Assembly: GCA_001600635.1 (NCBI GenBank)
Contig: BCKL01000027.1
Coordinates: 99,075-163,074 of the forward strand
Source of the DNA: Leucosporidium creatinivorum
Taxonomy: Eukaryota > Basidiomycota > Microbotryomycetes > Leucosporidiales > Leucosporidiaceae
Direction of reading: 5' to 3'
DNA length: 64,000 bases
The notes under the pieces were generated by a model. The model saw nothing but the letters and a program-made list of their open reading frames with translations, ran no database searches and was not told where the DNA came from. Of the stretch, positions 1 through 64,000 are shown piece by piece. The position numbers were made by a program, and so were the translations under genes. Position 1 is the stretch's first letter; each line of letters begins with the position of its first letter.

Positions 1-639
1 ACAGCGAGAAGATGGCGAGGTGCACAAGCTCAAGCTGCTCTCTCGTGAGCTTTGAAGTCGGCGCCGAGCTGGAGGAGGGCAGCTGGCGAGGAGAGCGATC
101 AGGCAGGAGGAGGCCCCCGCTCGCGGAGGGTTTGTGCGTCACACCTCCTGTTCGGCTTTTCGGGGTTGGATTGTTGTTAGGTGAAATGCACGCTACAACG
201 GGATTAGACTTTTGTAACACAGTGCCACTTCTTGCAGTTCCCTTCAATCGTCTTTTGCTGCGCCGAACTGAGACAACTTCCGCTTGACGAGTCCTCTGTA
301 CATCCCTACAAAATTCTCTCCCGGCTTCAACGACCTTCGATGAGTGATGTTCGTACAGGAGACTTGTTCTCGATTAGGGAAAGCTCGGCCGAAGTGGTAA
401 GGGACGTCGCGCTCCTCTCTCGCGCCGAGCCTGCTCCTGCCTGCTCGTCCCAGGCGAGCGAAAGAGCGACTACAGGAGGCAGCTTTGTAAAGGGTTACGG
501 AAGGGCAAGCGGAACAGCCGATGCCTATTCTTGAAGTGCCGAACGCCGAGCGCCGAGTTGCTTCGCCTTTCCCTCCGAGTGAGCTGTACAGAGCGACTCG
601 CCGACTTGCAAGTTGGCCTCCAGCATACCAAGTCTTATT
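1..639. other. no recognisable gene at left edge
   Basis: Short overlapping open frames on both strands, none with a family motif or a consistent exon-intron pattern. It lies 3' of the CKS1-like locus and is probably the outer part of the duplicated mosaic. Confidence 0.4.
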
Positions 640-3223
640 TTATACTCCAATTTGGAATTGGAGGAAGGGAGAGATGGTGAAGAGGTCGAGCGAGTCGGGA
701 AAGTCGGACTCGGCGCCGAGGTGGGTGTGAGGATGACGGCGAGGGGAGATGCTTGAGCAGCGAGGTTCTGCAGCAAAGGAAATCAGCCACTATAGAAGCA
801 AAGCAGAGCAACCGCTGAAGCTCACTTCTCTCGCCGTAGTCCTTCTCGCGCTTGAACAGGAGGATGTGAGGCTCGGGGACTGGAGAGAAGAGAGGCGAGT
901 CAGCGGGCGCTCAAAGGAAGGTCAGAGGTCCGGCATTGTTCGGCTACCAGATGGTCCAGCTCATCAGCGAGCCCGGCCGCTGTTCTCAGCAGCTGAACTA
1001 TACCGGAGCGAGAGCCGAGCCGAGCGGGTCGTCAGACGCCACGAGAGGCTAAGTAGTTACTCGGAGAGAGAGACGGCAGCAGTAACAGTGGGTCCGCCAG
1101 GCCTGTTGTCTGCTGAGCCCCACGGAAACGCGCCTCGACCTCCGAGCAGGCCGCACACTCTCGAGCTTGACCGCTCGGCGAGGCTTCCTGTCTTGATCTC
1201 AGTCGAGACGCAGAGTAGCCCTCGATAAGCGAGGCAAGACAGCACCTGTCCATCAATTTTGTCTAGCTACAGCTTGCTGAAGCCAGGCAGCAGCGAGAGG
1301 AGCGAGCCCGAAACGAACTCCCATCTCTCCAGTCCCCTCGTCGACGACATAGCCTCTGATGCCAGTCAGAGAGAAGACAATACTAGGAGCACCTCACCGG
1401 CATGCCCAACTACTGCCCTGCAGCGGCCAGGCCACACCGCAGAGTGCTCGAGTCTGCCTCCTCACGTTCCTGCTAGGTCGTCCGTGCTTTTCCGCTCGAT
1501 GCCATCGGGAAGACGAAAGGCGAGTGCACCATCTGCCAGCATCAGCGAACGGGTCAAGCGCCCTCGCGAGCGCTTGGCCGCGGAGAAGCGAGGTCGGCTC
1601 GGCTCCAGCAGCGAAAAGGTGCTCATCGACCAGCGCAAGGCGCCTCATCCAGCGACGAGAAGAAAAAAGAACAGCCGTAATGAGTAGCACACCGGCACCA
1701 TAGTGCTGCTGAACCATCCCGAAGCCTATCCTCTGTCCCTCGGCCTCGGCTTGAACCTACTCGGCGTCCCTCTTAGCTCCAACGCTAAGCGGAGTCAAAG
1801 CGAAGTGAGAGCCGTTGGGATTGACATCTCACTCGATGGGCCCAGCCGCCGCAATGAGCAGCCGAGCCGCGTCGAAAGCCCGCTCGGCGTCGCCAGCTTC
1901 CGGTCCTCCTTCGCCCGAGCGGCCGTCTCACCTCCCGAGCGAGTGCGCAATGACAAGCTCCGGCAAAACGGACATTTTCTACACCGCCTATCAGCCGTGA
2001 CAGCGACTCCTTCGAGTAGTTGACTCGCGCCGAAGCGAAGGCGAAGGACTGCTCGACCGTCCAGGGAGGCGAAGCGAAGCCAAGTCCGGCTGCCGGGCGA
2101 GCACAGGATCGTGATGAGAGGGGTTACTACTGGAACAGCCAAGCTTGCTCTCGCACAGCCAGGCTGCCTCGAGCAAGGCTCGGCCTCAGCGACCTCTGAG
2201 CGCTCCTCCGTCATCGAGAGCGAGTTGCAGGGTTTGTACAAGGCAGCCCACAGCGAAGTAACACTCTCAAACCAGCGAAGCTACTCCTTAGAGCAGCCAG
2301 ACCGCGTCAGAGAGCCTCGGCGCCGTCCCCTATAGCTTGCTCCTTCGCAGAAGGGCCTGCCTGCTCTGAGCAGGAACACGACCATTACGCCCATGAGCGA
2401 CCAGGTGCGCCGACATGTCACTCAGCCGCGCCAGCTCACCCGAGATGAGCGCCGAAAGGAGGAGAAGCAAGGTCGCTCGCTGGCTCCGAGCCACGCTCCA
2501 CGAGCGAGAAGTGGCGCTGTAGCTCAGTACGAAGCGAGAAGAGAGCTGTCCGCCAGTTCAACAACATCAAGTAGCCAGCTGAGGCATTTGTCCCGCCGAG
2601 CTACCTTGATTCTGCCAATGTTAGCCGAGCCCCCTCGACGCCGCTGGATGGCGAGCCAATGCGAAAGCTGGCCAGGGCAAGGACGCTCCCATCAAACATC
2701 TGGCCCTCCATTTGCGCTATTGCACAGTTGAAGAGACCAAAAGACGTGAGCGAAGCTGACTGCCCTTGTCCGAGCTCGGCAGCGCCTTGAACGGAGCCGT
2801 CAGCGAGGGCTCGTCGTCTAAGGGTTCATCAGACAGCGGCACTACCCTCGAGTAGTAAGACTGCACCGAAGCGAGTGGCCGTGGCCTTCGACTCGACCGA
2901 GCAGCGAACGCCGAGATCCGTGCTCTTGACCAAGACGCGCTGGAGACCAAGTGGGACAAGGGCTATGAGGGGGCAGCTCTACTCTCCGAGTAGCTCTGCC
3001 CTCCCAAGGCCCGCTCCTTGCTCCGTAAACCAGCTCCCGCTCGACGCTCCCTCTACATCACCTCTCCTCCTCCTTTCCGCCCAGCCCGACCCGGCCATCC
3101 CCATCCCCATCTCTGCCGCTCATCGCTCATAAAGTAAAGTGACAACTCACCATGCCTCAAATAATGCTCCCACCCCGGACTCTGCCTAATGCCCAACCCC
3201 CTCCACTCGTCCTCCTCGGCCAT
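640..3223 (-). CDS. second CKS1-like locus, N-terminally shortened
   Basis: A duplicated cyclin-dependent-kinase subunit gene, inverted relative to CKS1 at 9056-12180. Exon A (3223-3151) starts at an ATG in good context (GTCGCCATGG) and encodes the CKS segment EEDEWRGLG...GWEHYLRH. Exon B (879-826) encodes [16 protein letters not shown]. The proposed exon C (767-640) runs to a TAA and is not CKS-like. Spliced length is 255 nt, in frame. Intron A-B is 2271 nt, with an intact donor and a GCTGAC/acceptor pair. Exon A differs from CKS1 by one synonymous base (GGG for GGT). Exon B has synonymous CCT and CGC, Ala to Val at the junction, and 2 extra bases at its end. The N-terminal third of the CKS fold ([13 protein letters not shown]) is missing, with an in-frame stop just upstream of the ATG, unless an upstream exon joins at the AG three codons earlier. 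It is either a pseudogene or a shortened paralogue. The homology is clear; function is unknown. Confidence 0.55.
880..3150 (-). repeat. diverged copy of the CKS1 intron-2 sequence
   Basis: The intron of the CKS1-like locus. It aligns inverted with CKS1 intron 2. For example, 1390-2070 matches 11560-10880 in reverse, with frequent small changes. The first ~75 nt after the donor (3150-3075) are nearly identical to 9742-9816, whereas the interior is much more diverged. No transposase, integrase or reverse transcriptase motif was seen in any frame. Confidence 0.6.
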
Positions 3224-3639
3224 GGCGACCTATCGTCTCCGCTGCTGCACTACTTCTCCAAGGAGAAGGTGGAGTGCAAACCTAGTCATTTAGAACCGCC
3301 TGACTACTCAGCGAGCTCAGCTTCCCGCATCTACCCAGTGAGCTCAACTACTCAACGAGCCGCCGAACACGACTGAAGAGGCGAGGCAAATCAAACTGCT
3401 GGGAGCTGGGCCCGAGCTGTGAGAACTGATCTTGTACCCCGAGCTAGCAGACATTCGAAGCGCACAAACAATCGATACACAGCTGTAGCTCACTGCAGCC
3501 CAGCCACGTCGTTGTAGGCTTCTCGGGGCACGGCGCCGAGTGTGCGAAGCGCGTCGTTCTGCGAGCGGGCGAAGACAGCATGTCTCGTTCCATACAAGAG
3601 CTGTGAGCTGACGTAGAAGCTTGAACCCGACATCAGGCC

Positions 3640-5174
3640 GTCCAGCCACGCAAATGCGCGGCCGAACGACCCCGAAACGAAAGATGGCGCTCACTCCGTC
3701 GACCGAGCTCCACGAGCAGTACTGCCGGCGAGTCGAGCCACTGCGGCTCTCTGGGAAACCGGGGCATCTTTCCAACCTATTGGCCAGCGCGACGACTCTG
3801 AGAGTAGCTGACCTGCACCGAAGGGAGCTAAGCGGCGAGCCCTCCACCAGCTCGAGCCGAGGGATGCCGCCTACCACTCTGAGAAGGTCTAGCAGCGTGG
3901 GTGGAAGCGGCGAGGAGGACCCGCGCATTCATCGCAAAATACGAGCTGTACACCTCCGCAGGCCCGCCATCCCGAAGCCTGCGCGTCTCAAGACCTCTCG
4001 GCGCTACTCCCTCCGCTGAGAGTCTGCTGTCCTCCGTGCCTTCAGCGGACTTCTAGTCGGAGACTGCCGCAGCGCAAATCTTGGCGGCGTGAAGCAAAGT
4101 CGACCAAGCCCGACAGCAGCGATCCCTGCTGCTCTCAGAGCGGCAGAGCCACGCCGAAGAAACGAGTGTCGTCCGGCGCGCCTTGTCCGAGAGGCGTTGT
4201 AGAAGCTGAGCTGGTCTACAGCACAGCTTGTGACGGCATCAACCGGCAAGATCATAGGCTGACCTCGCTGTACGCAGGTACAGCGAAGCCACACCGATCC
4301 CTCGCCCTCGGCCGCCTCCGAGAGGCCTGCTTCGGCGCTCGCCATCCTCCAGCTCATGACTTAAGACCAGTCCATCACACGCAAGAAGACTCACCGTCGG
4401 TCTCTTGGCGTCTTCTCTACCATCATGCTTCGATCCCAAAGCCTAGCCCTGCCGCCCATTCAGCCGAAGCCAGGTCGCCGAGTCGTCCAAAGTCGAGCCG
4501 AGCCGAGGTGAGAGGTCGAGGAGGCAAGGGCGAGGGCGCTGTAGATGAGTGGAGAGGAGAAGGTGGCAGAGAAGAAGGGGGAGTGCTGTAGGTCGATAGA
4601 AGCGAGTGAAGGGGAGGGAGAGGACCGGCGAGGGCTGCGAGCGAGCGAGCAGAGGAGGAAGAAGAGGTCAGCGAGTCTTGTACAGCAGCAGCAGCATTAT
4701 GTACCCTTTCAGATCGCTGCACCGCCGCTTTACTGCTCCCCTACAGCTCCCCGTCCCGTCTCTCCTGTCCTCCAGCGCCTGCAGCTGGCTCTTCGCCTCG
4801 GGTGTAGCTCTGTACTCACCTCAACCAACTCTTACCGCGCAGCGCAGCAGTCCATGCCTACTCATCTACATCCTTTCTACAGCTCCCACACCTGTCCTTC
4901 CCTCGTCTCGGCCCAAGGCCCTCCCGCTCGAGCTTCAAGGTGACGCGTCTCTCTCACCAAGGGCGGTACAGCGAGGTGTGATGTAGTAGTGCAGTGGTGT
5001 AGAGCTGTACCCTATCAGGTCATGTACATTGGCGAGCGATTCGAGTCGAGATGCAGAAACGACGAGGTGAACGTGGGAGGGAGAGAGGTGAAGCGGCGCC
5101 GACGGGGTGAGTTGGCTCAAAGCAGGAGAGATGCACGGGTGTAGAGCAGAAGGCTCAGCAGAGTGAGGCGTCAA
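3640..5174 (-). repeat. upstream repeat block, inverted copy
   Basis: Four landmarks occur here in the same order, reversed, as at 12840-14300: about 3650-3860, 4260-4350, 4460-4760 and 5000-5170. Similarity is patchy but extends over most of the block, and is best near 4460-4760. On the minus strand it lies just upstream of the CKS1-like exon, as its + strand copy lies upstream of the third intron-like copy. No coding potential was recognised. Confidence 0.55.
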
Positions 5175-5449
5175 ATAGGATCTGCCTGAAGGAGCCAGCT
5201 GTAGCTCGACAGATTTTGCTGCACTCCAGCGCCGAGCTCGGCGATGATCTCACTTTCTCTCCTCAGGGTTCCGCAGCTTTTACAGCTGTTGCTCTGCATA
5301 CAGTCGTGTATATTGAACCACTCCCCTCTATCAGCACCTGCCTCACGGCTCTCCTCCCTTGCCTCGAGCCCCAGCTCGGTGCTCGGCGCTCGAGGCTCCC
5401 CCCCCTTTCGTCTTCCGTGCTCCCTCGCAAACCCACACGCAAGTAACTC

Positions 5450-7023
5450 TTATCGGAAAGCGTCTACTACTCCCTCGAAGACGAAGAAGCAGACCTGTCT
5501 CGAAGATCGGTCAGCTCTCCTCCTTGATCTCACTTGCCCTTCCCCTCTCCGTGTTGTCCACCCTGGCAGTAGCATCCAGACTCACCATATTAACCGGCAC
5601 GCTCCTCGCCAGCGTCGGGCCCAACCCTCTCACAAACACGCCCGCTCCCTCGGTCTTGTAGGAATGCCGGAACGTCGAGAGGAGGGTGCGGTAGGGATGA
5701 GGTGCAGCGGGAGGGGCGCCGGGGAAGAGGGAGGGTGAGGAGGAGAGAGTGGTGGCTTGCATACGAGTTTTAAGGACGTCTATTGGGAACCTGTGGGGGG
5801 AGAGAGAAGGAGCCGGTCAGCGAACTCGGCTTCGGCGCTCGCCGTACGACTCCTTCTTTCACCCGCGCTCGACTTCAGCTGTCACTCGAACAAGATCCGA
5901 CTCACGTCACTCCCCATCCCACGATCCCCGCCAACCCCCCAGCAACCAGCACTCTCCAACTGCCGACCTCCCTCCTCTCCCTCTCGACCTCACTGGCCCT
6001 CCCCTCTCCACCATGTTCCGGGCTCGCCCCCTCCCATCTACATACCGCATGATACGCGACAAAATATGGCCCATAAGCTAGATCTCGGAGAAGAGTGGCG
6101 GGGAGGCCGCGGTAGAGAGAGCGAGGGGAGTGGGTTCGGAGGAGGGAGAGGAGGGAGGGTTGGGCGTGCGTGGGAGGGGCGGATTGTTGTAGGATTTTGA
6201 GACGCTCGATGGGAGTTGTTAGGAGTCTGTGTCGCTCCCTTGTCATTAGCAAGGGAGAAGCAGGGAGAGCAGGGAAAAAGAGGACCGGACGAACGATGTA
6301 ACCACTCCGCTCGCTGCTCCCGCCAGCCCTATCTGCGTTAACGTTGGTTCGGCAGTGGGTGAGGAGAGTTGCGCATCGATGACGAGTTTGTAGATGCCGA
6401 ACACGGAGGCGTTGATGGCTGCTATGCCTAGCTGAATCGCGCCGAGAAGAGTATGAGCGAGCGCCGAGAAGGGAAAGGAAGGGACGGCGGACCATGGGAG
6501 ACATCTATTGAGGTAGCAGGTTAGTTGAAGTATATCTCGACATCGAAGTCCGACTCACAACACCTTTATACAGCCCTCGAACCTGCTCACATCGCCCATT
6601 GTCAGCTCAGCTCCTCCCCTGGTCTCTTGAAAGTGCCGAACTCACCTTCTCCTCCTTCAAGATAACCTTCAACGCCTGCACACCACTAGTATACGGCGCA
6701 TGCCCCGTCGGCGGACTCTGCAACCGCACCTACAGCAGCACGTGAGGTGGTCAGCGCGCTCAGCTTCTCTGTTCCAGCTGTTTAAAGGGAGAGAGAAATT
6801 CACCTTGATAGTATCGAATGGTTGTCCAGTAAGTAAGCTCGCTACCCCTGCTCGTCCGTAGCCCCATCATCGTCAGCTCAGCTCAGCTCAGCTCGACGAC
6901 GAAACAGCGCGTCCTCCCTCCTCAAGCCGGAGCAGAGAGGGAAAGCTACATACCTGCTACAGTGCCAGCGAAGAAATCTAACCGTGCGTCGATGGGAGCT
7001 GCTTCTGCTGCTGCTGTTGCCAT
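5450..7023 (-). CDS. mitochondrial carrier (SLC25) protein
   Basis: An inner-membrane solute carrier of about 300 residues with the usual three repeats. The start is the ATG at 7023, giving MATAAAEAAPIDARLDFFAG. Repeat 1 has PFDTIKVRLQ, repeat 2 TTPIERLKILQQ and repeat 3 FPIDVLKTRMQ, matching Px[DE]xx[KR]x[RQ]. GLYKGV, SLYRGLPATL and VRGLGPTLAR follow the repeats as expected. The protein ends FEGVVDAFR. At least six introns are needed; one (6227-6294) uses an unusual GTTCGT donor. The overall pattern resembles the carnitine/acylcarnitine, ornithine and Ymc1 group, but the substrate cannot be assigned from sequence alone. The gene ends 410 bp upstream of the NBP35 stop and is transcribed in the same direction. 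Confidence 0.88.
6874..6893. repeat. short AGCTC tandem repeat in an intron
   Basis: About four copies of the 5-mer AGCTC inside an intron of the mitochondrial carrier gene. It is a simple microsatellite. Confidence 0.6.
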
Positions 7024-7435
7024 CCTTGCTGTAGCGAGATGCGAGAACGAGGTGAAAGGGAGAGAGGCAAGCCGTCGGAGCGTTTGGCGCGCGGAGAGGG
7101 CGATGGTGAGTGAATGCAAGGACTTTTGTGCAGAGAGGGCGAGAGCGATTTGGTGGAGGGAAGTGATGGGCGAAAGGTGAAGGCTCGCTGTAGCTCTGTA
7201 GAAACCATCTCGGCGCCCGAAGCTCGGCTTTCGTTTCTCTCCGGCCGTCGAGTCGCGTTGTAGCTCTATCGAGACGGTATTGCAGCTGTATAGTGGGAAA
7301 AGATGAAAGGGCTACATATGGACGAAGAGGGTGTAGTACGACAAGGAGAACGGCGAGGGTGTGCAAGTTCGGCGAGGCGGAGGGGGTGGGAGAGCCGGGG
7401 GTGGGCAAAGGAGGAAGTGAAGGAGAAGTGGTCGA
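7024..7435. other. intergenic, carrier promoter and NBP35 3' end
   Basis: About 410 bp between two minus-strand genes. No convincing coding frame. It should hold the promoter of the carrier gene and the terminator of NBP35. Confidence 0.5.
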
Positions 7436-8796
7436 TTAGGCCATAGCAGCGGAAGGAGGGAGGGCGTCCAACTTTGCCTTGATGCCTGTCGAAGCGAATC
7501 AGACGAAATGTCAGCTCAGCGCTCGTCTTCCAACGGTCCTCAGCCCACAAAGCGAAATCAAAGACTCACGCTGTACAATCCTGTCATACTCCTTACTCGC
7601 CGGTGACTCAGGATACTCCTCGAGGAAGCTCACTCCAAAATCACAGCTCTTGCCAATCCTCGGATCCAGAGGCACCTTTCCGAGCACCTCTGTCCCCCAC
7701 TCCCTCGCCAACTCGTCCGCTCCACCAGTGGAAGGGATGAAGATATCGCTCTCCCCACCACACGAAGGACAAACAAAGCCCGCCATATTCTCCACGATGC
7801 CGAGGATGGGTACGCCGACCTTGCGGCAGAAATCCAACTCCTTCCTCACGTCCTGGAGGGCGACCTCCTGCGGCGTAGTAACGATGACAGCTCCATCGAT
7901 CCCCGATTCCTTGAGGTACGAAACGACGCTCAAATGCTCATCGCTCGTTCCCGGCGGGGTATCAACGACAAGGTAATCCAACTCTCCCCAATCGACATCC
8001 TTGAGGAACTGCTTGATGATGCCATTCTTTTTTGGTCCTCGCCAGATTACGGCGGAGGAGGGAGAGGGGAGGAGGAAGCCTATGCTGATGAGGGAGAGGT
8101 TGGAGGAGACGGGGATGGGTAAGAGGCCCGAGGAGGTCGAGTGCAGCTTTTGGGATTGCAGGCCGAAGAGGAGGGGGAGGGAGGGGCCGCAGATGTCGAT
8201 GTCGAGCAGGCCGGTCTGGGGCAGAGTAGCGGGAGCGATGAGGTGCACAGAAAAAGACGGCGAAAGATCAGCTCGGCTTCGGCTTTCGGCTTTCCCTCTC
8301 GGCGCTCGTGTACTACGACCCTGGGACATACCTGGACCTCCTCCTCAGCACTCAGCGCCCACCCCAACATGCCACTAACGGTACTCTTTCCCACTCCACC
8401 CTTCCCACTCAGCACCAACACCTTCCTCTTGACATCCTTGAGCCGATCCCTCACGGCGGCGATATCAGGATCCGGCCCCTTGGGAGCTGTACTGCAGGCT
8501 TCTTGGTTTGGACAACCTGCGCAGCCGGGAGCGGAACCGGCTAGGTCGGATTCGGTGCCCTTTTGGTACAGAAAGACCAAGGTGAGTAAGCGGATAAGCT
8601 GAGCGAGCACGGAGAAGAGGACGAACGGGACAGTGCTCAGGTGCATTTCTAGAGTGCGGTAGTAGTCAGTCAGATGCTACTGCTGCTGCTGTAGCTTATC
8701 AGGCTGTCAAGAGACTACTCACTCTGGGATGTTTGAAGGCAGCAAAGTGGCGGTCGGCAAAGGTGCCTCTAAGGGGGTCGTTTCGAGTTGTACCAT
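7436..8796 (-). CDS. NBP35: cytosolic Fe-S cluster assembly ATPase Nbp35
   Basis: A P-loop scaffold ATPase of the cytosolic iron-sulfur assembly machinery, which works with Cfd1. The N-terminus carries the Nbp35 cysteine motif: EHC, then [10 protein letters not shown] after about 13 residues. This separates it from Cfd1 and the mitochondrial Ind1. The deviant Walker A reads [21 protein letters not shown] and [14 protein letters not shown] follow. The C-terminal FVCPSCGG (CPxC) motif binds the bridging cluster. The proposed start (ATG at 8796) opens with [20 protein letters not shown]. Two early introns split the cysteine motif region, the second (8560-8626) with a GTTCGT donor. The last exon ends LPPSAAMA and stops at 7436. 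It is divergently oriented to CKS1, whose ATG lies 260 bp away, so they may share a promoter region. Confidence 0.93.
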
Positions 8797-9055
8797 CTTG
8801 TAATCCGCTATTAATTACTCCTTAGTCGAGGCTAATCGCAATTGTGAGTTGTAGGACGATACGAAGGTGACGGTAAGAGGGAGACCCTTGAACCTCTCTC
8901 GCTGAGCTCTCTTTCGCTTCTCCCGCTCGCTCGTCGCTTCGGCTCAGCTCGTCTTCAGCTCGTCTCAACAGCCAGTCTATCGTCCTACACGTTTCTGGCT
9001 TCTCTACCAGCCTTCAGCCCTACCGCCCTACAGCCCTACAGAGCCCGACTCTAAA

Positions 9056-12000
9056 ATGGCCACCAAACGCGCCCCTTCGAACCCTGCCATCAACCCCGAG
9101 CAAAAGCGGCGCGACATTGAAAAGTACTCCGAGTCCATCTTCTACAGCGCTAGGTACTCAGGTGAGTCAGAGCCCCGGGCTGTTCTGTAGGCTTGCAACT
9201 CGAGGAAACGCGAGTTGGATGAGCCAGACGCGTCCAACGGCGGTCGTGTGCTGTGATGTGCGGTACAGGGGAGGAAGAGGACAGCGTGCGGATGGAGAGG
9301 AGGTTGTAGGACATCAGTCGCGCTCGCTTGAGGCGACCGCGCTGGCTGCTCAGGTGCAGAACCTCGAGGAAACCGGCGCGTCGAGCTGAGGGCGCGCTGT
9401 TTGGTGCTATTGGAGGGCGTGTAGGGGAGTAAGAGAAGGTTCGGAGGCAGCGTCAGATCTTCAGCACTACCACCTCTGCACCACATCACTAGCTGACCCG
9501 TTCTCCTTTTTCGCTCTCCCCGCTTCGCCATCGCCTTCGCCGCCCCCTTCTACCTCACCCGCCCTCACGCCATCCCGCTCACCGCTCCAAACACCAAAAG
9601 ACGACGATTTCGAATACCGTCACGTCATCCTCCCCAAAGCGCTGGTCAAATACCTCCCCACCGACCGACTGGCCGAGGAGGACGAGTGGAGGGGGTTGGG
9701 CATTAGGCAGAGTCCGGGTTGGGAGCATTATTTGAGGCATGGTGAGTTGTCACTCTACTTTTTGAGCGATGAGCGGCAGAGATGGGGATGGGGATGGCCG
9801 GGCTGAGCGGGGCGGGCGGAGAGGATGGGAGGCGATGGAGAGGTCGCAAGCGCCGAGCGGGAGGTGGTTTGAGCAGCGAGGAGCAGAACTTGGGAGAGCA
9901 GGGTTCTTCAGAGGGACAGCGCTGCTCTCTCATCGTCTAGGTCCCTCTCGACTCGAGCGCGTCCTGAGTAGGCGCGTAGGTCTCAGCGTTGGCTGCTCGG
10001 TCGAGTCGGGGGCTGCGCTCCGTACCCTTCGGTGCAGTTCTACTACTCCAGAGCAGAGCAGTGGATCTGACTGTTGAGTGGCTGGTGGAGGCTGCTTGCC
10101 TTTACGTTTTTGGGCTTTCACCGTCGGCTCCGACGAAGACGACGACGAGCTCGGAGGAGGGCAGCTGGCGCTCGCGGCTTTTAACTTCTTCGGCTGTGCG
10201 AAAGCGCAGATGGAGGGCCAGATGAGCGCTGAGTGCGTCCGTGCCATGGCCGAGTTCGTCATCGTCTCGACTGCTGGTCGCAGCGAGGGGGGGCTCGGCG
10301 AGCGTTCGCAGAATCGAGGTAGCTCGGCTGGACGAGCATTCAGACGGGCTGCTCTTCGCGCTCTTTCTGTTGGGCCTCCGGGTTCTCTTTGCGCTGCATG
10401 CTGAGCTACATCACCAGTTCTCGCTTGTGGAGCGTCGCTCGGAGCCAGCGAGCGACCTTCTCCACTTCCACTCGGCGGCGCTCAGCCCATCTCGGGTGGG
10501 CTGGCGTGGCTGAGTGTGATCGCGGAGGCCCTGGTCGCTCTCCAGCGTCGAGCGTGTCGATGAGGTCCCGGCTCGGAAGCAGGCAGGCTCCTGCAGGGAC
10601 ATGCAGCCTACGGGGTCGGCGCCGAGGTTCTCTGGTGCGGTCTGGCTGCCCAAGATGGGTAGCTGAGCTGGCTAGTTTGTGCTCTCGTCCCCCGTGGACT
10701 ATCTCCCTTTGTGCCGGAGATCGTCACTTATCAGCCTTCAGTAAGACGGCGCTGCTCGCGGCGGCCGAGCACGTCAAGCGCCCGAAGTAGCCTGGCCATG
10801 CAAGAGCCCTACTGGGGTATTCCAATCATCGTGCTCCAACATGCGACTCTGAACTTGCCAGGGTATCCACCTCGGCCTCGTTACGTTTCGCCAGACGCTC
10901 GAGCAGCCCGTCGCGTTCGCTTCGACAAGAGTCAGCTGCTCGAAGGGGTAGCTGGCTCGGTTGTTAGACAACGTCGGGGGTTGCTGCTGGCGCACGAAGG
11001 GTTCTGGGGCTGAGGCCGCCAAGAGGGCCAGTCAGCTGGCATCGCCGACCCTTTCGATGCGGCTCGGCTGCTCGCTGCGGCGGCTGGGCCTATCGATCAA
11101 GAGGTTGTCGATCCCAGTTGCTCTCACTTCGCTTCGACTCCGCTCAGCGCTGAAACCCAGAGCAGACGCCGAGTCGGCTCAAGCCGAGGCCGAGGGACAG
11201 AGGATAGGCTTCGGGATGGTTCAGCTGTACTAAGGTGCTGGTGTGCTGCTCATCAGCCTCCTTTTCCTCTCGTCGCTGAATGGGGCGTCTCGCGTTGGTA
11301 GATGAGCACCTTTTCGCTGCTCGAGCCTAGCCGACCTCGCTTCTCCGCTTCGGCCGTGGTCAAGTGCGCGCGAGGGTGTTTGACTGCGCTGATCATGCTG
11401 AGATGCCTGGTTCTCCTGCGACGGAATCTGCTAGACCGAGCTGTCGAGCGCAGACGACCTAGCAGGAACGTGAGGAGGCAGACTCGAGCACTCTTCGGTG
11501 TGGCCTGGCCGCTGCAGGGCAGTAGTCTGGCATAGCGATGTAGAGCTCGGTTCCTTGATCTCGGCTTATGCAGCTGCCCTGGCAAGTAGAGGCTCAGAGC
11601 TCGCTCGGCTGAGCAGGACTGGCAGCGAAGTCACTCGGGCTTCCCCTTCGCTGCTGTCGAGCTGCAGAAAACTGCAGCGAGGCATCCGTGGTGTTCGAGC
11701 TCAATGACTCGTGATTATTTGACGAGAGCGTCGTCTCCGTCAAGGCCATGGCACGAGCTTCCACGAGCTCTAGACGTCGTCGATCGCAGCTGCTCGGGAC
11801 TGGAAGCGCTCTCGGTAAAGTGCAGCAGATGTCTTACCTGCTGTACTCACTGCAGGGCATTTGCCTCGGAAATCCGAGCACCTGCTCGGCTTCGGTAGCA
11901 TTTGAGGACTGGGGCTCAGCCCTCGCTTCGGCATAGCTCAGCTGCTTCGAGCGGCGGCTGGGCTCGCTGATGAGCTGGGTGGTCGCCTCTCACCGAAAAA

Positions 12001-12180
12001 TGATTTACTCTGCTACTTTCTCTGGAAGTCCCGCTGACTCATCTCTCGCCTCCTACAGCTCCCGAGCCCCACATCCTCCTGTTCAAGCGTGAGAAGGACT
12101 ACGGCGAGAAGTGAGTCCTTCGCCGCGCTTCCCTTCTCGCCTCCACTGACTGTCCGCTCTACAGGTATCCCGCCGCATGA
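9056..12180 (+). CDS. CKS1: cyclin-dependent kinase regulatory subunit Cks1
   Basis: A small CDK-binding adaptor of the cell cycle that reads phospho-threonine. Four exons (9056-9161, 9601-9741, 12059-12110, 12165-12180) give 315 nt, that is 104 residues plus stop. Family hallmarks are [25 protein letters not shown]-type [18 protein letters not shown], and [11 protein letters not shown]. The protein ends KDYGEKYPAA, without the polyglutamine tail of S. cerevisiae Cks1. Intron 2 is 2317 nt (9742-12058), several times longer than any other intron I could define here, and is repeated elsewhere in the window. Donor, GCTGAC branch and acceptor are intact, so splicing is expected. Exons 2 and 3 have near-identical inverted copies at 3151-3223 and 826-879. 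Confidence 0.93.
9742..12058 (+). repeat. 2.3-kb CKS1 intron 2, repeated sequence
   Basis: This intron has related sequence in inverted orientation at 880-3150 and, more diverged, in direct orientation at about 14640-16100. Shared landmarks include 10900-10960 with 14990-15045, 11315-11400 with 15430-15510, and 11650-11690 with 15765-15800. The open frames inside are not protein-like on inspection. It could be an old non-autonomous insertion or simply an expanded intron. Confidence 0.6.
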
Positions 12181-12839
12181 GCACCTCTCGTTCTCACCCC
12201 CATCTCGGCCCTCGCCCCTCGACCTCACGAATCTCTCGCCTCGCTCGCAAACCTTCATCCATCTCTCGCCCGCGCAAACCCACCCACCATCGCTATACCT
12301 CTCCCGCCCCTCGCATCACGACAAAAACGACACACCCTCTCATACTTCCACTTTCGCCCTTCCAATCCCTTTCACCTCGTTCCCTTGCTTTCCCCTCACG
12401 CCCCTCCCTTCCCTCCTCTCTGTCGGCTTGCGGCGACGGAGGCACGTTACATACGACCCCACATGATACGGCAGTGGACTTGTGTGCAAATCAAGTTTCT
12501 TTCTGCGGCAAGTTGGAGCAAGCCCGCTTGGGAGGGCGAGGCGAGAAGCGAGAGACATGTTCGGCACGGGGCTCGGCGAGGATGCAAGCTGCCAAGCTGC
12601 TCGAGTGCTCTTGTACAGCGTCCCATCGAGACAACGTTGAGTCTCAGCTGCTCGCTCTCAACCAGACGTCTGAGAGAGTTCGAGCCTTTGAAGTGTCGCT
12701 CGGAGAGGGAACGCCGAGCAGCGACTCGAGCAGCAGCGATGACATGGGGAGCTGAGCAGGCTACAGAGCCTCGAGGGGAGATTATAGTAGTGAGCTACTT
12801 ATGAATCGGGCTCCGTTGAGCGCCTTTCGCTGCAGCTCG
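12181..12839. other. CKS1 3' flank without recognised gene
   Basis: Pyrimidine-rich on the + strand (12180-12430), probably CKS1 3' UTR and flank, then degenerate sequence. No supported gene. Confidence 0.4.
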
Positions 12840-14300
12840 CCCACCGAGCCAACTCATCCCTCGGCGCCGCTTCGCTTCTCTCCCTTCCACGCTCACCTCG
12901 TCTCTTCTGCCTCTCGACTCAAACCGCTCGCCAATGAGCGGTACTTGACACCCTACAGCTCTACACTGCTGCTCTACTACACTACACCTCGATGTACCGC
13001 TCTCAACGGGGAGAGAGATGCGTCACCTTCAGGCTCGAGCAGGGAGGGGAGGAGGAGGAGACGCTCGGGGTGAGAGCAGTAAGCGATGCTGTGGAGGAGC
13101 GGGCGTAGGTTGCTGTGCTGTAGGAGTGGGGCTGCAAGTGAGTACAGAGCTATAGGCGAGGCGCGGAGTACTGAGACAGCTGCAAGCGGGAGCGACGGTG
13201 ACGAGGGAGCTGTAGGGGAGCAGTAAAGCGGCGGTGCAGCGATCTGAAAGAGTACAGGATACTCTCGCTGCTGTACAAGACTCGCTGACCTCTTCTTCCT
13301 CCTCTGCTTACTCGCTCGCAGCTCCCTCTCCGCCCCTCTCCCTCTCCTTCACTCGCTTCTATCAACCTACGGCACTCCCTCTCTTCCTATACGCTCTCCA
13401 TTCCCCCAGCCGCCTACAACACCCTCTCCCTCGCATCGTCGACCTCTCGCCTCGGCTCGGCTTAGGACGACTCGGCGACTTGGTTTTCGATGGACGGGCA
13501 GCTGAGGTTAGGACGTTGGAACAAGGTGCTGGGGAAGGCTCATGACAGCGAATAGTGAGTCTCATTGCGTATGAGGGACTGGTCAGGAGCTGGAAGACTA
13601 CGAGCGCCGAACGATGGCTCGGCTCGGCGTCGGCCGAGGGCACGGGATCGGTGTGGCTTCGCTGTACTGGAGTGCGGCGGGATCAGCTGATGGTCGTGTT
13701 TGAGGCTGTTTGTCTTCTCATGACTCGTGCTGCAGACGAGGGCAGCTCCACGAAGCCTACCGGCCGGGCGCGGCGGACGACTCTCCCACCTTCGGCGTTG
13801 CTGTGCTGCTCCGAGAGTAGCAGTGCTCATCGATGAAGATGAGCGATGGGATCCTCTTCTGCACTTCGGCGCCCGTGGTAGTGACTTGCACGTCGCTGAA
13901 AGTATGATGGGCAGTAGGCTCGGCGAAGGAGGAGCAGCCGAGAGGGCTTGAGGCGCGCAGGCTCCGCGGTAGCTGGGTTGCGCAGGTGTGTGGCTGGTCT
14001 GTTGCAATTGCGAATGCGGAGAAGCTCGTGTCATAGAGCCCCACGTCGCCGGTGCTGCTCAGAGCGAGACCCCCCCCCCCAGCAAGCTGGAGCTGGTCGA
14101 GGGCTTATTGCGCCGCTCCCTTCGGTGCAGGTCTGCTACTCTCAGAGTGGTCGAGCTTTCTGATACGTAGTGCTGAGGGCGCTCTCTGTCGAGTTGTATT
14201 GGCTCGTCTAGTCGGCTGTACTGCTCGCGGAGTTCGGTCGACGGAGTGAGCGCCAACCTACGTTCCGGGGCTCGTTCGGCCGCGGTCTTGCGTGGCTGTC
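12840..14300 (+). repeat. upstream repeat block, direct copy
   Basis: Reverse-complement counterpart of 3640-5174 with collinear landmarks at 12870-13020, 13200-13360, 13400-13490, 13560-13670 and 14060-14290. It contains an 11-base C run at 14070-14080. No coding potential recognised. Confidence 0.55.
14070..14080. repeat. poly-C tract
   Basis: An uninterrupted run of 11 C inside the repeat block. Confidence 0.8.
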
Positions 14301-14639
14301 TCACCTGATGTCAACGATCGGCAGCTCCGACTGTACTCCCGGCTCCTGCGGCGGCGAGTCCAGATTGCTTTGCCCGCTCGGAGACGCTTTTCGCACTGTC
14401 GGCGCCGAGCTCGAAAAGTCTACGCCGACATGGCTCGGTCTAGTGCGCTAGAGCTGAGCTGTTCGATGATATTGCTTCTGGCAGTTGCGCCTGGCGCAGG
14501 CTACAACCTCGCCTTGTGGTCAACTCGTGCAATCCGAGCCGAGATCTGAGCAGTCGGCTTTGAGCTCGTCATTTCAGTTTCTTGTGGCCGCTCGACGAGT
14601 AGCTGATTCCGCTGGATAAATAGGGCACGCATTGGCCAT

Positions 14640-16100
14640 CAAAGGGGAGCTGCACAACGTAGCCTCTCGCTTGAACAGCTCAGAGGAGGATTGGCGCGCC
14701 GAGGCTCGCTGGCGCAGTTCGGCCGCTCTGAAGGGCAGCTAGGCTGGCTCGTCGATGATCTCGCACTCCGCAGATCTCAAGCTACTACTGGTGACTGGAG
14801 CGCACCACTTCTCAGCAAACCCGTGTTGCCGGCGGGGAGGAGCACCTCAAGCTCGCTGAGGAAGGGCTTGCTCGAGGTAGCCTGGCTGTGCGAGAGCGCG
14901 TCTGGGCAATCTGAGTGCTGGGGGTGTTCTTCACGATTCTGTGAACTTGCCATGCTGTAGGGTTCGGCTCCCTTCTCGCCTCGCTAGACGCTCGAGCAGC
15001 GGTTCACCTTCGCCTCGGCGCAGGTCAGCTGCTCGAAAGGGTAGCCGGCTGGGCTGATGTTGACCGAAGTCGCCGTTGACTCGCTGAAGCTTGGCGTTGC
15101 GCTTTCGGAGTTGAGATAGTGCGTCAAGCACCGGAGGACAGGAAGCTGGCAGCGCCGAGCGGGCTTTCGATGCGGTTCGGCTGCTCGTTAAATTAGTCGG
15201 GCTGGTCGATAGCTCCTTCAGTCGTTGACGGCTTACAGAGTGCTGTTCGACTCATCTGCTCGTGGTTTAGCTCTGCAGCAAACAAACGCAAGCTCGGAGT
15301 TGATCTCAAGAGATAGAGTAGGGACCTCGAGATGCTTCAGCTGCACTGACATGCTGATGAGGATCTCATTGAGCTCGACTTCCTTCGCTGAGTTGAGCGT
15401 GTCGGGCGACATTGAGCATATTGCCTCTACTGAAGCCGAGCCGACCTCGCTTCTCCTCTTCGGCCGTAGCCAAGTACTCGTGAGGGTGCTTCAATCATGT
15501 GCTGATGGTGATGAGACAGTCTCTCGCACTTCTTCCCCATTCGTCTGCTAGGGCTGAGGTCAAGAACACAGACGAGTTGGCAAGCGGGTGAGGAGGCACC
15601 CCCGAGCTCTCACCGGCGTGTCTGGCTGCTGCAACGCAGTAGCTGCGCTTGGTGTAGAGGGTATCTAAGTGCCTCTGTCGTATTCGGCTTCCGCCGGCCA
15701 GCAAAGGCTGAGCTAACTTCGGCGACCTAGACTAGCAGAGAGGCCGCTCAGGCTTGCTCTCGCCGCTGCTGTCGAGCTGTGAAACGCTGCAGCTTGTCAA
15801 CAGCAATCGCTTGAACTTGGTCGATCGACTTACGTTGTCATCTCCCCAAGCCCTCGGAGGTGATAGCTGCTCGGCAGTGGAGTGCTCGAAGTCCGACAGC
15901 AGGGTCCCAGCTTGCTGTCCTCTTTGATGCTACGTCACCACTCGTGGAGTAGCTCTTTATCTCGCTGGGAAGGCCAGCAGCTGAATCAGCGCTCTTTCAC
16001 TCACCGGCGGCGCTCAGCTGGCACACCGTGCTGCAGGACTTGCCAGTGCGGTGGTAGTAGTACCATTCGCCCGGCTTCGGCTTTGTTGATTCTTTGAGAA
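14640..16100 (+). repeat. third, most diverged copy of the CKS1 intron-2 sequence
   Basis: Direct-orientation relative of CKS1 intron 2, recognised from several ordered short matches (14990-15045, 15150-15200, 15430-15510, 15765-15800, 16060-16110). I found no remnant of CKS1 exon 2 or exon 3 at the expected flanks, so this unit is intron-like only. Confidence 0.45.
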
Positions 16101-16702
16101 GGGTGGACATCGACGACAGCGCATTGCTTCTTGAGGACGTCGTGGTCTGCTCGGCGCTCAATTGCTCGGTCCCGGTTTCGCTGAGCTACTTTCTGAAGTG
16201 CTCGGCGAGCTGGTAACTTCTTGCGCGGGAGCGTCAGATTCTCTGCTCTGTCCTCTCATATGCTCGCTGACCTTTCTTCGTCCTCCGACAGCCCCAGCAC
16301 CTCCGCCCTCGCTTCGGCGCCGACAAGCAAGTGCGGCGCTCAAGCTGGCAGTCGGCTCTTCAAAGACTCACCCGCTCTTCTCGTACATGTCCGCCCGTCG
16401 TAGTCCCGCGTCCAGGGCCGCTTCAACAGGCTGTACTCGAGTAGGGCGGTTGTATGAGCTGGAGACTACCGCCGAGCAAGGGAGAGACGGTCATATCGAG
16501 TCTGGGGAAACCCAAATGTAATCTAGCATGCTCGGACGTACCGAAAGTGCTACCATACGCGACTGCTACCGACCTACAGCGAATTCTCACCCAACTTTCG
16601 ACTCGCCTCGCCCGTCTCAGATGTCGATCACACATTGCTCTTTGCCTCTCTCCGCTTCGCTTGTCTCTTCCTCCTCGCCCGCCGGACAGACACTGTACGA
16701 AG
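16101..16702. other. CENP-A upstream region
   Basis: About 600 bp between the last repeat block and the CENP-A start. No supported gene. Presumably the CENP-A promoter. Confidence 0.4.
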
Positions 16703-17702
<1,000 letters not shown>

Positions 17703-18169
17703 TCGCTCCGTTCGGACATTGCAAGGGAGGCGAGGGCTGGATCCTCGCGCTTAGGAAGCGATTAGGTGGATGAGAAAGGGATGGATGTGTATACCCAGGC
17801 GGCTTAGCGCATGCGCGAGAGGGAAGGAGCGGAGCTTAATTTCTGTCGGGCGAGTTTTTGGTTAGTATCTTTGTACATCTTTGGCATTGGGCTTAGTAGG
17901 GCGGGAGGCGAAGAAGGAATCAACAATCGTAGTTCACAATCAGGTTTGGCGTCTGACCGAGAACTGAGAGGAGTAGCTAGAGCAGGAGAAGTTCGGTGCT
18001 CGCTGGCTGGCTTACTCCCAGGTTGCGATCACCCCGAATTGCTGAATAAGTTCCAGCTATGTACAGATCCCTACGCCCATAAGCTACAACCGACCTCCAA
18101 GATAAACGAGCACCAGGCTCTTACGACTCCGGCGCTTCAACTCTCATTGCCGAACCCCCTTCTCCCTTC
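17703..18169. other. convergent intergenic region
   Basis: About 470 bp between the CENP-A stop and the 3' end of the GPI protein gene. Only 3' flanks expected; nothing else seen. Confidence 0.5.
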
Positions 18170-19394
18170 TCAGAGCATCAACGCCGCCGCCGCAATGAAC
18201 ACCGCTCCAGCGCCCACAGCCAAGCTTCCAGCACCACTAACCTCCGTCCTGTTGGTCGCTCCAATAGCAGTGCTGCTCGTCGGCAACGCTCCCGCTCCCG
18301 CCGAACTTGCGCTCTTGCTCGCGCTGGTAGCGACAGCCACCTTAGTTGCCGCCAACGAAGTAGCCGCCACCTTCTCCGTAGCAGTACCCGAAGAGGAGGG
18401 AGCCGAATCGTCGGCGATCCCGTTGTTGATAGCGATTTCGGCGGCCGTGAACGAGCCACTCATGTTGGTGAGAGTGAAGCGGGAGGAGAAGGCGAGGAGG
18501 GGGTAGCCGGAGGAGTCGGTGGCGTTGAGGGATTCGTAGCGGATGAAGCTGCGTGCGTGAAGCAAACGAGGAGGGGAAAGGAGCCGGAAGAGGAGGGACT
18601 TGGCTGGTCAGCGCCGAGGCCGACAACTGAGATCGAGAGGCGTACTAGAGGTTGGAGTCGGGCCCGGCTTTGCCGTCAATCTTAATCTTGAGGGCTTGGA
18701 CTTTAGCAGGGTCGACGACGCCGAGGTCCTGGCAGAGGGTCTGTCGAGTTGCGAAGGGTTCGGCGATGGCGAGCGAGTGAGCGGAGAAGAGCAGGAGGCA
18801 AGAGGAAGGCAGAAGAGGGTCAGCGGGTTGATGACGCGAGCTGAGTAGTCATTCAGAGCCGGCTGCTCACCTGCTGAGAAGACGAGCCCGTGTAGATGCC
18901 GACAGAAGTCTGACCGAACTTGGAAGCCAAAGGGGCAGTGGTCGCCGAGTCGCCCTGTCGTAACTCAGGCGCGGTCAGTTCTGCTTCCATCCTCAAAAGT
19001 TCTGTTGTATCGACCCCGCTACACCCCTACACCGTTACATTCCAATCCTCCTTCTGCCCTTCCCTTCCCCCACAAGGCCCTCGAGGCGGCCCTTGCGCGC
19101 GTCGACCGAGGGGATGTGATGGCGCTGTAGCAGTACACAAGACTCACCGAATCAGCAGTCCAAGTCACAGTGAAAGATTTGCCCGCTTTGAATGAGTCCT
19201 TGGCTGTTAAGGACGAGCAGGACCGAGCGCGAGAGGGAAAAGAGAGAGACGCGAGTGAGCTCGAGCGCTGTGAGATGGAGTGCTACAGAGCGGCGAGGGG
19301 CGCAGGACGTACCGGTAGGCTTGATGGTGTAGATTGAGGCTGTGGTAGTAGAGACCAGCAGAGCTAAAACTGAGAGGACCGAGAGCTTGAGCAT
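18170..19394 (-). CDS. GPI-anchored Ser/Thr-rich cell-surface protein, Kre9/Knh1-type domain
   Basis: A secreted wall or membrane protein. It begins with a clear signal peptide (MLKLSVLSVLALLVSTTTAS). The next part looks like the Kre9/Knh1-like N-terminal domain (PF10342) common in fungal GPI proteins: FKAGKSFTVTWTADS, then TSVGIYTG, QALKIKIDG, YSIRYESLNAT and FSSRFTLTNMSGSF. An Ala/Ser/Thr-rich stalk follows, with possible N-glycosylation sites (NAT, NMS, NRT). A hydrophobic C-terminal tail ending AAAALML fits a GPI-attachment signal. Several short introns are needed. The role is probably cell-wall structure or beta-glucan assembly, by family analogy only. Confidence 0.82.
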
Positions 19395-19824
19395 CTTGCT
19401 GCGGATTGATGAGCGAAGGGAGAGGTGTGAAAGAGTGTTGGGTAGAGAGCGTGGGTAGAGCTACAGGAGTAGCTGTTGAGGTGCAAAAGACGAGGAATGA
19501 AGAAGGAAGAAGAGCGGAGCACAGAAGCCCTTGCCATCCTTGGCTCGGCGTGAGCTCGGGCCTGCAGCCTTCTCGGCTTTCTGCTGTCGCTGCATCGTGT
19601 CCTAGCTGCTCTGAGCCTTCCGCCAGATTCCATCTACTCAGCTACATCCGCCCTGCATCCTTCAACGCGCCGTCGCGTCCATCTCGGCGTTCACACGCGC
19701 CGCCTTCTTTTCCTTCTGTCGATCACTCTGCCGGCTATCCTTCTGCTCGCCAATAGCGAAAAGCAAAGGCTACAATCTTCATAAAATATTCACATCACTC
19801 TCGGTTAAAGTAGAGTCGAACGAG
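19395..19824. other. intergenic, promoter of the GPI protein gene
   Basis: About 430 bp between two minus-strand genes, pyrimidine-rich on parts of the + strand. No gene seen. Confidence 0.45.
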
Positions 19825-20833
19825 CTAAGCCTTGACGGCCTGGAGGTACTCCTGCCTGAAGGGGTTCTTGTCGGTCTCGGAGGAGCGGTCGTGAGGGACC
19901 CACTTAGGCTCGTCCTGTGTAATGAAACAGAGGTCAGTCTCAGTTAATAGGTCTCTGCCGCAGCTTTGTAGGGAGCTGGGCTCGACAGCAAGGCTCGAGA
20001 GCACGTGCTTCGGCGCAAGCCAGCGGAGGGATAGAAGGCCGCGAAGAAAGCGCTGGAGCTCACCTTGAACAAACGGAGAGCTTTGACGTAGTCTTTGGTA
20101 TCCAGGGTGAAGCGGTGGTAGATGCCGGCGGGGAGGATGATGAGATCCTTGGGCTCGAGGGCGATGCGGATCCAGCGGGCGTCGGACGAGTCTGTTGAGG
20201 TCGAGCATTGATGGACAGGTAGGTGGTGATGATGAAAAGTCGGTGGGGATATGGAAAGGTCAGTCGAGCTGTACAGAGGCAGACTAAATGAGCAGCTCGG
20301 CGAACGCACCTCGGATGTCAAAGTATCCTGAGCCTTCCTTGATGTAGCGAATCTCCTCGTCCTCGTGGAGGTGCTCCCTGCAGTACAAGCTATCAGCTAC
20401 TGCTCTGGGGTCCTCTGCATCTGCACTCACGTGAAGAAACCCTTGAGCTTCTGCTCATAGATTGCTCCGAGGCCCTCGCGCGAGACGTTAATCTCGTCGC
20501 GGTTGCGGTACACGCGCTCCTTCGCACTGTAATTTCACGTAAAGTCAGCTGGAGCTCGGCTGTAGCCCTCCAGATCGACTGCAAGCTCACATCTCCTCGA
20601 CCTTGTCCATCCCAATGCTGGGGTGCGCCAGCAAGCCGAGCTTCTCGAGCGCCTCGACCGAGACCTCCTCGCCCGAGTTGTGAGGCTCGCGCTGGTCGCC
20701 CTCGATGTCGTCGCTGATGAGGTGCAGCGATTGAAGCGGCAGAAGCATTGCGAGTTGAGCGGCGGAAAGACGTCAGCGGTCGCGGAGGGCTGAGCTGTAG
20801 CAGAGCAAGACTCACTAGAACCAAGCCTTCATT
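19825..20833 (-). CDS. ADI1: acireductone dioxygenase (methionine salvage)
   Basis: A cupin-fold Fe/Ni enzyme that cleaves acireductone to the 2-oxo acid precursor of methionine plus formate. Exon 1 is only MKAWFY (ATG at 20833). The next exon continues [18 protein letters not shown], the characteristic start of the family. The metal-binding cupin segment reads [20 protein letters not shown], giving two His and one Glu ligand. The third His comes in [12 protein letters not shown]. The C-terminus ([10 protein letters not shown]...) ends at a TAG at 19825. About five introns. Length, near 180 residues, is normal. It is divergent from the BMT5-like gene to the right. Confidence 0.93.
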
Positions 20834-20892
20834 TTGTGGAGTAGAAGTTGTATAGAGCAGAAAGAGCAGTGCAGAGCAGGACGACAAGAGAC

Positions 20893-22433
20893 GAATGCCG
20901 TCTCGCGCTTCTTGCCCTTCTGCCTCGCCTGAGTAATCCGGTTTCAGTCGCCCACCGGTTGGCTGGCCAGCATCGTTACCTACGATCGAGCGACTTCGGT
21001 GTAGGTCTTGCCCGTCTCCGACTGGAAGAACTCACGCCGAACGGATCCCCTGCTCCGAACCTCCTCGAACGTCCGCCAGAGGGCTTCTATAGGCCGATAA
21101 TTGGACGGCCGGCGAGCCCATCTCGCTCTCACGGATCTATACTACACACCCCTGCTCCTCCGACCCTTCAAGAACACTCCTCGTCCATTCTCGGCGGTCT
21201 TCTTCGAGAAGCCGGCCGCACCCTTCTCTCGCCCTTCTCCGACTTTCGCACCTCGTTACAAGCCTCGCGAGAAGCTCAGACATGCCTCTGAATCTGGTGG
21301 GCGACTCGGTACTCCTGCGGCCTGCTTCATCGCTGACCTTCGACTTGGACCCGCCCCTCAGACCTCGCTGCACGCTGCTCTGCCGCCGACGGACGGTCGC
21401 CTTCAAGTCCACGACGGCTTGATCCTCTCTGGGACACTTCGTACGTGGCATCACTGCTCTCAATCCCTTTGATACCCAGCTGACCATCCCTGTTGCTTTC
21501 GCAGTGGAAGACCTCTTCTCGGCGCTGGAGGAGGGCGAGGTTCACCTCGTCGGAGAAGGGCCCGAACGGTCGCTCACCAATGCGCTTGCCGTGTGGAGGG
21601 TCTGGAGAGGGTCCGAGACGCCTTTCTATGGCCTGTGGGCCAGCAGCAAGCCCTGGGAGGATGGAGATGCAGAATGGGACAGGCCGATTCACTGGACGTG
21701 GGAACGAGTGGTCAAGAATATCTCTTACCTCGAGGAAGAGCGCGCTGGAGGCTACACAACAACTTTTCAGCCACGATGATGAGGTGGGAAAGCTTTACGC
21801 ACCTCAGCAGACGGCGGCAGAGCAAGGCCGAGCGAACTCGCTTCTCCTCACCACCCGTTCGTCGCTTCGCGCTGTCTCTGTTCTCCATGACGCTGACTCT
21901 ACCATCCCACAGCATGCTCCGCCCTTGACTCGCTCCAAGATTGGTCCGACAGCTACAATCGACTCGCGGTTCTTTTGAGGCAACGACACTCGCGAGGGAA
22001 CGACAAGCGGGACCTCGTCGCAAGACAGCTGAACTGGCAAGTCGACGCTACCAGACTCTCCGCGGCCTCGTCTCGCCTTCCGACCGAAGTCATCTGGTTC
22101 CAGTGCCCCTACCCCTCCTCCACTACCGACCCAAACCCCGCCCAGCTCCTCCAGCAATTCTTCATCTCGGCGGCCAAGGTTCAGACCTGCGGCGACTACC
22201 TCCTCCTCGGCCTCGTTTCCTCCTATCTCACCAGCTATCAGTACCGTCTCCAAAACATCTACACCGTCGGCGCCCACTCATATCGCTTCCTGGGCACGAC
22301 GAAGGAGATTATCACTCCCTTGCTGCTCTTCGGCTACAAGCACCGAGGATCACGGCCCGAATGGAGCCCACACGAACGCATCATCAATGAGCACGACACG
22401 TGGGTGTTTCAGCGGACAGACTGGGAGGCGTGA
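20893..22433 (+). CDS. putative BMT5-like (DUF2431) Rossmann-fold methyltransferase
   Basis: Probable S-adenosylmethionine-dependent methyltransferase related to the 25S rRNA uridine methyltransferase Bmt5. VHLVGEGPERSLTNALAV looks like motif I of DUF2431 (VLLVGEGDFSF in typical members), then FYGLWASS. The C-terminal half has TEVIWFQCPYP, LLQQFFISAAKV, GDYLLLGLV and FGYKHRG, in the order expected for the family, and ends FQRTDWEA with a TGA at 22431-22433. The 5' end is uncertain: 20893 is the first plausible ATG, and the junctions before 21200 are not resolved. A frame change near 21700-21770 needs a 72-nt intron that would remove a good-looking helix, so that junction is also doubtful. The intron at 21857-21912 has a GTTCGT donor. 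The aromatic residue of motif I is replaced, so activity is not assured. Confidence 0.5.
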
Positions 22434-22571
22434 GAGGTGTAGGATGGTGTAATCTGGACGGCTTCGGCTCGATTTTCGGCGCTCTCGGCTCCGCTTCTCT
22501 CGCACTACGAGATACTAAGAGATGAGATGACGATAGACCTTCATCTGAGACCCAGACCCTCTCCAGTACCT

Positions 22572-25217
22572 CTAAACAACAGAAGCGACCGCCGCGCTTC
22601 CCTCCTCCTTCCCGAACGACTTCTCCTCATCCTCCTCGCCCGAGACCTTGCCCAAATCAGCTCCCTCCCTCTCCCAGATCATCTCCTCGATGAGCGTCTC
22701 GTGATGAGGGAACAGCTTGTTGATGAGAGGGTAAAGACTGCAGCGCCGAGGTTCTGTTAGCTTCCTTCTTCGCCGAAGAGGGAGAAAGACGACTCACATG
22801 AGCGTAGCGCAGGTGCCGAACAGCCAGGAGACGCGGTAGAAGCGCTGCATGCCCAGAGGCAAGGCAATGCTTTTATCTATGGCGTAGATCAACCCGGGAA
22901 GCTCTGGTGGAACCACGATGAGGAGGACAGCGAGCACGCGCCAGTTGGTGCCGAAGCGGTTGCTGTGCGTGGAGGGAGGGGTCAGCTTTCTGCTCGCTGA
23001 CGGTGCGGGAGAGAAGCAAAAGTAGAGAGTAGGGGACGGGGAAGGAGAGACAGGTGAACTCACTACATGTAACGACCCTTGGGATCGTAGAGGGCGGGGA
23101 TGTCGATCTTGCGCTTCTTGATCCAGAAGAAGTCTGTGATCATGATCATACAGACGGGGGCCGAGATGATGGTGTCTGTAGAGCGATCCCAGGTCAGCAA
23201 CCGCCGAGACCGCGAAGAAAGGGCCGAGCAAACTCACATCCGCCGAGCAGGGTCAAGAACGAGGACGCCGTAGCGAGCAGCTTCCACGGTACTACCGCCC
23301 AACAGCCCACGACAGCAGTGATCAAAGATCCACGGCGCAGATTGACGTATCGCGGGAAGAGAGCACAGAGGTCGTTACTCGCCGAGAGCGTGTTCGCCGA
23401 GACTGTCGAGGAGCACATCCGTCAGTTGGCTTCGATCCTTCGGTGGTTGCGCTAGCAGAGCGAGCCAGGAGGACTGACTGTTGCTTCCGAGGTTGGACAA
23501 AGCCATAGCAAATGCAAAGAAGAACATGCCTGCACGCTCGAGGGAGGTGTCGGTGCTCCAGTTGCTGTTGGAGGGGATTCGTGAGCCACTCGGCGATCTC
23601 AACGGCGCGGAAACAGTTCGAGCTCACTTCATGAGTCGCATGGGGTCGAACTGAATGGCCTTGAGGTTGTGGATCTGTGAGGAGAAGGAATAAGGTCAAC
23701 ACCGTGTCGATAGCGCGGCAACGGCGCCGACACGCCCTCAAACGGCCTGCTCCGAAGCTTGAGCTCACCTTGTAACCTCCGCTAGCGATCACGATGCCCA
23801 TCATTGCGGTGGAGGTGAATACGACTGGAATTATGATGGCTTGGGAGTAAACGGCGCTGGGGCGATTGGCGTAACGGGAGAAGTCTGGGGGGTTGAGGAA
23901 GTAAGTCAGCGCCGAGCATCCAAGCAAACCGACGAGGCAACAAGAACGAGGCGAGAGGCAAGACATACCCGAGATGTTGAGGCTGAGAGTACTGTAGGAT
24001 CCTACGGCACTGTTGAGCGCCGACATGAAGGCGAAGCCAAGGGTCATGCCGGAGACGGTCGTGTCTCCTCCGTCTGTCGAAGGAGGGGGTGTTAGCAGCT
24101 GCTCGGTACTGGGAGTCTCACTGGTGTCAACTTACAGAGGTATCCTCCACTCTTCTTGGCGTAGAATCCCATGCACGCAAATCCAGCGATAGGACCGATG
24201 ATCGACTTGGCGAGGAAGAGGTAGCGAAGCCGCGCAGGCGAGACCATCTGCAGGGGTGTTTGGATGCACCAAAAGATGAGGTACGAGATCATGATCTTGG
24301 ACTCGATGCCGGCGGAGGCGGGAAGGCGGTTCTCGAGGTTGGCGACTGCGTGAGCGACGAGGTTAGCTCGGCGTTGACCTCTCGAAGGTCGGCGGGCAGA
24401 AGACAACTCACACTGAGGCCAGATGGCGCGGATACACTGATAGACGCCGAGTGCTGAGGTGTAGGACTTGGTACCAGTGTAAATGAGAGCGAGAATGAGT
24501 CGAGTGACGATAGCAAAGTAGCTGCGACGGCGATGGGTCAGCTACGTCTCGGCGCACAAAGCTCGGGGAGGGGAAGCTCACGCAAAGTAGAAGCCGAAGC
24601 TCTGGCGAATGGCGACCGAGAATGGTATGTGTAGGTAGGCGCCGATATATCCAGAGAAGAGACACGCCCAGGAGATGAGCACGTTGCCGAGGGCGACGGC
24701 GCCGAGAGCTTGCTTCCAGGAGAGGCCGAGGGAGATCATGGCGCCGGCGAGTTGTAGTGTTGAGGGACTGTGAGGGATTGATTTGACAGGAAAATGGGCA
24801 GCGACGGGCGAGAAGGCGGAGGAAGGGCGAGAAGAGGCGGCGAGGGATGAGAAAGTGAGGAGCAAGGGTAGGGGAGGGGAGGTCAGCATGGCTCTGCTGC
24901 ACAATCCACACCGTCACTCACGAGAAGCCATCCGAGATCCACCTATAGCACAGAAGAAGAGTCAGCAGCCGCAGAAACGAGCTCGGACACCTCCCTTTCT
25001 CGGAAGCGGAACACCCGCCGCTCGGCGAAGAAGGAGAGAAGTGGACGAGGCGAGTGACGCACATTGTGACATAGCTGAACCAAGTCCACACCCTCCCCTC
25101 TGGCGGTACCGGGTCCATATCCTTGTTACTCATGTGCGAGCCCGGCGGCGCGACCGAGGAATCGTCGAGGGGCACCTCCCATCCCTTAACGGTCTTGTAC
25201 TTGTGTAGCTCGAGCAT
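22572..25217 (-). CDS. NCS1 family permease (uracil/uridine/allantoin-type)
   Basis: A plasma-membrane nucleobase-cation symporter-1 protein of Fur type with about 12 membrane segments. The start is the ATG at 25217 (MLELHKYKTVKGWEVPLDD). The family opening NKDMDPVPPEGRVWTWFSY leads into TM1 (VTMWISDGFS). Further signatures are GLSWKQALGAVALGNVLISW, FSGYIGAYLHIPFSVAIRQS, LILALIYTGTKSY, PDFSRYA and DFFWIKKRKIDIPALYDP. The soluble acidic C-terminus ends EEGSAAVASVV at 22572. About ten short introns. Fur members carry uracil, uridine, allantoin, thiamine or nicotinamide riboside; the substrate is not determined. A Dal5-type carrier also lies in this window at 47678-50344. Confidence 0.87.
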
Positions 25218-26449
25218 GTTGCCGATAGAGTAGATGGAAGTTCGACTAGCGTCCTCGGATACCGAACGATAGAGCGAGCGAACTCAGATAGCGAGAAGAG
25301 AGGGAGAAGGAGGGGGGCAAGATAGGGAACTGGAGATTTTGCAGCCGAAGCGGGCGAGGACGGATAGGACGGGTTGGAGAGCACTCGAGATTGTTCCAGA
25401 TTGTGATTGTGGAGTGCAATCAAGCCAAGGCGAAGCTTGTGGAGCGTTGAGAGGGCAGGAGTGGAGCGACTTGCCGGTTCGGCCGAGTTGCTTCTGGGCG
25501 GAGGGCAGCCGCTCCAGCGGCGAGCAAGGCATCTCGACCGGCTGAGAAAGGGAGCTGAGGGTGACTTGGGCTTATCGAGAGCACTGCACATGCACGTGAC
25601 CTCCATCGACAGCGATACGGAGCGAGTGCAATCATCTGCAGAAGGGAGTTCGGTCAACGCTTCGCAGCGGGAAGGAGAGGTGCAGGACTTACAGTACACG
25701 CTCGCATGACAATGGCTGGTGATAGAGCGCTCGATGCCCATCAGTTTGCCTGTCCTCAGGCGTCTCTGCCTTTACAAGGAGGGTGAGGCGAAGCTCGGCG
25801 ATCCTCAGCCGAGTCTCTGGGGGCGTTGTGACAACCTGCCAGTCCGCAGAGCACGTCGAGCAGTTCCATATTGACGTCTACTCTCCTCGAAGCCGGCCTC
25901 GAAGTTGAAGAACGTGATGTAGCTTCTTGGCGACGTCTCGGTGGAAGGCTTGAGGAAGATCCTGGCAGCTCTGAGCATCTCTAGGCCTTGCAGGATTAGT
26001 CGAAGGGAGCAAAGGCTTCCTACTCGACACTTCTGGACGCCTGCAGCTGGTGTCGAGCTATAGGGCCGGGGTTCATCGAGGCTGGCGAGGAGAGCGTGTC
26101 GCGAGTCTCTAGGGTGGCTTCGTCGAGGCTGCCGAGGTGCGGGGAAGCTTGAGAGAAGAGAGAAGTGATCTTTAGTACGTTTGAAGAGCGGTACGTCCGC
26201 AGCGCGACTCGGAGCGCGATTCGAGGTGAGCGTTGAAAGCCAAGGAGCGAGCTGAACTCTCTTCGCTTTCGACGTCCCACTGCTTGATCTCGTCTCGCGC
26301 TTGTTCGATCTATCGAGCTACAGAACAACTCGCTACAGCTACAGTGAGCTTTACCTAGCTTTCTCAGCCCTCTAGACGACTCTCAGCTCACGCAACAAGC
26401 TCTCCCAGCCAGATCTCACGTCCAGCTCGTCGACGAGCCCTTCTGTACC
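25218..26449. other. divergent promoter region
   Basis: About 1.2 kb between the divergently transcribed NCS1 permease and WW-FF protein genes. Open frames on both strands show no family motif or sensible exon pattern. It probably holds both promoters and 5' UTRs. Confidence 0.45.
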
Positions 26450-29227
26450 ATGTCAGCACCACCAGCAGGACCACCAGGAATCCCTCCTCCTCCGCCTCAT
26501 CCCGGACAGAACTTCCTCCCTCCCGTCCCGCCGCCATGGACTGAACATCGAGGTGAGTCCGGAACGACTCGGTGAGGTGCAGAGGTAGCGCACAGCGGGC
26601 AGGCTGTAGCATCATAGAGATGCTCGGTCTGTCTGCTAGGTGTTGGTACTCTACGCCTCACTACAACTCTCCGAAGCACGACGGAGCTGACTTGCGCGCT
26701 CGCCTCCTTGAACAGCTCCCGCTGGCCAGCCCTACTGGTTCAACCCTCAGACCAACGTATCGACCTACACACGACCTCTTCCTCCCCCACCTCCCCCCGG
26801 CTTCAACCCCCAGCAATACGCCCCTCCCCTGCGCTTCAACGGTCCCCCTCCCGCCGCTCCTGCACCCGAGAAGAAGGAGAAGAAGGAGAAGCCCAAGGAG
26901 AAGCTTCCTATCGAGGGAACAGAGTGGATCAAGGTCACCACCAACAAGGGCAACGTCTTCTACACGCACAAGACGAGCAAGGAGAGTGTTTGGACCGTGC
27001 CGGAGGAGGTGAAGGCCGTTCTGGCTGAGCTGGAGTCGAGCAAGAAGCGCAAGGCTAGTGAGGACCAGGAGGAGCAGGAGGAGCAGGAGGACCCTGCCCA
27101 AGAAGCCGATACGAGCAAGATTGAGGTCGAAGTCGAGGGCGCCGAGGGAGCTCAGCCGCTCGCTGCGGCTGATACGGAGGACAAGGAGGTCATCGTCGAG
27201 CCCAAGAAGAAGAAGGCAAAGAAGGCCAAGGTGGTGCGCGAGATTGAGGAGCTCGAGCAGGATGAGGATTGGCAGAGGCAGGTCGCCGAGGAGATGGCGA
27301 AAGAGGTCGCTGAGGCTGAGGCCAAGGAGGAGGAGCGGAAGGCTGCGGAGAGCGCACCTGCACCCCCTGCGGATCCGTCAGCAGTACCGCAGAGGCCAGA
27401 GGGAGCTGCTCAGGTTCGAACGCCGAGGATCGATGTTTCGGACGAGGAAGGCGCCGCCATGTTCAGGGTGAGTCGAGTCGTGAGCTGGCTCGCTGTTCAA
27501 CTGAAGCTGACTTCTCGTCTGTTATAGGCCATGCTCACCGAGAAGGACATTGCTCCGATGGCACCTTGGGACATGGAACTGCCCAAGTTCATCAACGACC
27601 CACGCTACCTCGGTTCGTGGCATTCGCTTTCATCCATCCCGCTCAGCAGCTCACGCGCATCTGTTCGAACAGCCGTCAAGCAACTCAAGACTCGCCGTGA
27701 CCTGTTCGACGAGTTCTGCAAGGAGAAGATCCGCGAGCAGCGCGCCGCGAAGAAGAAGGCTCAAGAGGCTGGCGGAGGAAAGGCCGACGTACGTCTCTCC
27801 CTCTCTCATCTTTCTTTTCACTTGCTCATCTTTGCTCCTCAACAGCCCCTCGCAGCCTACCGTGCCCTCCTCCTCACCGCCGTCACCTCGACCCGAACCC
27901 ACTTCTCCGACTTCAAGCGCGCACACGCCAAGGATCCTCGGTTCCGTGATTTCGGCAAGACGGAGGGAGAGAAGGAGAAGGTCTTCAAAGGGTGGTTGCG
28001 CGAGTTGGGCGAGAGGAAGAGGGCGGAGGCGGAGAAGGCCGAGCAGAGGTTCGTGGAGATGCTCAAGGCGGATCAGGAGATCAAGGAAGGGGATCAGTGG
28101 GCTGAGGTGAGTCGAAGAAGTCTTTTGGATTGTTGGAGGAGCGATCGCTGACCTTGTTTGAGCGCACAGGTCAAGACTCGTCACGTTTCGGACCCTCGCT
28201 ATTCGGCCGTCAACTCATCCTCACTCCGCGAGTCGCTGTTCAAGAAGCATGTCGCCGCCCTCGCTTCCGGAGAGGCCTCCAATGCCAATGGATCTTCGGC
28301 GCCTACTGCTGTGTCGAAGGAGGAACGAGCAGCCCGTGCTGCTGCCAGCTTGAAGGAGCGGGAGGAGAAGGTTCGGAGCGAGCAGGAAAGGGCCTCGAGG
28401 AATGCGCAAGCGGCGAGGGGCGCGATGGGACGTGAGGAGGCTGAGAGGGAGTGGGGTACGCTCCTGGTCGACTTTGTTCGCGATCATGATGTGAGTTGGG
28501 CTCTCTGTTTCGGTCGTCGAGCGCTGCTGACCCCTTCTATCACAGGCTCGCTGGGACGACGTCCTCCCCGCCCTTTCGCGCGACCCTCGCTTCACTTCCT
28601 CCTCTCTCCCCTCCCACGAGCAACGCCACCTCTTCGACGCCCACCTCCGCACGCTCTACACCAAGCGCCTGAACCTCGTGGAAGGGCTCTTCCTCTCCAA
28701 CTCGCCCTCCCTCACCACACCCTTCACCACCATCCTCCCCTCAATCACCGAGAACCCTCACGTCAAGTCCCTCGTCGGAACAGATCACGACCGTCTCGAA
28801 TCCCTCTTCGACTCGTGGTCTCGCAAGAGGGTCGAGAAAGCTCGGGCGGATTTCGAGGGGATGATGAAGGAGAGTGCGATTCTGGAGCACTGGGGACGAT
28901 TGCAGAAGAAGGAGGATACGGAGGGGGGTGATAAGAAGTTGGCGATTGGGCAGGCTGGGGAGGAGGAGGATGAGGATGAGGGGGATGATGTGCCGACGTT
29001 GTCGGAGATGGCTAAGCAGGTGGATTTGAAGGCGATTCATGCGGTTCTTAAGGTGGGTCCTGGTCCCGCCTCGCTCTCTCTGGGTCTCGAGCTGACTCGC
29101 GTTGATTCTACAGCACGATAAGCGCTACCTCATCTTCGACCACGATCCCGAGAGCCGGAACCAGTGGATCGAAGACTACTTGCGCAACCTCGCAGCTCCC
29201 AAGTCGACCGTCCACCAAAAGGAGTAG
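26450..29227 (+). CDS. WW-FF domain splicing/transcription factor (TCERG1/URN1-like)
   Basis: A nuclear protein that bridges RNA polymerase II and the spliceosome through WW and FF domains, by family knowledge. The start ATG at 26450 opens a Pro-rich segment. Two WW domains follow: one around PPPWTEHR...YWFNPQTN and a second in GTEWIKVTTNKGNVFYTHK. A long charged linker contains basic KKKKAKKAKVVRE and acidic stretches. FF domains begin at about the exon with MLTEKDIAPMAPWDMELPKF then DPRYL and AVKQLKTRRDLFDEFC, and are repeated downstream (PRFRDFGK..., ARWDDVLPALSRDPRF). It ends STVHQKE with a TAG at 29225-29227. Six or so introns, one (27613-27672) with a GTTCGT donor. Prp40 is less likely because of the long linker after the WW pair. 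Confidence 0.87.
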
Positions 29228-29490
29228 TCTTATAGCGAGCTGCATCATCGATGAGACTGCTACAGCTATCGTTGTCGAGGAGAAGAGCGAGAGCCGAGAG
29301 TAGCGAACGCCGAGCAGCGGACTGCAGCAAAGGGCGACGGCTTCGAAAGCCTGATTAAAGCTCATAGAATGTCTACAGCTAGGCCTCGACGTGTAGCCAG
29401 TTCCGAAATAAAGGAGTCCTCCGGTTCAACTCATCGGGTGCGCCGGCACGAGCCAGCTCTCTCCCTCTTAAACTTCGCCTCGCTATCTCG

Positions 29491-30806
29491 ATGCAACAAG
29501 TAGCGCCACACACAGTCAAACGCTGTCGTACAGAAGGGTGAGCAGCCATTCTCCCGCTCTACCAAGCTACACAGCTCACTCTACTGCTCCCCAAAACCCC
29601 AGGTTCGCCGCCTACGCGGTCGCCTTCTCGCCCTTCTTTCCCAACAAGCTCGCCGTCGCCGGATCTGCCAACTTTGGACTCGTAGGGAATGGTCGCTTGA
29701 GCGTACTAGGAAATGGGCCGGGCGGCGTTGGCGTCGAGAAAGTGTGAGTGGGGGAGCTGTCGAGCGTGTTTGAGCGCTGCAGGAGAGAGCTGACGAGCTA
29801 TTGGGCTACAGATTCGATACGCAAGATGGGTTGTACGATTTGGCTTGGTCCGAGGTGCACGAGAATCAGCTGGTGACGGCGAGCGGAGATGGCAGCGTCA
29901 AGCTCTGGGACGTCGTCCTGAACGTGAGTCGCGGTGCTCTTCTGTAGCTCGAGCTTAGCTGACCACTCGCCTACAGGACTTTCCGATTCGGAAATGGCAT
30001 GAGCATACTCGCGAGGTCTTCTCGGTCGATTGGAACAACCTGCAGAAGGAGCTGTTCTGTACTTCGAGTTGGGATTGCTCCATTAAGCTAGTGGGTAGTC
30101 GCTGTTCGATTACATCGGATTATACTCACAGTCCTATCATCCACAGTGGACACCCGACCGACCCACCTCGGTCCTCACCATCCCAGCGCACACGGCCTGC
30201 GTCTACTCGGCGATTTTCTCCCCTTCTCAACCCTCCACCATCGCCTCCTGCTCCACCGACGGTATGCTCAAAGTGTGGGACACTCGAGCACCGACCCCGC
30301 CATCCTCCTCCGGTCTCGCTTCACCCTCAATAGCCCTCCAGGCGCACCCGACCGAGGTCCTCACGCTCGACTGGAACAAGTACCAACCTCACCTCATCGC
30401 CACGGGTTCCGTCGACCGCACAATCCGCATCCACGACCTCCGAATGGCCTCCTCAGCACCCCCAGCCAACCCCTCAGTACCGACCCTGCAGCCCAGCGCA
30501 ACCGTCGCTACCCTCCTCGGCCACGAATACGCCGTCCGTAAAGTCTCTTGGTCGCCTCACTCTCCCAACGTCCTCGCTTCCGCATCCTACGACATGACTG
30601 CTCGAGTGTGGAGCATGGACGCCGCTTCTCTCGGTGGAGGAGGAACAGGGATGAGCAGCTTCGGCGCAGCAGGCATGGGAGGAGCGAGGTTGGAGAAGAT
30701 TTATGATGGCCATTCCGAATTTGTGGTGGGCGCGGCGTGGAGCTTCTTTGAGGAGGGTGTTTTGGCCAGTTGCTCGTGGGATCAAGAGGTGCATTTGTGG
30801 AGGTGA
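29491..30806 (+). CDS. PEX7: peroxisomal PTS2 receptor Pex7 (WD40)
   Basis: A WD40 beta-propeller that carries PTS2-bearing proteins to the peroxisome. Exon 1 (29491-29537) encodes about 16 residues. Exon 2 gives [20 protein letters not shown], the standard Pex7 opening. WD repeats include [100 protein letters not shown] and [16 protein letters not shown] at the very end. A Gly-rich loop before the last blade ([17 protein letters not shown]) is an insertion. The gene precedes an aldehyde dehydrogenase on the same strand. Confidence 0.93.
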
Positions 30807-31206
30807 AAGCTCAGATTCGCCAAAAACCAGACCTCGCCGTCGTCCGAAGGCCACGACCTGCGAAGACACCTGCGTAGTATTTCTCCTTCCTTGCCTTCTT
30901 GATGTGAGTGCTCTGTCAGTGGATTTGCAGCTCATTCTCGCCTCCAGGTGCAGCCGAGGGCGTGGACGCCGAGAGTGCGAAAGACGAGCGCCGAACACTG
31001 CAGACCCCTCTTGACGTTCGACGGGAACTCTCGGCCTCCAACAACTCTTCTGCGAATAGGATGAGAATCTCTGCCTCCCTGACAAATCCGCGAGGCGATG
31101 AGACGAACGACCGGCGCTCGGGGAGGTCGAGTTGGCGCGAAAGCCTCTTGAACTCCTACGACTCACTCAATCTCGACTTCGACTTTGCTACAGCACCACA
31201 GCAATT
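30807..31206. other. intergenic, aldehyde dehydrogenase promoter
   Basis: About 400 bp between two + strand genes. No gene or element recognised. Confidence 0.5.
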
Positions 31207-33277
31207 ATGCAGGACACTTCTATGGACCAAATCGACGCTGTAGGTCTATTTCCCAATCTTCCCGCCGCTCTTTCAGCTGACGTTTCGCGTCCCCCCGCTC
31301 GTTCACAGGCCTACACTTCTGTAGCCCAGGCGTACGGCTCGCACAAGACCCGCTCGCTCGATTGGAGGAAAGCACAGATCAAGAGTTTGGGCTTCTTGGT
31401 GCAGGACAACGAGAAGGCCTTCGAGGATGCTGTCTACTCTGATTTAGGCCGCCCGGCTTTCGAGACGATTAGCGCGGAGTTGAACCCGATGAAGGGGGAG
31501 GTGAGCCGTCTCGGAGCAGCATTGGATCAAGTACAAAGCTAACAGACGGCCTCCGACAGATCAACGAGGCCTACGACCACCTCGAGAAGTGGGCCAAGCC
31601 TCGCAAGGTCAAGACGTCCGCTGTCTGGGGTCTGGCCAAGGCGACCGTCTACCCTGAACCGAAGGGCGTTGCGCTCATCATCGGAACTTGGAACTGTAAG
31701 TGGTGATTGTTCCCGGCTTGCGAGTCGGCGTAGGCTGACTTTCGGCGCTCGCAGTCCCCATCGTCCTCACCCTCGGCCCTCTGCTCGGCGCTATCGCTGC
31801 TGGTAACTCGGCCATCCTCAAGGTGCGTGATTTAGTGTTATCCTCAGCCAGACTTAACGCTGACTCTTCGCCTCCAGCCCGCCGAGCAAGCCCCCGCGAC
31901 GGCCACTCTCCTCGCCGAGCTCATCCCCAAGTACCTCGACCCTCAGGCCTACAAGGTCGTCCTCGGAGCCGTCGAGCAGACCACCAAGCTCCTCCAGCTC
32001 AAGTTTGACCACATCTTCTACACCGGTTCCGGTTAGTCCTTTCGACGTTCGAGCGCCGAAATCGAGCTGATCCCTCTGTACCGACCAGGCAACATTGGCA
32101 AGATCATCGCTCGCGCCGCGGCTGAGCACCTGTACGTATCTACCTCTCGGCATCGCTAACGAGTGCTAACTTTGACGCTACAGGACCCCCATCACCCTCG
32201 AGCTCGGTGGAAAGTCGCCTGCCATCGTCTTCGATGATGCCAACGTCGACGTCGTCGGACGGAGGATCATCTGGGGAAAGTACACCAACGCTGGTCAGGT
32301 GAGTCCGTTGGCCTGGTCGTAGTAGAGAGGCGCCTCGCTGACCCTTCCCTTCGCCGAGCAGATCTGTATCGCGTGAGCTGCCTCTGCTTTCGCTAACGTT
32401 GTACAAGAAGATCCAAGCTGACCGGCCTCCTCTCACAGCCCCGACTACGTCCTCACTACTCGCGACATGGTCCCCAAGCTACTCGCTTCCTTCCGCGCCG
32501 CCCTCGCCGAGTTCAACCCCGCTCCCAAAGGCTCTTCGACCAGCTCAGCTACCCCTCTCGTCAAGAACAACTCGTACTCCAAGATTGTCTCCTCCAACCA
32601 CTTCAACCGTCTTTCCAAGCTGTTGGATAGCACGAAGGGAGAGATTGTCATCGGAGGTCAGAGGGACGAGGCGACTCAGAAGATCGAGATCACCGTCGTT
32701 ACGAATGTCAAGGCGGACGATGCTCTGATGGAGAGTGAGTTTCTGTGCGCTCCGTTCTACACCGACCTCCCGTCGACCCTCGTTCTCACTCGCAGATGAG
32801 ATCTTCGGGCCTATCCTCCCCATCCTCGTCGTCGACTCTGCCGACGACATGACCAAGTACATCAACGCGCACGACAACCCTCTCGCCATCTACGTCTTCT
32901 CCCAATCGACCAAGAACCGCGACTACATCTTCAACCGCACCCGCTCGGGCGGTTTCGTCCACAACGACGTGCTCGTCCAATTCATGATCCCCGGCCTCCC
33001 CTTCGGAGGACACGGTCCCAGCGGAATGGGCAACTACCATGGCAAGGCTAGCTTTGACACCTTCTCTCACGAGCGCGCGAGCGCCTCGATCCCGACTTGG
33101 ATGGACGTCCTCCTCGCTTCTCGTTACCCTCCTTACACTCCCGGTAAGCTCAAGATGCTCCTCATGGCGACCAAAGCGACCATCAAGAAGGAGAGCTCCG
33201 GCTTTGGATTGGGAGCGACCCTCAAAGTCATCGCCGTACTCGCCGCTCTCGTCGCTGGCTACAAGAGGCTGCAGTGA
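31207..33277 (+). CDS. HFD1: fatty aldehyde dehydrogenase (ALDH3 family, Hfd1-like)
   Basis: Oxidises long-chain aldehydes to fatty acids with NAD(P). The start is the ATG at 31207 ([11 protein letters not shown]). Core motifs are [47 protein letters not shown] (catalytic Glu), TNAGQ then ICIA (nucleophilic Cys), EIFGPILPI, and [18 protein letters not shown]. The catalytic Cys is encoded by an 11-nt microexon (32362-32372) between two introns. The C-terminal [19 protein letters not shown] is a membrane anchor, as in Hfd1 and human ALDH3A2, pointing to the outer mitochondrial, ER or peroxisomal membrane. About nine introns. Its position next to PEX7 may be chance. Confidence 0.92.
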
Positions 33278-33309
33278 GACCGAAGTCGCTTGCTAGCTCC
33301 TTTGCAGTA

Positions 33310-33321
33310 CCCCCCCCCCCC
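33310..33321. repeat. poly-C tract
   Basis: A run of 12 C just downstream of the aldehyde dehydrogenase stop codon. Confidence 0.8.
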
Positions 33322-33499
33322 ACGATATTAAAGCAGTCATATCAGTACCGCCTCTGTCTGTGTCCGACCCTCAGAGAAATCGAGTGCAGAGAAAGCGAGA
33401 GAAGAGAATTGAGCCGAACTCGGCGAGAGACATCTGGACGACGGCTACAATGCACTGACGAGAACACAATGTGACGCTATAGTTATACACAGCAGCGCT

Positions 33500-35533
33500 T
33501 CACTCGCTATACCCCCTCATCGCCTCAAAGTTCTCCCTCCTGACCCTCTCAGAGCTGTTCAAATCCTCCTCCGTCAACGCCCTCCCCCTCACCCCATTCC
33601 TCACCGCATCCACCACCGAGCTCTCCCACTTTCTCATCCACTCGCCCTCCTGCGTCCCAATCATATACACGAACGGTCCCGACTCGGCTGCAGAAGGCCC
33701 AGGAAGCTGAGCGACCTTCGGTGGTCGACGAGCCGAGAGACTGGCGGCCAGAGCGAGCATCTCCTGCTGAGTTGGGTCGGCGGTGCTGGATGATGGGCCG
33801 GCGGAGGAGGATGCGGAGGAGGAGGATGCGAGAGGAGGGAGACGGCGCCAGCGAGTGAGAGGGAAGGCGCAGCGGAGGTTGTTCCAGCGCCGGCCGGCGA
33901 AGAACTCGTAGAGGAGGAGGATTGGGTAGATGCTGCGAGGACAAGCGAGTCAGCTTTCGTCTTGTGATAAACTGATTGAGAGAAACGTACAGCAGCAGCC
34001 AGAGGACGAGCTTCCAGAGGACGTGAAGGCTGAAGAGGCGCGAGAGGAAGGAGTCGGGTCGAACGGTGATGGAGAGTGGTGTAGTCCTGAAGGCGATTTG
34101 GATTGTGCCGCCGTAGGTGCGCGAAATGATGGAGCGAAGACCCTGCGAATTGTGAAAGCGTCAGCGAAGAGCGAAGGTGGTAAACTCGAGCGGGCTCACC
34201 TTTTCGAGGAGCGAGGTGTTCCAGCCGTATAGCTCTCGCTCGATGACCAGCTCCTTCAGCTGATGTTTGCACGCGCAGTAGGCCTCGATGATCTCGCGGA
34301 CCTCATCCTCCCGATGGTCGCGCTCCTCGGCGAGAGCATCATAAGCGGTAGGAAGGGCGCCAGCGCCGGCCGAGGTGAGGTTGAGAGGGACCGAGGCGTG
34401 CGTCTCGACGAGGTCGACCCAGTGCGACTTGTAGAGTAGCGCTGGATGCTCCAGTCGGTCTCCAGGCGGTCGATGATCGTCGTCCATGTCGACGAGCGAG
34501 GCTGGGTGGGTGAAGCCAGGGTAGCCTCGCTTCTCCCGCTCCCTCCTCTCCCTCTCCAACTTCCTCCTCGCCCTCAGACTCGCATGCCTCCACCTCTCTT
34601 CCTTCCACTTTTTCTTAGCTTCTCCCCCGAATCCGACACCTTCCTCCACATCTTCCAGCCTGATCGCTCCCTCGTTCTTGGCGAGCTCGTGAGCGGTCGC
34701 CTCCCTCGTCGCCCAAGGCCCTCCGCGATGCACGACCTCCCAGCCACCAACAGAGTACAGCACCCCTCGAATGCTCCCTCCTCCTCCTCTTGCTGATCCG
34801 AGTCCCTGCTCTACGCAATCGCTGGCACTGATGGACCACTCGAAGTCCTCGACTTCTTGCTTCTCGCGCCGAGTGTGGCGGTGTTGACGTCCGTGTTGTC
34901 CACCTCCCATGACTCTACATGTCTATCCTCGAGATGCGACCCGCGCACATGTATGGAGAAGGTTGGAGGGGAAGCGGCGTGCAGTCGAAGGAAGCGGAGG
35001 AGAGCTTGAGGATCCGAGTTGAGCTTGGGGTCGTGGCTGTAAAGGAGAGCCAAGCTCAGCTTGCGGACGAGAGAGAGGAGAGTATAATCTTACGTGACAA
35101 TGTTGCCATTGCGATCCATGCTATAAGCCGGCCGGTCTCCAACGTCGGTCTCTTCGAAGGAAGGAAGATCGGCGACGGGCGGCTCAGCTCCGAAGCCATA
35201 ATCATCGACGTGCAGCCCTCGATCCCTCGCATCGTTGGCGAGCTTCTTCCTCATCTCGGGATTGAGATCTGCGATAGACTCTGGCTCGAATGGCGCCGAG
35301 GCGGGGAAGGGAGCAGCGACGGCGGCGGCGTAGGAGGGCGATCCTGAGGCGAGAGGGTTGTAGTGGTTGGAGGAGGAGCCGACGTCGCTCAAGAGGGGTT
35401 CGGTAAAAGTGCTTCCCGAGGTGGAAGGAGCGTCGTAGGAAGGTAGTTGGTCGGCGCCGTCGTCGGGCGAGGGATCGCCTTCGACCGAGAAGGCCATCTG
35501 GGCTTTCGGGTGCGAAGGGTCAACGATGGTCAT
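33500..35533 (-). CDS. conserved-looking single-pass membrane protein, unknown function
   Basis: I do not recognise a named family. The ATG at 35533 opens MTIVDPSHPKAQMAFSVEGD. A Ser/Pro-rich segment has LPSYDAP and EPLLSD motifs. A folded part follows (SHDPKLNSDPQALLRFLRLH, PPTFSIHVRGSH, VLYSVGGWEVVHRGGPWATR). Next come a basic coiled segment rich in Arg/Glu, then HREDEVREIIEAYCACKHQL and the block TYGGTIQIAFRTTPLSITVR. One hydrophobic helix (LWKLVLWLLLIYPILLLYEF) lies about two thirds along, before a soluble tail with FVYMIGTQEGEWMRKWE, ending AMRGYSE. The block order suggests an endomembrane protein with both ends structured. Four or five introns. Good codon bias and intact splicing support a real gene. 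Confidence 0.75.
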
Positions 35534-36255
35534 AATGGTACGCTGACCTGGAAGCTGGTAGACGCGAGGATGTAGGTTAGCTCATCATTCGCTCAGCTGG
35601 ACCAACGCGAAGGTGTCTCGTTCGTGCCCTGCCGTGCTGCAATAAGCCGCTCTCTAAGCTTTCGGCCGCCGTCGACAATTATGTGCACCCTCTTTGACCC
35701 TTGTCCTGCTGCTACGTGTCTCCCGGCCATCTCGACGTGTCCCTTCCCCTCCAGTGTGGGCGCTGCAAGTCCAGAGGCAGGCCGAACGCGACCCTCTGTA
35801 GCCTAGGAGCTCAGTCGAAGCAGCTCAGCAGTCCCGTCATATGTCGTTAGACACCATCCCGCTCCCGCATCCTCTTCGAAACCCATCCCAGCTGACTCGC
35901 CAGCGATTCGATGCTTACTGTTGGTGAAGTGTAGGCAAGCGCTGAGTGCACTACGAGCTTCCGATTGAGCTACACGGCGAGTCGAAGGGTGCCGATGAGC
36001 GAGAAACGAGGTAAGCGGCGGAGGGAGAGCCGACGTCGCGGCGAGAGGACGAATAGGTGTGAAATGGTCGACGTCGACCTACAATGCAGAGCCCCGTATG
36101 AGCTCAGAGCATCGAAATGATATTCCTGCAGACCAGCGAACAACTGTAGCCAACAATTTCGCAGGTGCAGCACGTCCACCTCTTCGCCGAGCAGCTAAAT
36201 CTGGCACAGAGAACACGACAGTTGCATAAAGTAACGCTACGCTTCTCAGAATGCT
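35534..36255. other. intergenic, two minus-strand genes
   Basis: About 720 bp. It should contain the promoter of the membrane-protein gene and the 3' flank of the OYE gene. No gene recognised. Confidence 0.45.
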
Positions 36256-38076
36256 CTACTTCTTCTTGGCGTCCTCGTGAGCAGGGAAGTCGGTCTGCAA
36301 AGCTGCAAAATCAGCGCCGTAATCATCGCCGAACGCCGAAGTCACTCACGTATCCGTCTGCAGCGTTCTTCTCGTAACCGTACCAGGTCTTCATGTTGTC
36401 CTTAATCCCAAGATCCTCGTTGAGGGGCAGACCCTTGAGTACACGTTTGGCGTAGCTGTGAACCGAGCGAGACCGTCAGCGCCGAGATTCGACTGGCCGC
36501 TCTGCACTCACTCAGGGTTGCTAATCCACGGCCTTCCAAAGACGGCAGCATCAATCTTGTCTTCCTTGATGAGCTTGTCGGCTTCATCAGCCGAGAGGTC
36601 GCCGTTGAAGAACAGCTTGGTGCTCGTTCCCTTGCGGATGAGGTCGCCGAAGTGCTCGAGGACATCGATTTGGGTCTCGGTGCGCTTCTTGCCGTCGAAC
36701 TCGGGGTCCATGAATCCTAGAAGAGGCGCGACGAAGTCAGCGAACTGTAGAGCCAAGAGAGGGCGCCGACTAGCAGGGCCGAGAGAGATCGCCGACGGAG
36801 AGCGTAAGGAGCGTGCAACTCACCAAGGTAGCGAGTCATCTGGATGTAGGCGAGTCCGGCATCTGTAGCAGTCTTGATGACCTCGTTGTAGGTCTCAATG
36901 GTGTCCTTCTCGTTCATTCCGACGTCGTTGTAGCCTGCGCCGAGCGAGAAAGTGAGATTCAGCTCTAGCTCGCCGCAAATGAGTAACTGTCCAGCTCACC
37001 TCCGCAAGGGTTGATCTTAATGCCGACGCGGTTGGCAGGGTAGGTCTCGAGGACAGCCTTGAGCGACTCCTTGAAGAACTTGGTTCGACCGCTCAGACTT
37101 CCGCCCCACTCATCCGTGCGGTGGTTGCAGTTGATGTCCAAAAATTGAACTTGGAGGTAGCCATTGGCCGTGTGGACCTCGACTCCATCGAATCCAGCAG
37201 CCTGAGTCAAAGCAAACTCAGCGAAGCCGAGAAGGCCGAGGGAGAAGAAGCTCACCTTTGCGAGCTTGGCTGCTTGCCTGTACTCGCCTACGAGCTTCCA
37301 GGGGTCGGGATGAGCCTCGGAGGGAGCGACATAAGGCGAGTCATCGAGCAGGCGGAATTTCTGCTCAGTCAGAAAGGTCAGCTCTGCGCCGAGCCTCTTT
37401 CCTCGGTCGACTCACTCCTCCACGAGCCGAGATGGGCGAAGGCGCAGCAACGGGTCGTCCACCTTGGAGCGGCATGTCAGGGTGAGCGACACGTCCGACG
37501 TGCCAGAGCTGAGCGAAGATGGGCGTCGAGTTCTCGGCGTGGACAGAGTCGATGACCTTCTTCCAGGCGGCGGCGTGCGCCTCGGAGTAGAGCGAAGCGA
37601 CGTTAGGCCATTCTGTGGAAGTATTGAACGTGAGCTCTCGGTTATTGAGCTCTGCAAGGCGCCTGGGAGGGGTGGAGAGCAGACGGAGACTTGCCGGTTC
37701 CCTGCGCCGAGATGAGAGTTCCTTCACTGAGGATGAGTCCACATTCTCCCTTGGCGCGCTGAGTGTAGTCTAGAGATATATAGATACGGTGTGAGAGTAC
37801 GAGAGCGTGTAAAAGCGAGCAGATCAGTACCAATTCGAACCGAGAGGAACCCCGCTGAGACAGCCGTGAAGGCGAGAAGCAGAGCTACAGCCGGCTCAAC
37901 CTCACAGCCCAGCTCCTGCGCATCAATCTAAACCGATGCAACTTACACTCGTTGTTCAAATCGTTGGCGAAGTCGGCGGGGATGGCGCGGTTTCGTGTCA
38001 TGCTGGCCATCAGCACTCGGTTGGGAAGCTGTACATCTCCAAGAGTCAAAGGGTTGGCGAGGGCGTCGAAAGGCAT
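36256..38076 (-). CDS. old yellow enzyme-type NADH:flavin oxidoreductase
   Basis: An FMN-dependent ene-reductase in a TIM-barrel fold. The ATG at 38076 gives MPFDALANPLTLGDVQLPNR, the usual OYE opening. Further marks are RVLMASMTRNRA, YYTQRAKGECGLILSEGTLI, IFAQLWHVGRVAHPDM, then AAGFDGVEVHTANGYLQVQF with the His-Ala-Asn substrate motif as HTANGY (variant Thr), DEWGGSLSGRTKF, NRVGIKINP, LFFNGDL and AVFGRPWISNP. The C-terminus ends HEDAKKK. About eight introns. It may reduce alpha,beta-unsaturated aldehydes or ketones; the natural substrate is unknown. It is divergent from YAR1. Confidence 0.92.
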
Positions 38077-38563
38077 TTTGCGAGGAGAATGAAGGATGAA
38101 GGATGAAGGAGGAGCAAGAGAGCGAAAGCTGGCCAGCGAGGCCCGCCTCCACTTGATTTTGGCTGACAGGCTAGCCGGTCGATGACCAAGTGCAACTTGC
38201 TCGGGTTGTATTGCTTGAGCAGGAATATGGGCTCCGGCTCGGCGAAAGATGAGAGAGCAGCGAGGAGCGAGATACGAAGTCCAGATCTGCTCAATATAGG
38301 GGGTCATCGCCGAGCGGCGCAGGAAGTCGACGAGAAGGCCACAAGTCGCTCGGGAGAGTACCCGAGCCTTCACACAAGAGCACTTTGTACTTCTGCAGCT
38401 CTGTAGCCAGCTCTCTGCACCCCTTCAGAAACCACTTCGCGGCGCTCGACCAGCTGCAGCGGCGAAGGCGAGACGAGCAGCTTGAACTTCTACTGCATCT
38501 CATCGTCACTCGCCGACCCTCAAAAATCGACCTACAAACCTACAAACACTTTTCTGTTACACC
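38077..38563. other. divergent promoter region between OYE and YAR1
   Basis: About 490 bp between divergent starts. No gene seen. Probably a shared regulatory region. Confidence 0.5.
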
Positions 38564-39713
38564 ATGTCCAACGCCGCTCTCCCTACACCTTCCCAAGACG
38601 AGCTTGACGAGCTCCTGCTCTGCGCGCGATACGGCGACGATTCCGACCTGGACGACATCAAGGCGTTCGTGGCCAAGTATGGAGACAAGTGGCTGAGTGA
38701 AGCCAAGGACGACCGGGGCAACACTTGCCTGCATCTCGCTGGAGCCAACGGGCACGAAGGTGAGCGAGAAAGGCGCAAAGTGCTGCTGGGAGTTGCTGGG
38801 GAATGGGTGTGGAATTGCTGGACGAATGCAGGGCAGTAGCGGTAGTGCTGTATGATATCTGCAGGATCTGCAGCCTCAAGCAGTAAGATCGGCTGGAGCT
38901 GAGGAGGCTTTCGCTTCACTCAAAGGCTTGCGGCTGCAAGGCCTTCGCTGGGGCTGTAGGAGGCTCTGGCGATAGCTCGGGGGCAGCATGAATGCTTGAC
39001 GAGCTTTACCTCTCATCCTGGGATGCTCGCTGGCTTCGAAAGGCTCGACAAGCACCCGGCGCCTTTAAAGGCGGAGTCTTGAGAGGCTGAGGAGTAGCGA
39101 CGATCCGCTACTGAGGTGCAGAAGGCTCTCGAGACTACCCGAGAGTCTTTTGCGACTCTATGGCCGAGACCTCGCATTCTCCAGCCCCTTCCTTCGCTGC
39201 TCGGCGCAACCTCCGACCCTTCGCCGAACACCTCGCTGACCCTCCCACCCTACAGCCATCGTCGCCTATCTCCTCCCCCTCCTTCCCGCTTCGGCACTCG
39301 TCGCTCCTAACGAAGCCCAATCGACCCCACTACACTGGATGTCCCTCAACTACCACCTCTCGGTCCTCCGTCTCCTCTGCCCCCTCCTCCCCGCCTCGGC
39401 CTTCACCATCCCCAACGGCAAGGGCAAAACCGCCGTGCAAGAAGCCGAAGAGGCCTGCGAGGCTTTCATCGTCAACGAGGAGGAGCAGAACACCCCTCGA
39501 GGCAAGGAGCGCGTGAGGAGGGAGGTTGTCGTCGGCTACCTGCTGCAGAGCATGGGGTTGGGAGTCAAGGAGGCGACTACTAAGGAGGGTGCGGCGGAGG
39601 AGGATGGGCCTGCTGAGGGTGATGTCGTCGTGGCTGCTGGAGAGAACAAGGAGACGCTCGACCGGCTGGCGCAGCAGGCCGAGAAGATGAAGATCTCGGG
39701 CCAGGCGCCATGA
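38564..39713 (+). CDS. YAR1: ankyrin-repeat protein Yar1-like
   Basis: A small ankyrin protein. In yeast Yar1 chaperones Rps3 during 40S assembly. Two exons (38564-38759 and 39256-39713; 654 nt) give 217 residues. The N-terminal ELLLCARYGDDSDLDDIKAF, then DDRGNTCLHLAGANGHE, AIVAYLLPLLPA and NEAQSTPLHWMSLNYHLSVL form two ankyrin repeats. NGKGKTAVQEAEEACEAFIV and EVVVGYLLQSMGL follow, as in Yar1. The C-terminus is acidic and then helical (DRLAQQAEKMKISGQAP). The single intron is 496 nt, long for this window, with a good GCTGAC and CTACAG at its 3' end. Confidence 0.85.
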
Positions 39714-40024
39714 TCTTGGAGGTGATTGGGAGGCTGTAATATTGTTACTTAGACAAGTGTGAGCGATCTAGGCTTTGGAGAGCTTCGAGCGGGAGAGATT
39801 CGACTCTCGGGGCTCGGCGATGGCGCCAACACTCCTTACGAGCTTACGCCTGTGCCCGCAAACAAGAGGTGTCGTCTGTACCTCGTGCTCGACTTTCCCT
39901 ACTCGACTACACAACACAAGGCCCAGACTCGAGCCAAGAGGAGTCAGCGGACGATGACTTCACTCGGTGGGGCGAATCGCCTTTCTCCTTCCTGCGCTCA
40001 CCTCGTTTCTGTTCTCGACTCGCG
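39714..40024. other. intergenic between YAR1 and F-box gene
   Basis: About 310 bp between two + strand genes. An open frame continues upstream of the F-box start without an ATG. Nothing else seen. Confidence 0.4.
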
Positions 40025-41347
40025 ATGGCAGCGGAAAGCTCTGCGCGACGTCCTACACCCTCCGACCTACCGCGCCTACAGCTCTCCAGCCCCCAGGAGC
40101 TCGCCGAAGCTCGACAGCAACGCCTGCTCGGCATAGAACCGCCAACTCCCCCTCCGAAGCCGACTGCGATCCTCCCTCCCGAGCTCATCTACCACATCAT
40201 CGAACTCGCTACTCCTCCGCCTCGCCTTCGCTTCTACCGTCAGCGCTACGCTCAGCTCCGCCTCTTCGGGCTCGTGGACAAAGAGTGGAGAGGAATCGCA
40301 CAAGTGGTACTCTTCCGAAACGTCTGCCTTAGCTCTCCCGACGCCTACGAGAGCTTCCGAGACGTCCTCATCGAGCAGAAGCGCAGCGGAATCGCCGAAG
40401 GAGACCGTCTCGAAGCGGCGACGGAGGAGATCAGGCTTGGTGAGGAGGTGCAGTGGATGATCTCGCACACCAAGATTCTCCTGCACTTCCTGCCTGGTGT
40501 CAGCAAGGTCTGGATGTCCTCGAAGGCAGGGAGTCGAGGGCCGAGCATCTGGGCCGACTCGCTTTCGGTTCTGTCGAGTGAGTTCCCTGTACTCCCCCTC
40601 CTTCGCGATGCATTCTGACCTCACGCTCGTTTTAGACCTTACCCATCTGCACCTCGACAACATCCACCTCATCCCGTCCGCGTCCATAACCTTGCCCTGC
40701 CTCGCAAATCTCAGCATCTCCGATCCGACGAATGTCTCCAATGTCCTCGAATTCCTCCAATCTGCTCAGCTCCCTCGCCTAAACTCTCTCGCCATCCTCC
40801 TCTGGACGAGGTTCGACGACCGACATCATCTCGCGCTCGCTCACGACGTCCTTTCCTCGCTGGCGCCGAACCTCGAAAGCTTCACCTTCAAACCGAGCGC
40901 CGCTCTCATCCTCCGAGACCTAGAGCCCGTATGGCCCCATTTCACCGGACTTCAGCACCTCTCTCTCCCAATCCCCGACGAAATTCTCCCTATCCTTCGC
41001 CTCATGCCTACCCAGCTCTCCACCCTCCGGCTCTTCCCCATCGTCGACTTCCGCCAGTGGGGACCGGAGACGGAAATTGTTCAACACGAGCTGGCTGTGC
41101 TGGGAGCTATAGTAGGGGAGCCGCCTTGCATGCGACAGCTGAAAGGCTTTGCCGTTCCCAAGGGGTTGAACGAGGAGAAGTTGAGAAAGATGGCGGTAGG
41201 GCGATGCCGATCGCCTCAGTTTGTGGACGATTATACGGTTAGCTGGGACGAGTACTGCGAGCATCTGCTGAGGTGAGTGTAGTCTCGTTCCTCGTTCGAG
41301 TTGGGCGATTAATCGCGGACCTCGGCGCTCGTTTTTGCAGGTGGTGA
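40025..41347 (+). CDS. F-box/leucine-rich-repeat-like protein
   Basis: Probable substrate adaptor of an SCF ubiquitin ligase. The first in-frame ATG (40025) gives MAAESSARRPTPSD. AILPPELIYHIIELATPP has the shape of a short F-box, then YAQLRLFGLVDKEWRGIAQV completes it. After an intron (40578-40635) come Leu-rich segments typical of basidiomycete F-box proteins: LTHLHLDNIHLIPSASI, LPCLANLSISDP, LPRLNSLAILLW and LQHLSLPIPDEILP. A last tiny exon (41341-41347) gives an end of LLRW; without splicing, the protein stops one residue earlier at 41276. The spliced model is 398 residues. No target can be inferred. Confidence 0.72.
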
Positions 41348-41697
41348 GGGCTACGACGGGGGAGGCTTGTAAGGTACATAGCTTGCTTTTAGTCTAGCTC
41401 AACAAGCTTAGTACCACCCAGAGTCCGAGCAAATGGCGGCGACGAACGCTGCTTGCGCCGAGAGAAGACGGCCAAGCGTCGTGTTCGGGCTACGACGGAG
41501 AGCCTGTAGCAAGTTTTCACCCTACAAAAGTGTCGATCACCGTCTCTTCCGAAGCAAGCAGCTCGTGTACGCTTGGTGTGAGGCTGCCCGCGCAAGCTGG
41601 TCTTCGAACGCCTTCGCCGAGCCGAGTCGGGAACCGAGGGGGAGCAAGAGGAACGCTGAGAGGTCCAATACAACCGCCTCGTCGACGCTCAGCTCGT
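41348..41697. other. convergent intergenic region
   Basis: About 350 bp between the F-box gene and the DnaJ gene 3' ends. No gene recognised. Confidence 0.5.
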
Positions 41698-43960
41698 CTA
41701 GAATGAGAATCCACCTCGTCCACCATATCCTCCTCCTCCTGGGAACCCTCCGCCATGCGAGTGACCTCCGCCAAATCCTCCAAAACCGCCGCCAAAGCCC
41801 CCGCCACCACCAAACAAGTCGCTGAGGTCGGGCCCGCCTCCATATTCATCATAACCTCCTCCAACCTCTGAATCCTCCACGCCCGAGTCAAACTTCCTCC
41901 TACGCTGTGGGTCCGAGAGAATGGCGTAGGCCTCGCCGATCTGTGAAAGGCAAGGCGGGTTCAGTAGAGGGCTCAAGAGGGCGCTCTGTCGACGACGAAC
42001 CTCCTTGAACATCTCATCACTTCCTCCCTTGTCGGGGTGGTGGATGAGCGACATTTTCCGGTAAGCCTGATGGGAAGGAAGGTCAGTGAGCTGGGACACT
42101 TGACGGCCGCATGCGAAGGCGCACCTTCTTGATTTCGACCTCGGAGGCGTCCGCCTGGATGCCGAGCGTCTTGTAGTGGTCCTGTGGGGTAACAAGCGTC
42201 AGCGATCATCTCATAGACAGGACCACAAGAACCCACCTTCATCTTGCTCTTCTTGAGCGCCACCTTGGCATCCTTGACCTCCTTCCTGAGCGCCGTCTCG
42301 TCGTTGGATCCCTGAGGGGCCATCTCGTACGCCTTCTCGAAATCGCGAACAGCCTGCTCAAAGTCCTCCATTGCGAGGTTGATGCGACCGCGAGTGCGGT
42401 AGGCCTTGAAGTACTCGGGCTGGAGCTCGATGCACGAGGTGCAGTCGGCGAGCGCCTCGTCGTGCTTCTTTTGCTGTTGGGGTGAGGGGGAGGTGTCAAC
42501 GATGGTAGGTAAGAGTCTGGAGCGCGAGAACATACGCGAAGCAAAGCAGAGGCACGGTTGCTGAAGAGAGTGGCGCGGTAGACGTCGTTCTCCTCGTCGA
42601 CGCCGAGCGCCTCGGTGTACTTCTCGATGGCCTCGTCCATGCGTCCGCCCTTGAACGCCTCGTTGCCGCTGACCTTAAGTGCATCGAGCTGCTTGACCCT
42701 CCGCAGGAGCGTGCTGAAGAGGCGAATAGAGATCAGCCAGCTGCTCGGCGCGGGAGGAGAGCGAGACGATATACCGAGCAGGGACGTAGTCGGGGTCGTT
42801 GCGAAGAGCGCTCTGAGCGTGAGCGATGGCCTGAGCGTGGTTGCCGGAGTAGTAGAGGCAGAGACCGCGGTAGTAGAGAGCTTCGGGCTGGCTTTGATCC
42901 ATGCGAAGGAGATCGCTGCGAGTAGAAACGAGGTCAGCAGATCGAACGAAAGCACAGGAGCAATCAAACCCACGCCGCCATTCCTGCTGCCTCATCGTAA
43001 CGCTTCTTGCCCACCAGCGCCTGCACCTTCCAGGTCTTCCACTCCCTCGGCGTCTCCTCAATCTCCCTCGAAGCGGCATCTATTCCTAGAGCAACCATCG
43101 ACCAGTTCTTGTTCTCGATCTCCCGCTTGACATTAGCGATGTGGTTGGCGATGCGAGCTGCCCGAGCACGCTCGTTCTGCAGCGGTACGTTCGAGGGGTC
43201 GAGCTTGAAGGCCTGGTCGAGAGTCGTCTGAGCGGGGAGGATGAGGCCGAGCGCGAGCTGGCACTTTCCGAGACGGAGGAGGGTCTTGGGTTGAGGGTCC
43301 TTCGACTGGATGGCGGAGGCGGCGAGGAGATCTTCGAGAGCGAGGGAGTAGATGCGCGACTCCATGCGGGAGGCAGCGCGGTTGTTGAGGTAGGTGGGGT
43401 TGGTAGGGGCGAGAGAGATGGCCTGCGAGTAGAGGCGAGTGGCACTTGGGTAGTCCTTCTTCTTGTCTGCAGGGCCGAAGGAGGGTCAGCGATTCGGCTC
43501 AGGCAGCTTCGTACTTCGCCTCCGCACGGCTCCAAGAGAGAGCCCAGAAATGCGAATGGGATGTCGAAAGACTAATCGCGTAAAGAGCACAACTCACAGA
43601 ACTCGTTTCCGGCCAACTTGCGCTGCTCGGCGCGCTCCAACTTCTGCTCGGGCGAGAGCTCATCGTCCGGGGTCTCCTTGACCTCGGGCTCCCGCTCCTC
43701 CTCCGACTCCGACTCCTCCTCACTGCCATCACTATCCTCCTCCTCGGACGAGGAAGGGACCGCGAAGCCCTTCTTGCCCTTGCCGTTCGCGGCGGACGAG
43801 GCCGGAGGAGGGGAGGAGAAGGAGAAGTTGCCGGTAGGGGTGAAACCAGCTGAAGGTCCCTCCGATGCTGCCTCCTTGGCCCTGTAAGATGAGCGAAAGT
43901 AGGCGGAGGTCAGCACGCGAACTTGCGGCGAAGCGGTACTGCACCGAATTGCTCCTTCAT
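41698..43960 (-). CDS. TPR and J-domain co-chaperone (DNAJC7-like)
   Basis: A co-chaperone that links Hsp70 and Hsp90 in the cytosol, by family knowledge. An acidic N-terminal part (EEEDSDGSEEESESEEER) precedes TPR repeats (AEQRKLAGNEF, YSQAISLAPTNPTYLNNRAA, LRLGKCQLALGLILPAQ, EALYYRGLCLYYSGNHAQAI, KVSGNEAFKGGRMDEAIEKY, DCTSCIELQPEYFKAYRTRG). A J domain follows (HYKTLGI, KAYRKMSLIHHPDKGGSDEM), containing the essential HPD. The C-terminus is Gly/Phe-rich and ends GGRGGFSF at 41698. This matches DNAJC7/TPR2. The start is not settled. An ATG at 43960 works with a short 41-nt intron; a better-shaped 67-nt intron with a GTGCTGAC branch would instead join exons further upstream, extending the gene towards 44764. 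Confidence 0.85.
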
Positions 43961-44764
43961 CGACGGCGGGAGGCTGTAGCCAACACGCTTGATCGTCTGT
44001 AGCCCTCCGATGCTCTGCCTCTCCTCCTGCCGAGATCCATCGTCGCCGAACAAACGAGCGTCGCCGCTGCCACCTCCAGCTTTGTCTCGAGAGCTGCCGA
44101 CCGCCGAGAATCCTATCCAGCTCTCAGGTACATCGCCCGAGCTCCGGCCAATCTTCAAACCATCCCCAGTAATCCCGCGCAGCTCGATCCTGGCCTTGGT
44201 GGACGACGACGAGCTCGAGAGAAAGTTGGAAAGGGCTGAGGTCGGGCGACTCGGCGAGGGTGCGAAAGGTCGTAGAGGGCGCGCTATAGGTTGGTAGGTC
44301 TAGCTTACTTCTTGGCCTTGCGCTGTGCTGCTCCTGATCGCTTCGCGTTGGGCCTGCACAGAGATGCCGTCAGCGAAGAGACGCGGATTGACGAAGAAGC
44401 CTCTCCATGAAGCCCTACATGACGGGCGATGAGCTCTGAGGAGGGTGCAGAGCGTTAGTTCCTGGTACGACCTGTCCGACGAAACTTCGAGGTGGGTTAC
44501 CTGCTCGACGAGATGTAGGGGGAAAGAGAGCCGGCGCGAGCGATTCAAGCGGCGGAAAGTGAAAGGGCAGGGTGCCCGCTTGTACGTCTCAGCGGTTGGA
44601 CTCCACTTGGGAGATCCATTGAAATCTTGAAGCGAATCTTTCAGCCTCCGAGCGCCTTCCAGAAGGCTAGACAAGGGCACAAGAGACTTCGCCGAAGCGC
44701 CGAACCGCTCGCCTCGACTGCACGAAGGCACCAGATATGTGGACTGTACAGAATCGCACTGCAT
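43961..44764 (-). other. possible upstream exons of the DnaJ gene or a separate small gene
   Basis: Minus-strand coding-like pieces lie between apparent introns. One frame starts with an ATG at 44764 and runs to a GTAACC donor, with a GAACTAACG branch and a CTCAG acceptor further on. A basic piece, PNAKRSGAAQRKAKK, follows a GCTGAC..GTGCAG acceptor. A third piece reads RDYWGWFEDWPELGR. These could be 5' exons of the DNAJC7-like gene or a short independent gene. I could not thread all of them in one frame. Confidence 0.35.
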
Positions 44765-44872
44765 CCGCTAAAGTCAAGCTAAGAACCTCCGTTGATCTCG
44801 TGAGTTGCACCGTCGCCACACCTTTCCCCATCACTGCTCGGCGCTCCGAGCGCCGAGTCGTCGCCCCGGCTC

Positions 44873-47099
44873 TCAATCGACCTCGTCGACCTTGGCATCC
44901 TCCATGATCCAGACGTCAGCGCGCTTGTAGATATCCTCGCGAAGGCGTCGTTTCTCGTCCTCCGACGTGTTGGGACTGCTCACGAGAAGGGCCCGGGGGT
45001 CAGCGCGCTGTGGTCGCCGAGCGTCTCGAACAGCTACGGACTCACTCCTGCAACTTGGGTTCCATCATGGAGTAGGTGACGACCTTGGAGAGCCTCTCCA
45101 TGTCCTCACGGTACTTCTCAAAGGAGTAGCCTTCCTCGTTGCGAATCGCCTCGGGCACCGAATCCTCCGTGAGCTTGGACGAGTCGAAAACCTGAAAGAC
45201 GTCGGCAATGCTGTTTGAGGAGAGCGTCAGCTGTTGCTTGGGTCGAGAAAGGGGGGCGAAGAGGGACTAGCCGTCCTCGGTCAAGCGCGTCGAGCTAGCG
45301 TTCATCGCCTTGCCTGCTCGGTGGAAGGGAGGTCAGCGAGGATCAGCGGAGATGGCCACGAAATGACGTACATCTTGGCGGTAGCAAGAGACATCGCCTT
45401 CCTCGCCCACTCGGGAGCGTCGCGGCGGGCGAGCTCGAGGAGCTGCTCCAACCTCGGCGCGTCGATCTCGAACTCGGCGAGGAGCTGCACCCTCAATCTC
45501 GCGATCCTCAGGTCGCGCTCGGCGAGGTACTTGTCCCTGACGTCCTTCATCTGAGGTGCGAAGGCGAGGTAGATCTCTTCGTTGCGCTGCTGAGCGCAGT
45601 CGAGGGCGAAGTAGCAGACGAGCGCGATCGAAAGCTCGTCCTGCTCGTAGACGGCGCGCTCGCGCGTCTTGGACCTTTGACTACGGAACTCGACCTCGGC
45701 GGGGTAGTGGGGGGAATCCTCGGGCGGGTAGGCCCTCGCTAAGGCGACGACCTCGTCCTTCGGATCCTCGGGAAGCAGCGACCAGATTGCCATGGGGAAG
45801 TCGCGGGTCCGCTGCAGTTGAGCGAGGAGGGCTGGAGTCGGGATGATCTTCGAAGTGGAATTGGATCCGGTGGAGAAGGTGGGGACGTCCATGACCTCGC
45901 TGAGGAGCTTGCCGCACGTCTTCTTGTGCTCGGCGAAGTCGAGCTTTTGGCATTCTCTGCGGGACAGGGGGTGTAAATATCAGCTTCTGGAGGCACAGAA
46001 GCTAAACTTTAGCGAGAAAGATGAACTCACCGAGAGCAGTACAGCTCAACTCGCCCTACAGCATCGCAACGGCTGCACTTCTGAAGCTTGATCTCGGCGG
46101 AAGCTGTGGAAGCGGTCATCAAAGATCAGCTCCGAGTACGATACGCTCGCACACACACCACCTCAGCGTACATTGCTTGTAACACCAGGTGCACGAACCT
46201 TCCACGAAGCCCACGTCGGTCTTATCGCTTTCGCCCTTGACGTTCCCAGCTAGCACGCTTCGGAAGGGGCCTCCGCCAGACTACTCGTGAGGTCAGCGAG
46301 CTGTACTAGAGGTCGGCTAGTAACGACTCACCAGCGAGCTCAGAATGAAGCTGACCACGATCTGCAGCGTCGACGTCCTCATGAGGCTCAACTCTTCTTG
46401 GTAGGCTCGGGTCCCTTTCGATGCTGGAATGGCCTCGTCCTTGTTGGCGTCGGTGAGCCCATACATGCGATCGAGCTGCTCGTGGTGAACGACGGGGCAG
46501 TCGGCGGAGGACGAGGGGTTGTCGGCGCCGAGGAGCAAAGTTCGGACGAGTCGAAGGAAGCCCTCGCCGTCGCCTCCGGCCATCTCGTCCAAGTTAATCT
46601 CGGGAACGAGCAAACGCTTATCCTCTCGCCCTCCGGCACCCGCTTGCTCGAAATGCTTCAGCGCCTGCAACACTAGCTCTTCTCGGCCCCCCTTGCCCTT
46701 CGCCTTCCACGGCTGCTCGACCTTCTCGGTGTACTCCATCAGGGCAGACCTCGCCAGACTAGCTCCGTTGGCCCGTACTGCAGCTTGTCCACGCTTCCGC
46801 GCCTGGAACGAGTGCTCCGACAGAAAGCTTGAACGGTACGACGCCTCGCCAGCCGTGATGAACGAGGGAGAGCTGGGCTGGTACGTGAGGGCGAGCTCAC
46901 GCTCCCATGCCTCGTTCCATGCTCTGAGACCGGCGGGTGTATCGGGGAAGTCGCTGAGAAGGAGGTTGAGATGGCTCGAGCGTGGAACGAGTGGAAGGGG
47001 ACCGAGCCCGCGAGGACGTTTGGGGACGTAGGCTGGAGCTTTGGGCTTTGTAGGTTGCTTCCGAGCTTGTTTCTTACGACTCGAGGGCGGCGGCGGCAT
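44873..47099 (-). CDS. MYND-type zinc finger protein
   Basis: The ATG at 47099 opens a basic Pro/Lys-rich N-terminus (MPPPPSSRKKQARKQPTKPK). A large domain follows without a recognised name (LPLVPRSSHLNLLLSDFPDT, AWNEAWERELALTYQPSSPS, LVPEINLDEMAGGD). The centre holds the MYND finger, LQKCSRCDAVGRVELYCSR then CQKLDFAEHKKTCG, with the full C2-C2-C2-HC ligand pattern. The C-terminal third is helical and charged (ALVCYFALDCAQQRNEEIYL, YLAERDLRIARLRVQLLAEF) and ends DAKVDEVD at 44873. No SET domain is visible, so it is not a SMYD methyltransferase. MYND fingers usually mediate protein contacts. About six introns. Confidence 0.8.
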
Positions 47100-47677
47100 G
47101 TCGAGAGTCGAGACGAGCGATGTGGGAGGAGGAAGAGAGGCGAACGCTTGAGCTCGGGCCGTGTTGACTTGGCTGGGGAGAGGTTGAGCTCTGTTGCTGT
47201 AGAGCTGGAGTCGTCGCGTGCTATAGCAGCAGTAGGCCAAGCTGGAAAGGTGGCTCGTTCGGTGTGCTAGCTGCTCTGCGACGAGGAGACCTCGGCAATC
47301 GCTTCTCGGCTGCTTCCTGGTCTTCTCTGCTCATTTGTCGCTTGGCTGCAAGCTCTCCAGGGATAACAAACGAGTTACTTCTGTCTTGATGATTGTCTCG
47401 CGGAGCGGAGGAGCTCGGGCACGGAGCACAGGCTCGGCTTACCTCAACGCCGAGCTCGCTGGGGCCGACCCTGAGTGCACTCACTGGCTTACGAGCCACT
47501 TGCAGAGCAAGGGAGTATATAGTCAGAGCCCCCTTGTTGTCTTCAGTGTGTTGACAAGCCCTCTGTAGTCCTCAAGTCGAGCAGCTTCAGCCGAAGTGAG
47601 CCTTCGCCGAGCTTTCACGGCGAGAAAGAACAGACTAGATAATGATTCTCAGGAGCACAAGTACACTACTACACAGA
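47100..47677. other. intergenic between MYND and MFS genes
   Basis: About 580 bp between two minus-strand genes. No gene recognised. Confidence 0.45.
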
Positions 47678-50344
47678 CTAGTAGACATAAGTGAAGTTGT
47701 CGTTCTGCGAGTCCGTAATGTCCAAGTCGGTTTGAAGACGAGAGTCGGCGACCAGCTCGGCGTTGTCGAATTTGGCGTCCATCGAAACGTCGTGGATCTT
47801 GGCGGGCTTGCCGTTGGCGACACGCACGCGCTCCTTCCTCTTGTTGAGGTAGAAGAGCACGAAGACTTGAGCGACGATGAGGCCTTCGAGCACACAGAAG
47901 AAGGAGCTGGAGGAGCAAGGATGGCGTACGAGGAAGGGAGGGCACAAGTCAGCTCGATCGTCTTCCAAGAGTAATCAGCGACCACTCGAGCAGGTTACAG
48001 AGTGGCCTTGAGTCCAGGAAGGTCTGAGGTGCAGAGGAAGGTCAGTTGCGGGTCTCGATCCAGCTCGGCGCTCGTTTAGCTCAGCGCCGACGTACAGGTT
48101 GGAGCATCCTGGGCCTCGAAGAGTTGAGGCGCGATGATGTTACCGATCGCAGAGGCAGCATTATATCTGTGGAGAGCGACAATGAGCGCGTGGAGCAGCG
48201 AGCCTGGCGCTGAGCTCACCCCGAGTACAACGCCGATTTCTTCGACTTGCCGGCCGTGTTGGCCGCGATCCACGCCAGGATGATGGGGTTGGCGGAAAAA
48301 ACGAAGCTCAAGCAGTAGTAGCTTCATGATCGAGAACAGCGTCAGTCACCGCGCGGCGAGCAACAAGTGCAGAGAAAGGGCTCGCCCGAAGAGGAGGGCC
48401 GATTTGTTCTTGGGCGTGCGCGGGAGGGTATACATGAGGCTGTGGCATCGTGCAAAGTTAGTTGAGGCTCATCCTCGCTCCACACAGCGACTCACATAGT
48501 GCCGACGATGACCGGCGCCATGAAGGCCATGAAGACGGGCGCCTTGAGTCGCCAGCGAGTGGCAGCCCACGAAGCCAGCATAATGACGACGACTTGCAAG
48601 GCGCCAAACGGTACCTGCGAGACGACCGACGGTCAGCTAGCTGCGAAAGGAACCTCCCGGCACTGAGCTTCGGCGATGAACCTCGGCGTTTCACTCACGT
48701 TGAGCAGGGAAGTTGTGTGAGCATCGAAGCCGGCTAGTCCTTGAAGGAGGAGAGGGGCAAAAACGGACACGACCGAAGCTCCCATGTTGACGCAGATGGT
48801 CATGCTGTCGCGGGGACAAGTCAGCGGGCGCCGAGACGCGACGGCGACGGTGGCTCACAGTAAGAAGAGGTAGGTCTTGGGCTCGCAGCAAAGCTCCAGA
48901 GCTTGACGCCACTTAAACCTGTCGTCGTCGTCGAGTCCGGTATTGTTGGCGCGAAGGCGTTCGACATGGAGGCCAAGAGATTCAGCTTCGGCGCCGAGCA
49001 GCTGTCATTGGAGCCAGACTCAGGCCCTTGAGACGGTCCTCAGGGCCCAAGAAGCGAGCGTCATGCACGCCGTGGGGGATGAACCAGCTGCGAGCATGCA
49101 ACAGATCAGCAAGAGAATGGCAGTGCTCGGCGAACGATGTTCTGCGGGGAATGCTCGGCAAATGAAGCTCACTAGAGGCCAGCGCCAGTCACGACGGTGA
49201 TGAGGCCGCTGCGAGGGAGTGAATCAGGGGGGGTCATCATAGCGCAGAGGGCAAAGGAGACGAGGAGCTCACTCGAGGAGGAAGATGATCTGGTACGAAT
49301 GGAGAGCCGAGCTCTTGATGTGGCCAAGGCCGTAGCAGAGCAGCGAGCCGAACAGCGACGCCCATCCGTTGCCGGTGTACCAAGCGGCAACACGGATCTG
49401 TGGTGAGGCGGAAGACCTGAATGAGCCGTTGTATCCCTGAGAGGGAAGGAGACACCCAGCGCCGATGCTTTCGGCGAACGATCAGAGTCGACTTACAGGC
49501 TGCTCGCTACGCCGGTAATTGTGGACGGTGATGAGCGAGAAGATGGGAAGTGCCATAGCCTCAAACCTGTAGCGGAGTAAGGATCTCAGCACGGACGTCT
49601 GGTAGAGGGGCGGTAACTCACCAGCCGAGAAGGAAGCGAGCTGCTGCGAGGCCGCCAAAGTTGGTGCATGCTGCCATGCAAGTCAAGCTGATGCCCCAGA
49701 AGAAGACGATCCCTGGTAGTAGATGCTTGACCGAGTACTGTGGAGCATAAGGAACCAATCAGTGTTCGGCGACGATGAGGCTCGGCGGGCGTAGAGTCGC
49801 GCACCTTGACGAGCAAGACGGCGCCGAGGGGCTGAGCGACGAGCTGTGCGTAGTATCCCATTGCTGCGAGTGTGGAGTACTGTCAAGGAGTAGACGGAGA
49901 GCGTCGTCAGAGGGTGCTGCAGCTGCTCGGCGAGCTCGGCGCACCTGGTTTCCCACTAAACCAGCGTCCTCCTTCAGCCCAAACACCGTTGAGTAACCGA
50001 GCACATTCTTGTCTAGGGCCTGTTTGGAACCAATACAGTGGACAGGGAGGAGTCGGGGAGGTCAGCGAAGGCTCGGGGAGTGAGAACAGCGAAGCTAGCT
50101 CACCTGCAAGAAGTAGACGAACATCAACACAGGCAGGAGGTTCAAGTCCGTCTTTCGGCAGATACGACGAGACTGTTGATGTGCGGCAAGGTCAGCCTTG
50201 TGCTCGTGCTCGCCGTGCCGAAAGCCGACTTACATCCTCCTCAGAAACGTGGATGTGCTGCTGCACCTTGGTCGCCTCGAGAGGGTTATTCCCTGCAGTA
50301 GACTGAGCGTGCTCGACTTGAGCGTCTTCAGCTTTGTAGTCCAT
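47678..50344 (-). CDS. MFS transporter, Dal5/anion:cation symporter family
   Basis: A 12-helix plasma-membrane carrier. The ATG at 50344 gives MDYKAEDAQVEHAQSTAGNN. The first transmembrane segment region is diagnostic for the Dal5/Tna1/Vht1 group: TDLNLLPVLMFVYFLQ, ALDKNVLGYSTVFGLKEDAG, LVGNQYS. Then come GYYAQLVAQPLGAVLLVKV, FFWGISLTCMAACTNFGGLA, ARFLLGWFEA and FSLITVHNYRRSEQP. Later segments include IRVAAWYTGNGW and GAASVVSVFAPLL-like sequence. The last helix region and the soluble tail (YLNKRKERVRVANGKPAKIH) end NDNFTYVY at 47678. About twelve introns. The family carries allantoate, ureidosuccinate, nicotinate, biotin or pantothenate; the substrate here is not known. Confidence 0.88.
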
Positions 50345-50807
50345 CGTTTTTGAAGCTGTAGAAGTGAGTTCGGGAGGGAGAGCTATGTAGGCGAGAAGCG
50401 AGCAGTTGGAAGGAGCTCCGAGGGCCCCAACTTCTCCGCCTCCACATCACTAGATAGCGGCTCGCGCATCGTCAAGCGACGCGGTCTCGTCGCCGTAAAC
50501 TGCCTGACTGTGAGTGCTGAGCATGCGGTCGCTCGAGCTCGGAAATGGCGCGGCTGGTTCGAGCGACGACGCTAAGAAGAGGCCTGGGAATCATCATCAG
50601 CAGACGTGGGGTAGCTTCTGTAATATCCCGCCCCCACCCTCGACGACGAACAGAGAGCGGATGTAGCCCGGAAGCCGACCTCGGCGGCGAGAAAGGCGGT
50701 CGCCGAACGAGATCGTCGGTCGAAACGTGACTTCGTCGGCGTCGAGGGAGCCAGCGGTCGAGGGGCACTGATTATGTTGAGCATTGCTGTCGGATGGATC
50801 CTATGTA
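50345..50807. other. intergenic between MFS and small-protein genes
   Basis: About 460 bp. No gene recognised. It should hold the MFS promoter. Confidence 0.5.
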
Positions 50808-51567
50808 CTACTGCTTGGCCGCCTCGCCCGCCGCGAGGGCTTGATTCTTGCTTTGCCCGTCGAGGAGCGCCTCACCGATCGCGACCTCGTGCTCCTATGG
50901 GGGAAGAAAGGTCAGCGAGATGAGTAAGGAAGTGTGGGGATTGGCTCACCTTTCCAAAGGTCTTGCCGGCGAACTGTGGAGCGCAAAAGGTCAGTCGCTG
51001 AGAAGGGAGAGCTCAATCGCCGAACTTGCCTTCTTCGCGTTGCCCATGACCTGCTCCTTGAACGAGGGCTTCTTGATCTGCTCTGTTGGAGTTGTGTGAT
51101 CGTTAGCATCGCTCAGTACCTCTCACTTTGCAAGTACTCACCTCCAACCTCCTCGGGGAAAGTGCTGCCGTTCTGCTTGCTCGAGACCTGCGCGCAAAGA
51201 GTCAGCTACAGCACAAGAGCCCCTTCAGACCCACTCAAACTCACCACATGCTCTCCATCAGCTTCCCACCTCTTGGTGATGCGGCTGAATCGAAGAAGAG
51301 GCGAGGTCAGCCGCGCGTTCTCTCCAGGATGTAGAACAGCGACGACTCACTTGTAGTGACCTCCTTGCTCTCCATTAGGTCCCTGCTGGCCCTCTCCGTA
51401 GGTCTGCTGGAAGTCGCTGGCCAGCGCACTGCCCGAAGGCTGCTGCTGAGCTCCTCCTGGCAGCGAGCTGGCGGTGGAGAGGCTGTTGGCGTTGGGTAGG
51501 GGAGCGGACTGCAGGAGTGCAGAGAATTAGTTTGAAAGACGGCCTTACTGCTCTGTAGCCTCACCAT
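50808..51567 (-). CDS. small hydrophilic protein, start codon alone in exon 1
   Basis: A protein of about 120 residues that I do not assign to a named family. The ATG at 51567 is followed at once by a GTGAGG donor, so exon 1 codes only for Met. Exon 2 begins SAPLPNANSLSTASSLPGGA. Later pieces are DFQQTYGEGQQGPNGEQGGH, RITKRWEADGEHV, VSSKQNGSTFPEEVG, EQIKKPSFKEQVMGNAKK, FAGKTFGK and EHEVAIGEALLDGQ, ending AAGEAAKQ. One intron, after GNAKK, has a GCAAGT donor (GC-AG class). The last third (KEQVMGNAKKFAGKTFGK) loosely recalls CsbD-like stress proteins, which is weak evidence. Six small exons for so short a protein is striking. Confidence 0.75.
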
Positions 51568-54231
51568 GGCTGACTGTTCGAGATTAAGATGAGACGCGGA
51601 AGACAGAGAGCCGGCGGTGACGTCCGACGGCGACTTGGGTGCTGGGACTCGAAGGGAGAGGGGGAGATCATTAAAAGGCTGGCTATTGAAGTGCAGATGA
51701 GCTGCAGGGTGATGTTGGTGAAGTTGAAATGCATGGAACGACTCTCGCAGCTCTCAGCTCGACTACAGGGCTTCTCGACCGCTCCGAAGTTCGGCGCTCG
51801 GCACCCATCGTCTTGGTGATCCGCTGTGGCTTCCTACAGAGCTCTTTCACTCGCAACTGCGCTCATGAGTCTTCAACAATCTTTTCAGATGCCTAGCTCG
51901 CCAGAGAACGCCAGTCTTCACTCCCAGGACGAGGAGCGAGGAGCTCGGCGCTCTGTGAAGGCTCGACTTCCTGCCCTCGCTCTCCCCTCGATGCCCGCTT
52001 CTCCCTACATCCAATGACTAGGCTGTAAATTATCATACAGTACACGGCCCTGCATCTCAGAGCCTCTGCTCTATCCCAACGTCTGACGGTCCCAGCGCCG
52101 AAGCCTGCTCGGCGTTAAGAGCGACTTGACACTTTTGTAATGGACGGGAATAGGCAGGTAAGACAATGTACCAATTTGATACTGCACCGCCACAGCTTCG
52201 GCTTCCATCTGTCTCCTCTATTTTTAATCTTGTGAAAACCTGCCCCGCTACGGCCGCTTTTGGCGCTGCTCTCAGCTGTTGGCTGTTTCGCGCCTCTGAG
52301 CTTCGCCACTCGAGCATGCTGTCGTTCGAGGGGTTGCTGAAACCTTCCTCATGTACAAGACTAAGCTCTACCGCCCACAGCCCTCTCCTCCACCTCCCGC
52401 GAGCCTCTTCAGCTCAAAGCCGAAGGCACGAGCACCTTTACTGGACTTGCAATCCATCCTGCACCCTTCCAGCGACCATGAAACCCCTCGAAGCTCACCG
52501 CTGGGAGCTGTGGTGCCACTCGGCCGGCTGAGCGAGACCTGAGTGGCTTGTACAAGCAGCGAAACCAGTACCGCCGAGTCGAAAGGGTTCGGCTCTGGTT
52601 CTCGAGGCTTGTAGCTGGTAGAGGTCGTCACAGTTGGATGGTAGAAGTTGTAGGAGGATAGAAGAAGCTGTGGACGGGCAGGCTGTGAGTCGTCTGTCGC
52701 ATGTGGGCTGCCAGAGGCTGAGAAGCGGACGCGGGAAGCAGGGAGCGAGTTCGGGGCGAATGATTCTGGGAAGCTGCTGTCCCCGTTCACGGCGTCGGGG
52801 CTGTCCCTGCTAATGTCCGAATCTACTATAGTGGTTTGGGCGACCTGTGCCACCCCTTGAACGCCTTGCGTCGCTCTGTTGGCGTCCAAGGAGAGATCTC
52901 GGCGCACGGATCTCTTCATAGCTTCTCGCGTCTCTGCCTCTGCTGTGCTCCTCGTCGTGTGCTGAGTAGTCTTTAATACGCTCCAGAAGTACTTGAGAAG
53001 TCAACAACGCTGCTCCTTGGCCCTGCTGACCGCAAGGTCCTCCCCCTTTCCCCAAGTCGAGTCCGAGCAGCACCGATTCTTCGGTACACCCTCTGGCGCT
53101 CGCCTCGAGCTCGGGCGACCCGCCAAGAGACGAAGCAGCTTCCTGACTGTTGTACACGCTCCTCTTGTGCCCTTGAATCAAGCGTGCACAATGTAGAAGG
53201 TGAACCGGACTTTCGGCGGAGAACTGAAGCGCCCGGATTTGCCAGGGAAATCACTGCAGTATCTGCCTTGGCTACAGGCGAAAGAGCAAATATTCACCTA
53301 CTAGACAAGCACACCGAGAGCTCGTCAAGTACCCCGTTCAGCCTCCATCTGGTCCGAACCTGCTCGGCGAGGGCTTCTTTGCTAGGCGCCCATCCTCGTT
53401 GTGCTTCGCTCGTTCGATCAATCGTAGCTACTTAGTTATACGTAATTGTGCTGTGTTGCCGTTTCCGCCTGACATCCGGCTTCCATTCGTGTCCTCTAAT
53501 AGACCTGAGTCCCTGAGCAGACCCCACGCCCATCTCTTTCCGCCTGCTGCTCATTTCGCTCTTCCATTCTCGTCCTCTCACTTCGCCCACACCAGGTCTA
53601 TCAAGCTACAAGAAGCTCTCGTATTTCTGTCTTACGAGGTCCAGTCTATCGTCGTCCAACTCTGAGCCAAGTCGTAGCAGCCCGCTCCAACGCTCAAGCG
53701 CGCCTGCCTCGCGCATCTACAGCGCTTCAAGGAGCACGGTCCATCCTCTACCACTGCGTACCAAGTTACAACGTAGCAGGATACTCTTCTAGGAAGCTAC
53801 AGGCCGACTTCTAGCCGCCAACACTCCTCGGAGGATCGCTCAAAGTCTCGCCTCTGGCAGCACAGCGCGACTCAGCGGTGCACTCAAGTCCTACGAGCTC
53901 CTAAGCTTACTCGGAACCGACCCGAAGCACACGACTTCGCCGCCGGTGAGTTTGGCCGTTCTCCCACTACAACCTCGTCGTCTCGTGCTCTCGAGGCAGC
54001 CAGTGTCAGAGCCTGTCTCAGCGACGAGCAGCCGAGCGTCAAATTTCATGAGGTACAAGCTCGCCGCCTGTCGAGAGGCAGAATCGCACCTTACTACAGC
54101 AACAAAACGCGCCATCGTCCCCAGCACCAGCAGAGCTAACCCTCTTCTCGGCGTTTCGCAGGGCCGCCGACCTTCCCGCCGCTCCCAGCGCTCGCTTCAC
54201 CTCACCCTCACCAACCAACCCCGCAGCCACC
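51568..54231. other. 2.7-kb gene-poor region upstream of the MADS-box gene
   Basis: The longest gene-poor stretch outside the left-hand mosaic. The best candidate is a minus-strand open frame of 183 codons at 52368-52919 (starts MKRSVRRDLSLDANRATQGV, ends GGGGEGCGR), without a known domain. The rest shows short frames on both strands and no splicing pattern. It could be a large regulatory region or 5' leader for the MADS-box factor. Confidence 0.4.
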
Positions 54232-56424
54232 ATGGGACGTCGCAAGATCTCCATCGCACCCATCGCGGACGACCGCAATCGCTCCGTCACCTTTCTCAAG
54301 CGCAAGAACGGCTTGTTCAAGAAGGCCTACGAGCTGGGCGTGCTTTGCTCGGCCGACGTAGCAGTCATCGTCTTTAGCAACACGGGCAAGCTGTTCGAGT
54401 GAGTTGGAACCTGCTCGAAACGACTCGTCGCGGTTGTTTCGTCGACTTGCGCGCGAGTGGTGAGCGAATCGCTGACCGGGGCTCCCCTTCGCCGTTCTCT
54501 AGGTTCCACAGCGGCGACATGGACCAAATCCTCCTTCGATACTCTCATGTATGTTCTCTCTGCCGCTACCTCACACGACCTGCCGAAGCTGATCGATCCC
54601 CGAAACTCCTCGAACTCCTTCCCGCTCCTCGCTCGGTCTCTCCCTCCTCAGTACTCCGGTCCTGCCTACGAGAAGAAGGGTCCCGAGGATTACGCCTCGA
54701 AGGATGTCGACGAGATTGCCAAGCTCGGTCTCGGTGGAAAGATGACGGTGCTGGACCAGGCGGCGCGAGCAGCAGCGGCCGCCGAGGACGAGGACGACGG
54801 CAGCGACGACAGCGGAGCGGACGAGAGGAAGAGTGCGCCTGCTCCGGTGGCCAAAGGAAAGGGCAAGGCGGCGCCGAGGGGCAAGAGCGCGAGTGTGGCC
54901 AAGAGCGAGATGTCGGAGCAGCACCAGGAGGGAGGTCACGACGAGGTGAGTGGCTCGGCTTTGTATACTCCACCGAGCTCTGGGCATTGTTGACCCTCTC
55001 TTATGTATATTTACATTTTCACAGGCCTACGGTTTCCCCGACCCTTCTCGCATGGGCGGTCAAGTCCCTCCCGGCTTCGGCCAACTCCCCTTCAATCCTC
55101 AAGGCTTCCCAGGCTACCCCGGCGGCTTCCCCTCCCTCCCCATGCTCAACGGCCAACAGCAACCCCAATTCGGCCAGCCTTCTCCTCACCAGCAGCAACC
55201 TGGATGGCCTTACGGCGGTCAGCCGAACGGCGCCGCTCCTCGACCAGGTCAGCCTCCGATGGGCATGCCCATGGGAGGTCAGCAGCCTTGGATGAACCCA
55301 GCGGCGGCGGGTCAGCATCAGCTCCCTCCTTGGGCGATGCAGGCGGCGGCGTTCGGTGGTCTTCCACCAGGCTCGGGACCGCCGAGCATGCAAGGTATGC
55401 CGGGGTTCGCGATGCCCGACTTTGGGATGCTGCAGCAGGCGTACCAGCAGAGTCAGCAGGGCGCAGGAGGAGGACCCTTCTTCGGCGCGGGAGGACAAGG
55501 AGGCGTCCCAGGTTACTCGCCTCAGCATCCCCTCGCCAACCTCGGGCTGGCGCAAGCTCAACAGGCCGCCCAACTCGCTCAACTCCAACAACAGCAGCTC
55601 CAGCAACATCAACAGGCGGCCCACGTCGCTGCTCAGCAGCACCTTCAATCAAACGGCTCTTCCCCCGCCGCCGTCGTCGCTACCCCCGAGACCACCGGCG
55701 CTGGATCGCCGATGATGCACGACTCGAGGCCGGGGAGCGTCGCTAGTCATCAGTCGAGGAGTGAGAGCGGACCGTCGAGGAGCAACTCGCTGGCCAACAA
55801 GCCGAGGTTGAGCGTCAATATCCCCGGCGAGCAGGGTGCGAGCAACGGCAGCGGAGCGGTTACGCAGGAGGGTGGGAATGGAGTGTATACGGCTGAGCCG
55901 GAGGGAATGGAGGATGAAGATGGTTCGGTGAGTCGTCTCGCTCTATCGACCTCTCGAAAGCTTGGCGCTGATCTTCGCTCTCGAATTCGCAGCGCACCGC
56001 CCATCCCGAACACTCTGCTCGCTACGCCTCCGACATTCTCCCTTCACCTTCCAACTTCCTCGCCGACATCCCCTACTCCGCCGGCGGAGGCTACTCCCTC
56101 TCCGGCCTCAACACCGCTATCGCGATGGCTTCGGACGACCCCTCGAACAACGGCGGCAGCGTCTTCTCCTGGCCCACAACGTCGAAGGGGTCGACCGACG
56201 CGGAGGAGAGGAGTAATGGATATCGACCGGCGCCGATGTTGGGTGAGGAGGAGGGGAGGGATCTGTTTGGACTTGGAGGAGAGCCGCCGGAGGAGGAGGG
56301 AACGGGGAGGCAGTTGAGGAGTCTGAAGAGGGGGAGTGAGGATGAGGGGGATGGGAGGGAGGAAGCGGAGGGGCAGGAGAGTGTGAGCGAGGAGGGTGGT
56401 AGGAGGACGAGGACGAGGCGATGA
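54232..56424 (+). CDS. MEF2-type MADS-box transcription factor (Rlm1/Smp1-like)
   Basis: A DNA-binding regulator. In fungi, relatives act downstream of the cell-wall-integrity MAP kinase. The MADS box starts at the first codon ([57 protein letters not shown]), with the MEF2-type start and KKAYEL. Then [11 protein letters not shown] leads, across an intron at 54550-54652, into [16 protein letters not shown]. The rest is low complexity: acidic ([15 protein letters not shown]), Pro/Gly/Gln-rich (several QQ runs in [20 protein letters not shown]) and Ser-rich, as in fungal relatives. It ends GRRTRTRR at 56424. About four introns. Upstream lie 2.7 kb without a gene, room for complex regulation. 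Confidence 0.92.
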
Positions 56425-56766
56425 TGGGTGAGGAGGACGGTGTTCATAGTCTCGCGCGCTTTGCTTGCTTTCCCTTTCCCTATTCCTCTCTCAGTACATG
56501 GACGATCTGGTCTCGGCGGCATCTCACTTCGACTTTCGTCTTCTGTTTGTATTATAGAGCTCGTTGCCCTCGACCGCCGAGGTGGAGAGTGCACCGAGCG
56601 AGAGGCCGAAGCGAAGCAGCGCCGAGTTCGCTCCTCGCTCTCCTCACAAGTCGATGAAGCAGTCACAACAAGCATTACAGCGTACGAAAGAAGACGGGGG
56701 GACAGTAAACCAAGCAACCACGCTAACCAATCTCATGCTCCAAGGCAAGCCGAGCGACTCCCTTCC
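56425..56766. other. convergent intergenic region
   Basis: About 340 bp between the MADS-box and BRF1 3' ends. No gene recognised. Confidence 0.5.
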
Positions 56767-59267
56767 TCAGTACTCTCCGTAATCCTCCTCCTCGACTTGC
56801 GTTCCCTTCATCACGGCACGCCAATCGGCCTCCTCCTCCTCCTCAGGCTGCTCGTGCTCCTCCTCCTCATCATCGTGCGCTACAGGCGCCACACTACTGC
56901 TCCTAGGCGTCGCTCGCCTCGAGAAAGTGGGATTGGGCACCTGAATCGCCTGACCCTTCTTGATATTGGCGCTTGGCGTTCCCGTCCTCGACCTCTGATG
57001 CTTGCCGGGTCCATGAGTGACTCCAATGAGAGGCGCGTCGACTTGGCTGCTGGCATCGTCGTCCTCATCCTCGCTGCCTGAGCCGGCCGAGCTGCCTGCG
57101 ACCGAAGAGGCGGCCGACTCTTTGCCGAAGAGGTTCTCGATCGCTTGGTAGTTGATCTTCTTGGAGAAACGCTTCTTGGTGAGGAGCTGCTTGGTGGCGT
57201 CGGCGGCGGAGGTTCCTTGGGCGTTTTGCGAGTCGCGAGGGCGGTGGCGCTTGCGCTGTGGGTGGGGACAAGAGGGTCAGTTGGATGGGAGACGAGATGG
57301 AAACACGGATACGCACCACACGACGAGCTTGAGCGGGCTTGAGTTCTCCGTCGGGACCGGTTTGCTTGTCTGCGAAGGAGGGCGAGGTCAGCCGAAGCTC
57401 GCGACGAGCCAACGCGAGAGCACAACTCACCGGCAAGCTGCTTGAGGTAATCCTTGTTGATCTCCATCCAGAGGCGACTCTTGGCCTTGACCTCATCGTC
57501 GGTCAAGATGAAGCAATTGAGCTCCTCCTCGTCGAGGTCGTCGAGTCGGTCTGAGGTGTTGAGGTTGGTCATGGCCATGGCGGCTGCCATGCGCTTCTGC
57601 TCGTTCTCGTCGAGTTGAGTGGTGATGGCCTTGCCCGCCTCGGCCTCGAGCGTCTCCTCGATTCCAGCGATGAGAGCGTCGTCCAAGTTGGGCTCCTCGA
57701 GTCGGTCGTCAACTCCGTCGTCCTCCTCGTCCTCGGCGTCCTCCTCGCGCTTCTTGCGCTTGCCGAGCTTCTTGGCGGAAGGGCGTGGTGGAGGAGCCAT
57801 CGCGCCCTCCTCCTCATCCTCCGCTGCCTCGCCCTCCTTCCTCGCCGGCAGCGCCGCTCCCTCCGCCAACTCGGCGAACGCATCCCTCTCCGCCTGATCC
57901 TCGTTGCCCACCACACTCGACCCATCCATCTCCTCATCGCTACCCTCGCCAGTCTCCTTGCCCTTCCTCTTGGCATCCTTCCTCTCACGCTCCTTCTTCT
58001 CCCTCTTCTGACTCTCGCTAAACGCAGGAGGGTCGGCCGTCTCGTCGAGCCAAAGCGTCCTAAAGTCGGCGACCGTAAGAGCACCACTAGGCGTATCCTT
58101 GAACTCGGCCAATCGACGGCGAAGGGTGACATCGGCAATCTTGACGACCTGCACCACCTCGGTGATGCTCCTCCTGAAGTTGTTCATGCGCGCAGCGAGG
58201 ACGAGGCAGGCGCCGCAGACTCCGGCGGGACGACGTCCGATGTGCATCCAATCGCGGCCCATGCGGGCGACGAGACGGACGGCGTCTTGCGCGACTTTTT
58301 GGGTCTCCTCACCGAATTCGAGGAGGGCGGCGAAGCGGGAGATGTAGAGCGAGGGGTCGACGATGGGGAGTTGGAGAGAGAGTTCCTTGACGAGCTTGAG
58401 GTAGGTGGATCCGAGGACGAAGACGTTGATCTGGGGGAAGAGGCGAGCGAAGATAAGGTCAGCGAAGGTTTTAGCGAACGCCGAGAAGGGTCATCGTCGC
58501 CAGGAAGCTCACCTCGAGAAGGTCCGAAAAGTCGATGAGCATGTGGCTGGTCTTGTCCATCCTGCAGGCACTGTAGAGGCAGGCGGCGACGACGTATTGG
58601 GTCCTTCGGCCTTGGACAAAGTTCATGTTGACGGCGAGGTTGAAGTAGCGCTGTCCAGCATCGGCGAGACGGTCGGGGAGTCGGAGAGCATGTGCCAGCT
58701 CCTGGATGCGCCTGCGACCTGTTGTAAGGGGATAGCGAACAGCTGTCAGCGAGGGGCCGGAAGGAGGCGAGACGGAATCGGAGGGCGAGCGTACCGTTTA
58801 GCATCGTCTGCTCGCGGGATTCTTGACTACCTCCCTTCTGCCTATATCCAGCAGGTGCCCTCGCACGAGCTGTAGAACATTAAGGTGATCTGCTCAGCTC
58901 TCACGCGCCTGCGAACAACACGGGCGGCGAGCGGGGATCCATCACGTACTCTGATCTGCACCGACATAGGATCCCTGGACCATAGCAGCTCCTCCTCCAG
59001 TCTCTCCGAAAGTGATCTCTGATACGATGGCATTCTCCTCGAGCACCTGCAGTCAGAGCGGAAACGAGTCAGCGCGCTGAGACCCCGCTGCAAGGGAGGC
59101 GGGCACGAAGGAAGCTGTAGCTTGATAGCCTACAGCTAACAGCACAGGAGCAGCTACAGACTCAGCTCAAGAGCTACACCAGCACTCACCGTTCCACATC
59201 GCGTGCACACGGTCCTCGCGCCGTCGACTTCGAGCAGCGTCGACTCTCCACACGAGTAGCAGCTCAT
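56767..59267 (-). CDS. BRF1: TFIIIB subunit Brf1
   Basis: A TFIIB-related factor that places RNA polymerase III at tRNA and 5S genes. The ATG at 59267 opens the zinc ribbon (MSCYSCG...VCTRCGTVLEENAIVSE), with two CxxC pairs. Cyclin folds follow (RRRIQELAHALRLPDRLADA, QRYFNLAVNMNFVQGRRTQY, VVAACLYSACRMDKTSHMLI; then LVARMGRDWMHIGRRPAGVC, GACLVLAARMNNFRRS). The Brf1-specific C-terminal block, which binds TBP, reads LDDLDEEELNCFILTDDEVK, AKSRLWMEINKDYLKQLAG. Between lies a charged, acidic linker. The tail ends EEEDYGEY at 56767. Length and order fit Brf1 rather than TFIIB or Rrn7. About seven introns. Confidence 0.94.
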
Positions 59268-59735
59268 CTTGGGGACAGCGAGAAGCGGCTCAGAGGCTAA
59301 GAAAGGCTGTAACGCGTCCGAATACGCTCCTGCTGCTGAGGCGAGATGAGACGAGTGATTGGGTCGAGAGAGAGAGCCGCTCGCGCCGATTTTCGCTCGC
59401 AGGCGGCGAAAGCTGGCGAAAGAGCGGTAAGTGATAGCAGAGAGTAGCTAGCACGGCCCGAGGGGAGTCTTGGATGTGCTAGAACGTGTATTGCAACTCT
59501 CTACGCTCGCCAGCCTCTTCGCTGCTGCTTCGCCAACGTCTCGGCGCTCGCTTTCGCATGCGACTGCTCGCTAGCTCATCCTCCCTGAGATGAATCCGAA
59601 CGGCATTTACAATTGACCATATCGAGTGTGGATGAGACTGGGAACTAACTGTCAAGCGATGAGACCAAGACTGCACACCGAAACCCTGAAGGCTCGCGCC
59701 TGCTTGCGCCGAGCACTCCTTCACTCCTCCGCTGC
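59268..59735. other. intergenic, BRF1 promoter
   Basis: About 470 bp between two minus-strand genes. No gene recognised. Confidence 0.5.
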
Positions 59736-62405
59736 TTAGACGCCAGTGATGCCGAGGTCCTCAGCGAGGATCATGGCGGCTTTCTCTCCGACGGTGAGGG
59801 CGACCGAGTAGGTGTTGGAGCTGCGAGGGGAGAAGGCCGAGTCAGCGAGCAGCTCGGCGATGGCAAGGAAGACAAGGAAAGCTCACCCCATGTTCTTGGG
59901 GCAGATGGAGAGGTCTGTGGAGAAAGCAGGAAGCGCGTTAGCTTCTGATCGTTCAGCAAAGGGGAGTAAGGCGACTCACCGGCAAGCTTGAGGCCTTCAG
60001 TGCCAAAGACGTTCAAGCGAGCATCAACGACTCCTCCCTCGGCCTTAGCCTTCATAGGACAGGTAGCCATCGAGTGCCAAGTCGTCCCCACATTCTGCCT
60101 AACCCACTCTTCAATCGCCTCGTCGTCCTCCTTCGAATAAACGAGATCCTCAATCTTCCCCTTCTTGTGCAGCTCAACCGCCTCCTCGGGCGTCAAGCAC
60201 CTCGCCGGGCTGTCCTCGGCGAACTTAGGTCCAATAGCCCCAAGCTCACCGCGGTAGGAAGGCATACGACGGGTGATCTCTCTGCAAACCTTCCATGCCC
60301 AGACTTGGGGAGGCAGGTCGAGTGGGTTGCGCAGGAAGGCGGAGTCGAAGTCGGGCGCGGCGAAGGGGTCGGAAGAGGTGATGTGGATCGAACCGCGCGA
60401 GAGGGGGTACATGAGGTAGCAGCCGAGCATGGCGTATCGAAGCTTGGGAGGGAGGAGGGCGTGGTCGCCGAGGAAGGTCGAGACGATGCCGCTGTGGAGG
60501 ATGGGGGGATCAGCGGGATGCTCTGTAGCGCTCTTTAGTAGGCTCCAACTCACCCGAACATGACGGGCTTGTCGGGAGCATCCTTGAAGAGCTTGTCCCA
60601 AACCTCAGTCCTGAACCTGCGCGGCGCGAATGGAGCGGGTCAGCGAAGCTCGAGGCCAGTAGCGCTGGAAGTAGGACCCACTCGTCTCCCATGGCATCAA
60701 TCTCGGCCTCGGTGGGCCTCATCTTCATGCCAGCGTCAATGGCGTTGGAAGCGACCAAGCCCTTGCCGGTTGAAGTCCACTCGGGCCCGGCCTTGGCGTG
60801 CACCTCTGTAGTGGGAAAGAGGTCAACTCAGTCTCAGTAGTAGCTCGCAAGTCGGGAAACGCACCAGGGTTGCCGCGAAGGTACTCGTCATGAGTGTCGG
60901 CGTCCTCGTCTGCGAGAAGCGAAGAGGGGGAGTCAGCTTCGGCGTTCATCGACATCAGACTCAGCGAGGCTCACCCATAACGTAGATACCGAGAGCAAGC
61001 TGATGATCCTGGTACTCGGCTCCAACACCAGGAAGCTCCACCACAACATCGACTCCAGCCTTCTCCAAGACGTCCTTGGCTCCAACTCCACTCCTCTCTA
61101 ACACACCAGGCGTGCCCATCGCACCCGACGAGAGCACAACATACTTCCTCGCCTTGACAGTCTCGACCTTTCCGACGGTAGGAGGCTGCTCGGGGTTGAA
61201 AGGGACCTTGGCGAGCGGGTTGGCGCAGTACTCGACGCCGATGGCGCGGGGAGGGGTCGACTCGTCGAAGAGGACTCGAATGGCCTTCTGCTCGCAGAGG
61301 ACGTGGAGGTTCGTTTGCGATTCGACGACGGGGTGGACGTAGCCGTGCGCGGTGTCGGAGCGGTGGCCCGTCTTGGGGTTGATCCACTGCGAGAGGGAGC
61401 GCCGAGATGGTTAGCGAAGGTTCGGAGAGGACGAGGAGGGCTACAGAGCGCAGGCAGAACACGGGGAGGTAGACGGGGAGAAGAGTACGGACCTTGGCCC
61501 AAGGGGTGATACCGTGGCCCGTCTGGAAGTCTTGCAAGTCGTTGGTGAAGGGGATCTCGTAGTTCGAATCCTCGGTCGCCTTGATGAACTGCTTGCCGAG
61601 CTCAGACTGGTGACCTCCGTACGAAACGTGAAGAGGTCCCTCCTTGCCGTGCACCTTGGGGTTCTGACCCTCGGTGAGGTGGTGAGTCTCCATCTTGCGA
61701 GCGAGAGGGAGGATGTCGTTGAAGGACCAGCCCTCCGTGTCCCAGTCGTCGTAATCCGAGGCAGAGGCGCGGGTGTACATGAGGAAGTTGATGCTGGTGG
61801 TTGTAAAGGGGATTCGGCGATGAAAGAGAGGTCAGCGGTGCTCGGCGATGGTTTCGGCGCTCGTCTGGCTAAGGTATTGGCTGCTCACCTGCTACCGCCA
61901 CCGAGGCAGCCTCCAGAGGGGACGATGGCTGCACGTCCACCGATATCGGGGTTCTCCTTGGACTGCCAGAAGTTGGCTATCGAAACGAGAAGCGAGGTGC
62001 GGAGACCGGCAAGGTTAGCGAACCGGCGGGGAAGAGGCGATGAGGTACAGAAAGTACCCACCTGTGGTCGAGGTAGGTGCAAGATGACTGATGAACATCG
62101 CCGGTTGGATACTCTGTAGTCGATAGAGCGCGAGCATCAGCTGGTGCTCCAGATCGCGGGGAAGCTGAGCGACTCACGGTGGAAAGATCCTTGTTGTCCT
62201 GACCGTTCTCGAGGATCATGACCTGTAGCGTAGGATCGGCTTTGGCGAGACGCCCTGCTAGCACACAGCCAGCGGCGCCGCCTGTTCAAGCAACGAGGAT
62301 ATCAGCGAGGAGCGCGTGTCGGCTCTGTAGGACGTTCGACTCACCTCCGACGACGATGATGTCTACCTCACTAGGAGGCGCCTTGTTGGAAAGTGTTTGT
62401 ACCAT
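59736..62405 (-). CDS. alcohol oxidase-like GMC flavoenzyme, no PTS1
   Basis: An FAD enzyme of the glucose-methanol-choline family, closest in pattern to methanol/short-chain alcohol oxidases of methylotrophic yeasts. The ATG at 62405 leads into EVDIIVVGG-GAAGCVLAGRL (dinucleotide fold split by an intron). NPDIGGRAAIVPSGGCLGGG, INFLMYTRASASDYDDWDTE and GWSFNDILPLARKMET match AOX. Further on are WINPKTGHRSDTAHGYVHPV, YPLSRGSIHITSSDPFAAPD, the catalytic His segment TTWHSMATCP, and NVFGTEGLKLA, DLSICPKNMG, SNTYSVALTVGEKAAMILAE with the second catalytic residue (Asn). It ends EDLGITGV at 59736, without the roughly 30-residue extension and ARF-type PTS1 of Pichia AOX1. About ten introns. Substrate unproven. 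Confidence 0.88.
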
Positions 62406-62833
62406 GGTTGCTTTGGGATTGCGAGGCGAAGTGATTGGGAAGAGCGAGAAAGGGAGAACTGCCGAGCGCGAAGTGGACTTGAGTTCGGCGGAAGTTGTCG
62501 AAGTCCGTACGAAGGACGGTTTCGAAGGGGTCGAGTGTGTGTGGGTAGTAGAGGTGTGTGCTGTGTGCGTGTGCAGGGTACGAGCAAGAGGATAAGAAGC
62601 GAATCCGGCGCTCCAGAGTCTGGACGAGGTCCAAGCGGGGCAGCGCTCGCAGTTGGATCGCGTTGCGAGGGAAGTCACCTCACATGATCCAGCAGTGGAG
62701 ATTGCAGGCTTTCCGCGGGAAAATGGAGCTAATTGGGAGTGTAATTACTAATGGCACTAGACACTACAACGCTACAGAAACAGGCATCGCCCCCTCGGGC
62801 CCAATCGACCGAGCTCACCCAACCTGACCCAGC
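62406..62833. other. intergenic, alcohol oxidase promoter
   Basis: About 430 bp between two minus-strand genes. No gene recognised. Confidence 0.5.
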
Positions 62834-64000
62834 TCAATCCCTCCTCACAGCCGCCACAATCAAGTCCCATCTCGACACCCATGGTAAGATGCCTCGAATC
62901 TCGAGCAATCGCCTAGCCTCCCTCCATCGCCGCTCGGGGTCGAAAGCCTGCATAAGCGCTCGTTCGACTTGCTGTCCCTCGGCTTCGTGCGGTCGGTAGA
63001 TGATGTAGTCCGCGGCTGTGAGAGCAATCAAAAGTTAGCCAAGCGTGCGAAGAACGACAAGCGGAAGAACGACGTACGTGTGAGGAGCGAGCGCAAAAGC
63101 GAGCCGAGGAGGAATGAGATGATGGCGACGATGAGGACGAAGGAGAGGGAGAAGGTCCGCCTCGAGAGGGTGGTGGGATCCCTGGTCGACGGCAAGGCCG
63201 TAGCCATGCTCGACCCGAGCCTCGAGAGCGGGTATGCTCCGAGGATGCCGAGCAGCGGACCAGAGGGAGCGGCTTCCGACGATGCGGTATCGCGGCGGGC
63301 GGTCTGCAGCGGATCGGAAACAGGCGAGGATATCAGCTCACAGTCCTCGCATCTCGGAACCGGAGTGGGAGAGGTCTGAGCTCACCAGCGAGGCTCCTCC
63401 GCTCTTGGCGCCCATCGCAGGCGAGCGAGCTCCCTCCTCGTCGGCGGGAGTGACGGCGCCTGGCGATTTGGGATCCGGGAATTCGAGGTCATCGAGAGTA
63501 GGCATCTCGACCTTGGGAGCGAGGAGGCGAACGGCGACGGCGAGAGGTTGTTGCAGCTCCTCGGGGAGGGGAGAGGAATCCGACGCGGTCGAAGTCTTCG
63601 AGCGAGGCTTGCGAGGTACTCTGTTGGGTACAGGAGACATCAGCTCAGTTGCTAGAGAAGTGTGATCTCAACGTCACTCACCGGCTGATCTTCCTCGCTC
63701 TGCTCGGCGCCTCCTCATCCTCCAACCTCGCCAACACAGCCTTACTCTCCTTCTGACTAGCAACCACCAACTTCTCCCCATTGAACACGACCCTCTTACT
63801 CCCCGCCGTTCCCGCCGCACTCGCCAACTTGGCACTAGCAGTCCCCACCGTCGCCTGATCCTGCGCCAACGGTGTGATCCGCACCTCGACGAGCGCGCCC
63901 CGGTCGACGAGCCGCTTGTACCAGTCGGGCTTGGGCTCGGTGGTCTTGCTGTCGCGGAGAGGGTCCTGGACGGGATGGGTGATGGGTGAGGTGGGGATGA
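62834..64000 (-). CDS. 3' part of an unknown single-pass membrane protein
   Basis: Partial: the 5' end lies beyond the right window edge. Readable segments are PDWYKRLVDRGALVEVRITP, KRVVFNGEKLVVASQKESKA, KPRSKTSTASDSSPLPEELQ, LAPKVEMPTLDDLEFPDPKS, then a single hydrophobic helix (FSLSFVLIVAIISFLLGSLL) preceded by basic residues. After an intron the protein ends with a soluble part (ADYIIYRPHEAEGQQVERAL, LLEIRGILPWVSRWDLIVAA). At least three introns. I recognise no domain; the short C-terminal region after the helix may be a small folded unit. Confidence 0.65.

Follow-up and report, generated by a model that had tools for sequence, protein, structure and literature searches.

The second set of CKS1 exon sequences in this DNA (the window is the whole stretch analysed, 64 kb long, with a GC content of 59% and intron-rich genes) most likely represents an unprocessed, 5'-truncated CKS1 pseudogene, which lies within an inverted segmental duplication and in which short tracts have probably been homogenized by gene conversion. 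This left copy is truncated and permuted relative to CKS1, it shares patches of high identity with the gene, and these patches disregard exon borders; the fragment is presumably not expressed. The intact CKS1 gene, identified by profile and structure comparison, occupies positions 9056-12180 of the plus strand, and its four exons (9056-9161, 9601-9741, 12059-12110 and 12165-12180, +) encode 104 amino acids. The product matches the Pfam CKS family (PF01111) with an E value of 4.5e-34 and is near the budding and fission yeast CKS structures in a comparison with solved structures. A search of viral and prokaryote contigs returned no CKS1 relatives, as expected of a eukaryote gene. Intron 2 (9742-12058, +) is 2.3 kb long and, if retained, would terminate the CKS1 frame shortly past residue 82. 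Beside CKS1 lies a split histone H3-like gene that encodes a long N-terminus (16703-17701, +); because its best solved-structure match, fission yeast CENP-A (Cnp1; E 7e-50), outranks canonical H3 (E 2e-44), it is probably a centromeric histone gene.

On the minus strand of the left copy, positions 3151-3223 correspond to a truncated CKS1 exon 2 (codons 59-82; 71 of 73 columns identical to 9669-9741, with a match to Pfam CKS), positions 880-3150 to intron 2 and positions 826-879 to exon 3 with two bases added at its 3' end, the last assigned by alignment and nhmmer. That the 3' part of exon 2 (3222-3151; nhmmer E 7e-15) and exon 3 (879-826; E 2.5e-9) recur in inverted orientation cannot be attributed to chance given these values and the Pfam CKS match of the fragment (E 2e-16), which covers profile positions 34-68 of 68 only. 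The sequence-only reading had described two inverted exons with few differences, and exactly these differences were recovered, including the two bases added at the end of exon 3. In the 120 aligned coding nucleotides, three silent differences (Gly75 GGT>GGG, Pro86 CCC>CCT and Arg93 CGT>CGC) accompany a single replacement, Ala83 GCT to Val GTC, in which two bases are changed. The valine is, by alignment, the residue of fission yeast p13suc1. The splice sites, the ATG and the in-frame stop that had been noted are also present: the spliced frame of 84 amino acids has GT/AG sites, a last intron of 58 nt and a TAA near 640. Its ATG was created at the junction of the exon-2 copy, where CKS1 has CTG (Leu58), and its product comprises about 40 CKS residues followed by an unrelated tail. 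The tail comes from a downstream frame (640-767, -) that is open by chance; neither CKS1 exon 4 nor its TGA is conserved there, and the exon 4 region is identical at 9 of 16 positions, which equals background. Neither alignment nor nhmmer found a copy of exon 1, the 5' half of exon 2 or the upstream/promoter region of CKS1 in the left block. With the stop of exon 4 gone and a 2-nt insertion, essential parts of the gene are thus missing or broken, and the fragment does not contain the complete CKS domain of four strands and two helices.

The homology extends well beyond the two exons that had been recognized to recur, as it covers about 4.4 kb in two blocks. The first, A-B, lies at 669-3222 (-) and is equivalent to 9670-12267 (69.2% identity over 2696 columns, E 0). 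The second, C-D, lies at 3320-5135 (-) and is equivalent to 12831-14630 (70.2% over 1874 columns, E 0); its source or partner, assigned by alignment, is non-coding DNA 3' of CKS1 on the plus strand, which has no Pfam match in any frame. Position 5135 down to 3320 on the left thus matches 12831 up to 14630 on the right, and 3222 down to 669 matches 9670 up to 12267, each at about 70%. Following the direction of CKS1 through the left copy, one meets the downstream block first and then the CKS1 block. Because the two blocks align in exchanged order, the left copy represents a circular permutation, in inverted orientation, of the 3' half of CKS1 and the DNA downstream of it. The donor ends 9670 and 14630 adjoin inside the copy, separated by 97 nt of filler at the D/A junction (3223-3319), whereas the outer ends of the copy correspond to the neighbouring donor positions 12267 and 12831 and are too diverged for microhomology or short indels to be judged. 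The filler has no other convincing match within the window. It holds a coding-like plus-strand frame, GDLSSPLLHYFSKEKVECKP, whose peptide matched nothing convincingly in either the PDB or the window.

This arrangement resembles the human segmental duplications mediated by circular DNA, in which the block order changes from A-B/C-D to B-A/D-C (PMC7450558); here the change is from A-B/C-D to C-D/A-B, and the two donor ends likewise meet within the copy. The duplication described here differs from the human cases in being about 4.4 kb long, inverted, a few kilobases from its donor, old and in a fungus, and in having a 97-nt filler and a 564-nt gap instead of clean breakpoints (PMC7450558). A tandem intermediate would yield the same permuted order as a circle. 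An assembly error was considered, but the identity of about 63% outside the high-identity tracts appears far too low for a duplicated read.

Compared with CKS1, the left exon pieces carry four silent changes and one replacement (dN/dS 0.05, Fisher P 0.005), which would be in line with an expressed mini-CKS gene under purifying selection, whose 84-amino-acid product would have the CDK-binding loop as well as helix 2 and strands 3-4. The open spliced frame with its splice sites and ATG would also suit such a gene, as would the rank of the exons among the most conserved stretches and the Ala-to-Val change to the residue of fission yeast p13suc1. However, CKS1 itself is constrained, and simulations that paired a neutral left copy with a constrained CKS1 gave P 0.04-0.2 for no more than one of four or five differences altering an amino acid, the range being set by the transition bias and by whether the CT>TC doublet is treated as a single event. 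The excess of silent changes is therefore not decisive. The argument that the silent sites themselves are too conserved was found to be weak (4 differences at about 23-26 silent sites versus 24% of ungapped non-coding columns, P 0.23). Tracts within the intron are conserved to an equal degree, the fragment has neither exon 1, the CKS1 promoter, strands 1-2 nor part of the phosphate pocket, and its 3' tail is unrelated to CKS1, the stop of which is gone. We therefore regard a functional mini-CKS gene as improbable.

The distribution of identity along the duplication supports the pseudogene reading. A two-state segmentation of the left-right alignment called 13 high-identity tracts, two of which hold the exons. 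The tract with exon 2 runs from the breakpoint through the exon and into 61 nt of intron with 2 differences in those 61 nt, and deep within the intron the tract at 11453-11526 has 1 difference in 74 nt (98.6% identity). Of the non-exonic alignment, 18% lies in tracts, where identity is 93%, and the remainder is 63% identical with gaps counted. Such patchiness exceeds expectation: the longest perfect non-exonic run is 47, whereas none of 1000 permutations exceeded 38, and the standard deviation of identity in non-exonic 50-column windows is 0.121, against at most 0.077 in shuffles. Transitions and transversions stand at 37:19 within tracts and 444:452 outside; as transitions dominate only inside the tracts, these appear to be recent, and the rest old and saturated. 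Both large exon pieces sit in tracts even though so small a share of the non-exonic alignment does; jointly, they are equalled or surpassed in conservation at only 13 of 4609 shifted positions, and the level of exon 2 is reached by only 5 of 4186 non-exonic windows. High identity nevertheless follows patches regardless of exon borders and is not a property of exons. The earlier contrast between conserved exons and a diverged intron therefore holds on average, with the block as a whole about 69% identical (gaps counted), but not for the intron tracts of 90-99% identity, which match the exons in conservation.

Judged from the alignments, selection on a protein cannot account for the intron tracts, and patchy gene conversion between the inverted copies, which is probably their cause, would explain them better. 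The sequence-only reading had offered selection or repeated conversion from CKS1. Conversion, combined with a pseudogene, gives the best fit, since tracts span exon and intron alike; exon conservation through selection on a second functional gene is left unsupported, because the patches cross exon borders, because exon 4 with its stop has not survived and because neither exon 1 nor the promoter region is present. Like other unprocessed (duplicated) pseudogenes that are converted by their parent, the left copy has kept an intron of its parent, with intron 2 aligning over its full length, is truncated at its 5' end, has no parental promoter and carries near-identical patches; unlike them, it has patches that include intron, and the copies are inverted, about 6-11 kb apart. 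The alternative suggestion of a young pseudogene is borne out in the noun only. Exon 1, the promoter and the stop are lost, but identity of 63% with gaps outside the tracts and transitions no longer in excess of transversions (444:452) show that the duplication is not young.

A third, more diverged copy of the body of intron 2 (10619-11678) lies in direct orientation at 14696-15793 (+; 63.4% identity over 1132 columns, E 2e-86), and nhmmer found no CKS1 exon matches in it. Three copies of the intron body, one of them within an unusually long intron, might suggest a decayed mobile element inserted in and near CKS1 intron 2 that carried exon pieces along. We think this very unlikely: no mobile-element protein was found in frames of 1-5600 (-), 1-4100 (+) and 9000-16500 (both strands), the homology on the left extends through the exons and beyond the CKS1 stop, and there are no further copies within the 64-kb window. 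The strongest left-right tracts are less well matched in the third copy: between left and right, identity at 11165-11253 is 92%, but between either of them and the third copy it is 57%. When alignment positions were labelled by which two copies agree, the observed clustering was reached in 0 of 5000 shuffles. Where left and right are locally more alike, they also tend to be more like the third copy (Spearman 0.54, P 0.002), and because of this correlation some sites may be constrained or a variable mutation rate may contribute. Partial conservation of the third copy at the same sites and the perfect inverted stretches between left and right (49, 47, 46, 42 and 42 nt) could also be expected if the tracts were conserved non-coding elements or gave rise to RNA from the inverted copy, such as an antisense or hairpin RNA on CKS1. 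Since no RNA family was found with Rfam and the tract at 11165-11253 does not extend to the third copy, we give little credence to this possibility. Elsewhere, 31 nt of the left intron copy (2147-2177) are 97% alike in the third copy (14867-14897), and the CKS1 intron differs there; because this likeness is absent from the CKS1 intron, it suggests exchange among all three copies.

The sequence-only reading had further proposed that the product might bind phospho-targets but not CDK normally, which is backwards. The phosphate pocket of human CKS1 comprises K11, R20, S51, W54 and R71 (PMC3930463, Table 1), and CDK2 is contacted mainly through loop 58-64, which inserts into it (PMC3930463; PMC10318019). 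The left fragment keeps the equivalents of S51, W54 and R71 and of the CDK2-inserting loop, whereas the equivalents of K11 and R20 fall in the missing part; if expressed, it would therefore be expected to lose phospho-binding. Measured against the CKS1/Suc1 family (PF01111), the fragment has kept helix 2, the HxPEPH loop and strands 3-4 and has lost helix 1, strands 1-2 and the K11/R20 equivalents; the absence of strands 1-2 would probably prevent it from folding into a CKS domain. That the fragment is transcribed and acts on CKS1, as a CDK-binding, phosphate-blind competitor peptide or as an antisense or hairpin RNA with the tracts as its working parts, seems to us a far-fetched prospect.

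The pseudogene reading would imply the following history. A segment from the middle of CKS1 exon 2 (9670) to about 14630 would have been copied and its ends joined, through a putative circle or a tandem intermediate; the joined segment would then have been opened somewhere between 12267 and 12831 and integrated, with its orientation reversed, 4-5 kb away. Its non-coding parts would afterwards have drifted to about 63% identity, while short exonic and intronic tracts would have been repeatedly homogenized by gene conversion between the inverted repeats, which would account for the lasting resemblance of the exon pieces to CKS1. Genes for a mitochondrial carrier and for an Mrp/NUBP-type P-loop NTPase lie between the inverted copies (5600-8800, -), and recombination between these copies could flip both.

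In summary, the case is ordinary in kind and instructive in detail. Where inverted repeats undergo patchy conversion, a copied piece of a gene can mimic selection, with exons that remain alike and changes that are mostly silent, and the fair yardstick for such exons is the non-coding tracts in the same duplication rather than the mean of the intron. In addition, its permuted order makes this small duplication a candidate for a circle-mediated origin in a fungus.
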